Below are positions 1 through 64,000 of a stretch of 64,000 bases of DNA, in pieces (the stretch's first letter is position 1; every line of letters starts with the position of its first letter). The position numbers were made by a program, and so were the translations under genes. Source of the stretch: an uncultured Clostridia bacterium (GTDB lineage: Bacteria > Bacillota > Clostridia > Oscillospirales > Ruminococcaceae). The stretch covers positions 1 through 64,000 of the forward strand of contig CANQCL010000002.1 in NCBI GenBank assembly GCA_947589215.1, given 5' to 3'. The notes below the pieces were generated by a model. The model had not been told where the DNA came from, did no database searches, and saw only the letters and a program-made list of their open reading frames with translations.

Positions 1-1
1 C

Positions 2-1039
2 TTATATGCTGCATTTGGTGAATGTACCGGACTTGAAGAGGCATACATAGAAGAAGGCGCGCAGATAGTAGGACAGGATAAAGTTGGTGGTAAATCATTT
101 GGTTTTCAAAATGCTTTTAATAATTGTACAAATCTCAAAAAATTAGAAATACCTTCAGGTGTTGAAGTTGATTATAATAATGCAAAATGGTGCTATGGTT
201 GCGCTTCATTAACAGATTTATATATACACGGAAAAGATTATAGTTATTTCCCGGTAAGTAATAATATGTCAAAAGTACATTGTTATTCTGGTACAGAAAC
301 ATACAATTCTCTTATGAAAAATGGAGTTGGAGGTCCTAGACTAGTAGATATTGAAGAAGAAATAGAAAATACACGTGAAGAATTGAACAAAGCGGTAACA
401 GAAGCAGAAAAATACTCAGAAGATGATTATACACCAGAAAGTTATGGTGTATTAAAGGCATTACTCGAAAAGGCAGGTAAATACGGAGAAGATCCAAGCG
501 TAATGTCAATGGAGGACACGACAGAGGGAATATATTCAGCAATTGATGGGCTTGTAGAAAAGTCAAGCGAGCCTCCTTCATCTGATCCTTCTTCATCAGA
601 CCCATCAGATTCGTCAAATCCATCAGATTCATCAAACTCATCAGACAATAACAACCAGTCACAATCACCAAACACTCCGGCTACACCATCTACATCAGCA
701 CCTACAACGGCAACTCCTAAACCTATAACACCGCCTACTGTTACTACAACTGTAGCTAAACCGGCAAAGGTAAAAGCAGTTAAGGTTAAAGCAAAGAAAA
801 AGAAATTAAATGTAAGCTGGAAAAAGGTTAGCGGTGCGACGGGGTATGAGGTTCTGTCAGCAACTAATAATAAATTTACAAAGAACAAGAAGACAGTTAC
901 AGTCAAAAAGAACAAGGTGACTCTTAAAAGGTTGAAATCTAAGAAAAAATATTTTGTTAAGGTAAGGGCGTACAAGCTTGCAAATGGTAGGAAGTATTTT
1001 GGAAAGTGGTCGAAGGTTGTTAAGAAAAAGACTAAATAG
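2..1039 (+). CDS. BspA-like LRR surface protein with C-terminal Fn3-like domain (5' truncated)
   Basis: The reading frame is open from base 2 to the TAG at 1037-1039, so the gene starts left of the window. The first ~75 residues carry LRR_5/BspA-type signatures (NCTNLKKLEIPSG, GCASLTDLYIHG). A helical acidic stretch follows (EEEIENTREELNKAVTEAEKY). Next is a Ser/Asp/Pro/Thr-rich linker at about 542-760. The end is a Lys-rich fibronectin-III-like domain (LNVSWKKVSGATGYEVL, YFVKVRAYK) of the kind common in clostridial secreted proteins. The likely role is cell-surface adhesion or scaffolding; no catalytic motif is visible. An internal ATG at 266 is not the true start, because the LRR coding continues upstream of it. 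Family call is firm, ligand unknown. Confidence 0.85.
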   Translation, partial: LYAAFGECTGLEEAYIEEGAQIVGQDKVGGKSFGFQNAFNNCTNLKKLEIPSGVEVDYNNAKWCYGCASLTDLYIHGKDYSYFPVSNNMSKVHCYSGTETYNSLMKNGVGGPRLVDIEEEIENTREELNKAVTEAEKYSEDDYTPESYGVLKALLEKAGKYGEDPSVMSMEDTTEGIYSAIDGLVEKSSEPPSSDPSSSDPSDSSNPSDSSNSSDNNNQSQSPNTPATPSTSAPTTATPKPITPPTVTTTVAKPAKVKAVKVKAKKKKLNVSWKKVSGATGYEVLSATNNKFTKNKKTVTVKKNKVTLKRLKSKKKYFVKVRAYKLANGRKYFGKWSKVVKKKTK

Positions 1040-1131
1040 CGGCGAGCCGCCGCAGGTACAGCCGCCTTTGGGTAGTTTAATAAATGTTGTAACTTGATAA
1101 ACGGCGGGTCGTACATAGCTGTTAAAACAAG

Positions 1132-1160
1132 AGCGTTCGGAAAAATTCCGAACGCTTTTA
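1132..1160 (+). terminator. Intrinsic terminator, recurrent GCGTTCGGAA hairpin (copy 1)
   Basis: An 11-bp perfect stem (1132-1142 with 1146-1156) encloses an AAA loop and is followed by TTTTA. It lies 93 bp after the LRR gene stop. Almost the same hairpin recurs at 39716-39750 and 47065-47094. The copy at 47065 also matches in its 3' flank. Confidence 0.8.
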
Positions 1161-1204
1161 ACTTGCCAATAGCTTCTTGCCTCCTGCAAACTTAAAAAAG
1201 TCAG

Positions 1205-1247
1205 TACCGAAGGCAACGTATTGTTGTAGCTTTCGGTATTTTTTATA
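1205..1247 (+). terminator. Second intrinsic terminator before the rpsL promoter
   Basis: TACCGAA (1205-1211) pairs with TTCGGTA (1232-1238) around an internal imperfect hairpin, followed by a T-rich run. Together with the hairpin at 1132 it would insulate the ribosomal protein operon from the upstream gene. Confidence 0.6.
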
Positions 1248-1255
1248 AAAAACAC

Positions 1256-1284
1256 TTGACAAATAATTTAAATAAGTATATAAT
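1256..1284 (+). promoter_or_regulatory. Strong sigma-A promoter of the rpsL-rpsG-fusA operon
   Basis: A consensus -35 TTGACA (1256-1261) and a consensus -10 TATAAT (1279-1284) are separated by exactly 17 bp, about 55 bp before rpsL. Confidence 0.85.
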
Positions 1285-1340
1285 GTTGCTTATGCTGACC
1301 TCTTATGGTCTGCGGAAGATTTTAGGAAAGGAGAGAGATT

Positions 1341-1757
1341 ATGCCTACATTTAACCAGTTGGTTAGAAGCGGAAGGAAAATGTCTACGTCAAAGTCGACT
1401 GCGCCTGCACTTCAAAAGGGTTTTAACGCTCAGAAGAAGGCTGTAATTGACCAGAGCTGTCCTCAAAAGCGCGGCGTTTGCACAGCAGTTAAAACGGCTA
1501 CGCCTAAAAAGCCTAACTCAGCTATGAGAAAGATCGCCAGAGTAAAGCTTACAAACGGTCAGGAAGTTACTGCATATATTCCTGGTGTTGGACACAACCT
1601 TCAGGAGCACAGTGTTGTTATGATCAGAGGCGGAAGAGTTAAAGACCTCCCAGGTGTGCGTTACCACATCATCAGAGGAACACTAGACGCTCAGGGCGTT
1701 ACAGGAAGAATGCAAGCCCGTTCAAAGTACGGTGCAAAAAGACCAAAGGGCAAATAA
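1341..1757 (+). CDS. rpsL: 30S ribosomal protein S12
   Basis: This 138-residue protein of the 30S decoding centre contains the family signatures [19 protein letters not shown] and [14 protein letters not shown], and the C-terminal [11 protein letters not shown]. The lysines whose substitution gives streptomycin resistance (Lys56-Lys57 in the PKKP loop, Lys101 before DLPG) are the ordinary sensitive-type residues. The protein is about 15 residues longer than E. coli S12 because of an insertion between residues 14 and 40, as is usual in Gram-positive S12. The ATG follows a good ribosome binding site (AAAGGAGAG). It is the first gene of the operon, directly behind the consensus promoter. Confidence 0.98.
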
Positions 1758-1790
1758 TTAATAAGCCCGAAAAATTAAGGTAGAACTCAT

Positions 1791-1890
1791 TAACCACAGT
1801 TGATGTGGAGTATTATATATATAGTACCTCTGCATTGGACTGACGGGGCTGCGGTCGAGGCCGCAGAGCGAGTACCTATGATATCATTTT
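1791..1890 (+). promoter_or_regulatory. Structured rpsL-rpsG intergenic leader (candidate r-protein control region)
   Basis: The S12-S7 gap is unusually long (151 nt) for a ribosomal operon and contains two hairpins: CCACA/TGTGG at 1794-1808 and CTGCGG/CCGCAG at 1849-1866. In E. coli the equivalent gap is the S7 autoregulatory site. Similar use here is inference only. Confidence 0.4.
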
Positions 1891-1908
1891 ATGAAGGAGG
1901 GAATTCTA

Positions 1909-2379
1909 GTGCCAAGAAGAGGTAAAGTTGCAAAAAGAGACGTTTTGCAAGACCCGATATACAAATCAAAGCTGGTAACACGTCTTATCAACAACGTAAT
2001 GCTGGACGGTAAGAAAGGTGTTGCGCAGAAGATTGTATACGGAGCATTTGAAATCGTAGAAGAAAAAACAGGTAAGCCGGCGTTAGAGGCTTTTGAACAG
2101 GCTATGGAAAATATTATGCCAAGTCTCGAGGTTAAGGCTCGTCGTGTCGGCGGTTCGACATATCAGGTACCTATGGAGGTACGTCCTGAGAGACGTCAGA
2201 CACTGGGGCTGAGATGGCTTACGACTTATGCGAGAGCAAGACATGAAAAAACTATGAAAGAAAAGCTTGCAGCAGAAATTATGGACGCAGTAAACGGCGT
2301 TGGCGGAGCCTGCAAGAAGAAAGACGATACGCACAAGATGGCAGAAGCAAACAAGGCTTTCGCTCACTATCGTTGGTAA
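1909..2379 (+). CDS. rpsG: 30S ribosomal protein S7
   Basis: This primary 16S rRNA-binding protein of the 30S head is 156 residues long when started at the GTG at 1909 ([12 protein letters not shown]), the usual bacterial length and N-terminus. The in-frame ATG at 1891 would add six residues (MKEGIL) and would itself overlap the ribosome binding site GAAGGAGGG (1893-1901), so it is rejected. Signatures include [27 protein letters not shown] and the C-terminal [15 protein letters not shown]. fusA follows 18 bp downstream. Confidence 0.96.
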
Positions 2380-2397
2380 TATAAGTAGGAGGATTTT

Positions 2398-4482
2398 ATG
2401 GCAAGAGATTGTTCATTACAGGATACCAGAAATATTGGTATCATGGCTCATATTGATGCTGGTAAAACCACCACAACTGAGCGTATCCTATTTTATACAG
2501 GTATTAACCATAAGATAGGTGAGGTTCACGAGGGTGCAGCTACTATGGACTGGATGGAGCAAGAGCAGGAAAGAGGTATCACTATCACTTCGGCTGCCAC
2601 TACTGCATTCTGGAAAAAGCACAGAATCAATATTATAGACACTCCCGGACACGTTGACTTTACAGTTGAGGTTGAGCGTTCGCTTAGGGTTCTTGACGGA
2701 TCTGTAACAGTTTTATGTGCAAAGGGCGGAGTTGAGCCGCAGACTGAAACAGTTTGGAGACAAGCAGACAAATATCATGTTCCCCGAATGGTATACGTAA
2801 ACAAAATGGATATTATGGGAGCAGATTTTTACAACGTAGTTGATATGCTCAAAACAAGACTTAAAACAAACGCAGTTCCAATACAGCTTCCTATCGGCTC
2901 TGAGGATACATTCAAGGGTGTTATCGACCTGCTTGAAATGAAAGCGTATGTTTACTATGATGATCTTGGAAAAGATATAAGAGTTGAGGAAATTCCTGAG
3001 GATTTGAAGGAAAAGGCTCAGCAGTATCACGATGATATGATCGAGCACGTTGCAGAGCAGGATGAAGAAATAATGATGAAGTATTTAGACGGTGAGGAGC
3101 TTACTATTGACGAGATAAAGCTCTGCATCAGAAAGGCTACTCTGGCAAACCATATGGTTCCTGTAGTATGCGGTACTTCATACAGAAATAAGGGCGTACA
3201 GAAGCTTCTCGACGCTATTGTAGATTATATGCCGTCGCCGCTTGACGTTCCTGCAATCAAGGGTATAAACCCTGATACAGATGCTGAGGAAGAAAGACCT
3301 TCATCAGACGAAGAACCGTTCGCAGCATTGGCATTTAAGATCGCTACCGACCCGTTTGTTGGAAAGCTCTGTTTCTTTAGAGTATATTCGGGAGTTCTTG
3401 AAAAGGGCTCGACTGTGTATAATGCTTCTAAGGACGATAACGAGAGAATCGGTAGGATCCTTCAGATGCACTCAAACAACAGAAAAGATATAGATCAGGT
3501 ATATGCGGGCGATATCGCGGCAGCCGTTGGTTTGAAGAATACAGGTACAGGTGACACACTGTGTGATGAAAAGCACCCTATTATTCTTGAGTCAATGGAA
3601 TTCCCTGACCCTGTTATTGATTTGGCTATTGAGCCAAAAACAAAGGCAGGACAGGAAAAGATGGGTATTGCATTGTCAAAGCTTGCTGAGGAAGACCCGA
3701 CATTCAGAACTCACACTGATGAGGAAACAGGACAGACTATCATTTCAGGAATGGGTGAGCTTCACCTTGAAATCATTGTTGACCGTTTGCTTCGTGAGTT
3801 TAAGGTAGAGGCTAATGTAGGTGCGCCACAGGTTGCTTACAAAGAGACTATCAGAACAAACGCTGACGTTGACCATAAGTATGCAAGACAGTCAGGTGGT
3901 AAGGGTCAATACGGACACGTTAAGATTCTTGTTGAGCCTAACGTATCAGGTAAGGGTTATGAATTCATTAACAAAATAGTTGGAGGAGCTATTCCTAAGG
4001 AATATATTCCAGCTGTTGACGCAGGTATTCAGGGCGCAATGCAAAGCGGTGTTCTGGCTGGCTATCCAGTAGTAGACGTAAAGGTAACCCTTTACGACGG
4101 TTCATACCATGAGGTAGACTCGTCTGAAATGGCATTTAAGATTGCCGGTTCTATGGCATTTAAAGAGGCTATGAAGAAGGCTGACCCTGTTATTCTCGAA
4201 CCTATAATGAAGGTTGTAGTTATAGTTCCTGAGGAGTATATGGGAGACGTTATCGGAGATTTGAACTCACGTCGTGGACAGATTCAAGGTATGGAGGCAA
4301 GACCGGGCGCACAGCAGATCAACGCTTTGGTACCGCTTTCTGAAATGTTCGGATATTCAAATGAGCTGCGTTCAAGAACACAGGGACGCGGACAGTATTC
4401 AATGGAGCCTGACAGTTATATTGAGGTTCCGAAATCAATTGCAGAGAATATTATGTCAAACAGAAACAAGAATAACGACTAA
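2398..4482 (+). CDS. fusA: Translation elongation factor G
   Basis: This GTPase drives ribosomal translocation. It has 694 residues, the normal length. Its G domain has G1 [15 protein letters not shown] near residue 18, G3 DTPGHVDFT and G4 NKMD. Later EF-G domains carry [14 protein letters not shown] and the domain IV segment [12 protein letters not shown]. The ATG follows TAGGAGGA at the ideal distance. The gene is cotranscribed with rpsL and rpsG. The domain IV tip and the lack of a tetracycline-protection pattern argue against a TetM-like protein. Confidence 0.98.
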
Positions 4483-4517
4483 AATTTGTATTTAGATAAA
4501 AAAATACGTAAAAAGAC

Positions 4518-4546
4518 TTGAAATTCTTGGAGAAGTGGGTTATAAT
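4518..4546 (+). promoter_or_regulatory. Promoter of tuf
   Basis: TTGAAA (4518-4523) and TATAAT (4541-4546) are separated by 17 bp inside the 120-bp fusA-tuf gap, which gives tuf its own strong transcription start. Confidence 0.75.
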
Positions 4547-4602
4547 ATTTTTGTAACTTTAAAAAGTAATAATATTAATTTATTAAAGGGAGGAAAATCC
4601 AA

Positions 4603-5802
4603 ATGGCAAAGGAAAAATTTGAAAGAACTAAACCCCATGTCAACATTGGTACAATAGGCCACGTTGACCATGGTAAAACAACTTTAACAGCAGCAATCAC
4701 AAAGGCACTTCACTTAAAGGGTCTTGCACAGTTTGAAGCTTATGATCAGATCGACGGTGCTCCTGAGGAGAGAGAGCGTGGAATCACTATTAACACGGCT
4801 CACGTTGAGTATGAAACAGATAAGCGTCACTATGCACACGTTGACTGTCCTGGACACGCTGACTATGTAAAGAACATGATTACAGGTGCTGCTCAGATGG
4901 ACGGAGCTATCCTTGTTGTTGCATCATCAGACGGTCCTATGGCTCAGACTAAAGAGCACTTGCTTCTTGCTCGTCAGGTTGGAGTACCTTATATCGTAGT
5001 ATTTATGAACAAGGCTGACCAGGTTGATGACCCAGAGCTTCTTGAATTAGTTGAAATGGACATCAGAGAAACTCTTAACGAGTATGAATTCCCAGGTGAT
5101 GATATTCCAATAATCAAGGGTTCAGCTCTTAAAGCATTAGAGGCTCCAGACGATATTAATGATCCTGCATATGCTCCTATTCTTGAGCTTATGGATGCAG
5201 TTGACGAGTATATCCCAACTCCTGAGAGAGCTTCTGACCAACCATTCCTGATGCCTGTTGAGGACGTTTTCACAATCACAGGACGTGGAACAGTTGCTAC
5301 TGGTAGAGTAGAAAGAGGAAAGCTTACAACAGGCGACGAGGTTGAGATCATTGGTTTGACAGAGGAAAGAGCTAAGACTGTTGTAACTGGTATCGAGATG
5401 TTCAGAAAGATTCTCGACTACGCTGAGGCTGGAGATAACATCGGCGCACTTCTTCGTGGAGTTCAGAGAGAGGACATCGAAAGAGGTCAAGTTCTTTGTG
5501 CACCTAACTCAATTCACCCTGAGACAAAGTTCAAGGGACAGGTTTACGTTTTAAAGAAGGATGAAGGCGGACGTCATACACCTTTCTTTAACAACTACAG
5601 ACCTCAGTTCTATTTCAGAACAACTGACGTTACAGGCGTTATCACACTTCCTGCTGATAAGGAAATGTGTATGCCTGGCGATAACGTAGAGATCGGCGTT
5701 GAGCTTATCACTCCAATCGCTATCGAAGAGGGACTTCGTTTTGCTATCCGTGAAGGCGGCAGAACAGTAGGTTCAGGCGTTGTTACAGCTATCGAAAAGT
5801 AA
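4603..5802 (+). CDS. tuf: Translation elongation factor Tu
   Basis: EF-Tu is a GTPase that delivers aminoacyl-tRNA to the ribosome. The protein has 399 residues with G1 [15 protein letters not shown], the switch I region [15 protein letters not shown]3 [24 protein letters not shown] (split across residues ~80-103) and G4 NKAD. Domains 2 and 3 include [13 protein letters not shown] and the C-terminal [12 protein letters not shown]. The ribosome binding site is AAAGGGAGG. It follows fusA and has its own promoter and terminator. Codon choice is biased toward a small set, as expected for a highly expressed gene. Confidence 0.98.
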
Positions 5803-5820
5803 TTAACGTAAAAATATAAA

Positions 5821-5850
5821 AACCATCGGATGCTTTCCGGTGGTTTTTTG
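5821..5850 (+). terminator. tuf terminator
   Basis: A 10-bp stem with one G-U pair (5821-5830 with 5836-5845) is followed by TTTT, 19 bp after the tuf stop. Confidence 0.8.
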
Positions 5851-5879
5851 TTTACAGTTTTTATTTTGTATGGTACAAT
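5851..5879 (+). promoter_or_regulatory. Probable promoter of tadA
   Basis: TTTACA (5851-5856) and TACAAT (5874-5879) are separated by 17 bp, immediately after the tuf terminator and 32 bp before tadA. Confidence 0.6.
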
Positions 5880-5911
5880 AAAGCAAATAAATATATCAAT
5901 CGGAGAGATAA

Positions 5912-6373
5912 ATGGATAAAACCTTTTATATGAAAAGAGCGTTGGAGCTTGCATTTAAGGCAGCAGAGATCGGAGAAGTTCCTGTTGGGGCTGTTGTTGT
6001 GAATAGCAAAACAGGGGAAATAATAGGCGAGGGCTATAACCGTCGTGAAACGGATAAGTCTCCGCTTGCGCACGCTGAGATAATAGCTATTAACGAGGCG
6101 AGCAGTATTCTTGGAGGCTGGAGGCTTATAGACTGTGATATGTATGTTACACTTGAGCCTTGTGCAATGTGTGCTGGCGCTATAATAAACAGCCGTATAG
6201 AAAAAGTTTATATCGGAGCTTTTGACCATCGATTCGGGGCTGTGGGTTCTACAGTAAATCTGTTCGACGGAAGGTTTAATCATTGTCCAAAGGTTGAAAG
6301 TGGGATTCTGCTTGATGAATGTTCTGAGATAATAAGTGATTTTTTCAGAAAACTGAGAAGAGAGAAATTATAG
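5912..6373 (+). CDS. tadA: tRNA-specific adenosine deaminase
   Basis: TadA converts A34 of tRNA-Arg(ACG) to inosine, allowing wobble decoding of CGN codons. The protein has 153 residues with the zinc deaminase motifs HAE near residue 53 (His ligand and catalytic Glu) and PCAMCAGA near residue 88 (two Cys ligands). The segment AFDHRFGAVGS is typical of TadA rather than free-cytosine deaminases. The ribosome binding site is CGGAGAG. It is monocistronic, between tuf and a convergent minus-strand gene. A guanine deaminase is less likely because of the length and the GAVGS motif. Confidence 0.9.
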   Translation: MDKTFYMKRALELAFKAAEIGEVPVGAVVVNSKTGEIIGEGYNRRETDKSPLAHAEIIAINEASSILGGWRLIDCDMYVTLEPCAMCAGAIINSRIEKVYIGAFDHRFGAVGSTVNLFDGRFNHCPKVESGILLDECSEIISDFFRKLRREKL

Positions 6374-6384
6374 GGTTATATTAA

Positions 6385-6421
6385 AAAGGGTGTACATCTA
6401 ATTATGATGTACACCTTATTT
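6385..6421. terminator. Bidirectional terminator between tadA and the PRPP synthetase gene
   Basis: A perfect 10-bp stem (6389-6398 with 6406-6415) has AAAA/AAGG on one side and TTATTTT on the other. It lies between convergent genes and can serve both strands. Confidence 0.8.
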
Positions 6422-7575
6422 TATACTGTCAAGTGTTTGTGTTCTTTAAGAAGATTTTTTATTTTCTCGTGCGGATCAATGATAGATGAAATTGATAGAT
6501 CGTGATTCAACGACGCTATGAAATATGCAATGTATTTTGAGACGTCTACTTCATAGAACCAGTCTCTGCTCAAAAGCTCGGGAGAACGGTAAGTAAGGTT
6601 GGTACCGAAAACTCCGTCGATTATGCCGTCTTTAACAGCTGTGTCAAACTTCTCAAGACCGTTTGTGAAAATCGCATAGGTAGCATAAGCATAGATTTTT
6701 CTGGCATTTCTCTTTTTAAGTTCATATGCTATGTCAAGAACCGACTCTCCCGACGATATAATATCGTCTGCTACGAAAACATCCTTGCCCTCGACGTCGT
6801 TACCCAGATATTCGTGGGCAACGATTGGATTTCGTCCGTTTACAATGGTTGAGTAGTCACGCCTTTTATAGAACATTCCAAGATCAACGCTTAAAACTGA
6901 CGCATAGTACATATTTCTGTTGATAGCGCCCTCATCAGGGGAGATGATCATAAAGTGATCCTTGTCTATAACTATGTCGTCGAGGTTTCTGAACATTGCC
7001 TTTAACACCTGATACGATGGTATTACATTGTCAAATCCCATCAGCGGAACTGCGTTTTGCACACGTGGATCGTGTGCGTCAAAGGTGAGAATGTTTGAAA
7101 CTCCCATAGCCTCAAGCTCTTGAAGAGCTACGGCACAGTCTAAGGATTCACGATAGCTTCTTCTGTGCTGTCTGCCGCCGTAGAGAATAGGCATAATAAC
7201 ATTTATTCTGTGCGCTTTTCCTCCGGCTGCCTGAATAATTCTCTTTAAGTCCTGATAATGGTCGTCGGGGGACATATGGTTTTTCATTCCGAAATAATCG
7301 TATGTGCAGTTGTAATTACCGACATCGCAGATGATGAATAGGTCGTCGCCGCGAACGGTTGATTTTATAATACCCTTTCCGTCTCCTGATGAAAATCTAG
7401 GACAATCAACCTCGATAAGATAGCTGTCTTTGAGAATTCCGCTTTCTGCCGCCCATTTGGTAAGGTAACCGTCGATTTTAGCGCAAAGCTCCTGAGTGCC
7501 GTTCATACCGATGATCCCTAAAGGTCCAACCTGAGTTTGCGGTTCAAATAAAACACCGTTAGTATTGCTCGTCAT
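6421..7575 (-). CDS. Ribose-phosphate pyrophosphokinase-like protein (long clostridial type)
   Basis: The family makes PRPP from ribose 5-phosphate and ATP for nucleotide, histidine and tryptophan synthesis. The 384-residue protein is longer than classical Prs (~315). It keeps the catalytic/substrate segment FDAHDPRVQNAVPL and a PRPP loop of the form VADDIISSGES. The N-terminal ~60 residues are an extension not found in standard Prs. The ATG follows AAGGAG. The gene starts only 22 bp after potD on the same strand and is probably the last gene of the pot operon. It is clearly in the PRTase/Prs superfamily. Whether it makes PRPP in vivo is inferred from family membership. Confidence 0.85.
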   Translation of the reverse strand: MTSNTNGVLFEPQTQVGPLGIIGMNGTQELCAKIDGYLTKWAAESGILKDSYLIEVDCPRFSSGDGKGIIKSTVRGDDLFIICDVGNYNCTYDYFGMKNHMSPDDHYQDLKRIIQAAGGKAHRINVIMPILYGGRQHRRSYRESLDCAVALQELEAMGVSNILTFDAHDPRVQNAVPLMGFDNVIPSYQVLKAMFRNLDDIVIDKDHFMIISPDEGAINRNMYYASVLSVDLGMFYKRRDYSTIVNGRNPIVAHEYLGNDVEGKDVFVADDIISSGESVLDIAYELKKRNARKIYAYATYAIFTNGLEKFDTAVKDGIIDGVFGTNLTYRSPELLSRDWFYEVDVSKYIAYFIASLNHDLSISSIIDPHEKIKNLLKEHKHLTV

Positions 7576-7597
7576 AAAAAATCTCCTTATATAAAAT

Positions 7598-8965
7598 TTA
7601 AAAAATATCCTGTTTTTTCTTTCTTGAACGTCTTATGTTTAAGAAAATAGTAAGAGCCAGAGAAATCAAAAGAAAAGAAGGCACAAGCCAAGGCGATTTT
7701 GATTTCTCAATTTTAATTTGATTCCAAAGCTCTTGAGTATATGCATTAGTCTCATCAGACAGATTTATAAACACTTCTGTTTTTTCATTAAGATAATCGT
7801 CAGGTGGACAGCGAAGCGGATTCGCTTTTACTTCTTCATCAAAAAGATTGTAAACGCCTGTGTGCGGAGTTGAATAGCATAGATAGTCGCAGTTTGCATA
7901 TGCAACCTGAACCTCATTCAGAAAATTTATATACATTTCTGCGGCTTCCTTGTTTTTTGCAGCTGTCGGTATACAGGCTGCGTCTACAAACTTGTTAGTG
8001 CCCTCTTTTGGTATGCAGAAGTCAAGATTAGGATTTTCGTCGATCATCGTCTGCACATCGCCTGCATAATAGGGTGCTATTGCCGATGATTCGCCTCCGA
8101 TTTTATCGAAAATCTCGTCCATTACATAAGCCTGTACAAGGTTTTTCTGTTGTTTTAAAGTGCTTGCGGCTTCCTCTAACTCTTTTTTATTCTCGGTGTT
8201 CTGAGAATACCCAAGATAGGTAAGCGCAATTCCGAATGCGTCACGGGGATTGTTAAACATCAAAATGTTATTGTCGTTAGCCTCGTTCCAAAGGTCGCAC
8301 CAGCCTGTTATCTCTTTTTTAACCATTTTTTTATTGTAAACAATACATACTATTCCCCAAGTGTAAGGCACAGAGTATTCGTTTTCGGGGTCATATTCAA
8401 GTCCTACAAACTTTTTGTCAATATAGCTGAAGTTTGGAATTTTGCTGTAATCCAGCTTTTGAATAAGTCCCTCTTTTATCATTTTAGAAATCATATAATC
8501 GGAGGGGATAACAATATCATAATCTCCGCCTCCGCTTTTCAGCTTTGAATAAAGTTCTTCATTGGTGGCAAAGGTCTTATAGTTGACGTTTATTCCGGTT
8601 AGTTTTTCAAATTCATTATTAACGTCGAAATAATCGTCTTGGTTTATTGCCATATATTCGCCCCAGTTGCAGACATTAAGGGTTATATTCTTGTCCTTCA
8701 GTCGGGTATAATCATAGTTAGACAGCAGACTTTTATCAAATTTAGTCAATATGGTGTCCATATCAACATCTTCACGGTTTATTGTCTTTTCAGTCTGCGA
8801 ACTATCATTGACGCTTTTATCGCTGACGTTATTTGAATAATCTTTGCCGGAAGTATTACTTGCAGCCGAAGAATCTTCGTTTGACTGGTTGTTATTTACG
8901 CTACAGCCGGTAAGCATTACAAGCGATAGCATCAATGTAACAAATATTACAAAGCGTTTTTTCAT
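7598..8965 (-). CDS. potD: Spermidine/putrescine-binding lipoprotein of the Pot importer, with extra C-terminal membrane anchor
   Basis: This is the extracellular solute-binding component of a polyamine ABC importer. The N-terminus MKKRFVIFVTLMLSL ends in a lipobox LTGC, so it should be lipidated at that Cys. A Ser/Asn-rich linker of ~50 residues follows. The PotD fold then shows NVCNWGEYM, DYDIVIPSDYMISKMI, VPYTWGIV and YAGDVQTM. Unusually, the C-terminus has a second hydrophobic helix (WLVPSFLLISLALTIFL) followed by an Arg/Lys-rich tail, giving a protein of 455 residues against ~350 for E. coli PotD. The start follows AAGGAGCT. It lies 58 bp downstream of potC. Polyamine preference is inferred from the gene order. 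Confidence 0.9.
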   Translation of the reverse strand: MKKRFVIFVTLMLSLVMLTGCSVNNNQSNEDSSAASNTSGKDYSNNVSDKSVNDSSQTEKTINREDVDMDTILTKFDKSLLSNYDYTRLKDKNITLNVCNWGEYMAINQDDYFDVNNEFEKLTGINVNYKTFATNEELYSKLKSGGGDYDIVIPSDYMISKMIKEGLIQKLDYSKIPNFSYIDKKFVGLEYDPENEYSVPYTWGIVCIVYNKKMVKKEITGWCDLWNEANDNNILMFNNPRDAFGIALTYLGYSQNTENKKELEEAASTLKQQKNLVQAYVMDEIFDKIGGESSAIAPYYAGDVQTMIDENPNLDFCIPKEGTNKFVDAACIPTAAKNKEAAEMYINFLNEVQVAYANCDYLCYSTPHTGVYNLFDEEVKANPLRCPPDDYLNEKTEVFINLSDETNAYTQELWNQIKIEKSKSPWLVPSFLLISLALTIFLNIRRSRKKKQDIF

Positions 8966-9023
8966 TTACAAGCTCCTTTGTCAGTATAACACAAATTTAT
9001 AAAAATATCAAAACAAAATCATA

Positions 9024-9839
9024 TCACGATTTTGACGCCAAGTATTCCAGTCTTTCTTTTCTTAGCATATAGTTTGAAATTGCATTTTTGATAATTAAAA
9101 CTGCAAGTATAACTATAAATATTATTGCTGAAAGAGCGTTTATCTCCGGCGATACTTTTTTTCTGGTCATAGAGTAGATAGTTATAGGAAGTGTTTCAAC
9201 TGTAGTTCCCGAGTTGAAATAGCTGATTATAAAGTCGTCGATAGAATAGGTTATAGCCATTAAAAAGCCTGAAAGCACGCCCGGCATTATTTCAGGAATC
9301 GTAATCTTGAAAAAAGCTTGTCTGGGATTGCAGCCTAGATCCTCCGCCGCTTCGACTAGGTTTGGGTTCATTTGTCTTAGCTTTGGGATAATGCTGTAAA
9401 TGATGTAAGGAATGTTAAAGGTTATGTGTGCAAGTATAAGCGACACAAATCCGAATTGAAATCCCGAATATACTGTAAATGCTCTGAATAAAAGCATAAG
9501 CGAAACTCCGGTGATAATTTCAGGATTTATAACTGGAATATAGGTTATGTTCATAATAGTTGCTTTAGTTATAGGTCTCATTTTGTTTATCCCTATAGCC
9601 GCCGCTGTTCCGATAATAGTTGCTAACAGAGAGGAAATAAGAGCAATAATGATAGTATTAAAAAGAGCTGAGAGAATAGCCTCGTTATGGAACAGCTTTT
9701 GATACCACTGTAAACTGAAACCCGTGAAATACGCCCTTGATTTTGAGGCGTTAAATGAAAAGACGATTAGTACAAGTATGGGAATGTACAGAAAAACAAT
9801 AACAAATGCGGTTGTTGTTCGTGAAACGATTTTATTCAT
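9024..9839 (-). CDS. potC: Polyamine ABC transporter permease PotC
   Basis: One of the two inner-membrane permeases of the Pot importer. The 271-residue protein has about six hydrophobic segments and the EAA coupling motif EAAEDLGCNPRQAFFKI that contacts the ATPase. The N-terminal FVIVFLYIPILVLIVFSFN is typical of PotC. Its ATG overlaps the potB stop (TAATG on the minus strand), so translation is coupled. potD follows. Confidence 0.92.
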   Translation of the reverse strand: MNKIVSRTTTAFVIVFLYIPILVLIVFSFNASKSRAYFTGFSLQWYQKLFHNEAILSALFNTIIIALISSLLATIIGTAAAIGINKMRPITKATIMNITYIPVINPEIITGVSLMLLFRAFTVYSGFQFGFVSLILAHITFNIPYIIYSIIPKLRQMNPNLVEAAEDLGCNPRQAFFKITIPEIMPGVLSGFLMAITYSIDDFIISYFNSGTTVETLPITIYSMTRKKVSPEINALSAIIFIVILAVLIIKNAISNYMLRKERLEYLASKS

Positions 9840-10642
9840 TAAATAACAGCCTCCTCACTGCCAAATTGATTGAACAGACTCATAATAAGTAAAACTATAA
9901 CCATAAGAACCAAAGACATTGCAGAGCCTAAGTGAGGGTTATAAGAATTGCCCAAGAACTGAGATTCAATAATATCACCTATAAGATCGTTTGTTCCTCC
10001 GCCGAGCATTCTCGATATGATAAATGTAGATACCGACGGAACAAATACAGTAATGATCCCTGTAGAGATTCCTTGCTTTGAAAGGGGGAGAATGATTTTT
10101 GTTATAATATGAAAGCCAGAACAGCCTAGATCCTGAGCTGCTTCTATTACGCTTTCGTCTATTTTAGTCATAACAGAATATAGCGGAAGAATCATAAAAG
10201 GAATGTAGTTGTATATCATACCTAAGACTACTGCTCCCGAATTGTTTATCAAATTAAACGGTCCCAGATGGAAAAGTCCGAAAAATCTGTTTATCAGTCC
10301 GTTTTCCTCAAGGAGAGTCATCCACGCATAGGTTCTTAGTAGAAAATTTATCCACATAGGAAGTATGACTATCATAAGCATAGTTCCTTGCTTTCCTTTT
10401 GCAAGCCTTGATATTAAATATGCGACCGGAAGACCGAGTATAAGACATATTATCGTAGCGATGACCGAGAACTCTATCGAACGGAATAAAACGTCCAAAT
10501 AGTCGTTCATAGCTACTATATTTGAAATTGTGAACTCTCCGCTCTGGGTAGTAAACGCAAAGAATATTACAAGACCGAGCGGGATTACTGTAAATATAAT
10601 CATCCATATAATGTATGGAACAGCTAAAATTTTTGATTTCAT
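9839..10642 (-). CDS. potB: Polyamine ABC transporter permease PotB
   Basis: Partner permease of PotC. It has 267 residues and about six membrane segments, with the EAA motif EAAQDLGCSGFHIITKIILPLS and the usual PotB segment LPMWINFLLRTYAWM. It lies 74 bp after potA. The leader holds a GGAGGA site, then a GCTCC/GGAGC hairpin, then 12 nt before the ATG, a layout repeated ahead of two other genes in this window. It ends in a one-base overlap with potC. Confidence 0.92.
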   Translation of the reverse strand: MKSKILAVPYIIWMIIFTVIPLGLVIFFAFTTQSGEFTISNIVAMNDYLDVLFRSIEFSVIATIICLILGLPVAYLISRLAKGKQGTMLMIVILPMWINFLLRTYAWMTLLEENGLINRFFGLFHLGPFNLINNSGAVVLGMIYNYIPFMILPLYSVMTKIDESVIEAAQDLGCSGFHIITKIILPLSKQGISTGIITVFVPSVSTFIISRMLGGGTNDLIGDIIESQFLGNSYNPHLGSAMSLVLMVIVLLIMSLFNQFGSEEAVI

Positions 10643-10654
10643 CAGTATTGTTAC

Positions 10655-10676
10655 GCTCCGTTGGGAGCATTCCTCC
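10655..10676 (-). promoter_or_regulatory. GGAGGA plus hairpin leader of potB (element A)
   Basis: On the minus strand GGAGGA (10676-10671) is followed by AT and a 5-bp hairpin GCTCC-CAAC-GGAGC (10668-10655), then exactly 12 nt, then the ATG at 10642. The same layout precedes the genes at 15584 and 53017. Confidence 0.6.
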
Positions 10677-10716
10677 TCTCGCTGTTTTGTACAAATTCAA
10701 ATAGTTCAAATTGAGA

Positions 10717-11793
10717 TTAAGAATCTTTGATTTTTAATTGGTTCTCCATTTTGTGCATTATATGGATATCCATAGGTTCAATACTCATTCCGACAATAGA
10801 GCCTACATCTTCATGCAAAGTGGATTGGACTTTCCACTTATATCCGCTTGCTTCGACTATCATTTCGTAGTGGACGCCCTTGAAGATAACGCTTTCAACA
10901 ACGCCTGTTATCGCTCCTTTTATCTGAGGAACGATTTTAATGTCCTCAGGTCTTATAACAACGTCTACAAGCTCATCTTTTTCAAAGCCTGAGTCAACAC
11001 AGGTGAATGAGTTTCCGGCAAAGTCTACAAGGAAATCCTTTCGCATAATGCCGTCGATAATATTGCTGTCTCCTATAAAGTCAGCGACAAATGCGTTTTT
11101 AGGTTCGTTGTAAATATCAACAGGAGTGCCTATCTGCTGAATAACGCCGTTGTTCATTACAACGACCGTATCAGACATAGTAAGAGCCTCCTCCTGGTCG
11201 TGGGTTACATAAATAAATGTTATCTCAAGCTCCTGCTGAATGTTTTTAAGCTCAATCTGCATTTCCTTTCGCAGTTTTAAGTCCAAAGCACCCAAAGGCT
11301 CATCGAGGAGCAGGACTTTAGGTCGGTTTACCAATGCTCTTGCGATGGCAACTCTTTGCTGCTGACCGCCCGAAAGACTGTGTATAGAGCGTTTTTCAAA
11401 GCCTATAAGATTGACAAGCTCTAATGTCTCCTGAACTCTTGATTTTATTTCTTTGTCGCTTAGCTTTTTAAGCTTTAGACCGAAAGCTATGTTATCGTAT
11501 ATATTCAAGTGAGGGAAAAGTGCGTACTTTTGAAAAACAGTATTTACCTGTCTTTTATGAGGAGGCAGCTTTGTGATATCCTTATTATTGAAATAAAGCG
11601 AGCCGCTTTTCATTTGCTGAAATCCTCCGATAATACGGAGAGTTGTAGTTTTTCCGCAGCCAGACGGACCGAGCAGGGTAACAAATTGCTTATCAATAAT
11701 GTCGAGATTAATATTTTTTAAAATCTGCTCTCCGTCGAATTCAACAATAGCGTCTTTAAGACTGATAATAATATTTTCCAACTTAGCTAACAC
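10717..11793 (-). CDS. potA: Polyamine ABC transporter ATP-binding protein PotA
   Basis: ATPase of the Pot importer, first gene of the operon. It has 358 residues with Walker [11 protein letters not shown] (residues ~43-52), Q-loop region [10 protein letters not shown], signature LSGGQQQR, Walker [13 protein letters not shown], the H-loop THDQ and a C-terminal TOBE-like domain with VVIRPEDI. There is no ATG near the 5' end. The longest form starts at GTG 11793, but AGGAAG lies almost on top of it. A TTG 12 nt further in (11781) has better spacing, so the exact start is uncertain. Confidence 0.93.
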
Positions 11794-11832
11794 TTCCTGT
11801 TCATAATAATTTTGACAATAAACGCTATGATG

Positions 11833-11861
11833 ATTATAAATTATTTTATTTCAATTTACAA
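11833..11861 (-). promoter_or_regulatory. Probable pot operon promoter
   Basis: On the minus strand TTGTAA (11861-11856) and TATAAT (11838-11833) are separated by 17 bp, about 40 bp upstream of potA. A plus-strand TTGACA-17-TATAAA (11812-11840) overlaps it, so divergent promoters may share this site. Confidence 0.55.
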
Positions 11862-11952
11862 TACTTTTTTTAATATTTAGTTTGTTTCACAAAAAAAGCA
11901 TTTAGAATATTATTTCATTTAAACATTTTGCAGTGAAAAACAGAAAAAAACA

Positions 11953-11981
11953 TTGCTATTTATTTTCAGATAGTATATAAT
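11953..11981 (+). promoter_or_regulatory. Probable promoter of the murD operon
   Basis: TTGCTA (11953-11958) and TATAAT (11976-11981) are separated by 17 bp. A second TATAAT overlaps at 11981-11986. The site is 74 bp before murD in a 261-bp divergent gap that otherwise holds only AT-rich DNA. Confidence 0.6.
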
Positions 11982-12054
11982 ATAATAGAGTATTTATATC
12001 TAATTTTAATTAATTTTTATACATAATGTGTATTTGCAAAGAGGAGAATATAAT

Positions 12055-13446
12055 ATGACAAAAGCGGAAAAGTTCTTCGATGAAATAAAAGATAAAAGAA
12101 TTGCATTCATCGGAACGGGTGTAAGCCACAACGAATTAATAAGATTATTTTTAAAAAAGGGTTATAATATAGTTATCTGCGATAAGAATAATCTTGAAGA
12201 AAAAAATAAAGAGCTTTACTGTGAGTTCAAACAGGCAGGAGCGGAGTTTTCATTCGGTGAAAATTATCTTGATGAGATTTTCAGATGCGATATAGTTTTC
12301 AGAACACCGGGAATGTATTATAACGATCCGACGCTTACAAAAGCACGCAAGAGGGGTATTGTTATAACAAGCGAGATGGAGGTTTTCTTTGACCTTTGCC
12401 CGTGTAAGATTTATGCTATTACAGGTTCTGACGGCAAATCTACTACAACTACGCTCGTTTCTGAATTTTTCAAAGCAGACGGTAAGACTGTTCATTTAGG
12501 AGGAAATATAGGAAAACCCCTTTTGTATAAGATAGAAAAAATCAAAGATACTGATGTTGCAGTTGTTGAGCTTTCAAGCTTTCAGCTTATTTCAATGAGA
12601 GAATCTCCGTATGCTGCGGCGATAACAAACATTTCACCTAATCACCTTAACGTACATGGTACAATGGAGGAGTACATTGGCGCTAAGTGCAATATACTCG
12701 CACATCAAACTGCCTTTTCTAAGGCAGTTTTGAATATGGATAATGATGAAACTATGAAACTGTGCGATATTGTGAGGGGTAGGCTTTCTCTTTTCAGCAG
12801 AAAGAGTGTTCCCGAATGCGGAAGCTTTTTAGATAATGAAGGAAATCTCTGTTATAATGAATACGGCAAGGTTACAAAGATAGTCCATATGGACGATATA
12901 AGGATTCCGGGCATACACAATGTAGAAAACTTCCTTACGGCTATTGCGCTTACATGGGGAGATGTTTCTATTGAAAGTATCGTAAAAACGGCTAAGGAAT
13001 TCGGCGGGGTTGAGCATAGAATAGAGTTTGTAAGAGAGCTTGACGGAGTAAGGTACTATAACGATTCTATTGCCACAAGCCCTACACGGGTAATGGCAGG
13101 GCTTAACTCGTTCAAGCAGAAAATAATCGTAATTGCAGGCGGTTCTGATAAAGGAGTTCCATTCGACGCTCTTGCAGAGCCTGTAAATGAAAAGGTCAAG
13201 GTTTTGATACTTATGGGTCAGACTGCTGAAAAAATAAGAAGTGCAGTTACTGAATGTGATTATTTCAAAACAAGCGGGCTAAAGGTAATAATGGTAAAAG
13301 ATATGGAAGAAGCTGTTCACACTGCAAGGGGTATTGCTGAAAAGGGAGATATAGTTTCTCTGTCTCCTGCCTGTGCTAGCTTTGATATGTACCCTATGTT
13401 TGAGGTAAGAGGCAGGCACTTTAAGGAAATTGTAAACTCACTTTAA
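12055..13446 (+). CDS. murD: UDP-N-acetylmuramoyl-L-alanine--D-glutamate ligase
   Basis: This cytoplasmic ATP-dependent ligase adds D-Glu to UDP-MurNAc-L-Ala. The start is the ATG at 12055, 7 nt after GAGGAGA; a GTG nine codons upstream has no suitable ribosome binding site. The 463-residue protein shows a Rossmann-like N-terminal domain (IAFIGTGVSHNEL), the ATP loop TGSDGKSTTTTL, LGGNIGKPL, ELSSFQL, NISPNHLNVHGT and the C-terminal SPACASFDMYP with RGRHFKEIV. NHLNVHG replaces the more common DHLDRHG but keeps the fold position. It is the first gene of a long rightward run. Confidence 0.94.
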   Translation: MTKAEKFFDEIKDKRIAFIGTGVSHNELIRLFLKKGYNIVICDKNNLEEKNKELYCEFKQAGAEFSFGENYLDEIFRCDIVFRTPGMYYNDPTLTKARKRGIVITSEMEVFFDLCPCKIYAITGSDGKSTTTTLVSEFFKADGKTVHLGGNIGKPLLYKIEKIKDTDVAVVELSSFQLISMRESPYAAAITNISPNHLNVHGTMEEYIGAKCNILAHQTAFSKAVLNMDNDETMKLCDIVRGRLSLFSRKSVPECGSFLDNEGNLCYNEYGKVTKIVHMDDIRIPGIHNVENFLTAIALTWGDVSIESIVKTAKEFGGVEHRIEFVRELDGVRYYNDSIATSPTRVMAGLNSFKQKIIVIAGGSDKGVPFDALAEPVNEKVKVLILMGQTAEKIRSAVTECDYFKTSGLKVIMVKDMEEAVHTARGIAEKGDIVSLSPACASFDMYPMFEVRGRHFKEIVNSL

Positions 13447-13467
13447 TATATTTTTAAGGGATAATTT

Positions 13468-14517
13468 ATGAATAAAAAAGAATTAACTGAAATATTATTT
13501 AAGCTTACCCGTCAAAACGGCGTTTCGGGTGATGAATTTTGCGCTTCAAAAACAGCGGCGGAACTTCTTAAAAAGTACACATCTGATGTTACAGTCGATG
13601 ATTTTGGCAATGTTATCGCAAATATCGGAAAGCGTGAAGAGGGTAAGCCTCATATTATGCTTGACGCACATATAGACGAGATTGGATTTATTGTAACATA
13701 TATTACCGACGAGGGCTTTTTGAAAATATCAAACTGCGGCGGTATTGACAGACGTTTGCTTTTGGCTCAACAGGTTGAGGTCCTTTGCTCAAACGGACAG
13801 AAAATTACCGGCGTTGTTACTTCAACTCCTCCGCATTTGGAATCGGACGATAAAAAAGTGCCAAATTTGGACGATATCTTTGTTGATATAGGAATGTCAA
13901 AGGAGAATGCTCAAAAGCTTGTATCGTTAGGCGATAGGATAATTATATCAAATGAACCGTATACGCTTTTAGGTGATAGAATAACGTCAAAGTGCCTTGA
14001 CGACAGAGCGGGAGTTGTAACACTTATTGAAACTCTCGACCTGTTAAAGAATGAGCTTGAAAGCCTTAACTGTTCGCTCTCGGTGGTATTTTCTTCACAG
14101 GAGGAAACAGGCGAGAGGGGAGCAAAAACTGCTGCTTATAAGGTGAACCCTGATATTGCTATAGCTGTTGACGTTTCCTTTGCAAGAGTTTTCGGAGAGT
14201 CTAAAGAGAAATGCGGAGAAATGGAAAAGGGTCCTATGATCGGAGTTTCGCCGTCTCTTTCTAAATCCCTATCAAACAGACTTATTCAGATTGCAAAGGA
14301 TGAGAAAATACCTTACCAAATCGAAGTTATGGGCGGAACAACAGGTACAAACGCAGACGCTATAGGCGTAACTAGGGGCGGAGTTAAAACAGTTACGGTT
14401 TCAATACCGCTTAAATATATGCATACGCCTGTTGAGGTCGTTTCAATTTCGGATATTGAAAATTCAGCACGCCTTATAGCAGAGTTTTTAAGAAACGGGG
14501 TGGAAGCTGATGCTTGA
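13468..14517 (+). CDS. M42 family metallopeptidase (copy 1)
   Basis: M42 enzymes are dinuclear-metal aminopeptidases that form large tetrahedral complexes (glutamyl aminopeptidase, TET, FrvX, once misnamed CelM endoglucanase). The 349-residue protein has the conserved metal and catalytic segments LDAHIDEIG, KCLDDRAG, SSQEETGERG, AVDVSF and GGTTGTNADAI, and the C-terminal YMHTPVEVVS. The start follows AAGGGATAATTT. Its last 8 bases overlap the next gene, a paralogue. Likely role is cytoplasmic peptide turnover. The substrate cannot be read from sequence. Confidence 0.9.
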   Translation: MNKKELTEILFKLTRQNGVSGDEFCASKTAAELLKKYTSDVTVDDFGNVIANIGKREEGKPHIMLDAHIDEIGFIVTYITDEGFLKISNCGGIDRRLLLAQQVEVLCSNGQKITGVVTSTPPHLESDDKKVPNLDDIFVDIGMSKENAQKLVSLGDRIIISNEPYTLLGDRITSKCLDDRAGVVTLIETLDLLKNELESLNCSLSVVFSSQEETGERGAKTAAYKVNPDIAIAVDVSFARVFGESKEKCGEMEKGPMIGVSPSLSKSLSNRLIQIAKDEKIPYQIEVMGGTTGTNADAIGVTRGGVKTVTVSIPLKYMHTPVEVVSISDIENSARLIAEFLRNGVEADA

Positions 14518-15532
14518 TAAAATGCGTGACCTTTGTCTTATTAATGGTATTTCAGGCGACGAGGATAAGGTCAGGGAATATATAATTTCAAAAATATGCG
14601 ATAAATGCGAGTATACTGTTGATGATCTCGGAAATATTATTGCCTTAAAAAAGGGTAAAAAAACACCAAAAAATAAGGTTTTGCTCTCTGCTCATATGGA
14701 CGAGGTAGGACTTATCGTTAAATATATTAACGATGACGGAAGTTTGAAGGTTGAAAGCGTCGGCGGAATTGACCCAAGAGTTGTTTTCGGACGTCAGGTT
14801 ATTGTTGGGAAGAATAACACGTTCGGAGTTGTCGGAGGGGTCGCTGTTCACAATCTTTCAGGTGATGATAGGGATAAGGCGGTTTTGTTTGACAAACTGA
14901 CTGTTGATATTGGGGCTCAAAGCCGTGAAGAAGCAGAAAAAGCAGTATCGCTGGGCGACAGCGTTTACTTCAAATCTGATTATGTAGAGTTCGGAGACGG
15001 CATTGTAAAATCAAAAGCTATTGACGACAGATTTGGCTGTGCGCTTATGCTTGAGTTAATTGAAAGCGTGCCTGAGTATGACACTTATTTCACCTTCGTT
15101 GTTCAAGAGGAGATAGGACTTAGAGGTGCAAAGGCGGCTTCATACACAGTAAATCCTGATTACGCAATAGTTATAGAAGCTACAACGGCGGCTGATATAC
15201 CTGCCTCTGACGAGGAAAAGTCTGTCTGCAAATGCGGAGACGGTCCTGTTGTATCTTTTATGGATAAATCAACAATTTATAATAAAGAACTTTACAAGCT
15301 GGCTTTTGATACTGCAAGGGAGAACAACATTCCCTGCCAGACAAAAACAATGATTGCAGGCGGAAACGACGCAGGTGCTATTCATATTTCAAGAGGCGGA
15401 GTTAAAACAATGGCTGTATCTGTTCCGTGCAGATATATACATTCTCCGTCTTGTGTTGCAAGTAAAGACGATATAGAAAACTCACTGGAGCTTGTTAAGC
15501 TGGTTTTGAATAAGCTCTACAACAGGCAGTGA
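14510..15532 (+). CDS. M42 family metallopeptidase (copy 2)
   Basis: Second M42 peptidase in tandem, 340 residues, starting inside copy 1 with an 8-bp overlap. The motifs are SAHMDEVGLI, KAIDDRFGC, VQEEIGLRG, IVIEATTAAD, IAGGNDAGAIH and RYIHSPSC. The metal-site pattern matches copy 1, but the two have diverged widely. The segment CKCGDGPVVSF is not in copy 1. Two different M42 chains may form homo-complexes with different specificities or a mixed particle, as reported for some archaeal TET enzymes. Confidence 0.9.
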   Translation: MLDKMRDLCLINGISGDEDKVREYIISKICDKCEYTVDDLGNIIALKKGKKTPKNKVLLSAHMDEVGLIVKYINDDGSLKVESVGGIDPRVVFGRQVIVGKNNTFGVVGGVAVHNLSGDDRDKAVLFDKLTVDIGAQSREEAEKAVSLGDSVYFKSDYVEFGDGIVKSKAIDDRFGCALMLELIESVPEYDTYFTFVVQEEIGLRGAKAASYTVNPDYAIVIEATTAADIPASDEEKSVCKCGDGPVVSFMDKSTIYNKELYKLAFDTARENNIPCQTKTMIAGGNDAGAIHISRGGVKTMAVSVPCRYIHSPSCVASKDDIENSLELVKLVLNKLYNRQ

Positions 15533-15550
15533 AGCTAAGAACTTAAAAAC

Positions 15551-15583
15551 GGAGGAATGCCCTTTTTAGGGTAAGTCATATAA
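15551..15583 (+). promoter_or_regulatory. GGAGGA plus hairpin leader of the GNAT gene (element B)
   Basis: GGAGGAATG (15551-15559) is followed by the hairpin CCCT-TTTT-AGGG (15560-15571), exactly 12 nt, then the ATG at 15584. A mini-ORF ATG-CCC-TTT-TTA-GGG-TAA also spans the hairpin. The layout is shared with potB and the RpiR gene. Confidence 0.6.
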
Positions 15584-16369
15584 ATGATAACAGAAACTCA
15601 CGACATTACAGAAGAATTATTGAATACTCTTGAGAAAAATCACTATTCACGGCGTATAAAGTCTCACTTTTTAGCATACGGTGTAAGCTATGATTTTTGC
15701 AGGTTTTATTTTGTCCGTGAAAATCAGGATTCGGACAACGACGCTGTGGTTTCAATATTCAATGCATCAATGGTAGTTTCTGTTTTTGAGGGTCATACCC
15801 TTTCAGATAATGAGATCTCTGAGATTGCTACTCTTATTTCTATGACAAAGCCTGTTACCGTTGAATTGGGACTTGATTATTCAAAGAGGCTAAGCGTCCT
15901 TATAAGTGAAGATTATAACGTGTTTGACAGAACAATGTTTGAGTTTGTGTGCAAAAATCATATTCCTAAGCTTGATGTAAATGAACTTCCCAAGCTTGAC
16001 GATGTTTATGATATTCTGGCAACGAGCTTTCCGGCAATAAGAAACTCCTATTCGCTGTGGCTGACCGATACGTCGCACAGGGTAAGAAAGGGGCTTTCTC
16101 AAAGCTTTACTCTTAAAAACTGCTCGTCTGCAACTATACAGTATATTATAGACGGCATTGCTTTTGTAGGTCATGTTGCTACGATACCCAAAGAGAGGGG
16201 AAAGCATCACGCAAGAGAGCTTTTATACTGGCTTGGAGAACGGCTTAATGAGGACGGGTTTTCTGTTCAGCTTTTTGCAAGAAGTTACAATGTAAGCTAC
16301 TATACTGAAATCGGTTTTCTTCCAATTTATGATGATATAGTGCTTGAAAGGAAAGACATAGATGAATAA
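15584..16369 (+). CDS. GNAT family acetyltransferase, substrate unknown
   Basis: The 261-residue protein has a C-terminal acetyl-CoA-binding segment VGHVATIPKERGKHHARELLYWL (residues ~195-217), in which the P-x-x-R-G-K-H-H-A-R pattern resembles GNAT motif A. The following SVQLFARSYNVSYYTEIGFLPIYDD is the usual GNAT beta7/C-terminal region. The N-terminal ~130 residues do not resemble a family I recognise. It lies 51 bp after the M42 pair and overlaps the next gene by 8 bp, so all four genes are probably translated from one mRNA. Function beyond acyltransfer is not assigned. Confidence 0.75.
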   Translation: MITETHDITEELLNTLEKNHYSRRIKSHFLAYGVSYDFCRFYFVRENQDSDNDAVVSIFNASMVVSVFEGHTLSDNEISEIATLISMTKPVTVELGLDYSKRLSVLISEDYNVFDRTMFEFVCKNHIPKLDVNELPKLDDVYDILATSFPAIRNSYSLWLTDTSHRVRKGLSQSFTLKNCSSATIQYIIDGIAFVGHVATIPKERGKHHARELLYWLGERLNEDGFSVQLFARSYNVSYYTEIGFLPIYDDIVLERKDIDE

Positions 16370-17645
16370 TTCTTTATTTGATATAGATAAAAGGCTTTTG
16401 GAGCTTGCTGATGAGGCTGAAGCTGAATGTAAAGATATTTTTGCCGATTTCAGCGATACTGCCGATTACAACGGTCAGAAGGTTTTAAAAGCGTTTATAG
16501 ATAACCGTGTGTCGGAGAGCTGTTTAAAGGGTACTACAGGCTACGGCTACGGAGATATAGGCAGAGATACAATAGACAAGGTGTTTGCTCAGGCATTCGG
16601 CGGTGAGGACGCTTTAGTGCGTCATACGTTTGTAAACGGAACTCATGCTCTGTCTACCGCTTTGTTTGGGGTGTTAAGAGCAGGTGATAAACTGGTCTCT
16701 GTTACGGGAAAGCCGTATGATACCTTAGAAGAGGTAATAGGTATAAGAAATAAAAAGGGAAGCGGTTCGCTTGTTGATTTTGGCGTGGTTTATGATCAAG
16801 TAGATTTGCAATATGACGGAACTCCCGATTTTGATGAAATTTCTAAAAAAGCACAGACTGCAAAGGTTATTTACATTCAGCGTTCAAGAGGATATTCCCT
16901 TCGTCCGTCTATTTGTATTGATACCATTGAGAAGATAGTCAAGACTGCAAAAGCGGCTAATAAAAATGTTATCGTTATGGTAGACAACTGCTACGGCGAG
17001 TTTGTTGAAAAGCGTGAACCGCTTGATGTAGGAGCGGATTTGATAATAGGTTCTCTTATAAAAAATCCGGGCGGCGGGGTTGCGTCAACAGGCGGTTACA
17101 TAGCAGGAAAGTCTAATTTGGTAGAAAAGTGTGCAGAAAGGCTTACTTGTGTTGGAATGGGAAAAGAGGTAGGCTGTTCGCTTGGTCAGAACAGAGAGAT
17201 TTTGCTTGGGTTTTTTATGGCTTCTCAGGTTGTAGAGTCGGCTTTGAAAACTTCGGCGTTCGCTTGCAGATTTTATGAAAAGCTCGGGTTTGAAACCTTC
17301 CCTAAAAGCGGTGAAAAGAGGACTGATATAATAGCTTCTATTCTTCTTGGCAACGAGCAAAACCTAACTGCGTTTTGTCAAGGTATACAAAAGGGTTCAC
17401 CTGTTGACAGTTTTGCTGTTCCTGAGGCTTGGGATATGCCCGGTTATGACAGCAAGGTAATAATGGCGGCAGGAGCTTTTACAATGGGAGCTTCAATAGA
17501 GCTTTCTGCCGACGCACCCATAAGAGAGCCGTTTGCGGTGTGGCTTCAGGGAGGAATTACATATCCTACCGGAAAGCAGGGAGTTATACTTTCAGCAATG
17601 GAGATGCTCAATAAGGGATTGATAAGCATAAAATCAAGGAATTAA
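16362..17645 (+). CDS. Methionine gamma-lyase-like PLP protein (YnbB / 'aluminium resistance' family)
   Basis: A fold-type I PLP-dependent enzyme of 427 residues. Recognisable segments are GTTGYGYGDIGRD, FVNGTHALSTALFGVLR, VTGKPYDTLEEVIG, IQRSRGYSLRPS, VMVDNCYGEFVE and GSLIKNPGGG, where the Lys is the probable PLP Schiff base. The family is often annotated as aluminium resistance protein. The B. subtilis relative YnbB has been linked to 5-aminopentanol modification of EF-P. It overlaps the GNAT gene by 8 bp and hprK follows 15 bp later. The M16-like pair at 26182-28748 belongs to the same proposed pathway. Confidence 0.82.
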   Translation: MNNSLFDIDKRLLELADEAEAECKDIFADFSDTADYNGQKVLKAFIDNRVSESCLKGTTGYGYGDIGRDTIDKVFAQAFGGEDALVRHTFVNGTHALSTALFGVLRAGDKLVSVTGKPYDTLEEVIGIRNKKGSGSLVDFGVVYDQVDLQYDGTPDFDEISKKAQTAKVIYIQRSRGYSLRPSICIDTIEKIVKTAKAANKNVIVMVDNCYGEFVEKREPLDVGADLIIGSLIKNPGGGVASTGGYIAGKSNLVEKCAERLTCVGMGKEVGCSLGQNREILLGFFMASQVVESALKTSAFACRFYEKLGFETFPKSGEKRTDIIASILLGNEQNLTAFCQGIQKGSPVDSFAVPEAWDMPGYDSKVIMAAGAFTMGASIELSADAPIREPFAVWLQGGITYPTGKQGVILSAMEMLNKGLISIKSRN

Positions 17646-17660
17646 AAGGAGGGTACGTTT

Positions 17661-18620
17661 ATGAGCGATGTATATACAGTTGCGTTAAGTCAAATAATTG
17701 ACGAGTTTAAATTAGAAGTGATCTGTGCGCCTGATAATTTAGATGAAATATTAATCTCAGATAATGATTTGAACAGACCCGGACTTCAGCTTAAGGGTTT
17801 TTACGAATATTTTAACTCAGAGCGTATACAGGTATGCGGAAATATGGAGTTTGCCTTTTTGGGTTCTATATCGCCTGAGGAGAGGAGAAAAGCTGTAAGC
17901 AGACTTTTTGAAACTAAAATTCCGGCGTTAGTTGTTGCCAGAGGACATGAAATATTTGCTGAGGTTATTGAGGCGGCAAAGGAGTATGATATTCCTTTGC
18001 TTAGAACTGAGGAGAGTACGACAAGCTTTATTGCAGCGCTTATAGGTTTTTTAAATCTCCACCTTGCGCCCAGAATCACCCGTCACGGAGTTTTAATTGA
18101 GGTATATGGCGAAGGATTGCTTATTGTGGGAGAAAGCGGAGTTGGAAAGAGTGAAACGGCTGTTGAGCTTGTAAAGAGAGGTCACAGACTTGTTGCCGAC
18201 GACGCAGTTGAAATAAGAAAGGTTTCAAACAAAAGCTTAGTCGGTTCGTCGCCAGACAATATAAGGCACTTTTTAGAGCTGAGAGGCGTGGGTATTATAA
18301 ATACCAGACGTTTATTCGGTATGGGTGCTGTTAAGGTTACAGAGAAGATAGATTTGGTTGTCGAGCTTGAAACTTGGGACCCAACAAAGGTTTACGACCG
18401 TATGGGAGTTGATAACGAGTATACTACCATCTTCGGCATAAAGATACCTAGCCTTACTATACCTATAAAGCCGGGAAGAAACCTAGCTATTATTTTAGAG
18501 GTCGCCGCTATGAACAACCGTCAGAAGAAGATGGGATACAATGCGGCTCAGGAGCTTTTAAATAATCTGGGTTTAGAGGTCGATAAAAAAGACACAATAA
18601 AGAATTGGGATACATTTTAG
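17661..18620 (+). CDS. hprK: HPr(Ser) kinase/phosphorylase
   Basis: HprK phosphorylates or dephosphorylates HPr at Ser46 and controls carbon catabolite repression in Firmicutes. It has 319 residues: an N-terminal regulatory domain, then a kinase domain with P-loop GESGVGKSETAVEL near residue 157, the capping segment HRLVADDAVEIR and the family signature LELRGVGIINTRRLFG. The ribosome binding site is AAAGGAGGG. No HPr gene lies in the window. Its position ahead of murB, rapZ and whiA is a known clostridial arrangement. Confidence 0.96.
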   Translation: MSDVYTVALSQIIDEFKLEVICAPDNLDEILISDNDLNRPGLQLKGFYEYFNSERIQVCGNMEFAFLGSISPEERRKAVSRLFETKIPALVVARGHEIFAEVIEAAKEYDIPLLRTEESTTSFIAALIGFLNLHLAPRITRHGVLIEVYGEGLLIVGESGVGKSETAVELVKRGHRLVADDAVEIRKVSNKSLVGSSPDNIRHFLELRGVGIINTRRLFGMGAVKVTEKIDLVVELETWDPTKVYDRMGVDNEYTTIFGIKIPSLTIPIKPGRNLAIILEVAAMNNRQKKMGYNAAQELLNNLGLEVDKKDTIKNWDTF

Positions 18621-18651
18621 AATTAAGAATATATTTCAGAAAGAGGAACAA

Positions 18652-19374
18652 ATGAGATACGAGGCAGATTTACACACACATACATTGGCGTCAACTCACG
18701 CTTACTCAACAATAATGGAAAACTGCAAAGCGGCGTATGAAAAGGGTGTTAAGATAATAGCAATGACAGACCACGCACCTTTGGAGCCTGACGCTCCGCA
18801 CATATGGCACATTGAAAATCTTGGTGTATTGCCCGATAAAATTGAGGGTGTAAGAGTTTTAAAGGGCGTTGAGGCTAATATTTGCAATTTAGAAGGTAAG
18901 CTGGATATAAGCGAGCGTGTTTTAAGCAGACTTGAGTGGGTAGTAGCTTCCTTTCACAGTCCTGTTTTTTGGATTGAAACTCCGAAGGAGTTATATGATA
19001 CATATAAAAAAGTATGTCAGAATATTCACGTTGATTTAATGGGACACCCGACAACATCGAATGTTGATTATGATGCTAAGGAGCTTGTCAAGTTGTTTAA
19101 GGAGTACGACAAGCTGGTCGAATTGAACGAGGCGTCGCTAGTTTCGGGAAGGACAAAAAAAGATAAGCTTGTTGAGCTTATGAAGGCTTGTAAAAAGTAT
19201 GAAACGCCTGTTGCGGTTGATTCTGACGCACATTTTTGCTATAAAATAGGCGATGTTACAAATGTGGAAAAACTGCTTACAGAGCTTAATTTCCCAAATG
19301 AGCTTATTGTAAACAGCGACGCTGAAAAGTTAAAAGAGAGAATAATAAAAAAACGGTCGTGGATTGAGTTTTGA
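18652..19374 (+). CDS. PHP-domain phosphoesterase (YcdX-like)
   Basis: The 240-residue protein is a single PHP domain with metal-binding motifs DLHTHTLAS at residue ~5, MTDHAPLEPDAPHIWHI, ASFHSPVFW, LMGHPTTSNVDYD and AVDSDAHFCYKIG. These place it in the YcdX-type phosphatase group, which uses a trinuclear metal centre. Histidinol phosphatase (HisK) is less likely, because no histidine genes are near and the length and motif spacing fit YcdX. The natural substrate is unknown. It sits in the hprK-murB operon. Confidence 0.85.
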   Translation: MRYEADLHTHTLASTHAYSTIMENCKAAYEKGVKIIAMTDHAPLEPDAPHIWHIENLGVLPDKIEGVRVLKGVEANICNLEGKLDISERVLSRLEWVVASFHSPVFWIETPKELYDTYKKVCQNIHVDLMGHPTTSNVDYDAKELVKLFKEYDKLVELNEASLVSGRTKKDKLVELMKACKKYETPVAVDSDAHFCYKIGDVTNVEKLLTELNFPNELIVNSDAEKLKERIIKKRSWIEF

Positions 19375-19399
19375 TTATAATTTATGCGGGGGATAGCTT

Positions 19400-20332
19400 A
19401 TGAAAGAAGATAATGCTATAATTAAAATAATACAAAAAGCAAAAGAACACGGCTGTAAGGTGCTGACAGATGAGCGTTTAAGTGAGCACACGACCTTTAA
19501 AATAGGAGGTCCTTGCAAGGCTTTCATCTCAATTAACGGCATTGATTGTCTTAAAGAGCTTATTCAGATTGCTGATAATGACGAGTATCCGTATTTTGTT
19601 ATGGGAAAGGGTTCTAATCTGCTTTTTGACGACAGAGGATTTGACGGGGTTATCTTTCATCTGGGCAGTGATTTTTCAAATATCAGCTTGGTTGACGACA
19701 CAACTATCAAGGCGGAAGCGGGCTGTTCGCTTATTAATGTTTGCAGGTTTGCATACGAAAACGGTCTGGGCGGACTGGAGTTTGCGTTTGGTATACCCGG
19801 TTCGGTAGGCGGAGCTGTTTATATGAATGCAGGAGCGTACGGCGGTGAGATAAAGGACGTTTTGATTTCTGCCAAAGCATTTAATAAAGGTAAAACATTT
19901 GAATTTGACGTTGGAGATATGAATTTATCCTATCGAAACAGCATATTTCAGGAGAATGGTTTTATTATAACTGAGGCGGTTTTTAAGCTGGCTAAAAAGG
20001 ATAAGTCTGAAATAAAGGCTTTAATGGATGATTATTTAAACAGAAGAAAAAGCAAGCAGCCTTTGGAGTACCCAAACGGCGGCTCGACCTTTAAAAGACC
20101 GACAGGTCAGTTTGCAGGCAAGCTTATTGAGGACAGCGGACTTCGGGGTTTCAGCGTTGGCAATGCTGAGGTGTCTCAAAAACACTGCGGATTTGTAATA
20201 AACAAAGGTAATGCTACCTTTGAGGAGGTAGCGAGTCTTATTAAAAAGGTTCAGAAAATTGTAAAAGAGAAAACAGGTTATTTTCTTGAATGTGAAGTGG
20301 AAATTGTAAGATACAATGCTGAACAGTTGTAA
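19400..20332 (+). CDS. murB: UDP-N-acetylenolpyruvoylglucosamine reductase
   Basis: This FAD enzyme reduces UDP-GlcNAc-enolpyruvate to UDP-MurNAc with NADPH, the second committed step of peptidoglycan synthesis. The 310 residues include TTFKIGGPCKAF, the FAD-binding MGKGSNLLFDDRGFDGV, FGIPGSVGGAVYMNAGAYGGE and PNGGSTFKRPTGQFAG, where the Ser is the proton donor. The segment QKHCGFVINKGNAT is also typical. It shares the operon with murD further upstream, so two early wall enzymes are coordinated. Confidence 0.95.
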   Translation: MKEDNAIIKIIQKAKEHGCKVLTDERLSEHTTFKIGGPCKAFISINGIDCLKELIQIADNDEYPYFVMGKGSNLLFDDRGFDGVIFHLGSDFSNISLVDDTTIKAEAGCSLINVCRFAYENGLGGLEFAFGIPGSVGGAVYMNAGAYGGEIKDVLISAKAFNKGKTFEFDVGDMNLSYRNSIFQENGFIITEAVFKLAKKDKSEIKALMDDYLNRRKSKQPLEYPNGGSTFKRPTGQFAGKLIEDSGLRGFSVGNAEVSQKHCGFVINKGNATFEEVASLIKKVQKIVKEKTGYFLECEVEIVRYNAEQL

Positions 20333-20385
20333 TTTGAGTTAAACTGATAAGACGTTGTATCGGCATTGAAGGGGATGAGTTAAAA

Positions 20386-21264
20386 ATGAAAGATATGGAG
20401 TTTGTTATTGTTACGGGAGTATCAGGCTCCGGCAAGTCGACAGTTGTAAATGTTTTAGAGGATATGGGGTATTATTGTATTGATAATATGCCTCCTGAGC
20501 TTATACTTAAATTTGCAGATATAACTACTGTAACGGCAGGTACTAAGTCTATTGAAAAGGTAGCTTTTGTTACAGATATCAGAGGCGGAAATTTTTTCAG
20601 TCAGCTTTATGATACTATAAAACAGCTTCAAAAAGAGCAGAGAAATTTAAAGGTGCTGTTTGTAGACGCAAGCGATGAAACAATCATAAGACGTTATAAG
20701 GAAACAAGAAGAAAGCATCCTCTTGACGATCAGATGAAGGGTAATATAGAAAAAGCTATTCAGGCAGAGCGTGATATGCTTGCTAATGTAAAGGGGATTT
20801 CTGATTATTTTATAGATTCATCTTTTCTGTCTGCAAATCAGTTGAAAGAAAAAGTTAAAAGTATGTTTTTAGCCGACGACGATGAATTTATGCAGATAGA
20901 TATTATGTCGTTCGGGTTTAAATACGGTCCTATGAGAGAGGCGGATCTGGTATTTGACGTTAGATGTTTGCCAAATCCATATTATGTTGACGAGCTTCGT
21001 CCTAAAACAGGTCTTTGCACAGAGGTATCAAGCTATGTGATGAAGTTTGAGCAGTCTGTTCAGCTTAAGCAGAAGCTGGAGGATTTAATGGATTTTTTGA
21101 TACCGCTTTATAAAAAAGAGGGTAAAAGTCAGCTTATTATAGCTTTTGGCTGTACGGGCGGCAAGCACAGAAGCGTGACATTTGCGGAAAATATGATGAA
21201 ATACTTATCAAAAAAGTATCACAAGGTAAGAATTTCTCACAGGGATATTAATAAGTACACATAA
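20386..21264 (+). CDS. rapZ: RapZ-family nucleotide-binding protein (YvcJ)
   Basis: The 292-residue protein has an N-terminal P-loop GVSGSGKST (residues 11-19) followed by the family-specific MGYYCIDNMPPELI, and the conserved C-terminal AFGCTGGKHRSVTFAENM. In E. coli RapZ is an RNase adapter for GlmZ. In B. subtilis YvcJ hydrolyses nucleotides and influences competence. It is followed after 16 bp by whiA. The yvcK gene that often stands between them in Firmicutes is absent here. Confidence 0.93.
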   Translation: MKDMEFVIVTGVSGSGKSTVVNVLEDMGYYCIDNMPPELILKFADITTVTAGTKSIEKVAFVTDIRGGNFFSQLYDTIKQLQKEQRNLKVLFVDASDETIIRRYKETRRKHPLDDQMKGNIEKAIQAERDMLANVKGISDYFIDSSFLSANQLKEKVKSMFLADDDEFMQIDIMSFGFKYGPMREADLVFDVRCLPNPYYVDELRPKTGLCTEVSSYVMKFEQSVQLKQKLEDLMDFLIPLYKKEGKSQLIIAFGCTGGKHRSVTFAENMMKYLSKKYHKVRISHRDINKYT

Positions 21265-21280
21265 AATCTTGGTGATTAAA

Positions 21281-22204
21281 ATGCAGTCTTTTTCGTATAT
21301 GGTAAAATCAGAAATTATTGATAATCTTTATTCCTTTGAAAAAGCAAATGCTGCGGTTCTGGGAATTTTGAAGCTTTCAAAAAGCTTTGGTAATGATGGT
21401 ATTGCATTGGTGACCGAAAATGAAAAGACAGCGGAATTTTTAGCAAACCATATGAATAAAATCTTCGGTCATACAGCTGTAAGTATAAAAGACTTGAGAA
21501 AATCTGAAAAGTCAAATCTTTTTACTGTAAGCGTTGACAGTAAAGACGACAGAGAATTTATAGCAAGCTTTTTCAATGTCAATGATAATAGACTTTCAAA
21601 AGATGATTTACCCAAAAAAAGATATATCCCAAGCTTGATAGCAGGTATTTTTCTAGCGTGCGGAAGTATTATAGACCCTAATAAGGAGTATCATATTGAG
21701 TTTGTAATGCCGAGCTTGGAGCTTTGCAACGACTTAGGATTGATTCTTATAGATCATTTTGGTATATTGGCAAAGCACACTGAGAGAAAAAACGCTAATA
21801 TAGTTTATATAAAGGAAAGCGAAAACATAGAGGATATGCTCACGCTTATGGGGGCTTCAAAAGCAAGTCTTGAGATTATGAATGTAAAAATTCTTAAAGA
21901 TGTGAGAAACAAAATCAACAGAGCAGTAAATTGCGACAACGCCAATATAGAGAAGTCATTAAAAGCGGCGGAAAGGCAGATAGAGGATATTGAGCTCATT
22001 GAGAGGACAATAGGGTTTGCAAGTCTTTCAGAAGATTTGAGAGAAATTGCAGAGGTAAGATATAATAATCCCGATTATAACTTAAAAGAGTTAGGACTTG
22101 CTTTGAACCCACCGATATCCCGTTCGGGAGCAAACCACAGGCTGGAGCGAATAAAAAAAGCGGCTGATGAGATAAGACAGAGAAAAGCTGAAAAAAGTAA
22201 GTAA
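21281..22204 (+). CDS. whiA: DNA-binding regulator WhiA
   Basis: WhiA combines a LAGLIDADG-like N-terminal fold with a C-terminal helix-turn-helix. It is needed for sporulation septation in Streptomyces and affects division and chromosome segregation in Bacillus. The protein is 307 residues from the ATG at 21281. The GTG at 21269 lies inside the GGTGAT ribosome binding site and is rejected. Motifs seen are RYIPSLIAGIFLACGSI, EYHIEFVMPSLELCNDL, NCDNANIEKSLKAAERQ and the HTH end PPISRSGANHRLERI. Confidence 0.93.
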   Translation: MQSFSYMVKSEIIDNLYSFEKANAAVLGILKLSKSFGNDGIALVTENEKTAEFLANHMNKIFGHTAVSIKDLRKSEKSNLFTVSVDSKDDREFIASFFNVNDNRLSKDDLPKKRYIPSLIAGIFLACGSIIDPNKEYHIEFVMPSLELCNDLGLILIDHFGILAKHTERKNANIVYIKESENIEDMLTLMGASKASLEIMNVKILKDVRNKINRAVNCDNANIEKSLKAAERQIEDIELIERTIGFASLSEDLREIAEVRYNNPDYNLKELGLALNPPISRSGANHRLERIKKAADEIRQRKAEKSK

Positions 22205-22247
22205 CTGCGTTAGCAGAATATAGAACAAAAAACAGGAGGTACAAATT

Positions 22248-22541
22248 ATGATTATCATTTTGTTGTTGGGAGTATTGCTGACTGCGTCAGGCGTATGGCT
22301 TATTAAAACGGTCATAGACGCCAAGAAAAACAAATCAAAACAAAACGGCGACAAGATTGAATTTACCGAAGAAACAGGATATAGTCTTGCTTCTATGGGC
22401 ATTGTTATGATGATTTCGTCTATTGTGAAAATGTCGGGAGGAATTGGAACAGGCGGTTTTGTCTTTGTATTTCTTTTAAATATTGCCGGTCTGGCAGGAC
22501 TTCTTTATCTTATTTATCAAAAGCATTATTCTCATAATTAA
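22248..22541 (+). CDS. Small two-to-three-helix membrane protein, unknown function
   Basis: A 97-residue protein with a strong ribosome binding site (AGGAGGT). Residues 1-23 form one hydrophobic segment, followed by a Lys/Asn-rich loop (DAKKNKSKQNGDK). Two more hydrophobic segments follow at about 46-60 and 68-90. No known domain is recognised. It lies 43 bp after whiA and is probably the last gene of that operon. Confidence 0.7.
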   Translation: MIIILLLGVLLTASGVWLIKTVIDAKKNKSKQNGDKIEFTEETGYSLASMGIVMMISSIVKMSGGIGTGGFVFVFLLNIAGLAGLLYLIYQKHYSHN

Positions 22542-22549
22542 TTGTATTT

Positions 22550-22581
22550 GAGGCTTGTTATTTAGTTTCAAGCCTCGATTT
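22550..22581 (+). terminator. Weak intrinsic terminator
   Basis: The perfect 8-bp stem GAGGCTTG/CAAGCCTC (22550-22557 with 22569-22576) is followed by a broken T run (GATTTGTTGTTT). Confidence 0.5.
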
Positions 22582-22625
22582 GTTGTTTGTTATTTTGCAG
22601 TTTATAGAAGGGAGTGTGGTCGATT

Positions 22626-25600
22626 ATGACTGATTTTGTGCATCTTCACGTTCACAGCGAGTATTCGCTTTTAGACGGTGCTTGCAGAATAAGCGAGCTT
22701 GTAAAAAAGGCTAAAGACTTAGGTCAGGACGCAATAGCCGTAACCGATCACGGAAATATGTATGCCGCTGTTGAGTTTTACAATGAGTGCAAAAAGCAGG
22801 GCATAAAACCGATAATAGGCTGCGAGGTTTATGTTGCTCCGAGAACAAGGTTTGATAAGGTGAACCGAATTGATACTTCTCCTTATCATTTGATTTTACT
22901 GTGCAAAAACATGAAAGGCTATAAGAATCTTATCAAGCTTGTTTCAATCGGATATACAGAGGGCTTTTATTCAAAGCCAAGAGTCGATATTGAGAGCTTA
23001 AAAAAATACAGCGAGGGACTTGTTTGTCTGTCTGCGTGTTTGGCGGGAGAAGTAGCGAGAAAACTTTCAAATAACGATTATAACGGCACTAAGGAGACGG
23101 CACTGCTCTACAGAGAGATATTCGGAGAGGGCAATTATTTTATTGAGGTACAAAATCACAAGTTCTATGATCAGGAAAGGATACTGCCTTTGCAGTTTAA
23201 GCTTTCTGAGGAAACTGGTATACCGCTGGTCGCAACAAACGATTGTCACTACATTTCAAAAGATGACGCAAATGCTCAGAGAATTCTGATGTGCATTTCA
23301 ACAAACACAACTGTAAACGACCCAAAGTCGATGGAATTTCCAACTGAAGAGTTTTATGTAAAAAGCGGAGACGAAATGCTTGAGCTTTTTAAAAGCACTC
23401 CACAGGCTGTTTCAAACACAAGAATTATTGCCGATATGTGCAATGTTGAATTTGAGTTTGGTAAGACAAAGCTGCCTTATTTTCACATTGACGGTGTAAG
23501 CGATAACACAGAGTATTTTATATCTATGTGCCAAAAGGGATTAAAGGAAAGGTACGGCAACCCAACAGAAGAAGCCTACAAAAGGCTTGATTACGAGATT
23601 AAAATTATAAGTCAGATGGGATATGTTGATTACTACCTCATAGTATGGGATTTTATAAACTATGCAAAACAGCATGGTATCCCTGTGGGTCCGGGCAGAG
23701 GTTCGGGTGCGGGAAGTCTTTGTGCTTACTGCATTGGTATAACGGAAATCGATCCGCTTAAATACAATCTTCTCTTTGAGAGGTTTTTAAACCCTGAGAG
23801 AGTTTCTATGCCCGATTTTGATATTGACTTTTGTATTGACGGGCGTCAGAATGTAATAGATTATGTTCAGAATAAATACGGCACAGACCACGTTGCTCAG
23901 ATAGTTACCTTTGGTACATTGGCGGCGAGAGCGTCTATAAGAGATGTTGCAAGGGCTATGGCGCTTCCGTATCAGACAGCTGATATGGTAGCTAAACTTA
24001 TTCCCAGAGAGCTTAATATAACTATTGAAAAGGCTTTGGAGAAGTCGTCTGACTTAAAGGAGTTATATGATAAGGACCCTAAAATAAGAGAGCTTTTAGA
24101 TATGGCAAAGAAGGTTGAGGGCATGCCCAGAAACACCTCGACTCATGCCGCAGGTGTGGTAATTACAAAAGAGCCTGTTGACGAGTATGTTCCTCTACAG
24201 AGCAACGACGGGCAAATCGTAACGCAATACACAATGACGGTTTTGGAGAGTCTTGGGCTTTTGAAAATTGATTTTCTGGGACTTCGCAACCTCACTGTTA
24301 TAAACAATTGTCAAAAGCTTGTCCGCAGTAAAGAGCCTGAATTTGATATCAAGAATATTTCATACGATGATAAGGCTGTTTACGAAATGCTTTCAAAGGG
24401 TAAGACTGAGGGTGTTTTCCAGTTTGAAAGCGCAGGTATGACCGCCACTATTATGAGACTTCAGCCGGAAAGGCTTGAGGATCTGATAGCTGTAATTTCA
24501 CTATACCGTCCGGGACCTATGGATTCTATACCAACATATATAAGAAACCGTCACAACCCTGAATATGTAAAATATAAAACTCCGCTTTTAAAGGATATTT
24601 TAGACGTAACCTACGGATGCATCGTGTATCAGGAGCAGGTTATGCAGATTTTCAGAACGCTTGCGGGGTATTCATACGGCAGAGCCGATATTGTAAGACG
24701 TGCAATGGCAAAGAAAAAGCACAAGGTTCTGGAGGCGGAGCGAAAGGCTTTTGTGTACGGGGAAAAAAATCCCGACGGCACGGTAAACTGCGTTGGAGCT
24801 GTTGCAAACGGCGTTGAGGAAAGCGTTGCAAATGAAATTTTCGATGAGATGACTTCCTTTGCGTCATATGCGTTTAATAAATCTCATGCGGCGGCTTATG
24901 CAACGGTCGCTTATCAGACGGCTTATCTGAAGTGCCATTATTACAAGCCTTATATGGCGTCATTGATGACCTCTGTAATCACGGATAATACTTCAAAGCT
25001 TGTTGAGTATATTAACGAGTGCGAAAAAAATAACGTTAAAATGCTTCACCTGGATATTAACAAAAGCCAAGAGGGATTTATTGCTGAGGATAACGGCATA
25101 CGCTTTGCGCTTTTGGCGATAAAGTCGCTGGGCAGAGGGGTTATAGCTAAAATAATTGCCGAGCGACAGATGCGGGGTAGCTATAAATCTCTACAGGATT
25201 TCTGCGAGAGAATGTTAGACGATATCAATGTAAGGGCGGTGGAGGCTCTTATAAAAAGCGGAGCGTTTGACTGTTTCCCGACTAACAGACGGCAAATGAT
25301 ACAAAGCTATGAAATGATTTTGCAAAGTCTTAACGACAACAAGAGAAGAAATATTTCAGGGCAGATGGATTTGTTCGGTGATGTTTCTGAAAGCGACAGT
25401 TCTATGGAACTTGAAATACCTTATGTAGCTGAATTTGACAGAAACGAGCTACTTGCAATGGAAAAGCAGATCATAGGCATATATTTGTCGGGACATCCGC
25501 TGGACAGTTACTCTGAAATTATTAAAGCGTCGAGGTTTACGCTTATAGGAGACGTAGTAAATCAAAGCAGTGAGGGCAATTATACTTCAAAATACAAAGA

Positions 25601-26093
25601 TGACGATAAGGTGAGTATTTTTGCAATGCTCTCATATAAAAAGATGTATACTACTAAAAGCAACTCGCAAATGGCTTTTACAAGGTTTGAAGATAAGACG
25701 GGTGAGACAGAGGTTATTATTTTCCCTAATTTGTTTGAACAGTATAAGAGCAAGCTGGGAGAGGGCGCTATTCTAATAATCAACGGCAGAGTTTCGTTCA
25801 AGGACGACGAACCGCCCAAAATAATTGCGGAGGAAATTGAAGATCTTGATGCTTTTGAAAATTCTCTTAAAGATAAATCGGTATGGCTGAAATTAAATTC
25901 ATCTGACAAGCAGAAAATAAATGAAATAGTTAGGTGTTCTCGTGAAAATGAAGGTCAGTCGAAGGTGTATTTTTACTTTGACGATATAAAGAAAAAGACA
26001 ATGCACAGAGAAGTTACAGGGGTCAAGATAACAAATGACTTTTTGATTCAGCTTGCGGAAATTTTAGGCAAGGGAAATGTTGTTGTAAAGTAG
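22626..26093 (+). CDS. dnaE: DNA polymerase III alpha subunit (DnaE type)
   Basis: Replicative polymerase catalytic subunit of 1155 residues from the ATG at 22626, which follows AAGGGAG; the GTG at 22614 lies in the binding site itself. The N-terminal PHP domain starts HLHVHSEYSLLDGACR and has AVTDHGN. The palm has GPGRGSGAGSLCAY and the metal-binding PDFDIDFC near residue 396. The fingers and helix-hairpin-helix region follow (STHAAGVVIT, YRPGPMDSIP, FNKSHAAAYA). A C-terminal OB fold is near residue 1000. No PolC-type exonuclease insertion is present, so this is DnaE, not PolC. Confidence 0.96.
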   Translation: MTDFVHLHVHSEYSLLDGACRISELVKKAKDLGQDAIAVTDHGNMYAAVEFYNECKKQGIKPIIGCEVYVAPRTRFDKVNRIDTSPYHLILLCKNMKGYKNLIKLVSIGYTEGFYSKPRVDIESLKKYSEGLVCLSACLAGEVARKLSNNDYNGTKETALLYREIFGEGNYFIEVQNHKFYDQERILPLQFKLSEETGIPLVATNDCHYISKDDANAQRILMCISTNTTVNDPKSMEFPTEEFYVKSGDEMLELFKSTPQAVSNTRIIADMCNVEFEFGKTKLPYFHIDGVSDNTEYFISMCQKGLKERYGNPTEEAYKRLDYEIKIISQMGYVDYYLIVWDFINYAKQHGIPVGPGRGSGAGSLCAYCIGITEIDPLKYNLLFERFLNPERVSMPDFDIDFCIDGRQNVIDYVQNKYGTDHVAQIVTFGTLAARASIRDVARAMALPYQTADMVAKLIPRELNITIEKALEKSSDLKELYDKDPKIRELLDMAKKVEGMPRNTSTHAAGVVITKEPVDEYVPLQSNDGQIVTQYTMTVLESLGLLKIDFLGLRNLTVINNCQKLVRSKEPEFDIKNISYDDKAVYEMLSKGKTEGVFQFESAGMTATIMRLQPERLEDLIAVISLYRPGPMDSIPTYIRNRHNPEYVKYKTPLLKDILDVTYGCIVYQEQVMQIFRTLAGYSYGRADIVRRAMAKKKHKVLEAERKAFVYGEKNPDGTVNCVGAVANGVEESVANEIFDEMTSFASYAFNKSHAAAYATVAYQTAYLKCHYYKPYMASLMTSVITDNTSKLVEYINECEKNNVKMLHLDINKSQEGFIAEDNGIRFALLAIKSLGRGVIAKIIAERQMRGSYKSLQDFCERMLDDINVRAVEALIKSGAFDCFPTNRRQMIQSYEMILQSLNDNKRRNISGQMDLFGDVSESDSSMELEIPYVAEFDRNELLAMEKQIIGIYLSGHPLDSYSEIIKASRFTLIGDVVNQSSEGNYTSKYKDDDKVSIFAMLSYKKMYTTKSNSQMAFTRFEDKTGETEVIIFPNLFEQYKSKLGEGAILIINGRVSFKDDEPPKIIAEEIEDLDAFENSLKDKSVWLKLNSSDKQKINEIVRCSRENEGQSKVYFYFDDIKKKTMHREVTGVKITNDFLIQLAEILGKGNVVVK

Positions 26094-26181
26094 CAGGATA
26101 ATAAAATAAAAAAAGCGTGGTAAAACTTAATAATTTATGGTATACTAACCGTAAGTAAGTATTTTTGAATGGAGAATAACA

Positions 26182-27462
26182 ATGTCAAATGTTAAAAAGA
26201 GAGAACAAATTTCAGATGGTGTTTATATTACGACCATACATGATAAAAAGTTCAACGTGAATACAATAGGGATAAGATTTATTTCAAAGGTTGACGAGAA
26301 AAAAGCGTCGGCATATTCTTTGGTTACCAGAGTGCTCCAAACCTCAAATTCTAAATACACAACTAGAACAAAGCTTACAAAGGAGCTTGCAAGGCTTTAC
26401 GGAGCAGGGATTTCACAAAGCGTATTCAGGTTAGGTGACAGTCAGGCTTTCTATTTGGGAGCAAATTGCGTATGCGACAGGTATGCTCTTGAGAATGAGG
26501 AGATAACAAACAGCGTGACTGAGATTTTGCTTGATTGTATTTTTTCGCCCAATCTGGTAAACGGAATATTCAACGAGAGCGATTTTGAAATAATCAAGCG
26601 TGAGCTTATTGACAATATAAACAATAAGATAAACGATAAAAGAGGTTACGCTATAGACAAGGCTCTGGAAACTGTTTTTGAAAACGAGCCGGCAGGCGTT
26701 CCTCTGGACGGAACGGTTGAGGAGCTTGAAAAGCTGACCTGTAAAGATGCTTACAACGAGTATAAGGAAATGCTTAGAACATCTCGAATTGAGATAACCG
26801 TTTCGGGCGGTGGGGATTTTGATGAAACAGTTAAACTTATAAAAAGCAGATTTGAAGGGCTTGAAAGAGCGTTTACAAATGATGAGTTTGTGTTGATAAG
26901 CCCTGTAAAGGAAACCACTGCAAAGGTCAATGAGAAATTTGATGTTTTGCAGTGCAAAATGGTGCTTGCTTTTAAAACTGATATTAAAGACCCCGAACAG
27001 CTAAAGCTATTTTCACTTATGTTCGGAGGACTGCCGTCGTCAAAGCTGTTTATGAATGTTCGTGAAAAGCTTAGTCTTTGCTATTACTGTTCTTCCAATA
27101 TCATTTCTGAAAAGGGTGTAATGCTTATAGACAGCGGCGTTGAGGATTCTAATTTAAGCAAGGCAAAGGACGAGATTTTAAAACAGCTTGATGAAATGGC
27201 AAATGGGAACTTCTCTGATGATGAGCTTAACAATGCCAAAACAGCGGTATGCGGTTCTATGCGTTCTTATAATGACAGTGCCTCAGGGCTTGCGACTTGG
27301 TGGCTTACTCAGCTATGCGTCTGGAACAGGGATTTTTCGCCTGAGGACGCAATAGAAAAGTACAAAGGTATAACAAGAGAGGATATTATTGAAGCAGCAA
27401 AAAGCTATAAGCTTGATACTGTTTATATTATGTCGGGTGATGAAAAGGGAGGTGCTGAATAA
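26182..27462 (+). CDS. M16-like protein without zinc motif (YmfF type)
   Basis: A 426-residue member of the M16 peptidase superfamily. It has no HxxEH zinc motif in the N-terminal half (the region reads SAYSLVTRVLQTSNSKY), so it should be the catalytically inactive partner. The C-terminal half keeps the M16 features LFGGLPSSKLFMNVREKLSLCYYCSS. The following gene, which overlaps it by one base, carries the active site. In B. subtilis the YmfF/YmfH pair is annotated as associated with 5-aminopentanol modification of EF-P, but their exact job is unknown. Confidence 0.82.
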   Translation: MSNVKKREQISDGVYITTIHDKKFNVNTIGIRFISKVDEKKASAYSLVTRVLQTSNSKYTTRTKLTKELARLYGAGISQSVFRLGDSQAFYLGANCVCDRYALENEEITNSVTEILLDCIFSPNLVNGIFNESDFEIIKRELIDNINNKINDKRGYAIDKALETVFENEPAGVPLDGTVEELEKLTCKDAYNEYKEMLRTSRIEITVSGGGDFDETVKLIKSRFEGLERAFTNDEFVLISPVKETTAKVNEKFDVLQCKMVLAFKTDIKDPEQLKLFSLMFGGLPSSKLFMNVREKLSLCYYCSSNIISEKGVMLIDSGVEDSNLSKAKDEILKQLDEMANGNFSDDELNNAKTAVCGSMRSYNDSASGLATWWLTQLCVWNRDFSPEDAIEKYKGITREDIIEAAKSYKLDTVYIMSGDEKGGAE

Positions 27463-28748
27463 TGGGTGTTGAAAAACAAACGATAAAGAGCGAGCGTTTG
27501 GGCGAAAGCTATTACAAAATAAAGCATCCGTCCGGGCTTAATATTTTGGTTTGGGAGATGCCAGAGTTTTCGTCTGTGTATGCTTTATTCGGCACGAAAT
27601 ACGGCTCGATAAACACAAAATTCAAGACAAAGAACGACAAGGATTTTATTGAAGTTCCCGAAGGTATAGCTCATTTCCTTGAGCATAAGCTGTTTGAAAA
27701 TGAGGACTGCGACGTTTTTGAATTATATGCTAAAACAGGTGCAAGCGGAAATGCGTATACTTCATTTGACCAGACGGCATATCTGTTTAGCTGTACGGAA
27801 AACTATGAAGAATCCTTAAAAATTTTGCTTGACTTCGTTCAGGCGCCGTATTTTACTCAGGAGACTGTAGATAAAGAGCAGGGTATAATCGGACAGGAAA
27901 TAAGAATGTGCGAGGATACTCCGTATAGGCAGGTTTTCTTTAATCTTTTGAGATGCTTGTATGTAAACCACCCTGTTAAAATAGAGATCGCAGGAACGGT
28001 CGAGTCTATTGCGAAGATTGACGCAGATTTGCTTTATAGTTGTTACAACACCTTTTATAACCTAAACAATATGGCTCTTGCCATTGCGGGAAATGTGAAG
28101 CTTGATGATGTTCTTGCAATATGCGATAAACATTTGAAAATAAAAGAAAACCCCGAACTCGTAACTGCGTTTCCTGATGAGCCAAAAGAGGTAAACAAAG
28201 AGATGCTTGTTCAGAAAATGCCGGTAGGTACTCCTCTTTTTGCTATTGGTTATAAGTCTATTCCTTTTGACGGAAAGGAAAGAGTAAAGAAAGAGCTTGA
28301 GGCTTCAATTTTGCTTAATTTGATTTGCGGCTCAACATCAAAGCTTTACAAGGAATTATATGACGAGGGTCTTATTAATTCTAACTTCTATACAGAGGTC
28401 GATTCAGGCGACGGATTTTTTGCAAGTGTTTTCTCGGGTGAGTCAAAGTCGCCTCAAGAGGTATTTAAAAGAATAAAGTACGAGATTGATAGAATAAAGC
28501 AAGACGGTATAGACTCCGATTTATTTGAGATCATCAAAAAGGCTGAGTACGGAAAGTTGATAAGCGGATTAAACAGTGCGGAGAAATGTGCAACGCTGAT
28601 GTTTGAATCGGACTTGCTTGTCGGAGTTGACGCCTTTGAAAATATTGAAGCTTTGGCAAGCATAACTGAAAAAGATATTATGGATTGTATAGACATCTTG
28701 TTTGACAATAAAAAGACCGCTATTTCAATAGTGGAATCAAACACCTAA
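27462..28748 (+). CDS. M16-family zinc peptidase (YmfH type)
   Basis: A 428-residue protein with the inverted zinc motif HFLEH in GIAHFLEHKLFE near residue 71, and the downstream Glu in EQGIIGQEIRMCED. The segment GASGNAYTSFDQTAYLFSC matches active M16 peptidases. The ATG overlaps the previous stop (TAATG), so it is coupled to the YmfF-like gene and the two probably form a heterodimer. lgt starts 12 bp after it. The substrate is unknown. Its link to EF-P modification comes from B. subtilis naming. Confidence 0.85.
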   Translation: MGVEKQTIKSERLGESYYKIKHPSGLNILVWEMPEFSSVYALFGTKYGSINTKFKTKNDKDFIEVPEGIAHFLEHKLFENEDCDVFELYAKTGASGNAYTSFDQTAYLFSCTENYEESLKILLDFVQAPYFTQETVDKEQGIIGQEIRMCEDTPYRQVFFNLLRCLYVNHPVKIEIAGTVESIAKIDADLLYSCYNTFYNLNNMALAIAGNVKLDDVLAICDKHLKIKENPELVTAFPDEPKEVNKEMLVQKMPVGTPLFAIGYKSIPFDGKERVKKELEASILLNLICGSTSKLYKELYDEGLINSNFYTEVDSGDGFFASVFSGESKSPQEVFKRIKYEIDRIKQDGIDSDLFEIIKKAEYGKLISGLNSAEKCATLMFESDLLVGVDAFENIEALASITEKDIMDCIDILFDNKKTAISIVESNT

Positions 28749-28760
28749 GGAGGACTTAAA

Positions 28761-30113
28761 ATGACAGCATTGACGCTAGAAATGTTAGCAAAGACAGTTT
28801 CTAATACAATGAAGAGAGAAATCGTTTCTTCAGATAAAGTATATTTTCCATTTTTGGGACATGACAACATTTTCACAAACGGATTTAAGCTAAACAATGT
28901 TATGTTTAAAATTCCGGGAACTAATTTTGTGATTTACTGGTATGGGTTTTTAATTGCGCTCGGAATTTTAATTGCGATGATATACGGTTTCAGGAAAATG
29001 AGGAGCTTTGGCATCAATCCCGACAGTGCGACAGATTCGGTTATAGGGGGATTGATAGGCGCTATTATCGGAGCAAGGCTTTATTATGTGATATTCAGTT
29101 TAAGTGATTATATGACAGAATCAGGTTCGCTTGACTGGAAAGCAATAATAAGCGTTCGTGACGGCGGACTTGCCATTTACGGAGGCTTGATAGGTGCAAT
29201 TTTAGTTGGAGGAATAATAGCTAAAATAAAAAAGCTGAAGCTTGTAACTCTGCTTGATGTTGTTGCTCCCTGTTTTTTGATTGGACAGGCAATAGGCAGA
29301 TGGGGCAACTTTTTCAACCAGGAGGCCTTTGGTTCAAATACGACGCTTCCTTGGGGAATGATGAGCTCGAAAACAGTTTCATACCTTTCTGAGGTTCAGA
29401 CCGATCTTGCCGACAAAGCAGGAGTTGTGGTAGACCAGTATGCACCTGTTCATCCATGCTTTTTGTATGAATCGCTGTGGTGTATCTTAGGCTTTGTGCT
29501 TCTACACCTATATGCAAAACACAGAAAGTTCGACGGAGAGATTTTCTTGATGTATATCGGCTGGTACGGTTTAGGAAGATTCTTTATAGAAATGCTTAGA
29601 ACGGACAGTCTTTACCTTGCAAATATAAAGGTGTCAGAACTTGTTGCTGGTACATGTGTTCTAGTGTCAATAGTCCTGATCATTATATTCAGAAGTATGG
29701 TCAAGAGAAACGGCGGCTATAAGCTGTATGCCGATACGGAACTTTCAAAGGCACAGCTTGCAGAATACGATATGTTTGAAAAAATGAAGGCTGAAAAATC
29801 AGAGCTCAAGAAAAAGATAAACGACGCAAAAGCAAAGGGCGAGGACTTTTCGGCTTTACAGGATGAGTATGATAAAAAGTTCGGAAAGAATGCCGTTAAG
29901 CCGGAAATTAAAGCAGAGTCATTTGATGACGGAGAAAATTACAAACCAATTGCAGATAATGACTCTTTAGATTTGGATATGGATAATATCCAAGATGAAA
30001 AGGATATAAAAGAGCTTGATGAGCTTGAGCCTGTTGAGCAGAATGACAGTAATGACAGTAATGACAGTAATGACAGTAATGACAGTAATAAGGAGGAAAC
30101 AGAAGATGAGTAA
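28761..30113 (+). CDS. lgt: Prolipoprotein diacylglyceryl transferase with long acidic C-terminal tail
   Basis: Lgt moves diacylglycerol from phosphatidylglycerol to the lipobox Cys of prolipoproteins such as PotD in this window. The membrane core shows FVIYWYGFLIALGI, IGARLYYVIF, RDGGLAIYGGLIGA and the signature IGRWGNFFNQEAFG. The core ends near residue 320. A ~130-residue cytoplasmic tail follows, rich in Lys and Glu (coiled-coil-like EKMKAEKSELKKKIND), then Asp/Glu, and ending in five Asn-Asp-Ser repeats. The family is usually 250-300 residues, so the 450-residue length is unusual. folD overlaps its last 8 bases. Confidence 0.92.
   Translation: MTALTLEMLAKTVSNTMKREIVSSDKVYFPFLGHDNIFTNGFKLNNVMFKIPGTNFVIYWYGFLIALGILIAMIYGFRKMRSFGINPDSATDSVIGGLIGAIIGARLYYVIFSLSDYMTESGSLDWKAIISVRDGGLAIYGGLIGAILVGGIIAKIKKLKLVTLLDVVAPCFLIGQAIGRWGNFFNQEAFGSNTTLPWGMMSSKTVSYLSEVQTDLADKAGVVVDQYAPVHPCFLYESLWCILGFVLLHLYAKHRKFDGEIFLMYIGWYGLGRFFIEMLRTDSLYLANIKVSELVAGTCVLVSIVLIIIFRSMVKRNGGYKLYADTELSKAQLAEYDMFEKMKAEKSELKKKINDAKAKGEDFSALQDEYDKKFGKNAVKPEIKAESFDDGENYKPIADNDSLDLDMDNIQDEKDIKELDELEPVEQNDSNDSNDSNDSNDSNKEETEDE
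30042..30086 (+). repeat. Five perfect tandem copies of the 9-mer AATGACAGT
   Basis: The repeats encode (Asn-Asp-Ser)x5 at the end of the Lgt tail. A 9-bp unit keeps the frame, so copy-number change would alter only tail length and the distance to the folD ribosome binding site at 30091. Confidence 0.95.
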
Positions 30114-30963
30114 GATTATTGACGGGAAAGCGGTATCTCAGAGCGTAAAGGACAGAATTAAAGAGCAAGCCGCTCAGCTTAAAGAAAAATACGGTGTTAC
30201 AGCGGGTCTCGCAGTAATAATTGTGGGAGACGATCCAGCGTCAAGAATTTATGTAAACAACAAGAAAAAGGCGTGCGAGTATGTTGGGTTTGATTCGTAT
30301 GAATATGCCCTGCCTGAGGAGACTACAGAGAGCGAGCTTTTAGAGCTTATAAATAAGCTGAATAATGATGAAAAAATAGACGGCATACTCTGTCAGCTGC
30401 CTTTGCCGAAGCATATTGACGAGAATGTGATAATCAACAATATCTCGCCTAATAAGGACGTCGACGCTTTCCACCCTGTTAATGTAGGAAAGATAATGAT
30501 AGGAGATTACAGTTTTTTGCCGTGTACTCCTGCGGGAGTAATGGAGCTTATAGCGTCAACAGGAGTTGACGTAAAGGGCAAGGAGTGTGTGGTCGTTGGA
30601 AGAAGCAACATAGTAGGTAAGCCAATGTCTATGCTTTTGCTTCACAAAAGCGGTACGGTAACTATATGCCATTCAAAGACTAAAGATTTGAAAGCTGAGT
30701 GCAAGAGAGCCGACATTCTTGTTGCTGCTGTGGGAGTTCCGAATTTAATAAAGGGAGATATGATAAAAGAGGGCGCTGTTGTTATCGACGTAGGAATGAA
30801 CAGACTTGAAAACGGGAAACTGTGTGGAGATGTAGAGTTCGAGACTGCCTCAAAGGCAGCAGGTTATATTACGCCTGTTCCAGGAGGAGTAGGACCTATG
30901 ACCATAGCTATGCTTATGCAGAATACTCTTACGGCGGCTAAGGTGAACAGAAATATAAAATAA
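30106..30963 (+). CDS. folD: Methylenetetrahydrofolate dehydrogenase/cyclohydrolase
   Basis: FolD interconverts 5,10-methylene- and 10-formyl-tetrahydrofolate with NADP, feeding purine and formyl-Met synthesis. The 285-residue protein starts at the ATG at 30106, seven bases after AGGAGG. A longer in-frame start at 30016 would only translate the 9-bp repeat as MTVMTV and is rejected. Motifs include GILCQLPLPKHID, the NADP-binding VVGRSNIVGKPMSMLL and the C-terminal TPVPGGVGPMTIAML. It overlaps lgt by 8 bp. Confidence 0.95.
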   Translation: MSKIIDGKAVSQSVKDRIKEQAAQLKEKYGVTAGLAVIIVGDDPASRIYVNNKKKACEYVGFDSYEYALPEETTESELLELINKLNNDEKIDGILCQLPLPKHIDENVIINNISPNKDVDAFHPVNVGKIMIGDYSFLPCTPAGVMELIASTGVDVKGKECVVVGRSNIVGKPMSMLLLHKSGTVTICHSKTKDLKAECKRADILVAAVGVPNLIKGDMIKEGAVVIDVGMNRLENGKLCGDVEFETASKAAGYITPVPGGVGPMTIAMLMQNTLTAAKVNRNIK

Positions 30964-30991
30964 ATGATTTGTAATTGAAATTATTAAAAAT

Positions 30992-31020
30992 TTGTAAAGA
31001 CTATTTACATTTGAGATAAT
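30992..31020 (+). promoter_or_regulatory. Probable rpsO promoter
   Basis: TTGTAA (30992-30997) and GATAAT (31015-31020) are separated by 17 bp. This gives a ~130-nt leader before rpsO. Confidence 0.5.
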
Positions 31021-31059
31021 TTGTGGTAACATAATTAGCGTTGTAATTATAACGGTTAA

Positions 31060-31145
31060 ACCCGGATCTTGGATTATGGCGAATGCCCGTAAAAATGGGA
31101 GGTATCCATACCATAATCTATGACTGCGGAAAATTTTAAAAGAAA
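31060..31145 (+). promoter_or_regulatory. Structured rpsO leader (candidate S15 autoregulatory RNA)
   Basis: GATTATGG (31072-31079) pairs with CCATAATC (31111-31118) and encloses a smaller hairpin (CCC...GGG around 31086-31099). S15 is known to bind its own mRNA leader in several bacteria, usually at a helix junction. Whether this fold is such a site is inferred from position and pairing only. Confidence 0.5.
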
Positions 31146-31159
31146 GAGGTACAATTATT

Positions 31160-31426
31160 ATGCTGAGAAAAGAAGAAAAAACCGCTGTTATCGAGGCTAA
31201 CAGAAAGCACGATACAGACACAGGTTCACCGGAAGTACAAATCGCAATTCTTACAAGAAGAATCAATGATTTGACCGAGCACTTAAAGGTTCACAAGAAC
31301 GATCACCACTCAAGAAGAGGACTTTTGAAGCTGGTTGGTAAGAGAAGAAATCTTTTAAGCTATCTTCAGAAGAAGGATGTTGAAAGATACAGAGCTACTA
31401 TCGAAAAGCTTGGTATCCGTAAGTAA
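31160..31426 (+). CDS. rpsO: 30S ribosomal protein S15
   Basis: A primary 16S rRNA-binding protein of the 30S platform. It has 88 residues, the usual length, with [34 protein letters not shown] and KRRNLLSYL. The ribosome binding site is GAAAGAGGT. It is followed by a terminator and then pnp, the widespread rpsO-pnp order. Confidence 0.97.
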
Positions 31427-31440
31427 ATTTTGTTATCAAT

Positions 31441-31476
31441 AAGGCAGAGGCGAGTATTCGCTGTCTGCCTTTTGGT
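31441..31476 (+). terminator. rpsO terminator
   Basis: AAGGCAGA pairs with TCTGCCTT around an inner GCGA/TCGC stem, and TTTT follows. The hairpin spans 31441-31472. Confidence 0.7.
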
Positions 31477-31611
31477 ATATATTGGCAGTGGGTGATTAGC
31501 AATAAATAGAGGGTTATTAAGCTTTAATAATCTTGTATTTTTTGCTAAAGCTCCTGTCATAAAAATGAAAGCAAAAGCTTTCGATTAAGTAATTTTAATG
31601 AATAGGAGTTT

Positions 31612-31721
31612 TGCGTGAAAGATACCATTCACGCATATTCGGGCATTCCGCGAAATCAATGCGGAGATTTTTGCAAAAGCGAAATTGGCTCGAATTCCTA
31701 AGAAAGGAATGGTAATTTAAA
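31612..31721 (+). promoter_or_regulatory. Three-hairpin pnp mRNA leader
   Basis: Three hairpins precede pnp: TGCGTGAA/TTCACGCA (31612-31635), TCCGC/GCGGA (31647-31665) and ATTCC/GGAAT (31694-31710). The last one encloses the likely ribosome binding site GGAATGG. The rest of the 295-bp rpsO-pnp gap shows nothing else clear. pnp autoregulation through leader stem-loops is known in E. coli. The mechanism here is inference. Confidence 0.5.
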
Positions 31722-33842
31722 ATGTTTGAGAATTTCAAGACCTTTGAGACTACCTATGCGGGCAGACCGCTTGTTGTTGAAACAGGTAAAACGTGCGAGC
31801 TTTCAAACGGTTCGTGCTGGGTGCGCTACGGCGAGACGGTAGTAATGGCAAATGTAACAGCTTCGGCAAAGCCGAGAGAGGGAATAGACTTTTTCCCGTT
31901 ATCGGTTGATTATGAGGAGAGACTTTATTCAGTTGGTAAAATTCCGGGTTCTTTTACAAAGAGAGAGGGCAAGCCAGCTGATAAGGCAATACTCACTTCA
32001 AGAATGGTTGACAGACAGATAAGACCTTTGTTCCCGAAGGATATGAGAAACGACGTTGGAGTTGTAATGACAGTTTTGTCAGTTGACCCTGATAACTCAC
32101 CAGAGGTAGCAGGAATGGTTGCAGTATCTATTGCGCTTTCTATTTCTGACATTCCGTTCAATGGACCTATAGCAGGACTTAGCGTAGGACTTGTTGACGG
32201 GGAAATAGTTTTAAATCCTACGTTGGAGCAAAGAGAAAGAAATCATCTTAATCTTACGGTTGCAGGTTCTGCTGAAAAAATCGTTATGATAGAAGCTGGC
32301 GCTGACGAGGTAGACGACGACACAATGCTTGAGGCTATCTTAAAGGGTCACGAAGAAATAAAGAAGATGGTTGCATTTATTTCAGATATTCAAAAGGAGA
32401 TAGGAAAGCCTAAGTTTGAGTTCGAGTCGCAGGAGGTAGACCACGATTTATTTGACGAGATTGAGGCTTTTGCCGCTGAAGATGTAAAGGTCGCTCTTGA
32501 CACAAATGATAAGAATGTACGTGATGCAAGATTACAGCCTATTATTGACGCTATTCACGAAAAATTCGATGATGAAGAAAAAGAAAACGCTGTAATGATC
32601 GACGAGATAATCTACAAGCTACAAAAGAAAATCGTAAGAGCGTGGCTTTATGAGGGTAAGAGAGTAGACGGTCGAGGCATAGATGAGATAAGACCGTTAG
32701 CTTCTGAAGTAGGAGTTCTTCCTAGAGTTCACGGTTCGGGTATTTTTACAAGAGGTCAGACTCAGGTTTTAACGATTTGTACGCTTGGTCCGGTAAGTGA
32801 GGCTCAAAAGCTTGACGGACTGGACGAGGAGGTTTCAAAGAGATATATCCACCATTACAATTTCCCGTCTTATTCAGTCGGTGAAACAAGACCTTCAAGA
32901 GGTCCGGGAAGAAGAGAGATAGGTCACGGAGCATTGGCTGAAAAAGCTCTTGTTCCTGTAATACCTAGCGTTGAGGAGTTCCCGTATGCTATAAGAATGG
33001 TATCTGAGGTGCTTTCTTCAAACGGCTCTACTTCTCAAGGCTCTATTTGCGGTTCTACTTTGGCGTTGATGGACGCCGGTGTACCTATCAAGGCTCCTGT
33101 TGCAGGTATTTCCTGCGGACTTATCACAAAGGACGACGGAAGCTTCCAGACTATGGTTGATATTCAAGGTCTTGAGGATTTCTACGGAGATATGGATTTT
33201 AAGGTTGGCGGAACAAAGAAGGGTATTACTGCTATTCAGGTTGACATTAAGGTTGATGGACTTACACCTGAGATTATTAAAGAAGCCTTTGAAAAGACGC
33301 ATAAGGCAAGACTTTACATTTTAGATGAAATAATGCTCAAGGCAATCCCTGAGCCAAGACCTGAAGTCAGCAAGTGGGCTCCTAAGATGTTTACAACAAA
33401 GGTACCTGTTGATAAGATAAGAGACGTTATCGGTTCGGGCGGAAAGGTAATTCAGAAAATTGCCGCTGACTGCGATTGTAAGATTGATATTGAAGAAGAC
33501 GGAAACGTATTTGTATCAGGTCTTGATAAGGAGAAATGCTTGGCTGCTGTTTCTATTATCGATACTATTGCAAACGACCCTGAAATCGGTTCAATATATA
33601 AGGGCAAGGTTGTAAGACTAATGAACTTCGGAGCATTTGTTGAGATCGCTCCGGGAAAAGACGGATTAGTTCATATTTCAAAGCTTGATAAGCAAAGGGT
33701 CAACAAGGTTGAGGACGTCGTTTCAATAGGCGACGAGATAGTTGTCAAGGTAATGGAGATCGACGATCAGGGAAGGATCAATCTTTCAAGAAAGGACGCT
33801 TTAGCTGATATTGAAGCTAAAAAGGCGGCACAAAGTGAATAA
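31722..33842 (+). CDS. pnp: Polyribonucleotide nucleotidyltransferase (PNPase)
   Basis: A phosphorolytic 3'-to-5' exoribonuclease of the RNA degradosome. It has 706 residues: two RNase PH-type domains (first with RPLFPKDMRNDVGVVMTV; second with GRREIGHGALAEKAL and SSNGSTSQGSICG), a helical linker, a KH domain (VIGSGGKVIQKI near residue 567) and a C-terminal S1 domain (FGAFVEIAPGKDGLVHIS). The start follows a weak GGAATGG inside a hairpin. A terminator ends the unit. Confidence 0.97.
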   Translation: MFENFKTFETTYAGRPLVVETGKTCELSNGSCWVRYGETVVMANVTASAKPREGIDFFPLSVDYEERLYSVGKIPGSFTKREGKPADKAILTSRMVDRQIRPLFPKDMRNDVGVVMTVLSVDPDNSPEVAGMVAVSIALSISDIPFNGPIAGLSVGLVDGEIVLNPTLEQRERNHLNLTVAGSAEKIVMIEAGADEVDDDTMLEAILKGHEEIKKMVAFISDIQKEIGKPKFEFESQEVDHDLFDEIEAFAAEDVKVALDTNDKNVRDARLQPIIDAIHEKFDDEEKENAVMIDEIIYKLQKKIVRAWLYEGKRVDGRGIDEIRPLASEVGVLPRVHGSGIFTRGQTQVLTICTLGPVSEAQKLDGLDEEVSKRYIHHYNFPSYSVGETRPSRGPGRREIGHGALAEKALVPVIPSVEEFPYAIRMVSEVLSSNGSTSQGSICGSTLALMDAGVPIKAPVAGISCGLITKDDGSFQTMVDIQGLEDFYGDMDFKVGGTKKGITAIQVDIKVDGLTPEIIKEAFEKTHKARLYILDEIMLKAIPEPRPEVSKWAPKMFTTKVPVDKIRDVIGSGGKVIQKIAADCDCKIDIEEDGNVFVSGLDKEKCLAAVSIIDTIANDPEIGSIYKGKVVRLMNFGAFVEIAPGKDGLVHISKLDKQRVNKVEDVVSIGDEIVVKVMEIDDQGRINLSRKDALADIEAKKAAQSE

Positions 33843-33852
33843 CTGAAATTTA

Positions 33853-33895
33853 AAGCGCTTATGAGAATTTATTTTCCGTAAGCGCTTGTTTTTTG
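33853..33895 (+). terminator. pnp terminator
   Basis: The perfect 9-bp stem AAGCGCTTA/TAAGCGCTT (33853-33861 with 33879-33887) is followed by GTTTTTT. Confidence 0.85.
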
Positions 33896-33898
33896 TAC

Positions 33899-33927
33899 TT
33901 GAAAATGAGTATCAAAAATAGTATAAT
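33899..33927 (+). promoter_or_regulatory. Promoter ahead of the 33980 membrane protein and recD2
   Basis: TTGAAA (33899-33904) and TATAAT (33922-33927) are separated by 17 bp, directly after the pnp terminator. Confidence 0.7.
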
Positions 33928-33979
33928 TATTGTATCACAATTTACCTCTGGCACATATTATGAATCAGAGGTGAGTAAG

Positions 33980-34315
33980 ATGAGTGAGCTATTTGCTGCA
34001 GTATTTTTGTTGGTTTTTGTATTGGCGCTTATTTACGTTGTTAAGAAGCTGTTAGATTCGGGAAAGACATCAAATTACAGAAAATTTTTAATAATACCTA
34101 TAAACAACAGTATGTCTGATATCGCTAAGACAATAAAATCAGCATATTGGGATAATAAATTCAGCGGTGCGGATGAAAGCGAGATTTTAATTTATCCAAC
34201 GCAAGAGCCTGATGAAAATTGTCTTGCTGAATTAAACGGGGTACACGATGAGTTTGAGGGTGTAAAAATAATCAGGCAAAATGAGCTTGAGGACTATATA
34301 AATTCAAAGGTGTAG
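33980..34315 (+). CDS. Single-pass membrane protein, unknown function
   Basis: A 111-residue protein started at the ATG at 33980, which follows GAGGTGAG. An upstream TTG in frame (33893) would place the coding start inside the promoter and is rejected. Residues 3-24 form one membrane helix (LFAAVFLLVFVLALIYVV). A soluble ~85-residue cytoplasmic domain follows (RKFLIIPINNSMSDIAKTI ... EILIYPTQEPDENC ... FEGVKIIRQNELEDYI). I do not recognise the family. It precedes recD2 by 62 bp and may share its transcript. Confidence 0.7.
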   Translation: MSELFAAVFLLVFVLALIYVVKKLLDSGKTSNYRKFLIIPINNSMSDIAKTIKSAYWDNKFSGADESEILIYPTQEPDENCLAELNGVHDEFEGVKIIRQNELEDYINSKV

Positions 34316-34377
34316 AGTTAATATATTTGTACATAATTTTGCTGTATAGTATTGTATAGTAAGTTTTGGTGATTAAA

Positions 34378-36627
34378 ATGAAGGAAAAAGAGCTTTGTCA
34401 GATCGAGGGCACAGTTGATTGTGTCGTTTATAGTAATGAGGAAAACGGGTTTGCCGTTCTAACGCTTGACGTTGACGGCGACCCTGTTACTGTTGTTGGA
34501 GAAATGGGTAATGTAGACGAAGGTGAGGATTTATCACTTACAGGTGAGTTTATAAATCATCAAAAATTCGGCGAGCAGTTTAAGGTAACTCTCTGTGAGA
34601 GAAAAATGCCTACTACTGAGTTAGCTATAAGAAAGTATCTTGCAAGCGGAGCAATAAAGGGAATAGGTCCGGTCATCGCCGGAAGAATAGTAGATACTTT
34701 CGGAGATAAGTCGCTGGAGATTATGGAAAAAGATCCTGAACGTCTTTGTGAAGTTGAGGGCATAACGCGAAAAATGTGTCAAAAAATCTCTGACGAATTT
34801 AAAAATGTCAACAGTGTGCGCTCATTGATGGGGTATCTGTCGAAGTTTGGGATTTCGGCAGGCTACGGGGCTAAAGCATGGAAAAGGTGGGGACAGCCCA
34901 CTGAAGAAATGGTGAGGACTAATCCGTATGTTTTATGTACTCAAGGGATAGAGCTGCCCTTTTTCAAAGCCGATGAAATGGCAGCAGATATAGAGCTTCC
35001 AAAGGACAATGCAAACCGAATTAAGGCAGGCATAACAAATGTGCTTATCCAGAACTCGTATGCGGGGCATACCTGCCTTCCAAAGGACAAGCTTAGAGCG
35101 ATAACCTGTAGGTTTTTAGGCGTTGATGAGGATAAGTTCAACGAGGTTCTGGAAGAAGAGATAAATGAAGAAAATCTTTGTGTGTTTAGAAAGAAAAACA
35201 GACCTTTCATATTGCTTAAAGACTACTACACAGCAGAAAACTATATTTCAAGACGTCTTAACATTATGAAGGAGTGTCTTTTTGACAGCAAGATAAACTA
35301 TGATGAAATAATAGCCTTAGCGGAGGAGCAGAATAATATAGAGTATGAGGAACTTCAGAAAAAAGCTATAAATACGGCGCTGTCCTGCGGATTTTTGGTT
35401 TTGACAGGAGGACCGGGTACTGGAAAGACCACTACTCTTAACGCTATAATTTCGCTATTTGAACAGCAGGGACTGAATGTTTTGATAACCGCTCCGACAG
35501 GGCGTGCGGCAAAGAGAATATCAGATTTAACAGGGTATGAGGCAAAGACGATCCACAGAATGCTTGAGGTAGTGTTTTCAGACGGCGACAAACCTAGATT
35601 CAAACACAATGAAAACAATCTTCTTGACTGCGATGTTATGATAATTGATGAGATGTCTATGGTGGATACTTTGTTGTTCGAGGCTCTTTTAAGGGCAATA
35701 CCTATGACTTGCAAGCTTATTATGGTAGGCGACAGCGACCAGCTTCCGTCTGTTGGGGCAGGGAATGTTCTCAAAGATATAATAGACAGCGGAGTTGTGC
35801 CGATTGTTACGCTTAAAGAGATATTCAGACAGGCAAGCAAGAGTTCGATAATTGTAAATGCGCATAAGATAGTAGGCGGCGAACACATCAACCTCAATGA
35901 AAAGGATAACGACTTTTTCTTTTTTCAAAGATTAAAGCACAGCGAGCTTCAGTCGTTGGTGGTAGAGCTCACAAAGGTCAGGCTTCCTAAAGCTTATGGG
36001 TATTCTTCTATTGATGATATACAGGTTTTGTCTCCAACAAGAAAAGGTCCGTCGGGTACGGTCGAGCTTAACAAAAGGCTTCAGGCTGAGCTTAATCCGC
36101 CGTCTAAGGATAAGTCGGAGATAAAGACGTTTTTATATACATATCGTGTAGGCGACAAGGTTATGCAGACAAAGAACAACTACGATATTGTTTGGTCTAA
36201 GGATCTGGGCGACGGAGCAAAGGAAAACGGAGCAGGTATTTTTAACGGAGATATAGGAATCATAACTGCTGCCAATAAGTACACAGGGCTTGTCACTATT
36301 GATTTTGAGGGCAGGGTGTGTAATTATACTATCTCTATGCTTGAGCATCTTGACCTTGCGTACGCAATAACTGTTCACAAAAGTCAGGGAAGCGAGTTCG
36401 ACGCAGTGATTTTAACGGTATTCGGCGGATTTGATAAGCTGTATTACAGAAATCTGCTTTATACGGCGGTTACAAGGGCTAAGAAGCTTTTAATTATTAT
36501 CGGTTCTGCAAAGAAGCTGGAGTCTATGATAGACAATAACAGAAGGACACTTAGATATACCGTTTTAAAAAATATGCTTATTCAGGATGGTAATTCAGAT
36601 GAATTTACAGAGGAAACCGAGTTTTGA
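34378..36627 (+). CDS. recD2: RecD2-type ATP-dependent DNA helicase
   Basis: A superfamily 1B 5'-to-3' helicase of the RecD2 group, which works outside RecBCD in Firmicutes repair and replication-fork processing. It has 749 residues from the ATG at 34378, behind the GGTGAT ribosome binding site; the GTG at 34366 lies in that site. The N-terminal OB and helix-hairpin-helix region (IKGIGPVIAGRIV) precedes the motor with Walker A LTGGPGTGKTTT near residue 341, Walker B IIDEMSMVD, GDSDQLPSVGAGNVL and the late motif YAITVHKSQGSEFD. The last 29 bases overlap comF. Confidence 0.94.
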   Translation: MKEKELCQIEGTVDCVVYSNEENGFAVLTLDVDGDPVTVVGEMGNVDEGEDLSLTGEFINHQKFGEQFKVTLCERKMPTTELAIRKYLASGAIKGIGPVIAGRIVDTFGDKSLEIMEKDPERLCEVEGITRKMCQKISDEFKNVNSVRSLMGYLSKFGISAGYGAKAWKRWGQPTEEMVRTNPYVLCTQGIELPFFKADEMAADIELPKDNANRIKAGITNVLIQNSYAGHTCLPKDKLRAITCRFLGVDEDKFNEVLEEEINEENLCVFRKKNRPFILLKDYYTAENYISRRLNIMKECLFDSKINYDEIIALAEEQNNIEYEELQKKAINTALSCGFLVLTGGPGTGKTTTLNAIISLFEQQGLNVLITAPTGRAAKRISDLTGYEAKTIHRMLEVVFSDGDKPRFKHNENNLLDCDVMIIDEMSMVDTLLFEALLRAIPMTCKLIMVGDSDQLPSVGAGNVLKDIIDSGVVPIVTLKEIFRQASKSSIIVNAHKIVGGEHINLNEKDNDFFFFQRLKHSELQSLVVELTKVRLPKAYGYSSIDDIQVLSPTRKGPSGTVELNKRLQAELNPPSKDKSEIKTFLYTYRVGDKVMQTKNNYDIVWSKDLGDGAKENGAGIFNGDIGIITAANKYTGLVTIDFEGRVCNYTISMLEHLDLAYAITVHKSQGSEFDAVILTVFGGFDKLYYRNLLYTAVTRAKKLLIIIGSAKKLESMIDNNRRTLRYTVLKNMLIQDGNSDEFTEETEF

Positions 36628-37342
36628 CAGTGTAAAAAAGTATGTGCTTGATATTTTCTTTCCCAATAGATGTCCGTTTTGCGGGAAGGTCATAAAATGG
36701 AGCGATACCTGCTGTAGAAAGTGTTTTGATGAAATACCGTTTATTGTCACAGAACACTGCAAAAAGTGCGGACAGGAAATTTGTATTTGCAATAAAACAA
36801 ACATTTATTATGACAGCTGTGTAAGCATTACAGATTACAGCGGAATTGTAAGAGAGGGGATAATAAATTTTAAGCTGGATAAGGCGGTAAATCTTGTTGA
36901 CGTATTTAAAGATGACATTTATAAAAAGCTTTCAGACACTATAGACATTAACAAAATTGATGTTGTTACGGCAGTACCTATGCATAGATCCACAAAGAGA
37001 AGCAGGGGATATAATCAGGCTGACATTATTTCAAAGACAGTTTCAAAGGTTATAAATAAGCCAGCTAATTCAAGGCTTTTAATAAAGCAAAGCGGCGACA
37101 TTGCTCAGCATAAGCTTACCCGATTGGAGAGAGAAAAAGCGGTAAAGGGTTTGTTTTCGGTGAATAAAAAGCATATAGGCGAAATAGATGGCAAGACCAT
37201 TTTGCTCTGCGACGATATCATCACTACCGGAAGTACACTTAATGAGTGCGCGAGAATTTTGAAGGATAATGGCGCAAGATACGTACATTGCTTTACTATT
37301 GCTTCCACTAGTATGGGTAGCGGTAAAAAGGAAAGCATATAA
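36599..37342 (+). CDS. comF: ComF-family amidophosphoribosyltransferase-like protein
   Basis: A 247-residue protein with an N-terminal zinc-ribbon (CPFCGKVIKWSDTCCRKC, then CKKCGQEICIC) and a C-terminal phosphoribosyltransferase fold with the PRPP-type loop LLCDDIITTGSTLNEC. ComF is needed for DNA uptake in competent bacteria and interacts with the helicase and DprA-type machinery. It begins inside recD2, an arrangement common in clostridia. The ATG at 36599 was chosen over the one at 36587 because AGGATGG precedes it. No other competence pilus gene is in the window. Confidence 0.88.
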   Translation: MNLQRKPSFDSVKKYVLDIFFPNRCPFCGKVIKWSDTCCRKCFDEIPFIVTEHCKKCGQEICICNKTNIYYDSCVSITDYSGIVREGIINFKLDKAVNLVDVFKDDIYKKLSDTIDINKIDVVTAVPMHRSTKRSRGYNQADIISKTVSKVINKPANSRLLIKQSGDIAQHKLTRLEREKAVKGLFSVNKKHIGEIDGKTILLCDDIITTGSTLNECARILKDNGARYVHCFTIASTSMGSGKKESI

Positions 37343-37375
37343 TATAAAGATTGTGTAAAAAATAACAATAAGCTA

Positions 37376-37404
37376 TTGAAAATATGCTCGATTTAAGGTA
37401 TAAT
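37376..37404 (+). promoter_or_regulatory. Promoter of the decarboxylase subunit genes
   Basis: TTGAAA (37376-37381) and TATAAT (37399-37404) are separated by 17 bp, 38 bp before the gamma subunit gene. Confidence 0.7.
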
Positions 37405-37441
37405 TGTTAAGAATAATATTAATTTGCAGGGAGATATTGAA

Positions 37442-37858
37442 ATGAATTTGTTAAGTTCCTTATTGGCTGGGGATATTGATATGAACTTTGAATATGTAGC
37501 GTCTGTTGTGATAACAGGAATAACCGTAGTGTTTATAGGTCTTGTTTTGCTCGTGGTTATTTTATTGTTGTTCGGACTTATATCAAAGGCTAAGAGAAAG
37601 TCTGCTGATAAAAAAGCGGAACTGAAAAATACTGTTAAAACTGATGTTAAGTCAATGCCTAAAGTCGAGCCTGCAAAACCGGCGCTTGAAATAGATGATA
37701 ATATAGAAGAAGAAATAGTAGCAGTTATTACTGCGGCTATTGCACATATGAGTGAAAAAAGCGGTAAAAGGCTTACGCTTAAAAGTATTAAAACTGCTAA
37801 GCCGCAGAGAACCGCATGGGCTACCGCAGGACTTATAGACAACACACGCCCATTTTAA
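37442..37858 (+). CDS. Na+-pumping decarboxylase gamma subunit (OadG type)
   Basis: A 138-residue protein with one N-terminal membrane helix (VVITGITVVFIGLVLLVVILLLFGLI, from residue ~16), then a charged region rich in Lys and Pro. The end is EEIVAVITAAIAHMSEKSGKRLTLKSIK and the aromatic/proline tail AWATAGLIDNTRPF, which is typical of OadG/MmdD-like anchors. Gamma subunits hold the carboxyltransferase to the membrane subunit and may bind Zn2+. A second start with nearly the same upstream sequence lies at 37481. The beta subunit gene follows 18 bp later. Confidence 0.8.
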   Translation: MNLLSSLLAGDIDMNFEYVASVVITGITVVFIGLVLLVVILLLFGLISKAKRKSADKKAELKNTVKTDVKSMPKVEPAKPALEIDDNIEEEIVAVITAAIAHMSEKSGKRLTLKSIKTAKPQRTAWATAGLIDNTRPF

Positions 37859-37876
37859 TGAAAGGACAATAAAACT

Positions 37877-39085
37877 ATGATAGATAAGTTTCTTGACACA
37901 CTTGTAGATTTAGCGACGACCTCCGGTTTTGCCGGCTTTATTGCCGACGGTGGATGGAAATCGCTGATTATGATAGGCATTTCATTTATATTTATGTATC
38001 TGGCTATTTCAAAGGGGTTTGAGCCTCTGCTTTTACTTCCAATAGCTTTCGGTATGCTTTTGACAAACCTGCCGTTTACGGAAATGTACCACCCCGATCT
38101 TTGGAAAATAACAGGAGAGGGGATAGACTTTGGAAAGGTTCTGCACGACGGAGGGTTGCTAGACATACTCTATTTAGGCGTTAAGCTCCAGCTTTATCCG
38201 CCGCTTATATTCCTCGGTATAGGCGCTATGACCGACTTTGCTCCGCTGATTGCTAATCCAAAGAGCTTTTTGCTCGGCGCTGCGGCACAGGGAGGAATAT
38301 TCTTCACCTTTATCGGAGCGGCTTTGCTTGGATTCTCTGCTGCTGAGGCAGGCTCTATTGCAATTATCGGAGGCGCTGACGGACCAACGGCAATTTACGT
38401 TTCGTCAAAGCTGCTTTCATCGGGCGGATTTAAAATAGATACGGGTACTATTGCTCTTGCGGCGTATACTTATATGGCTCTTGTACCTATCATTCAGCCA
38501 CCGATCATGAAAGCTCTTACAACTCGAAAAGAGCGATCTATCGTTATGGGTCAGCTAAGACCTGTTTCAAAGACGGAAAAAATCATTTTCCCGATAGTTG
38601 TTACAATAGTTATATCACTGCTTGTACCTTCGGCTGCTCCTTTGGTAGGTATGCTTATGCTGGGAAATCTATTGAAAGAAAGCGGAGTTTGCGACAGGCT
38701 TGTAAAGACCGCACAAAATGAGCTTATGAATATCATTACGATTTTCTTGGGCATTTCAGTAGGCGCTACAACAACAGCCGACAAAATAGTTAATAAGGAA
38801 TTTTTGGGAGTTATCCTTCTCGGCGTTGCCGCATTCTGTCTTGGAACTGCCTGTGGAGTGATTTTCGGAAAGCTGATGTGTTTCTTTACAAAGGGCAAGG
38901 TAAATCCGCTTATCGGTTCGGCAGGAGTGTCTGCTGTTCCTATGGCGGCTAGAGTGTCGCAGAAGGTAGGTCAGCAGGAGAACCCCACAAACTACCTGCT
39001 TATGCACGCAATGGGACCTAATGTTGCCGGAGTTATCGGTTCGGCTGTTGCGGCAGGTGTGCTGTTAAGTATTATTCCGTATTAA
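37877..39085 (+). CDS. Na+-translocating decarboxylase beta subunit (OadB/MmdB type)
   Basis: The polytopic membrane subunit couples carboxybiotin decarboxylation to Na+ export. It has 402 residues, with roughly nine to eleven hydrophobic segments and the signature IIGGADGPTAIYVSSKL near residue 170. It also has NPLIGSAGVSAVP near residue 340 and the YLLMHAMGPNVAGVIGSAVAAG segment at the C-terminus. The sequence does not distinguish oxaloacetate, methylmalonyl-CoA or glutaconyl-CoA specificity, which is set by the carboxyltransferase. No carboxyltransferase or biotin-carrier gene is present in the window. Confidence 0.9.
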   Translation: MIDKFLDTLVDLATTSGFAGFIADGGWKSLIMIGISFIFMYLAISKGFEPLLLLPIAFGMLLTNLPFTEMYHPDLWKITGEGIDFGKVLHDGGLLDILYLGVKLQLYPPLIFLGIGAMTDFAPLIANPKSFLLGAAAQGGIFFTFIGAALLGFSAAEAGSIAIIGGADGPTAIYVSSKLLSSGGFKIDTGTIALAAYTYMALVPIIQPPIMKALTTRKERSIVMGQLRPVSKTEKIIFPIVVTIVISLLVPSAAPLVGMLMLGNLLKESGVCDRLVKTAQNELMNIITIFLGISVGATTTADKIVNKEFLGVILLGVAAFCLGTACGVIFGKLMCFFTKGKVNPLIGSAGVSAVPMAARVSQKVGQQENPTNYLLMHAMGPNVAGVIGSAVAAGVLLSIIPY

Positions 39086-39115
39086 TAAAAACTTTGATTT
39101 AAAGGCGGATTGAAA

Positions 39116-39700
39116 ATGAAAAGCAGTAAGTTTTTCGCTATAATTTCAAGAATGAAGTATATAAATCGTTGGAGTCTAATGAGAAATACCGTTACCGAAA
39201 ATATAAGCGAGCACTCGCTTGAGGTTGCGTTTATAGCGCATCTTTTGGCAGTTTTGAGAAATAAGCGTTTTGGCGGAAATGTAAATCCTGAGAGGGTAGC
39301 TCTTTTGGCAATGTACCACGACACTCTTGAAATAATAACAGGTGATCTGCCCACGCCTATAAAATATTACAGCAAAAAGATAAAATCTGCTTATTCTGAA
39401 ATAGAGAACAATGCAAGCAGACAGCTTTTATCGTATCTTCCTGATGATATAAAGGGAGAGTATGAATCATTGTTTTATAAAGACGAAAGCGAAAGCGAGC
39501 ATTGGGAACTTGTAAAGGCGGCGGACAAGATTTCTGCACTTATAAAATGCGTTGAGGAAAAGCAGATGGGAAATAAAGACTTCAGCGACGCGGAGATTGC
39601 GACATTAAAAATTATAAAAGAGCTTAATGTCAAAGAAGCAGACGTATTCTTAGAGGAATTTATGCCGTCTTATGGGCTTACTCTTGATAGGCAGACGTAA
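39116..39700 (+). CDS. HD-domain 5'-deoxynucleotidase (YfbR type)
   Basis: The 194-residue protein has the HD-family metal residues in EHSLEVAFIAHLL (His), YHDTLEIITGDLPTP (His-Asp) and the later KAADKISALIKC (Asp). The ITGDLPTPIKYYSK segment is diagnostic of the YfbR group, which dephosphorylates dNMPs. The ATG at 39116 follows AAGGCGG. A convergent hairpin separates it from rex. Confidence 0.85.
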   Translation: MKSSKFFAIISRMKYINRWSLMRNTVTENISEHSLEVAFIAHLLAVLRNKRFGGNVNPERVALLAMYHDTLEIITGDLPTPIKYYSKKIKSAYSEIENNASRQLLSYLPDDIKGEYESLFYKDESESEHWELVKAADKISALIKCVEEKQMGNKDFSDAEIATLKIIKELNVKEADVFLEEFMPSYGLTLDRQT

Positions 39701-39715
39701 ATTTGATAGCGTAAA

Positions 39716-39750
39716 ATAACAGCGTTCGGAAATCTTCCGAACGCTGTTAT
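39716..39750. terminator. Bidirectional terminator, recurrent GCGTTCGGAA hairpin (copy 2)
   Basis: A perfect 16-bp stem (39716-39731 with 39735-39750) encloses the loop ATC, between the convergent HD gene and rex. The core AGCGTTCGGAA is identical to the copies at 1132 and 47066. Confidence 0.8.
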
Positions 39751-39777
39751 CATGCGCTTTGGCTATAATCTCAATCT

Positions 39778-40407
39778 TCAACAGCTAATTTTATAGGTCA
39801 GCGTTAAAAGACTGTCTCCAATATGCACGTTTTCAACAACGATATTGTCAAAGTGTAGGTTCAAATCGAAATGCGAAAAGTTCCAAAACGATTTAACGCC
39901 GAGCTCGATAAGCTTTTTCGCAACGCTGAAAGCATTTTCTTTCGGCAAACATAGAACTGCAATAGACGGAGAGTTTTTTTTGCAGTAGCTTTCAAGATTT
40001 TTTATATCTGAAACTATAATGCCTGAAACGGTTTGTCCTATAATTTCGGGGTCGTTATCGAATATAGCGGTAAGCCTGCAACCCTTTTTCTCAAAGCTTA
40101 TCTGAGAGGTTATGGCTTTGCCTAAGTTGCCTGCACCTATCATAATGGTTTTGTATTCCTTGTCAACACCCAAAATACTGCCGATTTCTTCATGCAGAGC
40201 TATGATATTATACCCATATCCCTGCTGACCAAACCCTCCGAAGCAGTTTAAATCCTGTCGTATCTGAGAAGCGGTGGTTTTCATTCGTTCAGCTAGATCC
40301 TTAGAAGAAATGCGCTCAACATTTTCTTCTATCAGATCTTCGAGATATGAATAATATCTTGGCAGTCTCTTTATAACAGAGGCCGAAATATCATTATTTT
40401 TAGCCAC
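39778..40407 (-). CDS. rex: Redox-sensing transcriptional repressor Rex
   Basis: Rex senses the NADH/NAD+ ratio and blocks fermentation and other redox genes when NADH is low. The protein has an N-terminal winged helix (VIKRLPRYYSYLEDLI, TASQIRQDLNCFGGFGQQGYGYN) and a C-terminal Rossmann domain (IMIGAGNLGKAI, where GAG replaces the more usual GVG). The start was set at GTG 40407 because AAGGG lies 9 nt before it. The ATG at 40416 directly abuts that site. The gene starts 43 bp after icd on the same strand and is probably the last gene of the acn operon. Confidence 0.93.
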   Translation of the reverse strand: MAKNNDISASVIKRLPRYYSYLEDLIEENVERISSKDLAERMKTTASQIRQDLNCFGGFGQQGYGYNIIALHEEIGSILGVDKEYKTIMIGAGNLGKAITSQISFEKKGCRLTAIFDNDPEIIGQTVSGIIVSDIKNLESYCKKNSPSIAVLCLPKENAFSVAKKLIELGVKSFWNFSHFDLNLHFDNIVVENVHIGDSLLTLTYKISC

Positions 40408-40450
40408 TAATCTCATCCCTTAAATCTTACAAATTATTTTATTGTTCTGG

Positions 40451-41671
40451 TTATGCGTTTACAAGAACATCCAAACGCTTTCCTATTTCTTTTAAGAAGG
40501 TTTCTGAATCAACCTTTTTCTTTTTTTCAAGGCTTGATAGAAGATATAAGTCTCCGGTCATAACACCGTCTTCAATTGTCTGAATGGTAGCCTGCTCAAG
40601 CTTGTTTGCGAAGTCGACTAAATCAGGGGTATTATCAAGCTCACCTCTTTTTCTCAAAGCGCCGCTCCATGCAAAGATGGTTGCTACTGAGTTTGTCGAG
40701 GTCTCTTCACCCTTAAGATATTTATAGTAATGTCTCTGAACAGTTCCGTGAGCGGCTTCATATTCATAAATGCCGTCAGGAGAGACTAATACAGACGTCA
40801 TCATAGCGAGCGAGCCGTAAGCCGTTGAGATCATATCTGACATAACGTCTCCGTCATAGTTTTTGCAAGCCCAAATGTAGCCGCCGTTTGAACGTATAAC
40901 TCTTGCAACAGCGTCGTCGATAAGCGTGTAGAAGTATTCAATACCTGCCGCCTCGTACTTTTCCTTATATTCGTTATCGTATATTTCCTGGAAAATATCC
41001 TTGAATCTATGGTCGTATTTTTTTGAAATAGTGTCCTTAGTAGCAAACCAAACGTCCTGCTTTAAATCAAGACCGTAATTTAGGCAAGCTCTTGCAAAGC
41101 CTGCGATGCTTTCATCTTTGTTGTGTATACCTTGAATAATACCGTCGCTGTCAGAGAAATCATAGATGAGCTCTCTTGATTCTTTTCCGTCCTTGTCGGT
41201 GACAACAAGCTCAGCCTTTGAATCTTTGCCGACACGCATTTCTGTGTTCTTATAAATGTCGCCGTAAGCGTGACGGGCAATCGTAATTGGCTTTGTCCAT
41301 GTAGGTATGTAAGGAGAAATGCCCTTTACGATAATAGGAGTTCTGAAAACAGTACCGTCTAGGATAGCTCTGATAGTACCATTAGGAGACTTCCACATTT
41401 CTTTTAAGTTGTATTCGGGCATTCTTGCCGCATTAGGGGTTATAGTTGCGCACTTAACAGCTACTCCGTACTTCTTTGTTGCCTCTGCGCTGTCAAATGT
41501 GACCTTGTCGTTGGTTTCATTTCTGTGCTTTAAACCTAGGTCGTAGTATTCACAGTTTAAGTCTACATATGGCTCAAGAAGTATCTCCTTTATCCACTTC
41601 CAAAGAATTCTTGTCATTTCGTCTCCGTCCATCTCGACGAGAGGCGTTTTCATTTTGATTTTTTCTGCCAT
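40451..41671 (-). CDS. icd: NADP-dependent isocitrate dehydrogenase (homodimeric, eukaryote-like type)
   Basis: Converts isocitrate to 2-oxoglutarate and CO2 with NADP. The 406-residue protein has [18 protein letters not shown], the substrate-site segment [16 protein letters not shown], the metal-binding NYDGDVMSD and [13 protein letters not shown]. This is the dimeric type II form, which differs from the E. coli-type enzyme. It stands 26 bp after a small membrane protein gene and in one operon with aconitase. With aconitase it makes 2-oxoglutarate for glutamate. No citrate synthase gene is in the window. Confidence 0.94.
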
Positions 41672-41697
41672 AGCAATTCCTCCTTATAATAAGTTAT

Positions 41698-42345
41698 TTA
41701 TTCATTCCACATCCACACAATAAATATCTGATTTATTCCTTCAATATTAACAGGGCAAGATTTGTAATCTTTTATATCGTTTTCATCAAAGTATTCTGTA
41801 AACTGGTCATACTGCTCACTTCCAGAAAAGTCTAAACCGAAACGGAAATCTCCCTTTGAGGAAAACTTCATTTTCTTTCCCTGCATATCCTTTTTGTAAG
41901 TATCAATATTAAGAGAACTGTACCTTTTCAAGCACTTATAGCTTTTCTCATCACCAGAGCCTTTCACCTTAATATAAGAGGCGGAAAGCTTTCCATTATC
42001 AGTATAGGCGCATACATAAAGATTGTCTGAAACCTTAATGTCCTCGATTATTTCTGCGCTTTTGCTTCCTGTAGCTGTCAGAACATCGGTAATTTCAGGC
42101 TTGTAGCTGAAAATGTTGATATATAAAACTATATAGACAATTATAACAGCAATTAGCAAGCATACGAGCTTGATCAGCAGTGATAATCCAGGAGTGTTTT
42201 GCTTTTTCCTTTTATCAGGATAGCTAACAGGTCTTTGCGGATTTTGATAATAGCCATTCTGATTTGTATTTCTGCCAAATTCTCTGTAGCTTTGGTTTTG
42301 TCCGTCTCTGAAACTAGAATTATTCGGCGAATTGTTTTTTCTCAT
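41698..42345 (-). CDS. Single-pass membrane protein within the acn-icd operon, unknown function
   Basis: The 215-residue protein starts with an Asn/Gln-rich polar region of ~50 residues, has one membrane helix (LLIKLVCLLIAVIIVYIVLYI, residues ~56-76), and ends in an extracytoplasmic domain of ~135 residues. That domain contains DNLYVCAYTDNGKLSASYIK and several Cys (in VCAYTD, YKCLKR and SCPVNI). I do not recognise the family. It lies 11 bp after acn and 26 bp before icd, so it is cotranscribed with them; its tie to the TCA enzymes is unexplained. Confidence 0.75.
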   Translation of the reverse strand: MRKNNSPNNSSFRDGQNQSYREFGRNTNQNGYYQNPQRPVSYPDKRKKQNTPGLSLLIKLVCLLIAVIIVYIVLYINIFSYKPEITDVLTATGSKSAEIIEDIKVSDNLYVCAYTDNGKLSASYIKVKGSGDEKSYKCLKRYSSLNIDTYKKDMQGKKMKFSSKGDFRFGLDFSGSEQYDQFTEYFDENDIKDYKSCPVNIEGINQIFIVWMWNE

Positions 42346-42356
42346 AGCTTTGATCC

Positions 42357-44297
42357 TTATTTGTTAAGCTGTTCTCTTGTGTAATCTAAAAGTCCTCCTG
42401 CAAGAACAATATCCTTAGTACGTCCGCTTAATTCGCACAAAACGGGAATTTCTACATTCTTAGATTTGTTTACAAGAGTAAGCTCGCTCTTTCCGTCTAC
42501 TATATCCTGCCTTATGTTCTCAAGCAGAAGCTCGTCACCCTGACCGATTTTGTCGTAATCATCTTCGTTTACAAATGTAAGAGGCAGAATACCTGCGTTT
42601 ATAAGATTCGCTCTGTGGATTCTTGCAAAGCTCTTTACCAAAACCGCCTTAACGCCTAAATAGAGTGGAGCGAGTGCGGCGTGCTCTCTTGACGAGCCTT
42701 GTCCGTAGTTTGAACCTCCGACAATAATGCTCTTACCCAGCCTTAACGCTCTTTCGGGGAAATCCTCGTCGCACACCGTAAAGCAGTGCTTTGAGATGGC
42801 GGGAATGTTAGAACGCAATGGAAGTATTTTAGCGCCTGCCGGCATAATGTGGTCTGTTGTTATATTGTCTCCGACTTTAAGTGAACAGGGAGCTTCAATA
42901 GTATCGTCAAGCGGAGAGGTTTTCGGAAACGGCTTTATGTTAGGACCTCTTAAAATCTCAACGCTGTCCATCTCCTCAACAGGGGCAGGAGGCACTATCA
43001 TATTGTCGTTTATAACAAACTTTTCAGGGAGTTTAAATTCAGGCATATCGCCCAAAGTTCTCGGGTCTGTCAAAACTCCTGCTATTGCCGATGCGGCAGC
43101 CAGCTCAGGAGAAACAAGATATATCTGTCCGTCCTTTGTTCCTGAGCGTCCTTCAAAGTTTCTGTTAAATGTTCTTAAAGATACTCCCTTTGAATTAGGC
43201 GATTGTCCCATACCAATGCAAGGACCGCAGGCAGATTCGAGAATTCTTGCACCTGCGTCTATCATAATTGACAATGCGCCGTTTTGAGCAAGCATATTTA
43301 GAACTTGTTTAGAACCCGGAGCGATTGAAAGGGAAACGTCAGGGTGTACGGTTTTGCCCTTTAAGATGTGAGCGACCTTCATCATATCCATAAGAGATGA
43401 GTTTGTGCAAGAGCCTATACAAACTTGATCTATCTTCATAGGACCTAACTCGTCAACAGTTTTTATGTTATCAGGAGAGTGAGGACAGGCAGCCATAGGA
43501 ACGATTTTTGATAAGTCGATTTTTATTTCCTCGTCATAAACTGCGTCGTCGTCTGCTTTAAGCTCTGTCCATACGTCTGCTCTGTTCTGGGCTTTGAGAA
43601 ATTCAAGCGTTGTTTCATCAGAAGGGAATATAGAAGTCGTTGCGCCGAGCTCCGCACCCATATTGGTTATTGTCGCTCTTTCTGGTACAGACAGGGATTT
43701 TACTCCCTCTCCGCAGTATTCGATAACCTTTCCGACTCCGCCCTTAACGGTGAGTATTTTAAGAACCTCTAAGATAACGTCCTTTGCGGCAACCCAAGGA
43801 GAAAGCTTTCCTGTGAGTTCGACCTTAACGATTTTAGGATAGGTAATATAATATGCTCCGCCGCCCATTGCAACTGCAACGTCAAGACCGCCTGCGCCTA
43901 TAGCTATCATACCGATACCGCCGCCTGTAGGAGTGTGGCTATCAGAGCCTATAAGCGTTTTTCCCGGAATGCCGAACCTCTCTAAGTGTACCTGATGGCA
44001 GATGCCGTTGCCGGGACGTGAAAAGTAGATGCCGTGTTTTTTTGCCACCGAGCCTATAAATCTGTGATCGTCGGCGTTTTCAAAGCCCGACTGAAGTGTA
44101 TTGTGATCTATGTAAGCTACTGAGCGTTCCGTCTTAACGCGCGGAACCCCCATAGCTTCATATTCAAGATAAGCCATTGTTCCGGTTGCGTCTTGTGTTA
44201 AAGTCTGGTCTATTTTAATGCCGATTTCTTTTCCCTTAACAAACTCGCCGTCTACAACGTGACTTTTAAGAATTTTTTCTGTTAATGTAAGTCCCAT
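42357..44297 (-). CDS. acn: Aconitate hydratase
   Basis: This [4Fe-4S] enzyme isomerises citrate and isocitrate. The 646-residue protein is of the shorter clostridial form. It has the Fe-S ligand segments GSCTNSSLMDM and ACGPCIGMGQSP, substrate-binding SDSHTPTGGGIGM and RNFEGRSG, and a C-terminal swivel domain with GGSNYGQGSSREHAAL. It is the first gene of the acn, membrane protein, icd, rex unit. The promoter ahead of it carries a Rex-type operator. A homoaconitase or isopropylmalate isomerase is less likely given the single fused chain and the icd neighbour. Confidence 0.93.
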   Translation of the reverse strand: MGLTLTEKILKSHVVDGEFVKGKEIGIKIDQTLTQDATGTMAYLEYEAMGVPRVKTERSVAYIDHNTLQSGFENADDHRFIGSVAKKHGIYFSRPGNGICHQVHLERFGIPGKTLIGSDSHTPTGGGIGMIAIGAGGLDVAVAMGGGAYYITYPKIVKVELTGKLSPWVAAKDVILEVLKILTVKGGVGKVIEYCGEGVKSLSVPERATITNMGAELGATTSIFPSDETTLEFLKAQNRADVWTELKADDDAVYDEEIKIDLSKIVPMAACPHSPDNIKTVDELGPMKIDQVCIGSCTNSSLMDMMKVAHILKGKTVHPDVSLSIAPGSKQVLNMLAQNGALSIMIDAGARILESACGPCIGMGQSPNSKGVSLRTFNRNFEGRSGTKDGQIYLVSPELAAASAIAGVLTDPRTLGDMPEFKLPEKFVINDNMIVPPAPVEEMDSVEILRGPNIKPFPKTSPLDDTIEAPCSLKVGDNITTDHIMPAGAKILPLRSNIPAISKHCFTVCDEDFPERALRLGKSIIVGGSNYGQGSSREHAALAPLYLGVKAVLVKSFARIHRANLINAGILPLTFVNEDDYDKIGQGDELLLENIRQDIVDGKSELTLVNKSKNVEIPVLCELSGRTKDIVLAGGLLDYTREQLNK

Positions 44298-44332
44298 AAT
44301 CTCAAATTCCTTTCTTAATTATCATTTCTTTT

Positions 44333-44361
44333 ATTTTAAAACAAAACAGGGTGATTGTCAA
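44333..44361 (-). promoter_or_regulatory. acn operon promoter
   Basis: On the minus strand TTGACA (44361-44356) and TAAAAT (44338-44333) are separated by 17 bp, 36 bp upstream of acn. Confidence 0.8.
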
Positions 44362-44372
44362 GAATTTAACAA
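44355..44372 (-). promoter_or_regulatory. Rex operator overlapping the acn -35 box
   Basis: The 18-mer reads TTGTTAA-ATTC-TTGACAA on the minus strand. It matches the Rex consensus TTGTTAA-N4-TTAACAA at 13 of 14 fixed positions. Its right half contains the whole -35 hexamer, so a bound repressor would block RNA polymerase. The rest of the 389-bp acn to LRR gap is AT-rich, with a small possible ORF at 44501. Confidence 0.8.
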
Positions 44373-44574
44373 GCATTCGACAGTATAGTTAATCAAATAT
44401 TAAATATTTATATTAAAGTGTGGTAAAATTATTGAAAATATAAAATGCAAACTGCTTTTTTAATAATCAGAGCTTTCATATTCGGGAAAGAGAGAAATAT
44501 ATGTTATGTTACACAAAGAAAGACCCTTGTGTTTGTATAATCCTACAGAATTAATTATTTTACATATAATTTCC

Positions 44575-44602
44575 TTTACTTTCTAAACTTACATAATATA
44601 AT
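44575..44602 (+). promoter_or_regulatory. Possible promoter of the LRR gene at 44687
   Basis: TTTACT (44575-44580) and TATAAT (44597-44602) are separated by 16 bp, 85 bp before the gene. The region is very AT-rich, so chance matches are likely. Confidence 0.35.
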
Positions 44603-44686
44603 ATAAATATAGAATTATTCTATAAAATTAAATATTATTTAATAACAAGGACGTGACATACTTTAGGATATATGAAAGGAGTTTTT

Positions 44687-45784
44687 ATGAAAAGATTAAA
44701 AAGATTATTTAATCTAACAATGGCGTTAATTATGTTGGTAACTATATGCGTATCAAATATAGGCGCATCTGCTAGTGAGCATTATGTGCCTCCACTTTTT
44801 GAAAATGATAAAAATACGGTATATTTTAGCGAAAATGATTTTTCGGGGTTTATTGACAGTGAAATATCAGCTGCAGTAATTCTTGATATAAAAGCAGGAA
44901 CTAAAGTATTTAATATTCCTGAAACAATAGTATGTAACGGTACAACATATCCTGTAAAGCACTTATATATTTTTTGGGCTGTATATGGGTGTTCATCATT
45001 TAATAAAAGTATAGAGACAATAAATATCAGTAAAAATATTGAGACCATATTTTGTGATTTAAGCATTAGCAGTGAGTATAGTGATACATTTGACACTTTA
45101 AAAACTGTAAATGTACCTGCAGGCTCAAAGCTTAAAAGCATAGTTTTACCTACTTGTCCAAAGCTGGAGAAAATAAACATACCATCTAATTCGGCGTTGA
45201 AATATATAAGTATTGGCGGCTGTCCTATATTGAAAAAATTATCTCTGCCTAAAACCCTTGAAACTTGTATTATTAACAGTTGTCCTAAATTGACAAAGTT
45301 ATCACTTCCAAAAACGCTTAAAAATTGTGATATTGGTTATGACGCACCAAAGCTGAAAGTTAAAATAGCAAAGGGTAATAAGTATCTAAAGGTTAAAGGA
45401 AATCAGATACTCTCCAAAGATGGAAAAAAATTAATTAATATAATAGGAAATAAAAGCAAAGTTACAGTTTATAAAACAGTAAAAGTAATTGGCGATTTTG
45501 AAAACAAATATCTGAAGCAGCTGACCATAGGTGAAAATGTTACCAATTTTTCAAAAGATTTTTTAAACACAAGTAAAAAACTTAATATAGTGTTAAAGCA
45601 TAAAAATAAAGCACCTAAAATCAAAAAGTATTCAATTTGGCAATATGACATAAAAGGAATAAATTTTTATGTTCAAAATAAAAAGGTAGCCAAAGACCTT
45701 AAAAAGAAGTTAAAGGTTGGCGGAATAGAAAAAGCAAAAATCCTTATAGGCAAGAAGGTTATCTATAAGATTGAAAATTATTAG
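44687..45784 (+). CDS. Secreted LRR (BspA-like) protein, tandem copy 1
   Basis: A 365-residue protein started at the ATG at 44687, six bases after AAAGGAG; an ATG at 44672 precedes that site and is rejected. Residues 1-28 form a signal peptide with Lys/Arg start, hydrophobic core and ASA cleavage site. The body has irregular LRR_5 repeats, clearest in CPKLEKINIPSNSALKYISI and two near-identical KKLSLPKTLETCII / TKLSLPKTLKNCDI units. The C-terminal ~45 residues (FYVQNKKVAKDLKKKL, KAKILIGKKVIY) match the end of the next gene. It is Lys-rich and AT-rich. Probably a surface protein; ligand unknown. Confidence 0.8.
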   Translation: MKRLKRLFNLTMALIMLVTICVSNIGASASEHYVPPLFENDKNTVYFSENDFSGFIDSEISAAVILDIKAGTKVFNIPETIVCNGTTYPVKHLYIFWAVYGCSSFNKSIETINISKNIETIFCDLSISSEYSDTFDTLKTVNVPAGSKLKSIVLPTCPKLEKINIPSNSALKYISIGGCPILKKLSLPKTLETCIINSCPKLTKLSLPKTLKNCDIGYDAPKLKVKIAKGNKYLKVKGNQILSKDGKKLINIIGNKSKVTVYKTVKVIGDFENKYLKQLTIGENVTNFSKDFLNTSKKLNIVLKHKNKAPKIKKYSIWQYDIKGINFYVQNKKVAKDLKKKLKVGGIEKAKILIGKKVIYKIENY

Positions 45785-45791
45785 TTCAAAA

Positions 45792-45813
45792 GCAGGTACA
45801 GAAATGTGCCTGC
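45792..45813 (+). repeat. 9-bp hairpin with GAAA loop after the first LRR gene; decayed copy after the second
   Basis: GCAGGTACA-GAAA-TGTGCCTGC (45792-45813) forms a stem with one G-U pair, but only a weak T run follows. The left arm and loop recur after the second LRR gene at 47014-47030 (AGCAGGAACAGAAATGT) with the right arm lost. This suggests that the 3' flank was duplicated with the gene. Confidence 0.5.
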
Positions 45814-45843
45814 TATGATGTTTTGATAAGTGGGGTGATAAAT

Positions 45844-47007
45844 TTGATAATTAAAAAGCTTGTAAAATTGTTATATTTGTTTTTAATTAGCTCAATTATG
45901 ACTACAATGTTCAGTATAAATGGAATGTCATATTATAAACTGACGTATCACCATAGCACGGAGTATGGTATTGATAAGTATTATAATTTTAATATTAATG
46001 GTATTTATTATAATATCGACTTATACGGAAAAGATAAGGGTAAAGAAATTTATAATGTACAAGCCTTTTATCCTGTTATTAATGGAGATGTTCTAAAAAT
46101 TCCTGATAAAATTATACTTAAAGGTAAAAAATATAAAGTCAAGGATGTATCTTTAGACCCTAGATGTGAAGCGTCATATTTCACAGATTATGACTTGCCC
46201 AAGTTAACAGGTAAATTAGTACTACCTTATAAGACTATATATTTACCTAAATATGCGACCAATTTTAATATAAGTTCAGACGTAAAGCTTCCCAATATAA
46301 AGAAAATATATGTTTCAAAAAAAATTAAAGATTTAATCGGTTTTTCAGATATGCAAAATGTGAAAGTAATAATTGATAAAGAAAATCCGTATATAAAAAT
46401 GAAAAATGATGCTTTGTACTCAAAAAATGGGAAAACTCTTATTAGATTGATAAATAAGAAAAAAGTATATAGGGTAGCAAAAGGAACGAAAAAAATAGAA
46501 CTGACTGGTTTTGACTGTGTAAAAAGCATTGAAAAACTATATTTGCCCGCTTCAATGAAAAAAATATCTGATGGTGCGTTTGACAGATGTAAAAAACTAA
46601 AAATGGTTAAGATTAATAATAAGATCACTAAAATAGGTGATTTTGCATTTGAAAAATGTAAATCACTAAAAAAAATATCAATGCCAAATAATCTTGAAAG
46701 AATAGGTAAGTCAGCTTTCCATGACTGTATATCGCTAAAGAAAATATCCATACCCCAAAAAGTTGAAAAAATTGATTTTTGGGCATTCAAAGACTGCGCT
46801 AATCTGTCAAAAGTAACGCTGGAAGGCGAAGAAAAAGCACCAACTATTGAAAAAGCATCATTTAAAAACACAGCCGATGGAATTCAGTTTATTGTAAAAA
46901 ATCAAAAGGTAGCTGACCAGTTAAAAGAACAACTCACCGGCAGCGGCGTTAAAAACGCAAAAATACTGATAGGTAAAAAGGTTGTTTATCAGAATATTAA
47001 TGGATAG
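45844..47007 (+). CDS. Secreted LRR (BspA-like) protein, tandem copy 2
   Basis: A 387-residue form starting at TTG 45844, which follows GGGGTGAT by four bases; a TTG at 45823 or GTG at 45835 in frame is possible. The N-terminus KKLVKLLYLFLISSIMTTMF is a signal peptide or anchor. The middle has regular BspA repeats: SDGAFDRCKKLKMVKI, IGDFAFEKCKSLKKISM, IGKSAFHDCISLKKISI and IDFWAFKDCANLSKVTL. The C-terminal ~40 residues (FIVKNQKVADQLKEQL, NAKILIGKKVVY) are shared with the previous gene. It is a paralogue of that gene with better-kept repeats. Confidence 0.8.
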   Translation: MIIKKLVKLLYLFLISSIMTTMFSINGMSYYKLTYHHSTEYGIDKYYNFNINGIYYNIDLYGKDKGKEIYNVQAFYPVINGDVLKIPDKIILKGKKYKVKDVSLDPRCEASYFTDYDLPKLTGKLVLPYKTIYLPKYATNFNISSDVKLPNIKKIYVSKKIKDLIGFSDMQNVKVIIDKENPYIKMKNDALYSKNGKTLIRLINKKKVYRVAKGTKKIELTGFDCVKSIEKLYLPASMKKISDGAFDRCKKLKMVKINNKITKIGDFAFEKCKSLKKISMPNNLERIGKSAFHDCISLKKISIPQKVEKIDFWAFKDCANLSKVTLEGEEKAPTIEKASFKNTADGIQFIVKNQKVADQLKEQLTGSGVKNAKILIGKKVVYQNING

Positions 47008-47064
47008 CATTTTAGCAGGAACAGAAATGTAAGTATATTAAGATAAAAGTAAGATGAACAGTAT

Positions 47065-47094
47065 AAGCGTTCGGAAAAATTCCGAACGCTTTTC
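47065..47094 (+). terminator. Intrinsic terminator, recurrent GCGTTCGGAA hairpin (copy 3)
   Basis: A 12-bp perfect stem (47065-47076 with 47080-47091) has an AAA loop and then TTC. It matches the copy at 1132 over about 33 nt, including the CTTGCC downstream, apart from a short indel. Confidence 0.8.
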
Positions 47095-47151
47095 TTGCCT
47101 TTTGTCTTTGATTTTTTGACTCTATACGGAAAAACACTTGCTGTTGCTATA

Positions 47152-47179
47152 TTGACTTATTTTGTGTAAGTGGTATAAT
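47152..47179 (+). promoter_or_regulatory. Promoter of tepA
   Basis: TTGACT (47152-47157) and TATAAT (47174-47179) are separated by 16 bp. A ~115-nt leader follows. Confidence 0.65.
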
Positions 47180-47258
47180 AATAAAATATGGAAAGCAATA
47201 TTATAAAAGACTAAAAAGCGGTTTATATTTTATTGTTTTGAATAATTTCTGTTATAAA

Positions 47259-47291
47259 AAGAAAAAATATTAATATATTTTTTCTTGGAGG
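47259..47291 (+). promoter_or_regulatory. 12-bp AU-rich hairpin directly before the tepA ribosome binding site
   Basis: A perfect 12-bp inverted repeat (47259-47270 with 47275-47286), loop TAAT, ends exactly where GGAGG (47287-47291) begins. Its right arm contains six T in a row, so it could act as a weak terminator or shape access to the binding site. Confidence 0.5.
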
Positions 47292-47302
47292 AATTATTCA
47301 AA

Positions 47303-48058
47303 ATGTCGGAAGATAATAACAACAATAACAATGAAAATCAATCGCCTCAGACCAATTCGGATAACAGTGATAAGCCGTCTCAGACTGAGCAGATAGAGCG
47401 TGTTGGCCATATTAGCCTTAAAAACGCAAGACATCTAATTCATTGCCTAACTATAATTGGAGAAGTCGAGGGGCATTATATACTTCCTCCGCAGAATAAG
47501 ACGACAAAGTATGAGCATATTATGCCGGCTCTTGTAGCAATAGAGCAGGACAGTTCGATCGAGGGACTGGTAATAATAATAAACACCGTCGGCGGTGATG
47601 TTGAAGCGGGTCTTGCGATAGCAGAGCTTATAGCAGGAATGAAAACTCCGACAGTTTCTATTGTTCTCGGTGGAGGTCACTCAATAGGCGTTCCGTTGGC
47701 TGTTTGTTCAAAGAAGTCTTTTATTGTTCCGTCTGCTACTATGACTATTCACCCTGTGAGAATGAACGGTCTTGTGTTGGGTGTTCCGCAGACGCTTTCA
47801 TATTTCGATAAGATGCAGGACAGAATTATAAGATTTGTTTGTGATAATTCCAATATCACTCCCGAGCGTTTCAGAGAGCTTATGATGACAACAGGCGAAC
47901 TTGTTATGGACGTCGGTACGGTTTTGGACGGAGAAGGCGCTGTTAAAGAGGGAATAATAGACAGTCTCGGCGGATTATCAGACGCTATTGAGTGCTTATA
48001 TGAGCTTATAGAATCCGAATCAAATGAAAAGAAGTGTAAAGAAAATAACGGTGGTTGA
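47303..48058 (+). CDS. tepA: ClpP-like membrane-associated serine protease (TepA)
   Basis: A ClpP/crotonase-superfamily protein of 251 residues from the ATG at 47303, behind GGAGG. After a polar Asn/Ser-rich N-terminus the core shows [20 protein letters not shown], the putative nucleophile Ser in [13 protein letters not shown], the His in TIHPVRMNG and [10 protein letters not shown]. subtilis TepA has been linked to protein export and spore-protein turnover. The following ylzJ-like gene and the nearby spoIIIE/ftsK are the same neighbours as in Bacillus. uppP is inserted between them here. Confidence 0.87.
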
Positions 48059-48060
48059 TA

Positions 48061-48252
48061 ATGTTTCAGACTATTTTAAATACTTACGATGTTTTTTGTG
48101 ATATTGAAAAGATAAATAAAAGCTATGTCACAAAAACAGGAGAATTTAACAATGTCAAGTATGATTATCTAGATTACAGAAACCGACAGAGTATAAAGAG
48201 TATTCATTCTACCGATCCGTATGACTACTTGATGTTTTTAAACAGATATTAG
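48061..48252 (+). CDS. YlzJ-like small protein
   Basis: A 63-residue protein starting two bases after the tepA stop (TGATAATG), with GGTGG as binding site, so it is translationally coupled. The sequence is rich in Tyr and Asp (KYDYLDYRNRQS, DPYDYLMFLNRY) and has no membrane segment. Assignment to the YlzJ-like group rests mainly on position between tepA and spoIIIE, where a short protein of this size is usual. Function unknown. Confidence 0.6.
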   Translation: MFQTILNTYDVFCDIEKINKSYVTKTGEFNNVKYDYLDYRNRQSIKSIHSTDPYDYLMFLNRY

Positions 48253-48314
48253 ATATAAAAAGACAGAGAGAAAAAACAACGACAACAAAGCTAATTTAAG
48301 AAGGGAACGGCACA

Positions 48315-49157
48315 ATGTCAGTAATCAGTGCAATTTTTCAAGCGATCATTCAAGGGCTAACAGAGTTTTTACCCGTATCAAGCTCGGGACATTTATCATT
48401 GTATCAGCATTTTACAGGCAACAGCGGAGAAGGCGCTTTGCTGTTTTCTGCGATACTTCATTTGGGAACGCTGTTTGCGGTATTTATAGCGTTTTGGGAT
48501 ACCATATGGGATTTGATATGCGAATTTGTAAGAATGGTAAAAGACATATTTAAAAGGCAGTTTACCTTTAAAGAAATGAACGCTGACCGAAGAGCGGTGC
48601 TTATGGTAATACTTTCAACAGCGGTACTTATTCCTTTTTACATATTCAAGGACTTTTTTGAGGGCTTTGCGGAGGACTCTACCATATTTGCAGAAGGCGT
48701 ATGCTTTTTATATACTGCGGCTATATTGCTTCTTGCCGATAAATGCTCTAAGGGTAAGAAAATGCTTGGCGATATAACTGTCAAGGATTCAATTTTCGTG
48801 GGATTTTTTCAGAGTATTGCACTTTTGCCGGGAGTATCACGATCGGGCTCTACAATTTCAGCAGGACTGTTTTCAGGCTTTGCCAGAGAAACGGCGGTTA
48901 AGTATTCATTCATTTTAGGCATACCGGCAATTCTCGGCGGCTGTTTGGTAGAAGTTAAAGACGCCGTTCAGACTGATATGTCGTTTAGCTGGACTTATAT
49001 TTTGGGGTTTGTGGTTGCGGCAATTGTAGGTATATGTGCAATAAAGATGGTAAACTGGCTTGTTAAGACAGATAAATTCAAGATATTTGCATATTACACA
49101 GGAGTGTTGGGAGCAGTCGTTATAATAGTTTCGATTTTTGAAAAGATTGCCTCATAG
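48315..49157 (+). CDS. uppP: Undecaprenyl-diphosphate phosphatase
   Basis: This integral membrane enzyme recycles undecaprenyl diphosphate to the monophosphate lipid carrier for peptidoglycan and teichoic acid synthesis; overproduction gives bacitracin resistance. The 280-residue protein has the two BacA signatures, GLTEFLPVSSSGHL near residue 14 and LPGVSRSGSTISAGL near residue 175, and about seven to eight membrane helices. The ribosome binding site is AAGGGAACGG. It lies between the ylzJ-like gene and ftsK. Confidence 0.95.
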   Translation: MSVISAIFQAIIQGLTEFLPVSSSGHLSLYQHFTGNSGEGALLFSAILHLGTLFAVFIAFWDTIWDLICEFVRMVKDIFKRQFTFKEMNADRRAVLMVILSTAVLIPFYIFKDFFEGFAEDSTIFAEGVCFLYTAAILLLADKCSKGKKMLGDITVKDSIFVGFFQSIALLPGVSRSGSTISAGLFSGFARETAVKYSFILGIPAILGGCLVEVKDAVQTDMSFSWTYILGFVVAAIVGICAIKMVNWLVKTDKFKIFAYYTGVLGAVVIIVSIFEKIAS

Positions 49158-49229
49158 ATCATTCGGATAATTACATTAAAGATTATTTGTAAAAGAGAGA
49201 ATATAATTAAAACAAAGGAGTAATTTAAA

Positions 49230-51749
49230 ATGGCTGCAAAGAAAAAGCCTGCAACAAAACGTAAAACAAAAGTATCCTCCAAGAAGCCTTCTTCCAAGAC
49301 GGCGAAAGCCTCAAAAAAGAAAGCGGTATCTCAAGCAACAGCGGCGCAAAAAGCAAATCATACCCGTACATATTCTATTATTTTATTTGCATTGTCTGCA
49401 TTTTTATTCTTGCTTACATATGTCTCAGGCTCTGCGTTTTGGCATTCTATGCACTTGGGTATAAGAGGAATATTCGGTTTGTCGGTGTTTTTGCTTGCAC
49501 CTGCTTTTTTATATATAGCTGTGATCTGTGCGCTTGATAAATCACAGAGCATTGTTCTGGCGAAAGTAATAGAAAGCGTAATACTGCTGCTTTTGATTTC
49601 AGCGCTTTTCCACTCGATTATGATAGGTATTCCTACTCCTGTCAGCAGTTCGTTTTTCAGAAAAATAACTTCTCTATACAACAGCGGTATCAGTTTAAAG
49701 GGCGGAGGAGTTATCGGTGCAGTTATAGGCTGGCCGTTATACGCTTTTTTAAATAAGGCAGGCTCAATAATAGTTATTATTCTTCTTATTATTGTATTTG
49801 TAATGCTTCTCACAAATAAAACCATTGTCGATTTGTTCAGGGGTGTATCAAAGCCGATAAGAACCGGATATAAGGCTGTTAAAGAGGATAACGCTCAAAG
49901 AATAAGAAACAGCGAACACAAACGTGCTATGGAGCTTGAGGAGCATAACAGAAACGCAAGAGTAGATATTGCAAAGTATCTTGATGCAGACGGTTTGAAC
50001 CGTAAGCCGACAAGCCGTAAGAAGATTGAAGAAAGGGCAATGCCTGACAAACTGTTTGATCCTGATCCGACTGATTTTATTGATGTTGACAATGTTAATG
50101 CAAATAAAAAGCAGTCAAAAAAATCTAAAAGAGCTAGTGCTGTTAAAGCGAAGGATCTGCAAGAGATAGTAAAAAATGCGCTGCCTGATGAAAAACCGTC
50201 AAATGAAAAGGAGCAAAGCTCGGAGATATATGTTGAAAACAGCGGACAAACAACTTTCTTTGGCGAGGGAAACTCCAAAAAAGTATATAGTATGCCGCCT
50301 ATAAGTTTATTAAAGCTTCCTGCTCAGAAGGGCAGCTTGGCTAGCTATAAGCAGGAGCTTGCTAACCGTTCAGAGACACTTGTCGATACGCTTAGAAGCT
50401 TCGGGGTTCAAACGAGGATAGTCGATATTCACAGAGGACCATCGGTAACACGATATGAGCTTCAGCCTGCGGCAGGAGTTAAGGTGTCTAAAATTACAGG
50501 TCTTGCCGACGATATTGCGCTTAATCTTGCGGCTGAGGGTATAAGAATCGAAGCTCCTATACCGGGTAAAGCCGCAGTAGGAATAGAGATTGCGAATGAA
50601 AAGAGAGACAGCGTATCTATAAGAGAGCTTATAGACAGCAGTGAGTTCAGAAAGGCAAAGGGCAAGCTGTCGTTTGCGGTGGGCAAGGACATAGAGGGAA
50701 ATATCGTTATGGGGGATATTTCAAAAATGCCGCATATGCTTGTTGCCGGAACGACGGGTGCAGGTAAGTCTGTGTTTACAAACTCTATAATAATGAACAT
50801 TCTCTACAAGGCAACGCCTGATGAGGTCAAGCTGATACTTATAGACCCTAAGCAGGTTGAGTTTCCTATCTACAACGGAATACCTCATTTGCTAATTCCT
50901 GTAGTTACCGATGCCAGAAAAGCGGCAGGGGCTTTGGGCTGGGCAGTTTCGGAGATGCTGAAGAGATATAAGAAATTTGCAGATAACGGCGTCCGTGACC
51001 TTCAAGACTACAACGAATTTGTTAAGGACAAAGAGGATATGGAGCCTATGCCGCAGATAGTAATTGTCATAGATGAGCTTGCGGATTTGATGATGGCGGC
51101 GCCAAAAGAGGTCGAGGATTCTATTTGCAGAATTGCTCAGCTTGCCCGTGCGGCAGGTATGCACCTTATAATTGCAACGCAGTCTCCGCGTGTTGACGTT
51201 GTAACAGGACTTATCAAGGCGAATATTCCGAGCAGGGTTGCACTCAAGGTTTCTAACAACACCGATTCGAGAGTAATACTCGACGAGGGCGGAGCAGAGA
51301 AGCTTCTTGGAAAGGGAGATCTTTTATATAAGCCTGTGGGTCTTGGCAAACCTATGAGAATTCAGGGAAGCTTTGTTCCTACAAGCGAGGTAAGAGCGGT
51401 AGTTAATTTTCTTAAGAACCAGGCAAAGGCTGAATACAGCGACACTATTATTGAAGAGATCGACAGCCATGTTCCTCAGCAAAAGGGCGAGAAAAGGGGA
51501 GGTTCTGATTTTCTTTCTGACGACTCCGACGATAAGCTGGAAGAGGCAATCAAGGTAATCGTTGAAAACCAGACGGCTTCTACATCATTTTTGCAGAGAA
51601 AGCTGAGTTTAGGCTATGCAAGGGCAGCAAGAATAATGGACGAGCTTGAGCAGATGGGCGTTATAGGAGAGGCAAACGGCTCAAAGCCGAGAGAGATCTT
51701 AATGTCAAAAGAGCAGTGGCTTGAGCGTTCCGCAACAAGAAGCGAATAA
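49230..51749 (+). CDS. ftsK: FtsK/SpoIIIE-family DNA translocase
   Basis: A septum-located ATP-driven DNA pump that clears chromosomes through the division or sporulation septum. The 839-residue protein has a Lys/Ala/Ser-rich N-terminal 45 residues and about four membrane helices (residues ~50-200). A charged linker follows, then the motor with Walker A VAGTTGAGKSVFTNS near residue 507 and Walker B IVIVIDELADLMM. The C-terminal gamma winged helix (LQRKLSLGYARAARIMDELEQMG) reads polar DNA sequences. FtsK and SpoIIIE roles cannot be separated from sequence alone; synteny with tepA-ylzJ fits SpoIIIE. Confidence 0.95.
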   Translation: MAAKKKPATKRKTKVSSKKPSSKTAKASKKKAVSQATAAQKANHTRTYSIILFALSAFLFLLTYVSGSAFWHSMHLGIRGIFGLSVFLLAPAFLYIAVICALDKSQSIVLAKVIESVILLLLISALFHSIMIGIPTPVSSSFFRKITSLYNSGISLKGGGVIGAVIGWPLYAFLNKAGSIIVIILLIIVFVMLLTNKTIVDLFRGVSKPIRTGYKAVKEDNAQRIRNSEHKRAMELEEHNRNARVDIAKYLDADGLNRKPTSRKKIEERAMPDKLFDPDPTDFIDVDNVNANKKQSKKSKRASAVKAKDLQEIVKNALPDEKPSNEKEQSSEIYVENSGQTTFFGEGNSKKVYSMPPISLLKLPAQKGSLASYKQELANRSETLVDTLRSFGVQTRIVDIHRGPSVTRYELQPAAGVKVSKITGLADDIALNLAAEGIRIEAPIPGKAAVGIEIANEKRDSVSIRELIDSSEFRKAKGKLSFAVGKDIEGNIVMGDISKMPHMLVAGTTGAGKSVFTNSIIMNILYKATPDEVKLILIDPKQVEFPIYNGIPHLLIPVVTDARKAAGALGWAVSEMLKRYKKFADNGVRDLQDYNEFVKDKEDMEPMPQIVIVIDELADLMMAAPKEVEDSICRIAQLARAAGMHLIIATQSPRVDVVTGLIKANIPSRVALKVSNNTDSRVILDEGGAEKLLGKGDLLYKPVGLGKPMRIQGSFVPTSEVRAVVNFLKNQAKAEYSDTIIEEIDSHVPQQKGEKRGGSDFLSDDSDDKLEEAIKVIVENQTASTSFLQRKLSLGYARAARIMDELEQMGVIGEANGSKPREILMSKEQWLERSATRSE

Positions 51750-51763
51750 CAGGGGAAAATCAT

Positions 51764-52705
51764 ATGGCAAGGAAATCACTTAGCAAATCGCAGAAAATAG
51801 CGTCTGCTGTAACGGTTGCAATAGTAGCGGTAGTTGCGGCGGCTGTTACGCATTTTACAAACTTAGGCGAGAGCCTTAAACAAAACAGCGGTCTTGCAGG
51901 TAAGCCTGCGTCAAGCGCTGACTTATCAGTACATTTTATAGATGTCGGTCAGGGAGACTGCACCCTTATTATGTGCGACGGAAAAAATATGCTTATTGAC
52001 GCTGGGGAGACAGATCAGGGAGAAAAGGTGGTCGAGTATCTGAAAGCTCAGAATATTGAAAGTCTTGATTATGTGATTGGAACTCACCCTCACTCCGACC
52101 ACATCGGAGGTTTTAGAGATGTTGTGGAAAGCGACATAAAAATCGGCAAAATAATAATGCCTAAAATCCCTGATGAACAAGTTCCTACATCTTATACATA
52201 TACAAAGCTTTTAAAAGCGATTATAAGTAAGGGTCTTAAAATAACAAGCGCAGATGATTTTACCTTTAATTTAGGCTCCGCTGTTATAAACACGTACACA
52301 CCCAAAAATAAGTATAATGATTTGAATGATTATTCTGTTGCGACTAAGATAACTCATGGCGAGAACAGCTTTCTTATAACGGGCGATTTAGGTAAGCAAA
52401 GCGAAAAGGAGCTTGTAACTAGAGGCTGCGATTTATCCGCAAGGGTGTTGCAGGTGTGCCATCACGGAAGCAGAGAATCGTCAAGTGATTTGTTTTTATC
52501 AAAGGTAAAGCCAGCATATGCGGTTATTCAGTGCGGTGCTGGCAACAGTTACGGTCATCCGCACGAAGAAGCACTTGAACGCTTAAGCGGTTACACGTCT
52601 GAAATTTACACAACTGATACAAACGGAACAGTGGTGTTTGAATCGGACGGAGAGGGAATGAATATTAAGACTGAAAAGTCTGACAATAATAATGGTGAGG
52701 AGTAA
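51764..52705 (+). CDS. Membrane-anchored MBL-fold hydrolase (ComEC C-terminal-like)
   Basis: A 313-residue protein with an N-terminal signal anchor (IASAVTVAIVAVVAAAVTHF) and an extracytoplasmic metallo-beta-lactamase fold. The fold shows HFIDVGQGDCTLI, the metal motif THPHSDHIGGF, FLITGDLG and CHHGSRES. It resembles the C-terminal MBL domain of the competence protein ComEC, without the membrane channel. It could be a secreted nuclease or phosphodiesterase. The small DUF3006-type gene that follows is its common partner in clostridia. Confidence 0.85.
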   Translation: MARKSLSKSQKIASAVTVAIVAVVAAAVTHFTNLGESLKQNSGLAGKPASSADLSVHFIDVGQGDCTLIMCDGKNMLIDAGETDQGEKVVEYLKAQNIESLDYVIGTHPHSDHIGGFRDVVESDIKIGKIIMPKIPDEQVPTSYTYTKLLKAIISKGLKITSADDFTFNLGSAVINTYTPKNKYNDLNDYSVATKITHGENSFLITGDLGKQSEKELVTRGCDLSARVLQVCHHGSRESSSDLFLSKVKPAYAVIQCGAGNSYGHPHEEALERLSGYTSEIYTTDTNGTVVFESDGEGMNIKTEKSDNNNGEE

Positions 52706-52712
52706 TAATACT

Positions 52713-52952
52713 ATGAAAAAAGAATTATTTATTGTAGAAAAAATTGAAGATGGTGTAGCTACCATTGAAAAATCGGAAAAGGAGTTTTTTGATATAAGAT
52801 TAAGTGAGCTCGGCTGTAAGGTTAAAGAGGGCGACGTTTTACGTTGTGAAAACGGAAGGTATTATGTTGATGAAGAAAAGACAGAAGAGCTTAGACAGGT
52901 TTCTATTTACCTGCAAAGTGCTGCCTATGACATTGATCAAACAGACATTTAA
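52713..52952 (+). CDS. DUF3006-type small protein
   Basis: A 79-residue cytoplasmic protein starting at the ATG at 52713 behind GGTGAGGAG. The pattern IVEKIEDGVATIEKSEKEFFDI, then a two-residue break and SELGCKVKEGDVL, is the compact beta fold of DUF3006. It starts seven bases after the stop of the MBL hydrolase gene. Function unknown; conserved pairing suggests they work together. Confidence 0.75.
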   Translation: MKKELFIVEKIEDGVATIEKSEKEFFDIRLSELGCKVKEGDVLRCENGRYYVDEEKTEELRQVSIYLQSAAYDIDQTDI

Positions 52953-52980
52953 TAATAAAATATTCGTCTAAAAACACCGA

Positions 52981-53016
52981 AAGGAGGATTGCTCCGATAG
53001 GAGCATGGTCATAAAT
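52981..53016 (+). promoter_or_regulatory. GGAGG plus hairpin leader of the RpiR gene (element C)
   Basis: AAGGAGG (52981-52987) and ATT are followed by the hairpin GCTCC-GATA-GGAGC (52991-53004), then exactly 12 nt to the ATG at 53017. An earlier in-frame ATG at 53005 abuts the hairpin. The layout matches the leaders of potB and the GNAT gene. Confidence 0.6.
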
Positions 53017-53892
53017 ATGGAAAAGGATTTATTGGTGACTTTAGAAGAAAGCTTTTCTCATTTTTCAAAAGGGCACAAGCTTATTGCAAGCTATGTTTTA
53101 GAGCATTTTGATAAGTCTGCGTTTATGACAGCATCAAAGCTTGGACAGACAGTCGGCGTGAGCGAGTCTACCGTAGTGAGGTTTGCTATAGAGCTTGGTT
53201 TTGACGGCTATCCGGAATTTCAGAAGGCTTTACAGGATCTTATGAGAAACAAGCTTACTTCCTTTCAGAGAATGGACGTTACATCCGATCAGCTAGGCGA
53301 GGACGATATTTTAGATAAGGTTTTAAGTCTTGATATCGACAGAATAAGAGGCACTTTAAACGAGTGTTCAAAGAAAGATTTTTACGAGGCGGTTGACAGG
53401 ATAGTCAACGCTCATACCATATATGTAATAGGAAACAGAAGTTCATCGGCATTAGCTTCGTTTACTTCATATTATCTTAATTTGATTTTTCCCTATGTAA
53501 AGCTTGTTCATTCATCATCTACAAGCGAGATGTTCGAGCAGATTCTAAGAGTAGACAGCAAAGACGTTGTAATAGGATTTTCATTTCCGAGATATTCAAA
53601 GCAGACGCTTAACGCTCTAAAATATGCTCACGACAACGGAGCTGGTGTTATTGCATTTACCGACAGCAAACATTCGCCGTTAGTTAAGTATGCAGACAAT
53701 GTTCTTATAGCGCAAAGCGATATGGCTTCGTTTGTGGACTCTCTTGTTGCGCCTTTGAGCTTAATAAACGCTTTGATCGTTGCAGTGTCTATGAGCAAGA
53801 AAGAGAAGATTTCAGATAACTTTAAAAGGCTTGAGTATATTTGGGAAAAGTACGACGTTTACGAAAAAAGCGAGTCAGATGAAGATAATTAG
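53017..53892 (+). CDS. RpiR-family transcriptional regulator
   Basis: The 291-residue protein (from the ATG at 53017; ATG 53005 is an alternative) has an N-terminal helix-turn-helix (FMTASKLGQTVGVSESTVVRFAIELGFDGYPEFQKAL). A C-terminal SIS sugar-phosphate isomerase-like domain follows (IYVIGNRSSSALASFTSYYL, DVVIGFSFPRYSKQTLNAL). Such regulators respond to phosphorylated sugars or amino sugars. No sugar catabolic gene is adjacent, so the target is not evident. It precedes the flavoprotein and cmk-plsC genes. Confidence 0.9.
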   Translation: MEKDLLVTLEESFSHFSKGHKLIASYVLEHFDKSAFMTASKLGQTVGVSESTVVRFAIELGFDGYPEFQKALQDLMRNKLTSFQRMDVTSDQLGEDDILDKVLSLDIDRIRGTLNECSKKDFYEAVDRIVNAHTIYVIGNRSSSALASFTSYYLNLIFPYVKLVHSSSTSEMFEQILRVDSKDVVIGFSFPRYSKQTLNALKYAHDNGAGVIAFTDSKHSPLVKYADNVLIAQSDMASFVDSLVAPLSLINALIVAVSMSKKEKISDNFKRLEYIWEKYDVYEKSESDEDN

Positions 53893-53924
53893 AATTTTAT
53901 GCTGATGGAAGGGAAGATGTTATA

Positions 53925-55160
53925 TTGACAAGCAAATATGACGTCATAGTAATCGGCGGGGGAGCTGCCGGTTTGTTTTCCTCAATATTGCTTGCCCGCA
54001 GAGGGAAATCTGTTTTGATTTTGGAGAGAAACAAAATTCTCGGAAAAAAGCTTATGATTACTGGAAAGGGCAGATGCAACGTTACAAATAACTGTGACGC
54101 CCAGACTGTGCTTAATAACATTCCGCGCAACTCTAAGTTTCTCTATAGCGCAGTTTATTCTTTTCCTCCGAGTGAGACAATGAGCTTTTTTGAAGGGCTT
54201 GGTGTGCCGTTAAAAACAGAACGGGGAAACAGGGTGTTCCCGATAAGCGACGACGCAAAGGATATTGTAAAAGCGCTTTGCGATGAAGTAAAGAGACTAA
54301 GCGTAACAGTTTTAAATAAAAGAGCAACAGGATTGATTGTTGACGATAACAAGGTTATCGGCGCAGAGTGCGGAGATGAACGATTTATCTCAGAAAGCGT
54401 TATAGTGTCAACAGGAGGAAAATCGTATCCTAAAACAGGCTCTACAGGCGACGGTTATAAGCTTGCAGAGCAAGCCGGTCATACTGTGACGGATATACAG
54501 CCGTCGTTAGTTCCGCTTGAAACTAAGCAGGATTTTCCTAAAAAACTTATGGGGCTATCTCTTAGAAATGTTACGTTAAGTCTCTGGCAAAGCGGAAAGA
54601 AAAAGCCTTTGTATTCAGAGCTGGGCGAGATGCTCTTTACTCATTTCGGAGTGTCAGGACCGCTGGTTTTGTCATCAAGCGCACATATAAATAATATAGA
54701 TAAAAATGATTATTATATGGTAATAGACTTAAAACCCGCTCTTGACGAAAAGACTTTAGACAAGCGAATACTAAGAGACTTCAATGATAATCCGAACAGA
54801 AATTTTGCAAATGTTTTGAAAAAGCTTTTGCCTGCGAAAATGATACCTGTTATAATAGAATTATCGGGTATTGACGGTGAAGAAAAGGTAAATAATATTT
54901 CAAAGGAGCAGAGAAGAAAGCTAATTGAGCTTCTTAAAAATCTGCGGATTGATATAAAAGGCTTTCGTCCTGTTGACGAGGCGATCATAACAAGAGGCGG
55001 AGTAAGCACAAAGGAAATAAATCCGAGCACTATGGAATCAAAACTTGTCTCGAGGCTTTACTTTATCGGAGAGGTGCTCGACGTTGACGGCTATACTGGC
55101 GGATTTAATCTGCAAATTGCCTTTGCTACTGCAAATCTGGCAGCGAAGAACATTTTATAA
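53925..55160 (+). CDS. HI0933/BaiN-family flavoprotein oxidoreductase
   Basis: A 411-residue FAD protein with the N-terminal dinucleotide fold VIVIGGGAAGLFSSILLARRG, followed by GKKLMITGKGRCNVTNN, which is diagnostic of this family. The middle has STGGKSYPKTGSTGDGY, and the C-terminal end is FIGEVLDVDGYTGGFNLQIAFATA. Start is TTG 53925 behind GGAAGGGAAG. The family has been annotated as aminoacetone oxidase or, in gut clostridia, as BaiN bile-acid reductase. Neither activity can be read from sequence. The order flavoprotein, cmk, plsC, ispH-S1 is common in clostridia. Confidence 0.87.
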   Translation: MTSKYDVIVIGGGAAGLFSSILLARRGKSVLILERNKILGKKLMITGKGRCNVTNNCDAQTVLNNIPRNSKFLYSAVYSFPPSETMSFFEGLGVPLKTERGNRVFPISDDAKDIVKALCDEVKRLSVTVLNKRATGLIVDDNKVIGAECGDERFISESVIVSTGGKSYPKTGSTGDGYKLAEQAGHTVTDIQPSLVPLETKQDFPKKLMGLSLRNVTLSLWQSGKKKPLYSELGEMLFTHFGVSGPLVLSSSAHINNIDKNDYYMVIDLKPALDEKTLDKRILRDFNDNPNRNFANVLKKLLPAKMIPVIIELSGIDGEEKVNNISKEQRRKLIELLKNLRIDIKGFRPVDEAIITRGGVSTKEINPSTMESKLVSRLYFIGEVLDVDGYTGGFNLQIAFATANLAAKNIL

Positions 55161-55194
55161 ATTAGGGTATATTAATAGTATGCAGGAGGATATT

Positions 55195-56613
55195 ATGAGC
55201 ATAAATATTGCATTGGACGGTCCATCAGGGGCAGGAAAATCAACGATTGCAAAGGCTGTTGCAAAGAAGCTTGGATATGTTTATGTCGATACGGGTGCGC
55301 TCTATCGCTCTATCGCTTTATATATGACCGAACACAGCGTGGATATAAATAATAATGTAAAGTCTGCGTTGAACGAAGTTAATATAAAGCTTGCCTATGT
55401 TGACGGTTTGCAGAGAGTTTTGCTGTGCGGTGAAGATGTTTCAGATAAAATAAGAACTCCTGAGATTTCAATGGGAGCTTCAAGGGTTTCCGCTATTCCT
55501 GCGGTCAGAGAGTTTCTGTTTGACCTTCAGCAGAATATAGCAAAAGAAAATAATATAATTATGGACGGCAGAGATATTGGTACAGTTGTGCTGCCAAAAG
55601 CCGATGTTAAGATTTTTCTTACGGCGTCAGCTGAGGAGCGAGCAAACAGAAGATTTAAAGAACTTCAAGAAAAGGGAGATAGCTCCTCATATGAGGAGGT
55701 TCTGGCTGACATAAAACAGCGTGATTACAACGATATGCACAGAGATATTGCACCTCTTAAAAAAGCAAATGACGCTGTTGAGGTAGATACTACAAGCTTG
55801 AACTTAGATGAGTCTGTTGAGGTTATATACAATACTATAATTGAAGAACTTAAAAAAAAACCTGATAATTCAGATAAGATAAAAGAAGATGTTTCAGGTG
55901 GTCAACATAAGGATAACAGTAACGGCTATCTAAGAGGATTAGATGTTAGACCGGTTGACACAAGTAACAAACTTTCTCGTTTAAGACTGATTTTCTACAA
56001 CTTTCTAAGATATCTAGTGCTGTTAGTTTATCACATTTTTTACAACTTAAAATTTGTTGGTAAAGAGAATATACCGAAAGGCGGTTCGCATATTTTTGCA
56101 AGCAATCATAGAAGCTATGCCGATCCGGTGCTTATATCTCTTGCTGTAAGAGTGCCGTTTTCTTTTATGGCTAAGGAGGAACTGTTTAAGCAGAATATTT
56201 TTTTTGCGGCTCTTATAAAGGCACTGGGGGCGTTTCCTGTAACAAGAGGAAAAGGAGATACTTCAGCGATTGATACGTCGCTCAAATGCCTTAATAAGGG
56301 AAGAAATCTTGTGATTTTTCCGGAGGGTACACGTTCTAAGGACGGAAGAGTTGGCAGAGGTAAAACCGGAGTTGCTCTGATTGCGGCAGTTGCTCAGATG
56401 CCTGTGATTCCGGTGGGAATTATCTTTGAGGGGAAACTGAAATTCAGAAAAAAGGTTGTTGTAAAGTTCGGAAAAGCTATCTCTCCTAATGAACTTGATG
56501 TTTCAAAAACAGATCCTAAGGAGTTAAAAATACTAAAGCAAACAATAATGAACGGAATTGTAGATTTGGTTGAAACCGATAATCCTTATATTCATAATTC
56601 TGATAATCAATAG
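55195..56613 (+). CDS. cmk-plsC: Fusion of cytidylate kinase and PlsC-type acyltransferase
   Basis: One uninterrupted 472-residue ORF from the ATG at 55195 (behind GCAGGAGG). Residues 1-222 are cytidylate kinase: DGPSGAGKST, DTGALYRSIALY, GASRVSAIPAVR and MDGRDIGTVVLPKADVKIFL. A polar linker of ~60 residues follows (KKKPDNSDKIKEDVSGG). Residues ~280-472 are a 1-acylglycerol-3-phosphate acyltransferase: a membrane helix (YNFLRYLVLLVYHIFYNL), the catalytic NHRSYAD (H-x4-D), the FPEGTRSKDG motif and VIPVGII. Neighbouring genera usually have two separate adjacent genes. No stop or frameshift is visible at the junction. Confidence 0.9.
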   Translation: MSINIALDGPSGAGKSTIAKAVAKKLGYVYVDTGALYRSIALYMTEHSVDINNNVKSALNEVNIKLAYVDGLQRVLLCGEDVSDKIRTPEISMGASRVSAIPAVREFLFDLQQNIAKENNIIMDGRDIGTVVLPKADVKIFLTASAEERANRRFKELQEKGDSSSYEEVLADIKQRDYNDMHRDIAPLKKANDAVEVDTTSLNLDESVEVIYNTIIEELKKKPDNSDKIKEDVSGGQHKDNSNGYLRGLDVRPVDTSNKLSRLRLIFYNFLRYLVLLVYHIFYNLKFVGKENIPKGGSHIFASNHRSYADPVLISLAVRVPFSFMAKEELFKQNIFFAALIKALGAFPVTRGKGDTSAIDTSLKCLNKGRNLVIFPEGTRSKDGRVGRGKTGVALIAAVAQMPVIPVGIIFEGKLKFRKKVVVKFGKAISPNELDVSKTDPKELKILKQTIMNGIVDLVETDNPYIHNSDNQ

Positions 56614-56640
56614 TTTTCTAATTACTTTTTGGGGGTTTAA

Positions 56641-58896
56641 ATGTTAACAAAATGTAAAATTTTAGTTGCAGAAACGGCAGGCTTTTGTTTTGGTGTAGAC
56701 AGAGCGGTTAAAATAGTGTATAATAATCTAAATAGCCTAAGCAATGTTGTTACATTAGGACCTATTATCCATAATCAAAGCGTTGTTTCCGACTTGGAAA
56801 GCAAAGGTGTAAGCGTTGTAAACGATGTAGACGAAGTAAAGTCAGATCAAACGGTCATTATACGTTCTCACGGCGTTTCGTCTGATGTTTATAAGCGTTT
56901 GAACGAGCTTTCTGTTAATGTTGTAGACGCTACCTGTCCTTTTGTTTCTAAAATCCACAGAATTGTCAGTGAGAAATCTCGCGAGGGTTATCTTGTTGCA
57001 ATTGCAGGGGACAGAACACACCCTGAGGTTATTGGTATCAGCGGACACTGTGAGAGTAAATGTTATGTGTTTTCAGGCATTGATGAGCTGAAGGCGGTTC
57101 TTTCAGAAACCGAAAATGAAAAAATGATCTTCGTTGCTCAGACTACCTTTAACAAGCAGACTTGGAAAAAGTGCAGGGAATACATACATAGCGTCAGAGA
57201 ATCTGCGTTGATTTTCGACACTATCTGCGACGCTACTTCAAAGCGTCAGGAGGAAGCAATAAGTATTGCGTTAAAGTCAGATAAGATGATTATCGTGGGC
57301 GGACGGCACAGTTCTAATACGCTGAAACTTAAGTCTATTTGCTCTGAGTATTGTCCGTGTTATCTGGTTGAGAATGCAGATGAGCTTTATGATTTGGATT
57401 TTGATGGAGTACATTATTTAGGGATTTCTGCCGGTGCATCGACACCGGCGTATATAATAGAGGAGGTTAAACAGACAATGAGCGACATTCTGGAGAACAG
57501 AGAAGAGGAATTTAACTTTGAAGAGGCTATAGAGCAGTCTTTGAAAAAAATATATATAGGAGCAAGGGTAACCGGAACTGTAACTGCTGTAAACAAAACA
57601 GAAGCTTTAGTTGATATCGGCACAAAGCATACCGGCGTTATACCAAAAGATGAGCTTACTGACGATCCGACTAAGTCACCTGAGGATATTGTATCTGTAG
57701 GCGATGAAGTTGAAGTTATTGTTTTAAAGACCAATGACCAGGAAGGTGTAGATACTCTTTCTAAAAAGCAGGTCGACGCTATTGCCGGCTTTGAAAATGT
57801 TGCAAAGGCATATGAGGAAAAAACAATCTTAACAGGCGTTGTCACCAATATTGTAAGACGTGGAGTTTTAGTTTCTACAAACGGCTTTAAGGTGTTTGTT
57901 CCTGCGTCTCAGGCTACTGAAAGACGCAGCGACAGTCTTGATGATTTACTGAATAAAACTGTAGAGTATAAAGTTATTGAGGTCGACAGAAGCAGAAACA
58001 GAGCAGTCGGTTCAATAAGAATTATTGCCAGTGAAAAACGTGCGGAGGAAAGAGCGAAATTCTTTGAGAGCGCTGAAGTCGGTAAAAAAGTAACAGGAAC
58101 TGTCAAGTCTGTAACGGATTACGGCGCATTTGTCGATTTGGGAGGAATAGACGGTCTGGTAAGAAAGGCTGATCTTTCATGGTTAAGAATCAGACATCCT
58201 TCTGATGTTGTTTCTGTCGGTGATGAGATAGAAGTTACAATTAAGAGTATTGACAAAGAAAGCGAGAAGGTCTCGCTTGTATATAAAAAGGATGAAGATA
58301 ATCCTTGGACAATTTTTGATAAGAATTACGGAGTAGGACAAGTTATAACTGTAAAGATAGTTTCTATAACTTCATTCGGAGCATTTGCTCAGATAATTGA
58401 GGGTATTGACGGACTTATTCACATTTCGCAAATTGCCAATCAGAGAGTTGACAATGTTGCTGATATTTTGAGTGTCGGTCAAGAGGTTGAGGTCAAGATA
58501 ACTGAAATCGACGAGGAGAATAAGAGAATCAGTCTCTCCATGAGAGCTTTACTTCCTGAACCTGAAAAGAAAGAGCCTGCTGATGAAGAGGCAGAAGCTG
58601 AAACAAACGCAGAGCCTGAGTCGAATATCGTTTACTCAACTGAGAATCCTCCTGTTGAAGATGACGAGCCTGTAGTGGAGACAGCAGAGGAAACTGTTGA
58701 AGAATCAGCAGAAGATACTGTTGAAGAAAAGGCAGATGAGTCTGTTGAAGTAACTACAGAAGAGGCTGTCGAAGAAAAGGCAGAGGAAACTTCTGACGAA
58801 AAAACAGAAGAACCTGCTGAAAAGCCGACTGAGGAACTCGTTGAAGAAAAGACAGAGGAAACTGTTGAGGAATCGGCAGAAGAAAAGGCAGAATAA
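56641..58896 (+). CDS. ispH-rpsA: IspH fused to ribosomal protein S1
   Basis: A 751-residue bifunctional protein. Residues 1-~280 are 4-hydroxy-3-methylbut-2-enyl diphosphate reductase, the last step of the MEP isoprenoid pathway, with Fe-S Cys in GFCFGV, ATCPFV and ICDATSKRQE, and substrate-site IHNQSVV and RSHGVS. Residues ~300-640 hold four S1-type RNA-binding repeats (TGTVTAVNKTEALVDIG, TGVVTNIVRRGVLVS, GTVKSVTDYGAFVDLGG, VKIVSITSFGAFAQI). A ~115-residue Glu/Thr/Ala-rich tail ends the protein. The fusion itself is known in Clostridia. The tail has no defined fold. Confidence 0.95.
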   Translation: MLTKCKILVAETAGFCFGVDRAVKIVYNNLNSLSNVVTLGPIIHNQSVVSDLESKGVSVVNDVDEVKSDQTVIIRSHGVSSDVYKRLNELSVNVVDATCPFVSKIHRIVSEKSREGYLVAIAGDRTHPEVIGISGHCESKCYVFSGIDELKAVLSETENEKMIFVAQTTFNKQTWKKCREYIHSVRESALIFDTICDATSKRQEEAISIALKSDKMIIVGGRHSSNTLKLKSICSEYCPCYLVENADELYDLDFDGVHYLGISAGASTPAYIIEEVKQTMSDILENREEEFNFEEAIEQSLKKIYIGARVTGTVTAVNKTEALVDIGTKHTGVIPKDELTDDPTKSPEDIVSVGDEVEVIVLKTNDQEGVDTLSKKQVDAIAGFENVAKAYEEKTILTGVVTNIVRRGVLVSTNGFKVFVPASQATERRSDSLDDLLNKTVEYKVIEVDRSRNRAVGSIRIIASEKRAEERAKFFESAEVGKKVTGTVKSVTDYGAFVDLGGIDGLVRKADLSWLRIRHPSDVVSVGDEIEVTIKSIDKESEKVSLVYKKDEDNPWTIFDKNYGVGQVITVKIVSITSFGAFAQIIEGIDGLIHISQIANQRVDNVADILSVGQEVEVKITEIDEENKRISLSMRALLPEPEKKEPADEEAEAETNAEPESNIVYSTENPPVEDDEPVVETAEETVEESAEDTVEEKADESVEVTTEEAVEEKAEETSDEKTEEPAEKPTEELVEEKTEETVEESAEEKAE

Positions 58897-58920
58897 TAAC
58901 TTGAATATGCTTTGATTATC

Positions 58921-58955
58921 AATGGACAGGGTTTTCCTGTCCATTTTTATTTATG
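58921..58955 (+). terminator. ispH-S1 terminator
   Basis: The perfect 9-bp stem ATGGACAGG/CCTGTCCAT (58922-58930 with 58936-58944) is followed by TTTTTATTT. Confidence 0.85.
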
Positions 58956-58959
58956 TTTC

Positions 58960-58988
58960 TTGACAAATTATATAATATGTGATATTAT
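58960..58988 (+). promoter_or_regulatory. Promoter of the ABC exporter leader
   Basis: TTGACA (58960-58965) and TATTAT (58983-58988) are separated by 17 bp, directly after the ispH-S1 terminator. The transcript should start near 58995. Confidence 0.75.
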
Positions 58989-59017
58989 AGCCTCAATATT
59001 TCAAGGGATGTGAAACT

Positions 59018-59071
59018 ATGTGCAAGGCAACTAACTCCAATAATTGTAAATGGGAGGGGGGCTTATTTTAA
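59018..59071 (+). CDS. 17-residue leader peptide or small peptide ahead of the ABC exporter
   Basis: ATG 59018 to TAA 59071 encodes MCKATNSNNCKWEGGLF. The ribosome binding site AAGGGATG (59003-59010) has good spacing. It is the first ORF after the promoter and ends ~45 nt before a terminator hairpin. This fits a regulatory leader peptide for ribosome-mediated attenuation, as for bmrB before the BmrCD exporter in B. subtilis. A secreted or modified Cys-containing peptide exported by the ABC pair is the other option; no maturation enzyme is nearby. Confidence 0.55.
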   Translation: MCKATNSNNCKWEGGLF

Positions 59072-59115
59072 CAGCTCTTATTAGTTATGCACAGAATATC
59101 TCTCTGGTGTATAGG

Positions 59116-59155
59116 GCGTAGTATGCTGTTTTGCGTGCTGCGTTTTTATTTTTTA
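59116..59155 (+). terminator. Leader terminator between the 17-codon ORF and the ABC genes
   Basis: An 11-bp stem with four G-U pairs (59116-59126 with 59133-59143), loop TGTTTT, is followed by a T-rich run TTTTTATTTTTT. Its position 130-165 nt after the promoter and before the exporter genes is that of an attenuator. The upstream TATGCAC/GTGTATA pairing (59096-59113) may compete with it. Confidence 0.6.
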
Positions 59156-59207
59156 ATAACATTTATTATCAATCAAACAAAGTCAAAACTAAAGAGGAGG
59201 GTTTTAT

Positions 59208-59249
59208 TTGACAATTAATTTAATGATAAATATTGTGAAACTGTATTAA
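59208..59249 (+). CDS. 13-residue mini-ORF in the ABC leader
   Basis: TTG 59208 to TAA 59249 encodes MTINLMINIVKLY. It has the strongest ribosome binding site in this leader (GAGGAGGG, 59194-59201) with 6-nt spacing. Its last codons overlap the hairpin CTGTAT/ATACAG (59241-59258). It may be a second leader peptide; chance cannot be excluded. A TTGACA at 59208 could also be part of a second, weaker promoter. Confidence 0.4.
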   Translation: MTINLMINIVKLY

Positions 59250-59303
59250 ATCATACAGTAAATGAAACACCAATCAAAAACAAGAGAAAACATTGGAGGT
59301 ATT

Positions 59304-61169
59304 ATGAGTAAAAAAGACAAAAATAAATCAGTAAAAGAACACTCAATTTTTTCTAACTTCATATATGTTTACAAATATGTATGGAAGTATAAAAAATCAA
59401 TGCTGATTTTGACGCTGTTGTGGATAGCGTCATGTGTATCTTTGAATTATATTTGGAACTTTACGTCAAAGTTTATTATTGATGATGTTATGGCAGGCGC
59501 TTCTGTCAGTTCGCTTATTGCAACTCTGATAATAGCGGGAGTGATAAGTGCAGTTACAAATTTCGGGGCTCAGGGAATTGATTATTTGTGGTGGCCGAGA
59601 GCACATTTCATTACTTTTAAATTTGTAACAAGATACAACCAAAAATTTATGACAATGAGATATGAACATCTCGAAAGACCAGAAATTCTTGACAAAGCTG
59701 AAAAGGCAAAAAAAGCTGCCGACTGGGGAGGCTCAGCAGGATTTTTAAATAATTCAAAAATTTTTATGCAGGATGCTGCAAATATTGTTGTTTCTGCGGT
59801 AATTATATGTACGCTTAATCCGCTTTTGCTTATTGTATTTACGGCTACCGGTCTTTTAAAGGCATATATGAATGTTAAAACCAAGAAAGAGGACAAAAGA
59901 CTTTGCTGGGATAATATGGCGCCTTTTAATCGTAAGATAAGGTATTTAGGTCAGGTTCAAAGCGACTTTTCATTCGCAAAGGACATAAGAATCTACAATA
60001 TGCGTTCTTTTCTGAAATCAAAGCATACTTCGGTAAATAATCAGGCACATAAGCTGTTTATAGGTCATAAAAACAGGTGGCTTAAATGGGAAATGAAAAA
60101 TTATGTGGTAACGCTTTTTGAAACTTTATTTCAGTATGGTTACTTGATTTTTATGCTTGTAAACGGCAATCTTGAGCTTGGAAACTTTGTATTATATTCA
60201 ACGATTATAAACAATTATACAATGTTTTTGAGAACGACATTTGTTATGTATTCTGAAATGAAACAGAATTCTATGGAAATAGATGATTTTCGTGACTTTG
60301 TAGACGATGACTCAACAAATGACGTTTCGGAAAACACAAAGCCTGTTCCAAAGGCAGACAGCTATGAAATCGAATTTAAAAATGTGTCGTTTAAGTATTA
60401 CGGTCAGGAAAAGTATGCTCTTAAAAATCTTAGCCTAAAACTGACGCCCGGTAAAACGCTTGCGATAGTCGGTTTAAACGGTGCGGGCAAGACAACATTT
60501 ATAAAGCTTCTGTGCAGAATATACGATGTAACAGAGGGGCAGATCCTTTTAAACGGAGTTGATGTAAGAGAGTATGACCGTTTGGATTATTTTAAGATAT
60601 TCAGCCCTGTATTTCAGAATGTCGAGATGTTTGCTCTTAATTTGGGTGAAAACGTCGCAATGCTTCCTGATAAGAGAGTGGAGAGTGACAAAACGGTCAG
60701 AGTTTTAAAGGCATCGGGACTTAGTGATAAACTGAAGTCAATGAAAGACGGTCTTAAAACTCAGATGACTAAGGTAATTTACGATGAGGGTATAGATTTA
60801 TCAGGCGGAGAAAAGCAAAAGCTGTCGCTTGCAAAGGCGCTTTACAAAGACGCTCCTATAGTTCTTTTAGATGAGCCGACAGCGGCTCTTGACCCGCTGG
60901 CTGAGTATGAGCTTTATCAGTCGTTTGATGAGATAATCAAGGGAAAGACCGCTGTCTATATTTCTCACAGACTTTCGTCTACAAGGTTCTGTGATAACAT
61001 TGCTATGTTTGAAAACGGCAGTCTTATTGAGTATGGCACTCACGACTCGCTTTTAAAAAGCGGAGGAGCTTATGCACATTTGTTTGAAGTGCAGGCTCAG
61101 TATTATAAGGAGGAGCAGAAGAAAAAAGAAATGGAGGCTTATGAAAGCGAGGTGGCTTTCAGTGAGTAA
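59304..61169 (+). CDS. ABC exporter half-transporter, subunit 1
   Basis: A 621-residue fused membrane-ATPase protein. The start is the ATG at 59304 behind TTGGAGGT; an ATG at 59262 lacks a binding site. The membrane domain covers residues ~25-330 with about six helices. The ATPase has Walker A GLNGAGKTTFIKLL near residue 395, the intact signature DLSGGEKQKLSLAKAL, Walker B IVLLDEPTAALDP and the H-loop SHRLSS. Its stop overlaps the start of subunit 2. Together they resemble heterodimeric drug or peptide exporters. The substrate is unknown. Confidence 0.9.
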   Translation: MSKKDKNKSVKEHSIFSNFIYVYKYVWKYKKSMLILTLLWIASCVSLNYIWNFTSKFIIDDVMAGASVSSLIATLIIAGVISAVTNFGAQGIDYLWWPRAHFITFKFVTRYNQKFMTMRYEHLERPEILDKAEKAKKAADWGGSAGFLNNSKIFMQDAANIVVSAVIICTLNPLLLIVFTATGLLKAYMNVKTKKEDKRLCWDNMAPFNRKIRYLGQVQSDFSFAKDIRIYNMRSFLKSKHTSVNNQAHKLFIGHKNRWLKWEMKNYVVTLFETLFQYGYLIFMLVNGNLELGNFVLYSTIINNYTMFLRTTFVMYSEMKQNSMEIDDFRDFVDDDSTNDVSENTKPVPKADSYEIEFKNVSFKYYGQEKYALKNLSLKLTPGKTLAIVGLNGAGKTTFIKLLCRIYDVTEGQILLNGVDVREYDRLDYFKIFSPVFQNVEMFALNLGENVAMLPDKRVESDKTVRVLKASGLSDKLKSMKDGLKTQMTKVIYDEGIDLSGGEKQKLSLAKALYKDAPIVLLDEPTAALDPLAEYELYQSFDEIIKGKTAVYISHRLSSTRFCDNIAMFENGSLIEYGTHDSLLKSGGAYAHLFEVQAQYYKEEQKKKEMEAYESEVAFSE

Positions 61170-62958
61170 GAAAAAAGTAAAGATAAGCGATTTAAAAAAG
61201 AGCTTTATAACATTAAAATATTTTTACAGTATTATATTTAGAAAATTTAAAAGCTACATAGTGTTCAATCTGATAGCGGCTGTTATGAGGTCTGTATATC
61301 CGTTATTTATAGTGTTTTTGCCAAAGCTGCTTATCGACGAATTCCAGTCGGGCAGAAATATAAAGCGTATGGTAATTATAACTCTAGTATTTGTAATAGC
61401 ATACATTATGGTTATGGCGATTGACTCATTTTGCACTCAGACATATCAGAAGAAGGTAGATGAGTTCACGAGATATTTTGAAATGCAGCACAAGCAGAAA
61501 TGTGCAGAGATGGATTTCGACCTAACGGAAGACCCCAAAATACTTGACCTAGCCTCAAAGGCTCAGAACGGTCTGGACTGGTACGGCGGAGTTGACGGCT
61601 TTATGACCCAATTTACAAATATGGTTTCTGGTTTTCTTTCTATTCTTTCAACAGGAGCGGTGCTGTTCACAGGTTCTGTGTGGGTTATTTTGATTTCAAT
61701 AACTGTTCTGGTTCTTAATTTTCTGATTACAAATAAATCAAAAAGCATTGTGAGAAAGCAAAATGAAGATACAGCAATTCTCGACAGAAAGCTCAACTAC
61801 AACTTTTGGCAGTCTTATGATTTTAAATATGGCAAGGACATAAGGCTTTATGATGCGTCGGATATGCTTATAAATAACTGTAATGAGGTCGCTGATGAAT
61901 TTATCGACGTAGTAAGAGTTGGAAACAATAAAATAGCAGGGCTGTCAGGTATCTCTTCTATTATTAATACTGTAAACAGTGTCGGAATGTACGGGATTTT
62001 AGGTTTAATGGCTATAAATAAGCTAATCACGATAGGTAATTTCACTATGTATGCTTCTGCGGCAAGTCAGTTTACAAACGGTATGATGTCAACAATTGGC
62101 TCTTTGCAAAATCTGTTTATGGTTTCTACATATTTGTATAACTATGTCGATTTTATGGGAATTAAAACAGATTCAGCGTTCGGAAACGACCTCATTGACA
62201 AAAACGGCAAGCATACTATTGAATTTAAAGATGTGTGGTTTAAATATCCGAGAACGGATAAGTATGTTCTGCAAGGCGTTAATATTAAGATAAACAGCGG
62301 TGAAAAGCTGTCTATTGTTGGGCTGAACGGAGCAGGCAAGACTACATTTATAAAGCTTCTATGCCGTTTGTACAAGGTAGACAAGGGAGAGATACTCATA
62401 GACGGCAAGAACATAAACAGTTACGATTTTGACGAGTATGAGTATCTTTTCTCGGTCGTGTTTCAGGATTTCAAGCTGTTTGCGTTTTCCATTAAAGAGA
62501 ATGTGTCTATAAGTGAGAACCCAAATGATGAAAGGGTACAGAATCTTTGTGAGAAGGTCGGGCTCGGAGATAAAATAGCCTCTTTGGATAAGGGTATTGA
62601 AACTTCGCTTTTCAGACAGTTTGACAAAGAGGGAATAGAGCCGTCGGGCGGCGAACAGCAAAAGATGAGTATTGCAAGAGCGTTATACAAAGATTCGCCA
62701 ATCGTTATTTTAGACGAGCCGACAGCGGCACTCGACCCTGTTGCAGAGTATGAAATATACAGGCAGTTCAACGGCTTTGTCGAGAGCAAAACGGCTATAT
62801 ATATTTCTCACAGGCTTTCAAGCTGCAGGTTTTGCGATAGAATAGCCGTATTCTCGGGAAACAATATCGCAGAATACGGAACACACGATGAGCTTGTGAG
62901 CATTGAAAACGGTATATATTCAAAAATGTGGAAAGCTCAGGCACAGTATTATGCTTAA
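61162..62958 (+). CDS. ABC exporter half-transporter, subunit 2
   Basis: A 598-residue partner of subunit 1. The start is placed at GTG 61162, overlapping the previous stop by 8 bp (GTGAGTAA) with GAGGTGG upstream; ATG 61141 behind GGAGG is a good alternative. It has a membrane domain of about six helices, then Walker A GLNGAGKTTFIKLL. The signature reads EPSGGEQQKMSIARAL, with Pro where Leu is usual. The end has Walker B VILDEPTAALDP and SHRLSS. The changed signature suggests the two ATP sites are not equal, as in other heterodimeric exporters. Confidence 0.9.
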   Translation: MSKKKVKISDLKKSFITLKYFYSIIFRKFKSYIVFNLIAAVMRSVYPLFIVFLPKLLIDEFQSGRNIKRMVIITLVFVIAYIMVMAIDSFCTQTYQKKVDEFTRYFEMQHKQKCAEMDFDLTEDPKILDLASKAQNGLDWYGGVDGFMTQFTNMVSGFLSILSTGAVLFTGSVWVILISITVLVLNFLITNKSKSIVRKQNEDTAILDRKLNYNFWQSYDFKYGKDIRLYDASDMLINNCNEVADEFIDVVRVGNNKIAGLSGISSIINTVNSVGMYGILGLMAINKLITIGNFTMYASAASQFTNGMMSTIGSLQNLFMVSTYLYNYVDFMGIKTDSAFGNDLIDKNGKHTIEFKDVWFKYPRTDKYVLQGVNIKINSGEKLSIVGLNGAGKTTFIKLLCRLYKVDKGEILIDGKNINSYDFDEYEYLFSVVFQDFKLFAFSIKENVSISENPNDERVQNLCEKVGLGDKIASLDKGIETSLFRQFDKEGIEPSGGEQQKMSIARALYKDSPIVILDEPTAALDPVAEYEIYRQFNGFVESKTAIYISHRLSSCRFCDRIAVFSGNNIAEYGTHDELVSIENGIYSKMWKAQAQYYA

Positions 62959-62967
62959 TATTTCTAG

Positions 62968-62998
62968 AACGCCCCAATTGGGGCGTTTATACTTTTTG
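62968..62998 (+). terminator. ABC exporter terminator
   Basis: The perfect 8-bp stem AACGCCCC/GGGGCGTT (62968-62975 with 62980-62987), loop AATT, is followed by TATACTTTTT. Confidence 0.75.
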
Positions 62999-63037
62999 AA
63001 TAAAATAAATAATAAAAAATAATTTTTTTTATAAAAC

Positions 63038-63066
63038 TTGACATTGAGACTTTGATATAATATAAT
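63038..63066 (+). promoter_or_regulatory. Promoter of the GH5 gene
   Basis: TTGACA (63038-63043) and TATAAT (63061-63066) are separated by 17 bp. A second TATAAT overlaps at 63056. The leader is about 55 nt. Confidence 0.75.
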
Positions 63067-63128
63067 CTAAAGCGTAAGTGTAAATATATAAATTTTTTGT
63101 ATATAAATATTTGAAGGTGGATGTATAA

Positions 63129-64000
63129 ATGAGAACTAAGAAAGTGTTTGCTTGTATATTAGCAACCTGTACAATGCTGGGTTCTTTGTCAATGCAGGGT
63201 ATATCAACTGTTACGGGAATGGCTGACGACGGAGTAATGCGTGACGATATGACAGCGCAGGACTATGCCGACGATATGGGACTTGGAATTAATTTGGGTA
63301 ATACAATGGAGGCATACTATCTTGACTTAAACAAACAATATTCTGGTGCGCAGTCTATAGGCAGAAATAAGCCTGAGAATTATGAAACCTGCTGGGGGGC
63401 TGTTGAAACTACTCAAGCAGCTATCAGAGGAATGAAAAATGTTGGCTTCAAAACTGTCAGAATACCTGTATATTGGGGCAACATGATGAAGGAAGACGGA
63501 ACATATACTATAAATTCAGAATATATAGGCAGAGTTAAGGAAATAGTAGATTACTGTCGTAATGCAGGAGTTTATGCTGTTATAAATATGCATCATTATG
63601 ATGAATTTGTAATAAGACATTTTTCAACCTTTGGAACTTTGGAAGAATGTGCTGAAACTGTCAAACATCTCTGGACGCAGATTGCAAATTATTTCAAAGA
63701 TTATTCTGATTATCTTATTTTTGAAGGCTTTAATGAATATTTAGGCGGCGGTCCTTATGAGCTTGATAAAAACGGTAAAATTGCACTCGACAGCAAAGGT
63801 GATGCTAAAATTCTTAATCTTTCCACTGAAGATGCTTACAAGTGGACAAATACTTTAAATCAGGCATTTGTAGACGCGGTAAGAGCTACCGGCGGAAATA
63901 ATGAAAAGAGAATGCTTGTTGTTTCAGGTTATTGGACAAATATTGACAACACGACCAAATCATCGTTCATTGTGCCCACTGATTCAGCTAAAGACAGATT
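63129..64000 (+). CDS. Secreted GH5 endoglucanase-like glycoside hydrolase (3' truncated)
   Basis: The ORF opens at ATG 63129 behind GAAGGTGG and runs off the window after 290 codons. Residues 1-~30 are a signal peptide (Arg/Lys start, CILATCTMLGSLSM core). The GH5 barrel then shows GLGINLGNTMEAYY, KTVRIPVYWG, INMHHYDE and FEGFNEYLGG, where Glu203 is the expected acid/base. The nucleophile Glu should lie beyond residue 290, outside the window. The likely activity is endo-beta-1,4-glucanase or a related beta-glucan/xyloglucan hydrolase. Dockerin or CBM modules cannot be judged from this part. Confidence 0.88.
   Translation, partial: MRTKKVFACILATCTMLGSLSMQGISTVTGMADDGVMRDDMTAQDYADDMGLGINLGNTMEAYYLDLNKQYSGAQSIGRNKPENYETCWGAVETTQAAIRGMKNVGFKTVRIPVYWGNMMKEDGTYTINSEYIGRVKEIVDYCRNAGVYAVINMHHYDEFVIRHFSTFGTLEECAETVKHLWTQIANYFKDYSDYLIFEGFNEYLGGGPYELDKNGKIALDSKGDAKILNLSTEDAYKWTNTLNQAFVDAVRATGGNNEKRMLVVSGYWTNIDNTTKSSFIVPTDSAKDR

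Follow-up and report, generated by a model that had tools for sequence, protein, structure and literature searches.

The window, by which we mean the whole 64,000-nt stretch analysed here from an uncultured Clostridia bacterium, contains two overlapping genes for ABC half-exporters, preceded by a compact leader region (Table 1). Both subunits match MsbA- and P-glycoprotein-type exporters, and on reading both carry canonical versions of what we take to be the Walker B motif (LLDEPTAALD and ILDEPTAALD) and the signature motif. Pairs of the BmrC/BmrD type have a degenerate ATP site, which is not seen here since the motifs of both subunits are canonical. When both exporter proteins were compared with NCBIfam, all models among the 25 matches listed for each scored below their cut-offs. 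Near-identical exporter loci are present in uncultured Clostridia MAGs from isolates named 'Lapin', and as this is French for rabbit, a rabbit-gut origin of these MAGs is suggested. The gene upstream of the leader (window positions 56641-58896, 751 aa) looks on reading like a fusion of IspH (LytB) with an S1 domain and has a long, acidic, repeat-like C-terminus.

A preliminary description made from the DNA letters had reported a TTGACA-17-TATTAT promoter, a 17-codon ORF with a good ribosome binding site, and an 11-bp hairpin with a T-rich run ahead of a heterodimeric exporter. Our analysis recovered the promoter, with an extended -10 TG, the ORF behind an SD-like AAGGGA, and the two exporter genes; the hairpin and its T-rich tail are likewise in place, with 14 pairs in the stem instead of 11. 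That description had overlooked the G-rich run inside the ORF, a tiny second ORF (ORF2) ahead of the exporter, and the relatives of the leader dispersed elsewhere. Nine promoter-like sites were found in a 601-base stretch, against 3.1 in shuffles, and the exact promoter pattern occurred 15 times in the 1.98 Mb, 28-contig genome, against 2 occurrences of the reversed control. Two terminator-like sites were found where 0.2 were expected, the second lying directly after the upstream gene (58921-58945).

Table 1. Features of the leader and exporter region, in window coordinates
Feature	Coordinates	Strand	Evidence or score
Sigma-70 type promoter, TTGACA-17-TATTAT, extended -10 TG	58960..58988	+	score 11/12
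Conserved leader element, from the SD to past the TGCACA strand	59000..59111	+	covariance model R1, 87.7 bits, E 3e-17 (not independent: the window is among the 29 training sequences)
Leader ORF1, 17 codons, MCKATNSNNCKWEGGLF then stop; short frame	59018..59071	+	
G-rich run GGGAGGGGGG inside ORF1, interrupted equivalent of the family G tract	59052..59061	+	
TGCACA strand with 3' flank (ATATCTCTC), pairing with the start codon region and SD (helices P1 and P0)	59088..59105	+	folds, partner-swap test
Intrinsic terminator hairpin with T-rich tail, 14 pairs (5 G-C)	59113..59146	+	
TAG ending the alternative (long) leader frame, within the terminator 5' arm	59119..59121	+	
ORF2, 13 codons, MTIKLMRNMVKLY-type; TTG start in the window, ATG in relatives	59208..59249	+	
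ABC half-exporter 1, 621 aa, ATG start behind GGAGG	59304..61169	+	
ABC half-exporter 2, 598 aa, GTG start, overlapping half-exporter 1	61162..62958	+	

A DNA search with the window leader retrieved relatives at unrelated places in genomes, and reading them revealed a common plan: a TTGAC-type promoter, an SD, a start of ATG-TGC or ATG-TAC, 30-39 nt, a G tract, a small hairpin, a TGCACA strand some 22-27 nt past the tract, and a terminator often beginning AGGGCGTAGTATGC. A covariance model (R1) built from 29 leaders, which themselves match by construction, gave 64 matches in 12 of the 15 genomes of the genus, with 1 to 13 copies in each of these 12 and 11 in the window's own genome. The simple pattern of 9 G's, 12-42 nt and TGYACA matched 10 of the 15 genus genomes, and its reversed control 1. 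Further afield the leader thins out. At family level R1 gave 24 matches at E 0.01, weak ones included, in 10 of 247 genomes, and at order level (E 0.001) it matched in 4 of 394. The pattern search across the family matched 24 of 396 genomes, 19 of them outside the genus; all the matched outside-genus loci (L139-L160) were read, and five are look-alikes (L146, L147, L151, L153 and L157), most others having the appearance of chance. Clear members outside the genus are those of G184, G264, G215 and G195, together with G426, whose G runs are short, and G409 and G312, recognised by pattern. Five weak R1 matches were set aside, namely G158 and G265, which look unrelated, G149 and G178, with a tract near a gene start and no leader plan, and G646, in which no terminator was seen. 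The window leader belongs to a dispersed family whose members are rare beyond the genus.

We examined 69 copies, the 71 model matches minus G003:C40 and G002:C2. An SD-like string precedes the start in 57 of them, and the best promoter score is at least 10/12 in 60, a level reached by 4.8% of mononucleotide shuffles. A mobile-element origin of the window leader was considered and rejected, a plasmid search having returned 12 records with short matches only (E 0.3-4); the poly-G pattern had no match among viral contigs.

A run of at least 9 G's lies within the leader ORF in 58 of the 69 copies, the other 11 lacking such a run, and where there is a tract it lies 30-39 nt past the start codon. 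In the window's genome all 11 runs of a non-G followed by 9 G's fall within these leaders, nine by the model and two, contig-end copies on C27 and C9, by reading. Across the genus 64 of 100 such runs were counted as leaders, by model or reading, with 10 of the 100 unread (4 of 12 in G008 and 6 of 11 in G006, two genomes without a model match), and other runs lie in promoter spacers or reading frames. Tract lengths in 54 copies were 9 (20 copies), 10 (12, the window included), 11 (15), 12 (5), 8 (1) and 25 (1), each taken from an assembled genome, which shows a single length for a locus. A tract length is often common to similar paralogs, most located copies in G002 having 11 G's and the located copies in G004 having 9, so the tracts may be fairly stable, or the copies may have been homogenised or collapsed in assembly. 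The single tract counted as 25 G's (L210, G010:C13), or 26 when read directly, is either a real expansion or an assembly artefact.

Poly-G runs outside the leaders deserve mention in their own right. Two 9-G runs (L262, G001:C4, and L302, G014:C5) sit in the spacer that separates TTGACA from TATAAT, the arrangement seen in promoter-spacer phase variation, and four loci (L276, L297, L298 and L308) have runs of 9-10 G's in reading frames that on reading resemble surface-polysaccharide or modification enzymes, which suggests a wider poly-G phase variation in the genus. At L149/L167 (G178) and L145 (G179) a poly-G run with TGCACA-like context falls within the opening codons of a gene for a secreted protein or of some other small gene, and the tract there is not ahead of a terminator.

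The genes behind the leaders are diverse and include unrelated, non-transporter genes for surface proteins, regulators and a few enzymes. Among 17 downstream proteins scanned against Pfam, five were BspA-type LRR proteins, one FctA/Cna_B, two LytTR, one a receiver plus HD protein, and one each VTC, acyltransferase, fn3 and a weak RHS; four matched nothing.

To describe how the leader frames relate to the terminator, the stop of the ORF was computed in each of the three frames past the tract for all 69 copies. With filters on tract and position, a hairpin with T run was located in 55 copies. One of these (G002:C48) proved mis-located and was dropped, which reduced the copies from 55 to 54 and the representatives below 70% identity from 15 to 14; with it kept, 14 of 15 representatives reach the terminator. 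G000:C22, near a contig end and with no usable terminator, was left out. The representatives were compared with dinucleotide shuffles and treated as independent. In all 14 the ORF is open from start to tract (shuffle P 1e-6), and the terminator is reached in one frame or more (9.8 expected, P 0.004). In 13 a single frame reaches it (6.7 expected, P 5e-4), in the fourteenth two do, and in 11 there is one such frame and it also stops no later than the end of the hairpin (4.0 expected, P about 1e-4). This excess over shuffles is solid but not huge, with shared descent only partly removed. The stops typically fall 5, 13 and 72 nt past the tract where the terminator is at 63, or 37, 12 and 71 nt past it where the terminator is at 62; in the G012 C5 subfamily two of the frames are long. 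In the window the present frame stops at 10 nt and the others at 60 and 23 nt, the terminator being at 51, so that the stop at 60 is the TAG within its 5' arm.

The leader RNA is predicted to be structured. The 167-nt window leader folds with z = -3.2, equalled by none of 200 shuffles, and a 150-nt version with z = -2.6, equalled by 3 of 200. Folds of the window, L077 and L151, and not that of L147, have in common an SD-sequestering helix, a helix between the start codon and TGCACA, and a hairpin at the G tract, with single-fold z-scores weak for L077 (-1.3) and the signal absent for L147 (+0.85). The consensus fold retains only the 6-bp P1 helix, and the wider helices rest on the single folds and on a partner-swap test. 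In this test 3' partners were swapped among 18 leaders, and the own pairing was stronger (combined P 5e-5); the SD helix was partner-specific by itself (P 3e-4), and the start-codon helix P1 was not (P 0.14). The own partner ranked first in 7 of the 18 leaders, and 15th and 18th in G264 and G215. The preliminary description had also proposed looking for competing hairpins. For the 5' arm of the terminator, none of 14 leaders had an upstream partner that beat 200 shuffles at 0.05 (lowest fraction 0.13), and direct occlusion by the ribosome therefore fits better than an antiterminator.

The family, its tract, the frame arrangement, the covariation in SD pairing, the terminators and both frame states can be read directly from the assemblies, and they argue with reasonable confidence that the leaders form a family of attenuators whose control of transcription is phase-variable. 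This would be a poly-G form, structured and multi-locus, of the logic described for the pil1 pilus locus. In this model the slippery G run probably acts as a random switch that turns the following gene on or off. A strong promoter would yield a leader RNA whose short ORF crosses a homopolymeric tract of mostly 9-12 G's, and slipped-strand changes in tract length, were they to take place in living cells, would shift the frame beyond it. Two of the three frames would as a rule stop early and the ribosome depart, whereupon the TGCACA strand, together with its 3' flank, would capture the SD and start codon by pairing, and transcription would end at the terminator (OFF). In the remaining frame the ribosome would cross that helix and stop within the terminator's 5' arm or past it, preventing the hairpin from forming and presumably allowing the downstream gene to be transcribed (ON).

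Both frame states are represented among the 54 copies with tract and terminator, 43 being short and 11 long. The short copies stop 13-64 nt ahead of the terminator (41 in the window), and ten of the 43 stop just 13-25 nt ahead, nearer than the 28 nt of low-expressing pil1 isolates (PMC3894217), so that calling these ten OFF is uncertain. In the window's genome the long frame is found at C5:88473, ahead of a pilin-like FctA/Cna_B protein, C10:1322 (no Pfam match), C13:54710, where the contig ends within the gene, and C25:10395 (LRR), and the short frame in the window, C6 (LRR), C10:72173, C12 and C13:38875. Among leaders with the same frame map that precede MKHNKKTIKLNR-type proteins, those of G012 C5 and C15 have 10 G's and a short frame, and that of G000 C10:1322 has 12 G's and a long one; a further leader before a protein of this type, G000 C12, has 12 G's, a different frame map and a short frame. 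Ahead of LytTR genes the leader frame is long in G005, G009 and G013, and G007 has a short one. Copies without a tract likewise occur in both states, long in G002:C9, G001:C1, G007:C22 and, by reading, L281 and L282 of G426, and short in G000:C1, the second copy of G184 and L279.

An attenuator might use the G run in another way, with RNA polymerase pausing on it at low GTP, or the ribosome pausing on GGG glycine codons or a pseudo Shine-Dalgarno, so that nucleotide or amino-acid supply decides termination and tract length is no switch. Pausing of RNA polymerase at low nucleotide supply sets termination in pyrBI-like logic, and the fixed position of the run, the presence of GGG codons in every frame, and the pairing of the run's 3' side when the window, L077 and L151 leaders are folded would suit such sensing. 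However, sensing does not predict that one of three frames be kept open to the terminator, nor that related leaders differ in tract length and frame state, and the Pfam-recognised targets are not glycine or nucleotide genes. We regard it as unlikely. A structured RNA element bound at the poly-G hairpin by a protein or ligand, with the ORF incidental, would account for the conserved spacing, the TGCACA strand and the covariation of the SD helix, but not for an ORF open to the tract in every representative or for frames arranged towards the terminator. Moreover, no Rfam family reached its gathering score over the leader (window positions 57000-64000), and over the leaders of seven loci with other copies there was none either, only tRNAs scoring above gathering; this explanation appears very unlikely.

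The preliminary description had itself proposed a leader-peptide attenuator of the bmrB-bmrCD kind, in which ribosome stalling sensed at the 17-codon ORF induces the exporter in the presence of a drug. A leader ORF and a terminator do stand before an ABC exporter pair, and the open ORF and frequent SD-like strings fit attenuation as such. More distant exporter homologs also have other leader ORFs followed on reading by terminator-like hairpins (MTTLYLLYSQEKTK in L019 with a near copy in L021, and MFVNILNTSNYHYGIFMGKRTLPVLAD in L020), and these are possibly true drug- or amino-acid-sensing attenuators. Drug sensing at the window leader is a different matter, for the leader is not dedicated to drug transporters, many non-transporter genes lying behind its copies, and its peptide, for which an alignment across relatives had been suggested, lacks conservation from one subfamily to another. 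Among the eight same-genus loci that carry a close exporter ortholog, five have the promoter-leader-terminator block (the window, L040, L041, L043 and L048) and three do not (L039, L042 and L044), the leaderless L039 being the nearest in DNA (94.3%) among six full-length exporter genes compared. The leader is not tied to the exporter. In addition, the bmrB terminator lies inside the ORF and has predicted anti-terminators (PMC4191407), unlike the arrangement here, and together these points make exporter induction by a drug at this ORF most unlikely.

What does stay with the exporter is ORF2, kept with some synonymous changes in all eight close exporter loci, the leaderless ones included, and found in 8 of the 15 genus genomes, the same eight that have the close ortholog. 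Overlapping its start in the window is a TTGACA-17-TATTGT site, seen on reading in none of seven aligned relatives, and one may speculate that it bypasses the terminator. The remaining suggestion, that the ABC pair exports the ORF1 product as a secreted signal or antimicrobial peptide, has in its favour that a short ORF preceded by an SD-like string lies beside an exporter, but can be practically dismissed because the C-terminus changes with G-run length (MCKATNSINCKWGGGLI versus MCKATNSINCKWGGA), the sequence is unconserved, and the leader both precedes non-exporter genes and is missing from three close exporter loci.

Applied to the window, phase-variable attenuation predicts an exporter that is mostly OFF from the leader promoter and less switchable than its relatives, given the interrupted tract and the short frame, and this copy may not switch at all, its tract being interrupted. 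For the genus as a whole, we lean towards the view that a dispersed, structured cassette of promoter, SD-sequestering poly-G leader ORF and terminator constitutes a combinatorial phase-variable regulon in these gut Clostridia. Working by attenuation and not by promoter or coding-frame switching, it would set stochastically whether as many as a dozen or so separate loci in each genome are transcribed, among them those for LytTR regulators, the exporter, and pilin-like and BspA-type surface proteins.

Leader-terminator phase variation is described in PMC3894217 for two pilus loci of one species, and among the open-access literature matches listed, judged by titles and abstract openings, poly-G leaders of these bacteria did not appear to be the subject of any paper. 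A homologous family spread across a genome and in several genera would make the attenuation switch a general, reusable cassette in gut commensals. If the model is correct, the ON or OFF state of surface genes would be predictable from sequence in each genome, and mixed surface states in uncultured bacteria could be explained. The locus also advises caution, in that a leader ORF and terminator before an ABC exporter need not signal drug sensing.

Among known systems, the poly-G/poly-C contingency loci of Campylobacter and similar bacteria resemble the present family in having slippery G tracts before or in surface genes. Their tracts lie in the protein-coding frame or the promoter, whereas here the tract lies in a leader ORF and would act through a terminator. 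Bacillus subtilis bmrB-bmrCD (Reilman et al. 2014, PMC4191407) also has a leader ORF and an intrinsic terminator before an ABC half-exporter pair, with the terminator inside the ORF and predicted anti-terminator structures. In contrast, no antiterminator was found here, the terminator lies beyond the short ORF, and the leader, its peptide not conserved, is common to non-transporter genes. Judged by sequence, the closest likeness is to the pil1 (and pil3) leaders of Streptococcus gallolyticus. Danne et al. 2014 (PMC3894217) showed that out-of-frame changes in GCAGA repeats produce a longer leader peptide there, and that the ribosome translating it disrupts the premature terminator, which accounts for phase variation of the pilus; isolates in which the leader ended 28 nt or more ahead of the terminator had a low-expressing majority. 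Both have a simple sequence repeat in a leader ORF whose repeat number sets the frame, an intrinsic terminator between leader and gene, a short frame ending before that terminator (low expression in pil1) and a long one ending in or beyond it (high), and surface-protein targets, which here include the pilin-like FctA/Cna_B protein. The present family differs in its homopolymeric G tract in place of GCAGA pentamers, in its 1 to 13 model matches per positive genus genome against the two loci of that study, in an SD-sequestering helix with covariation, and in having LytTR regulators and an ABC exporter among its targets.
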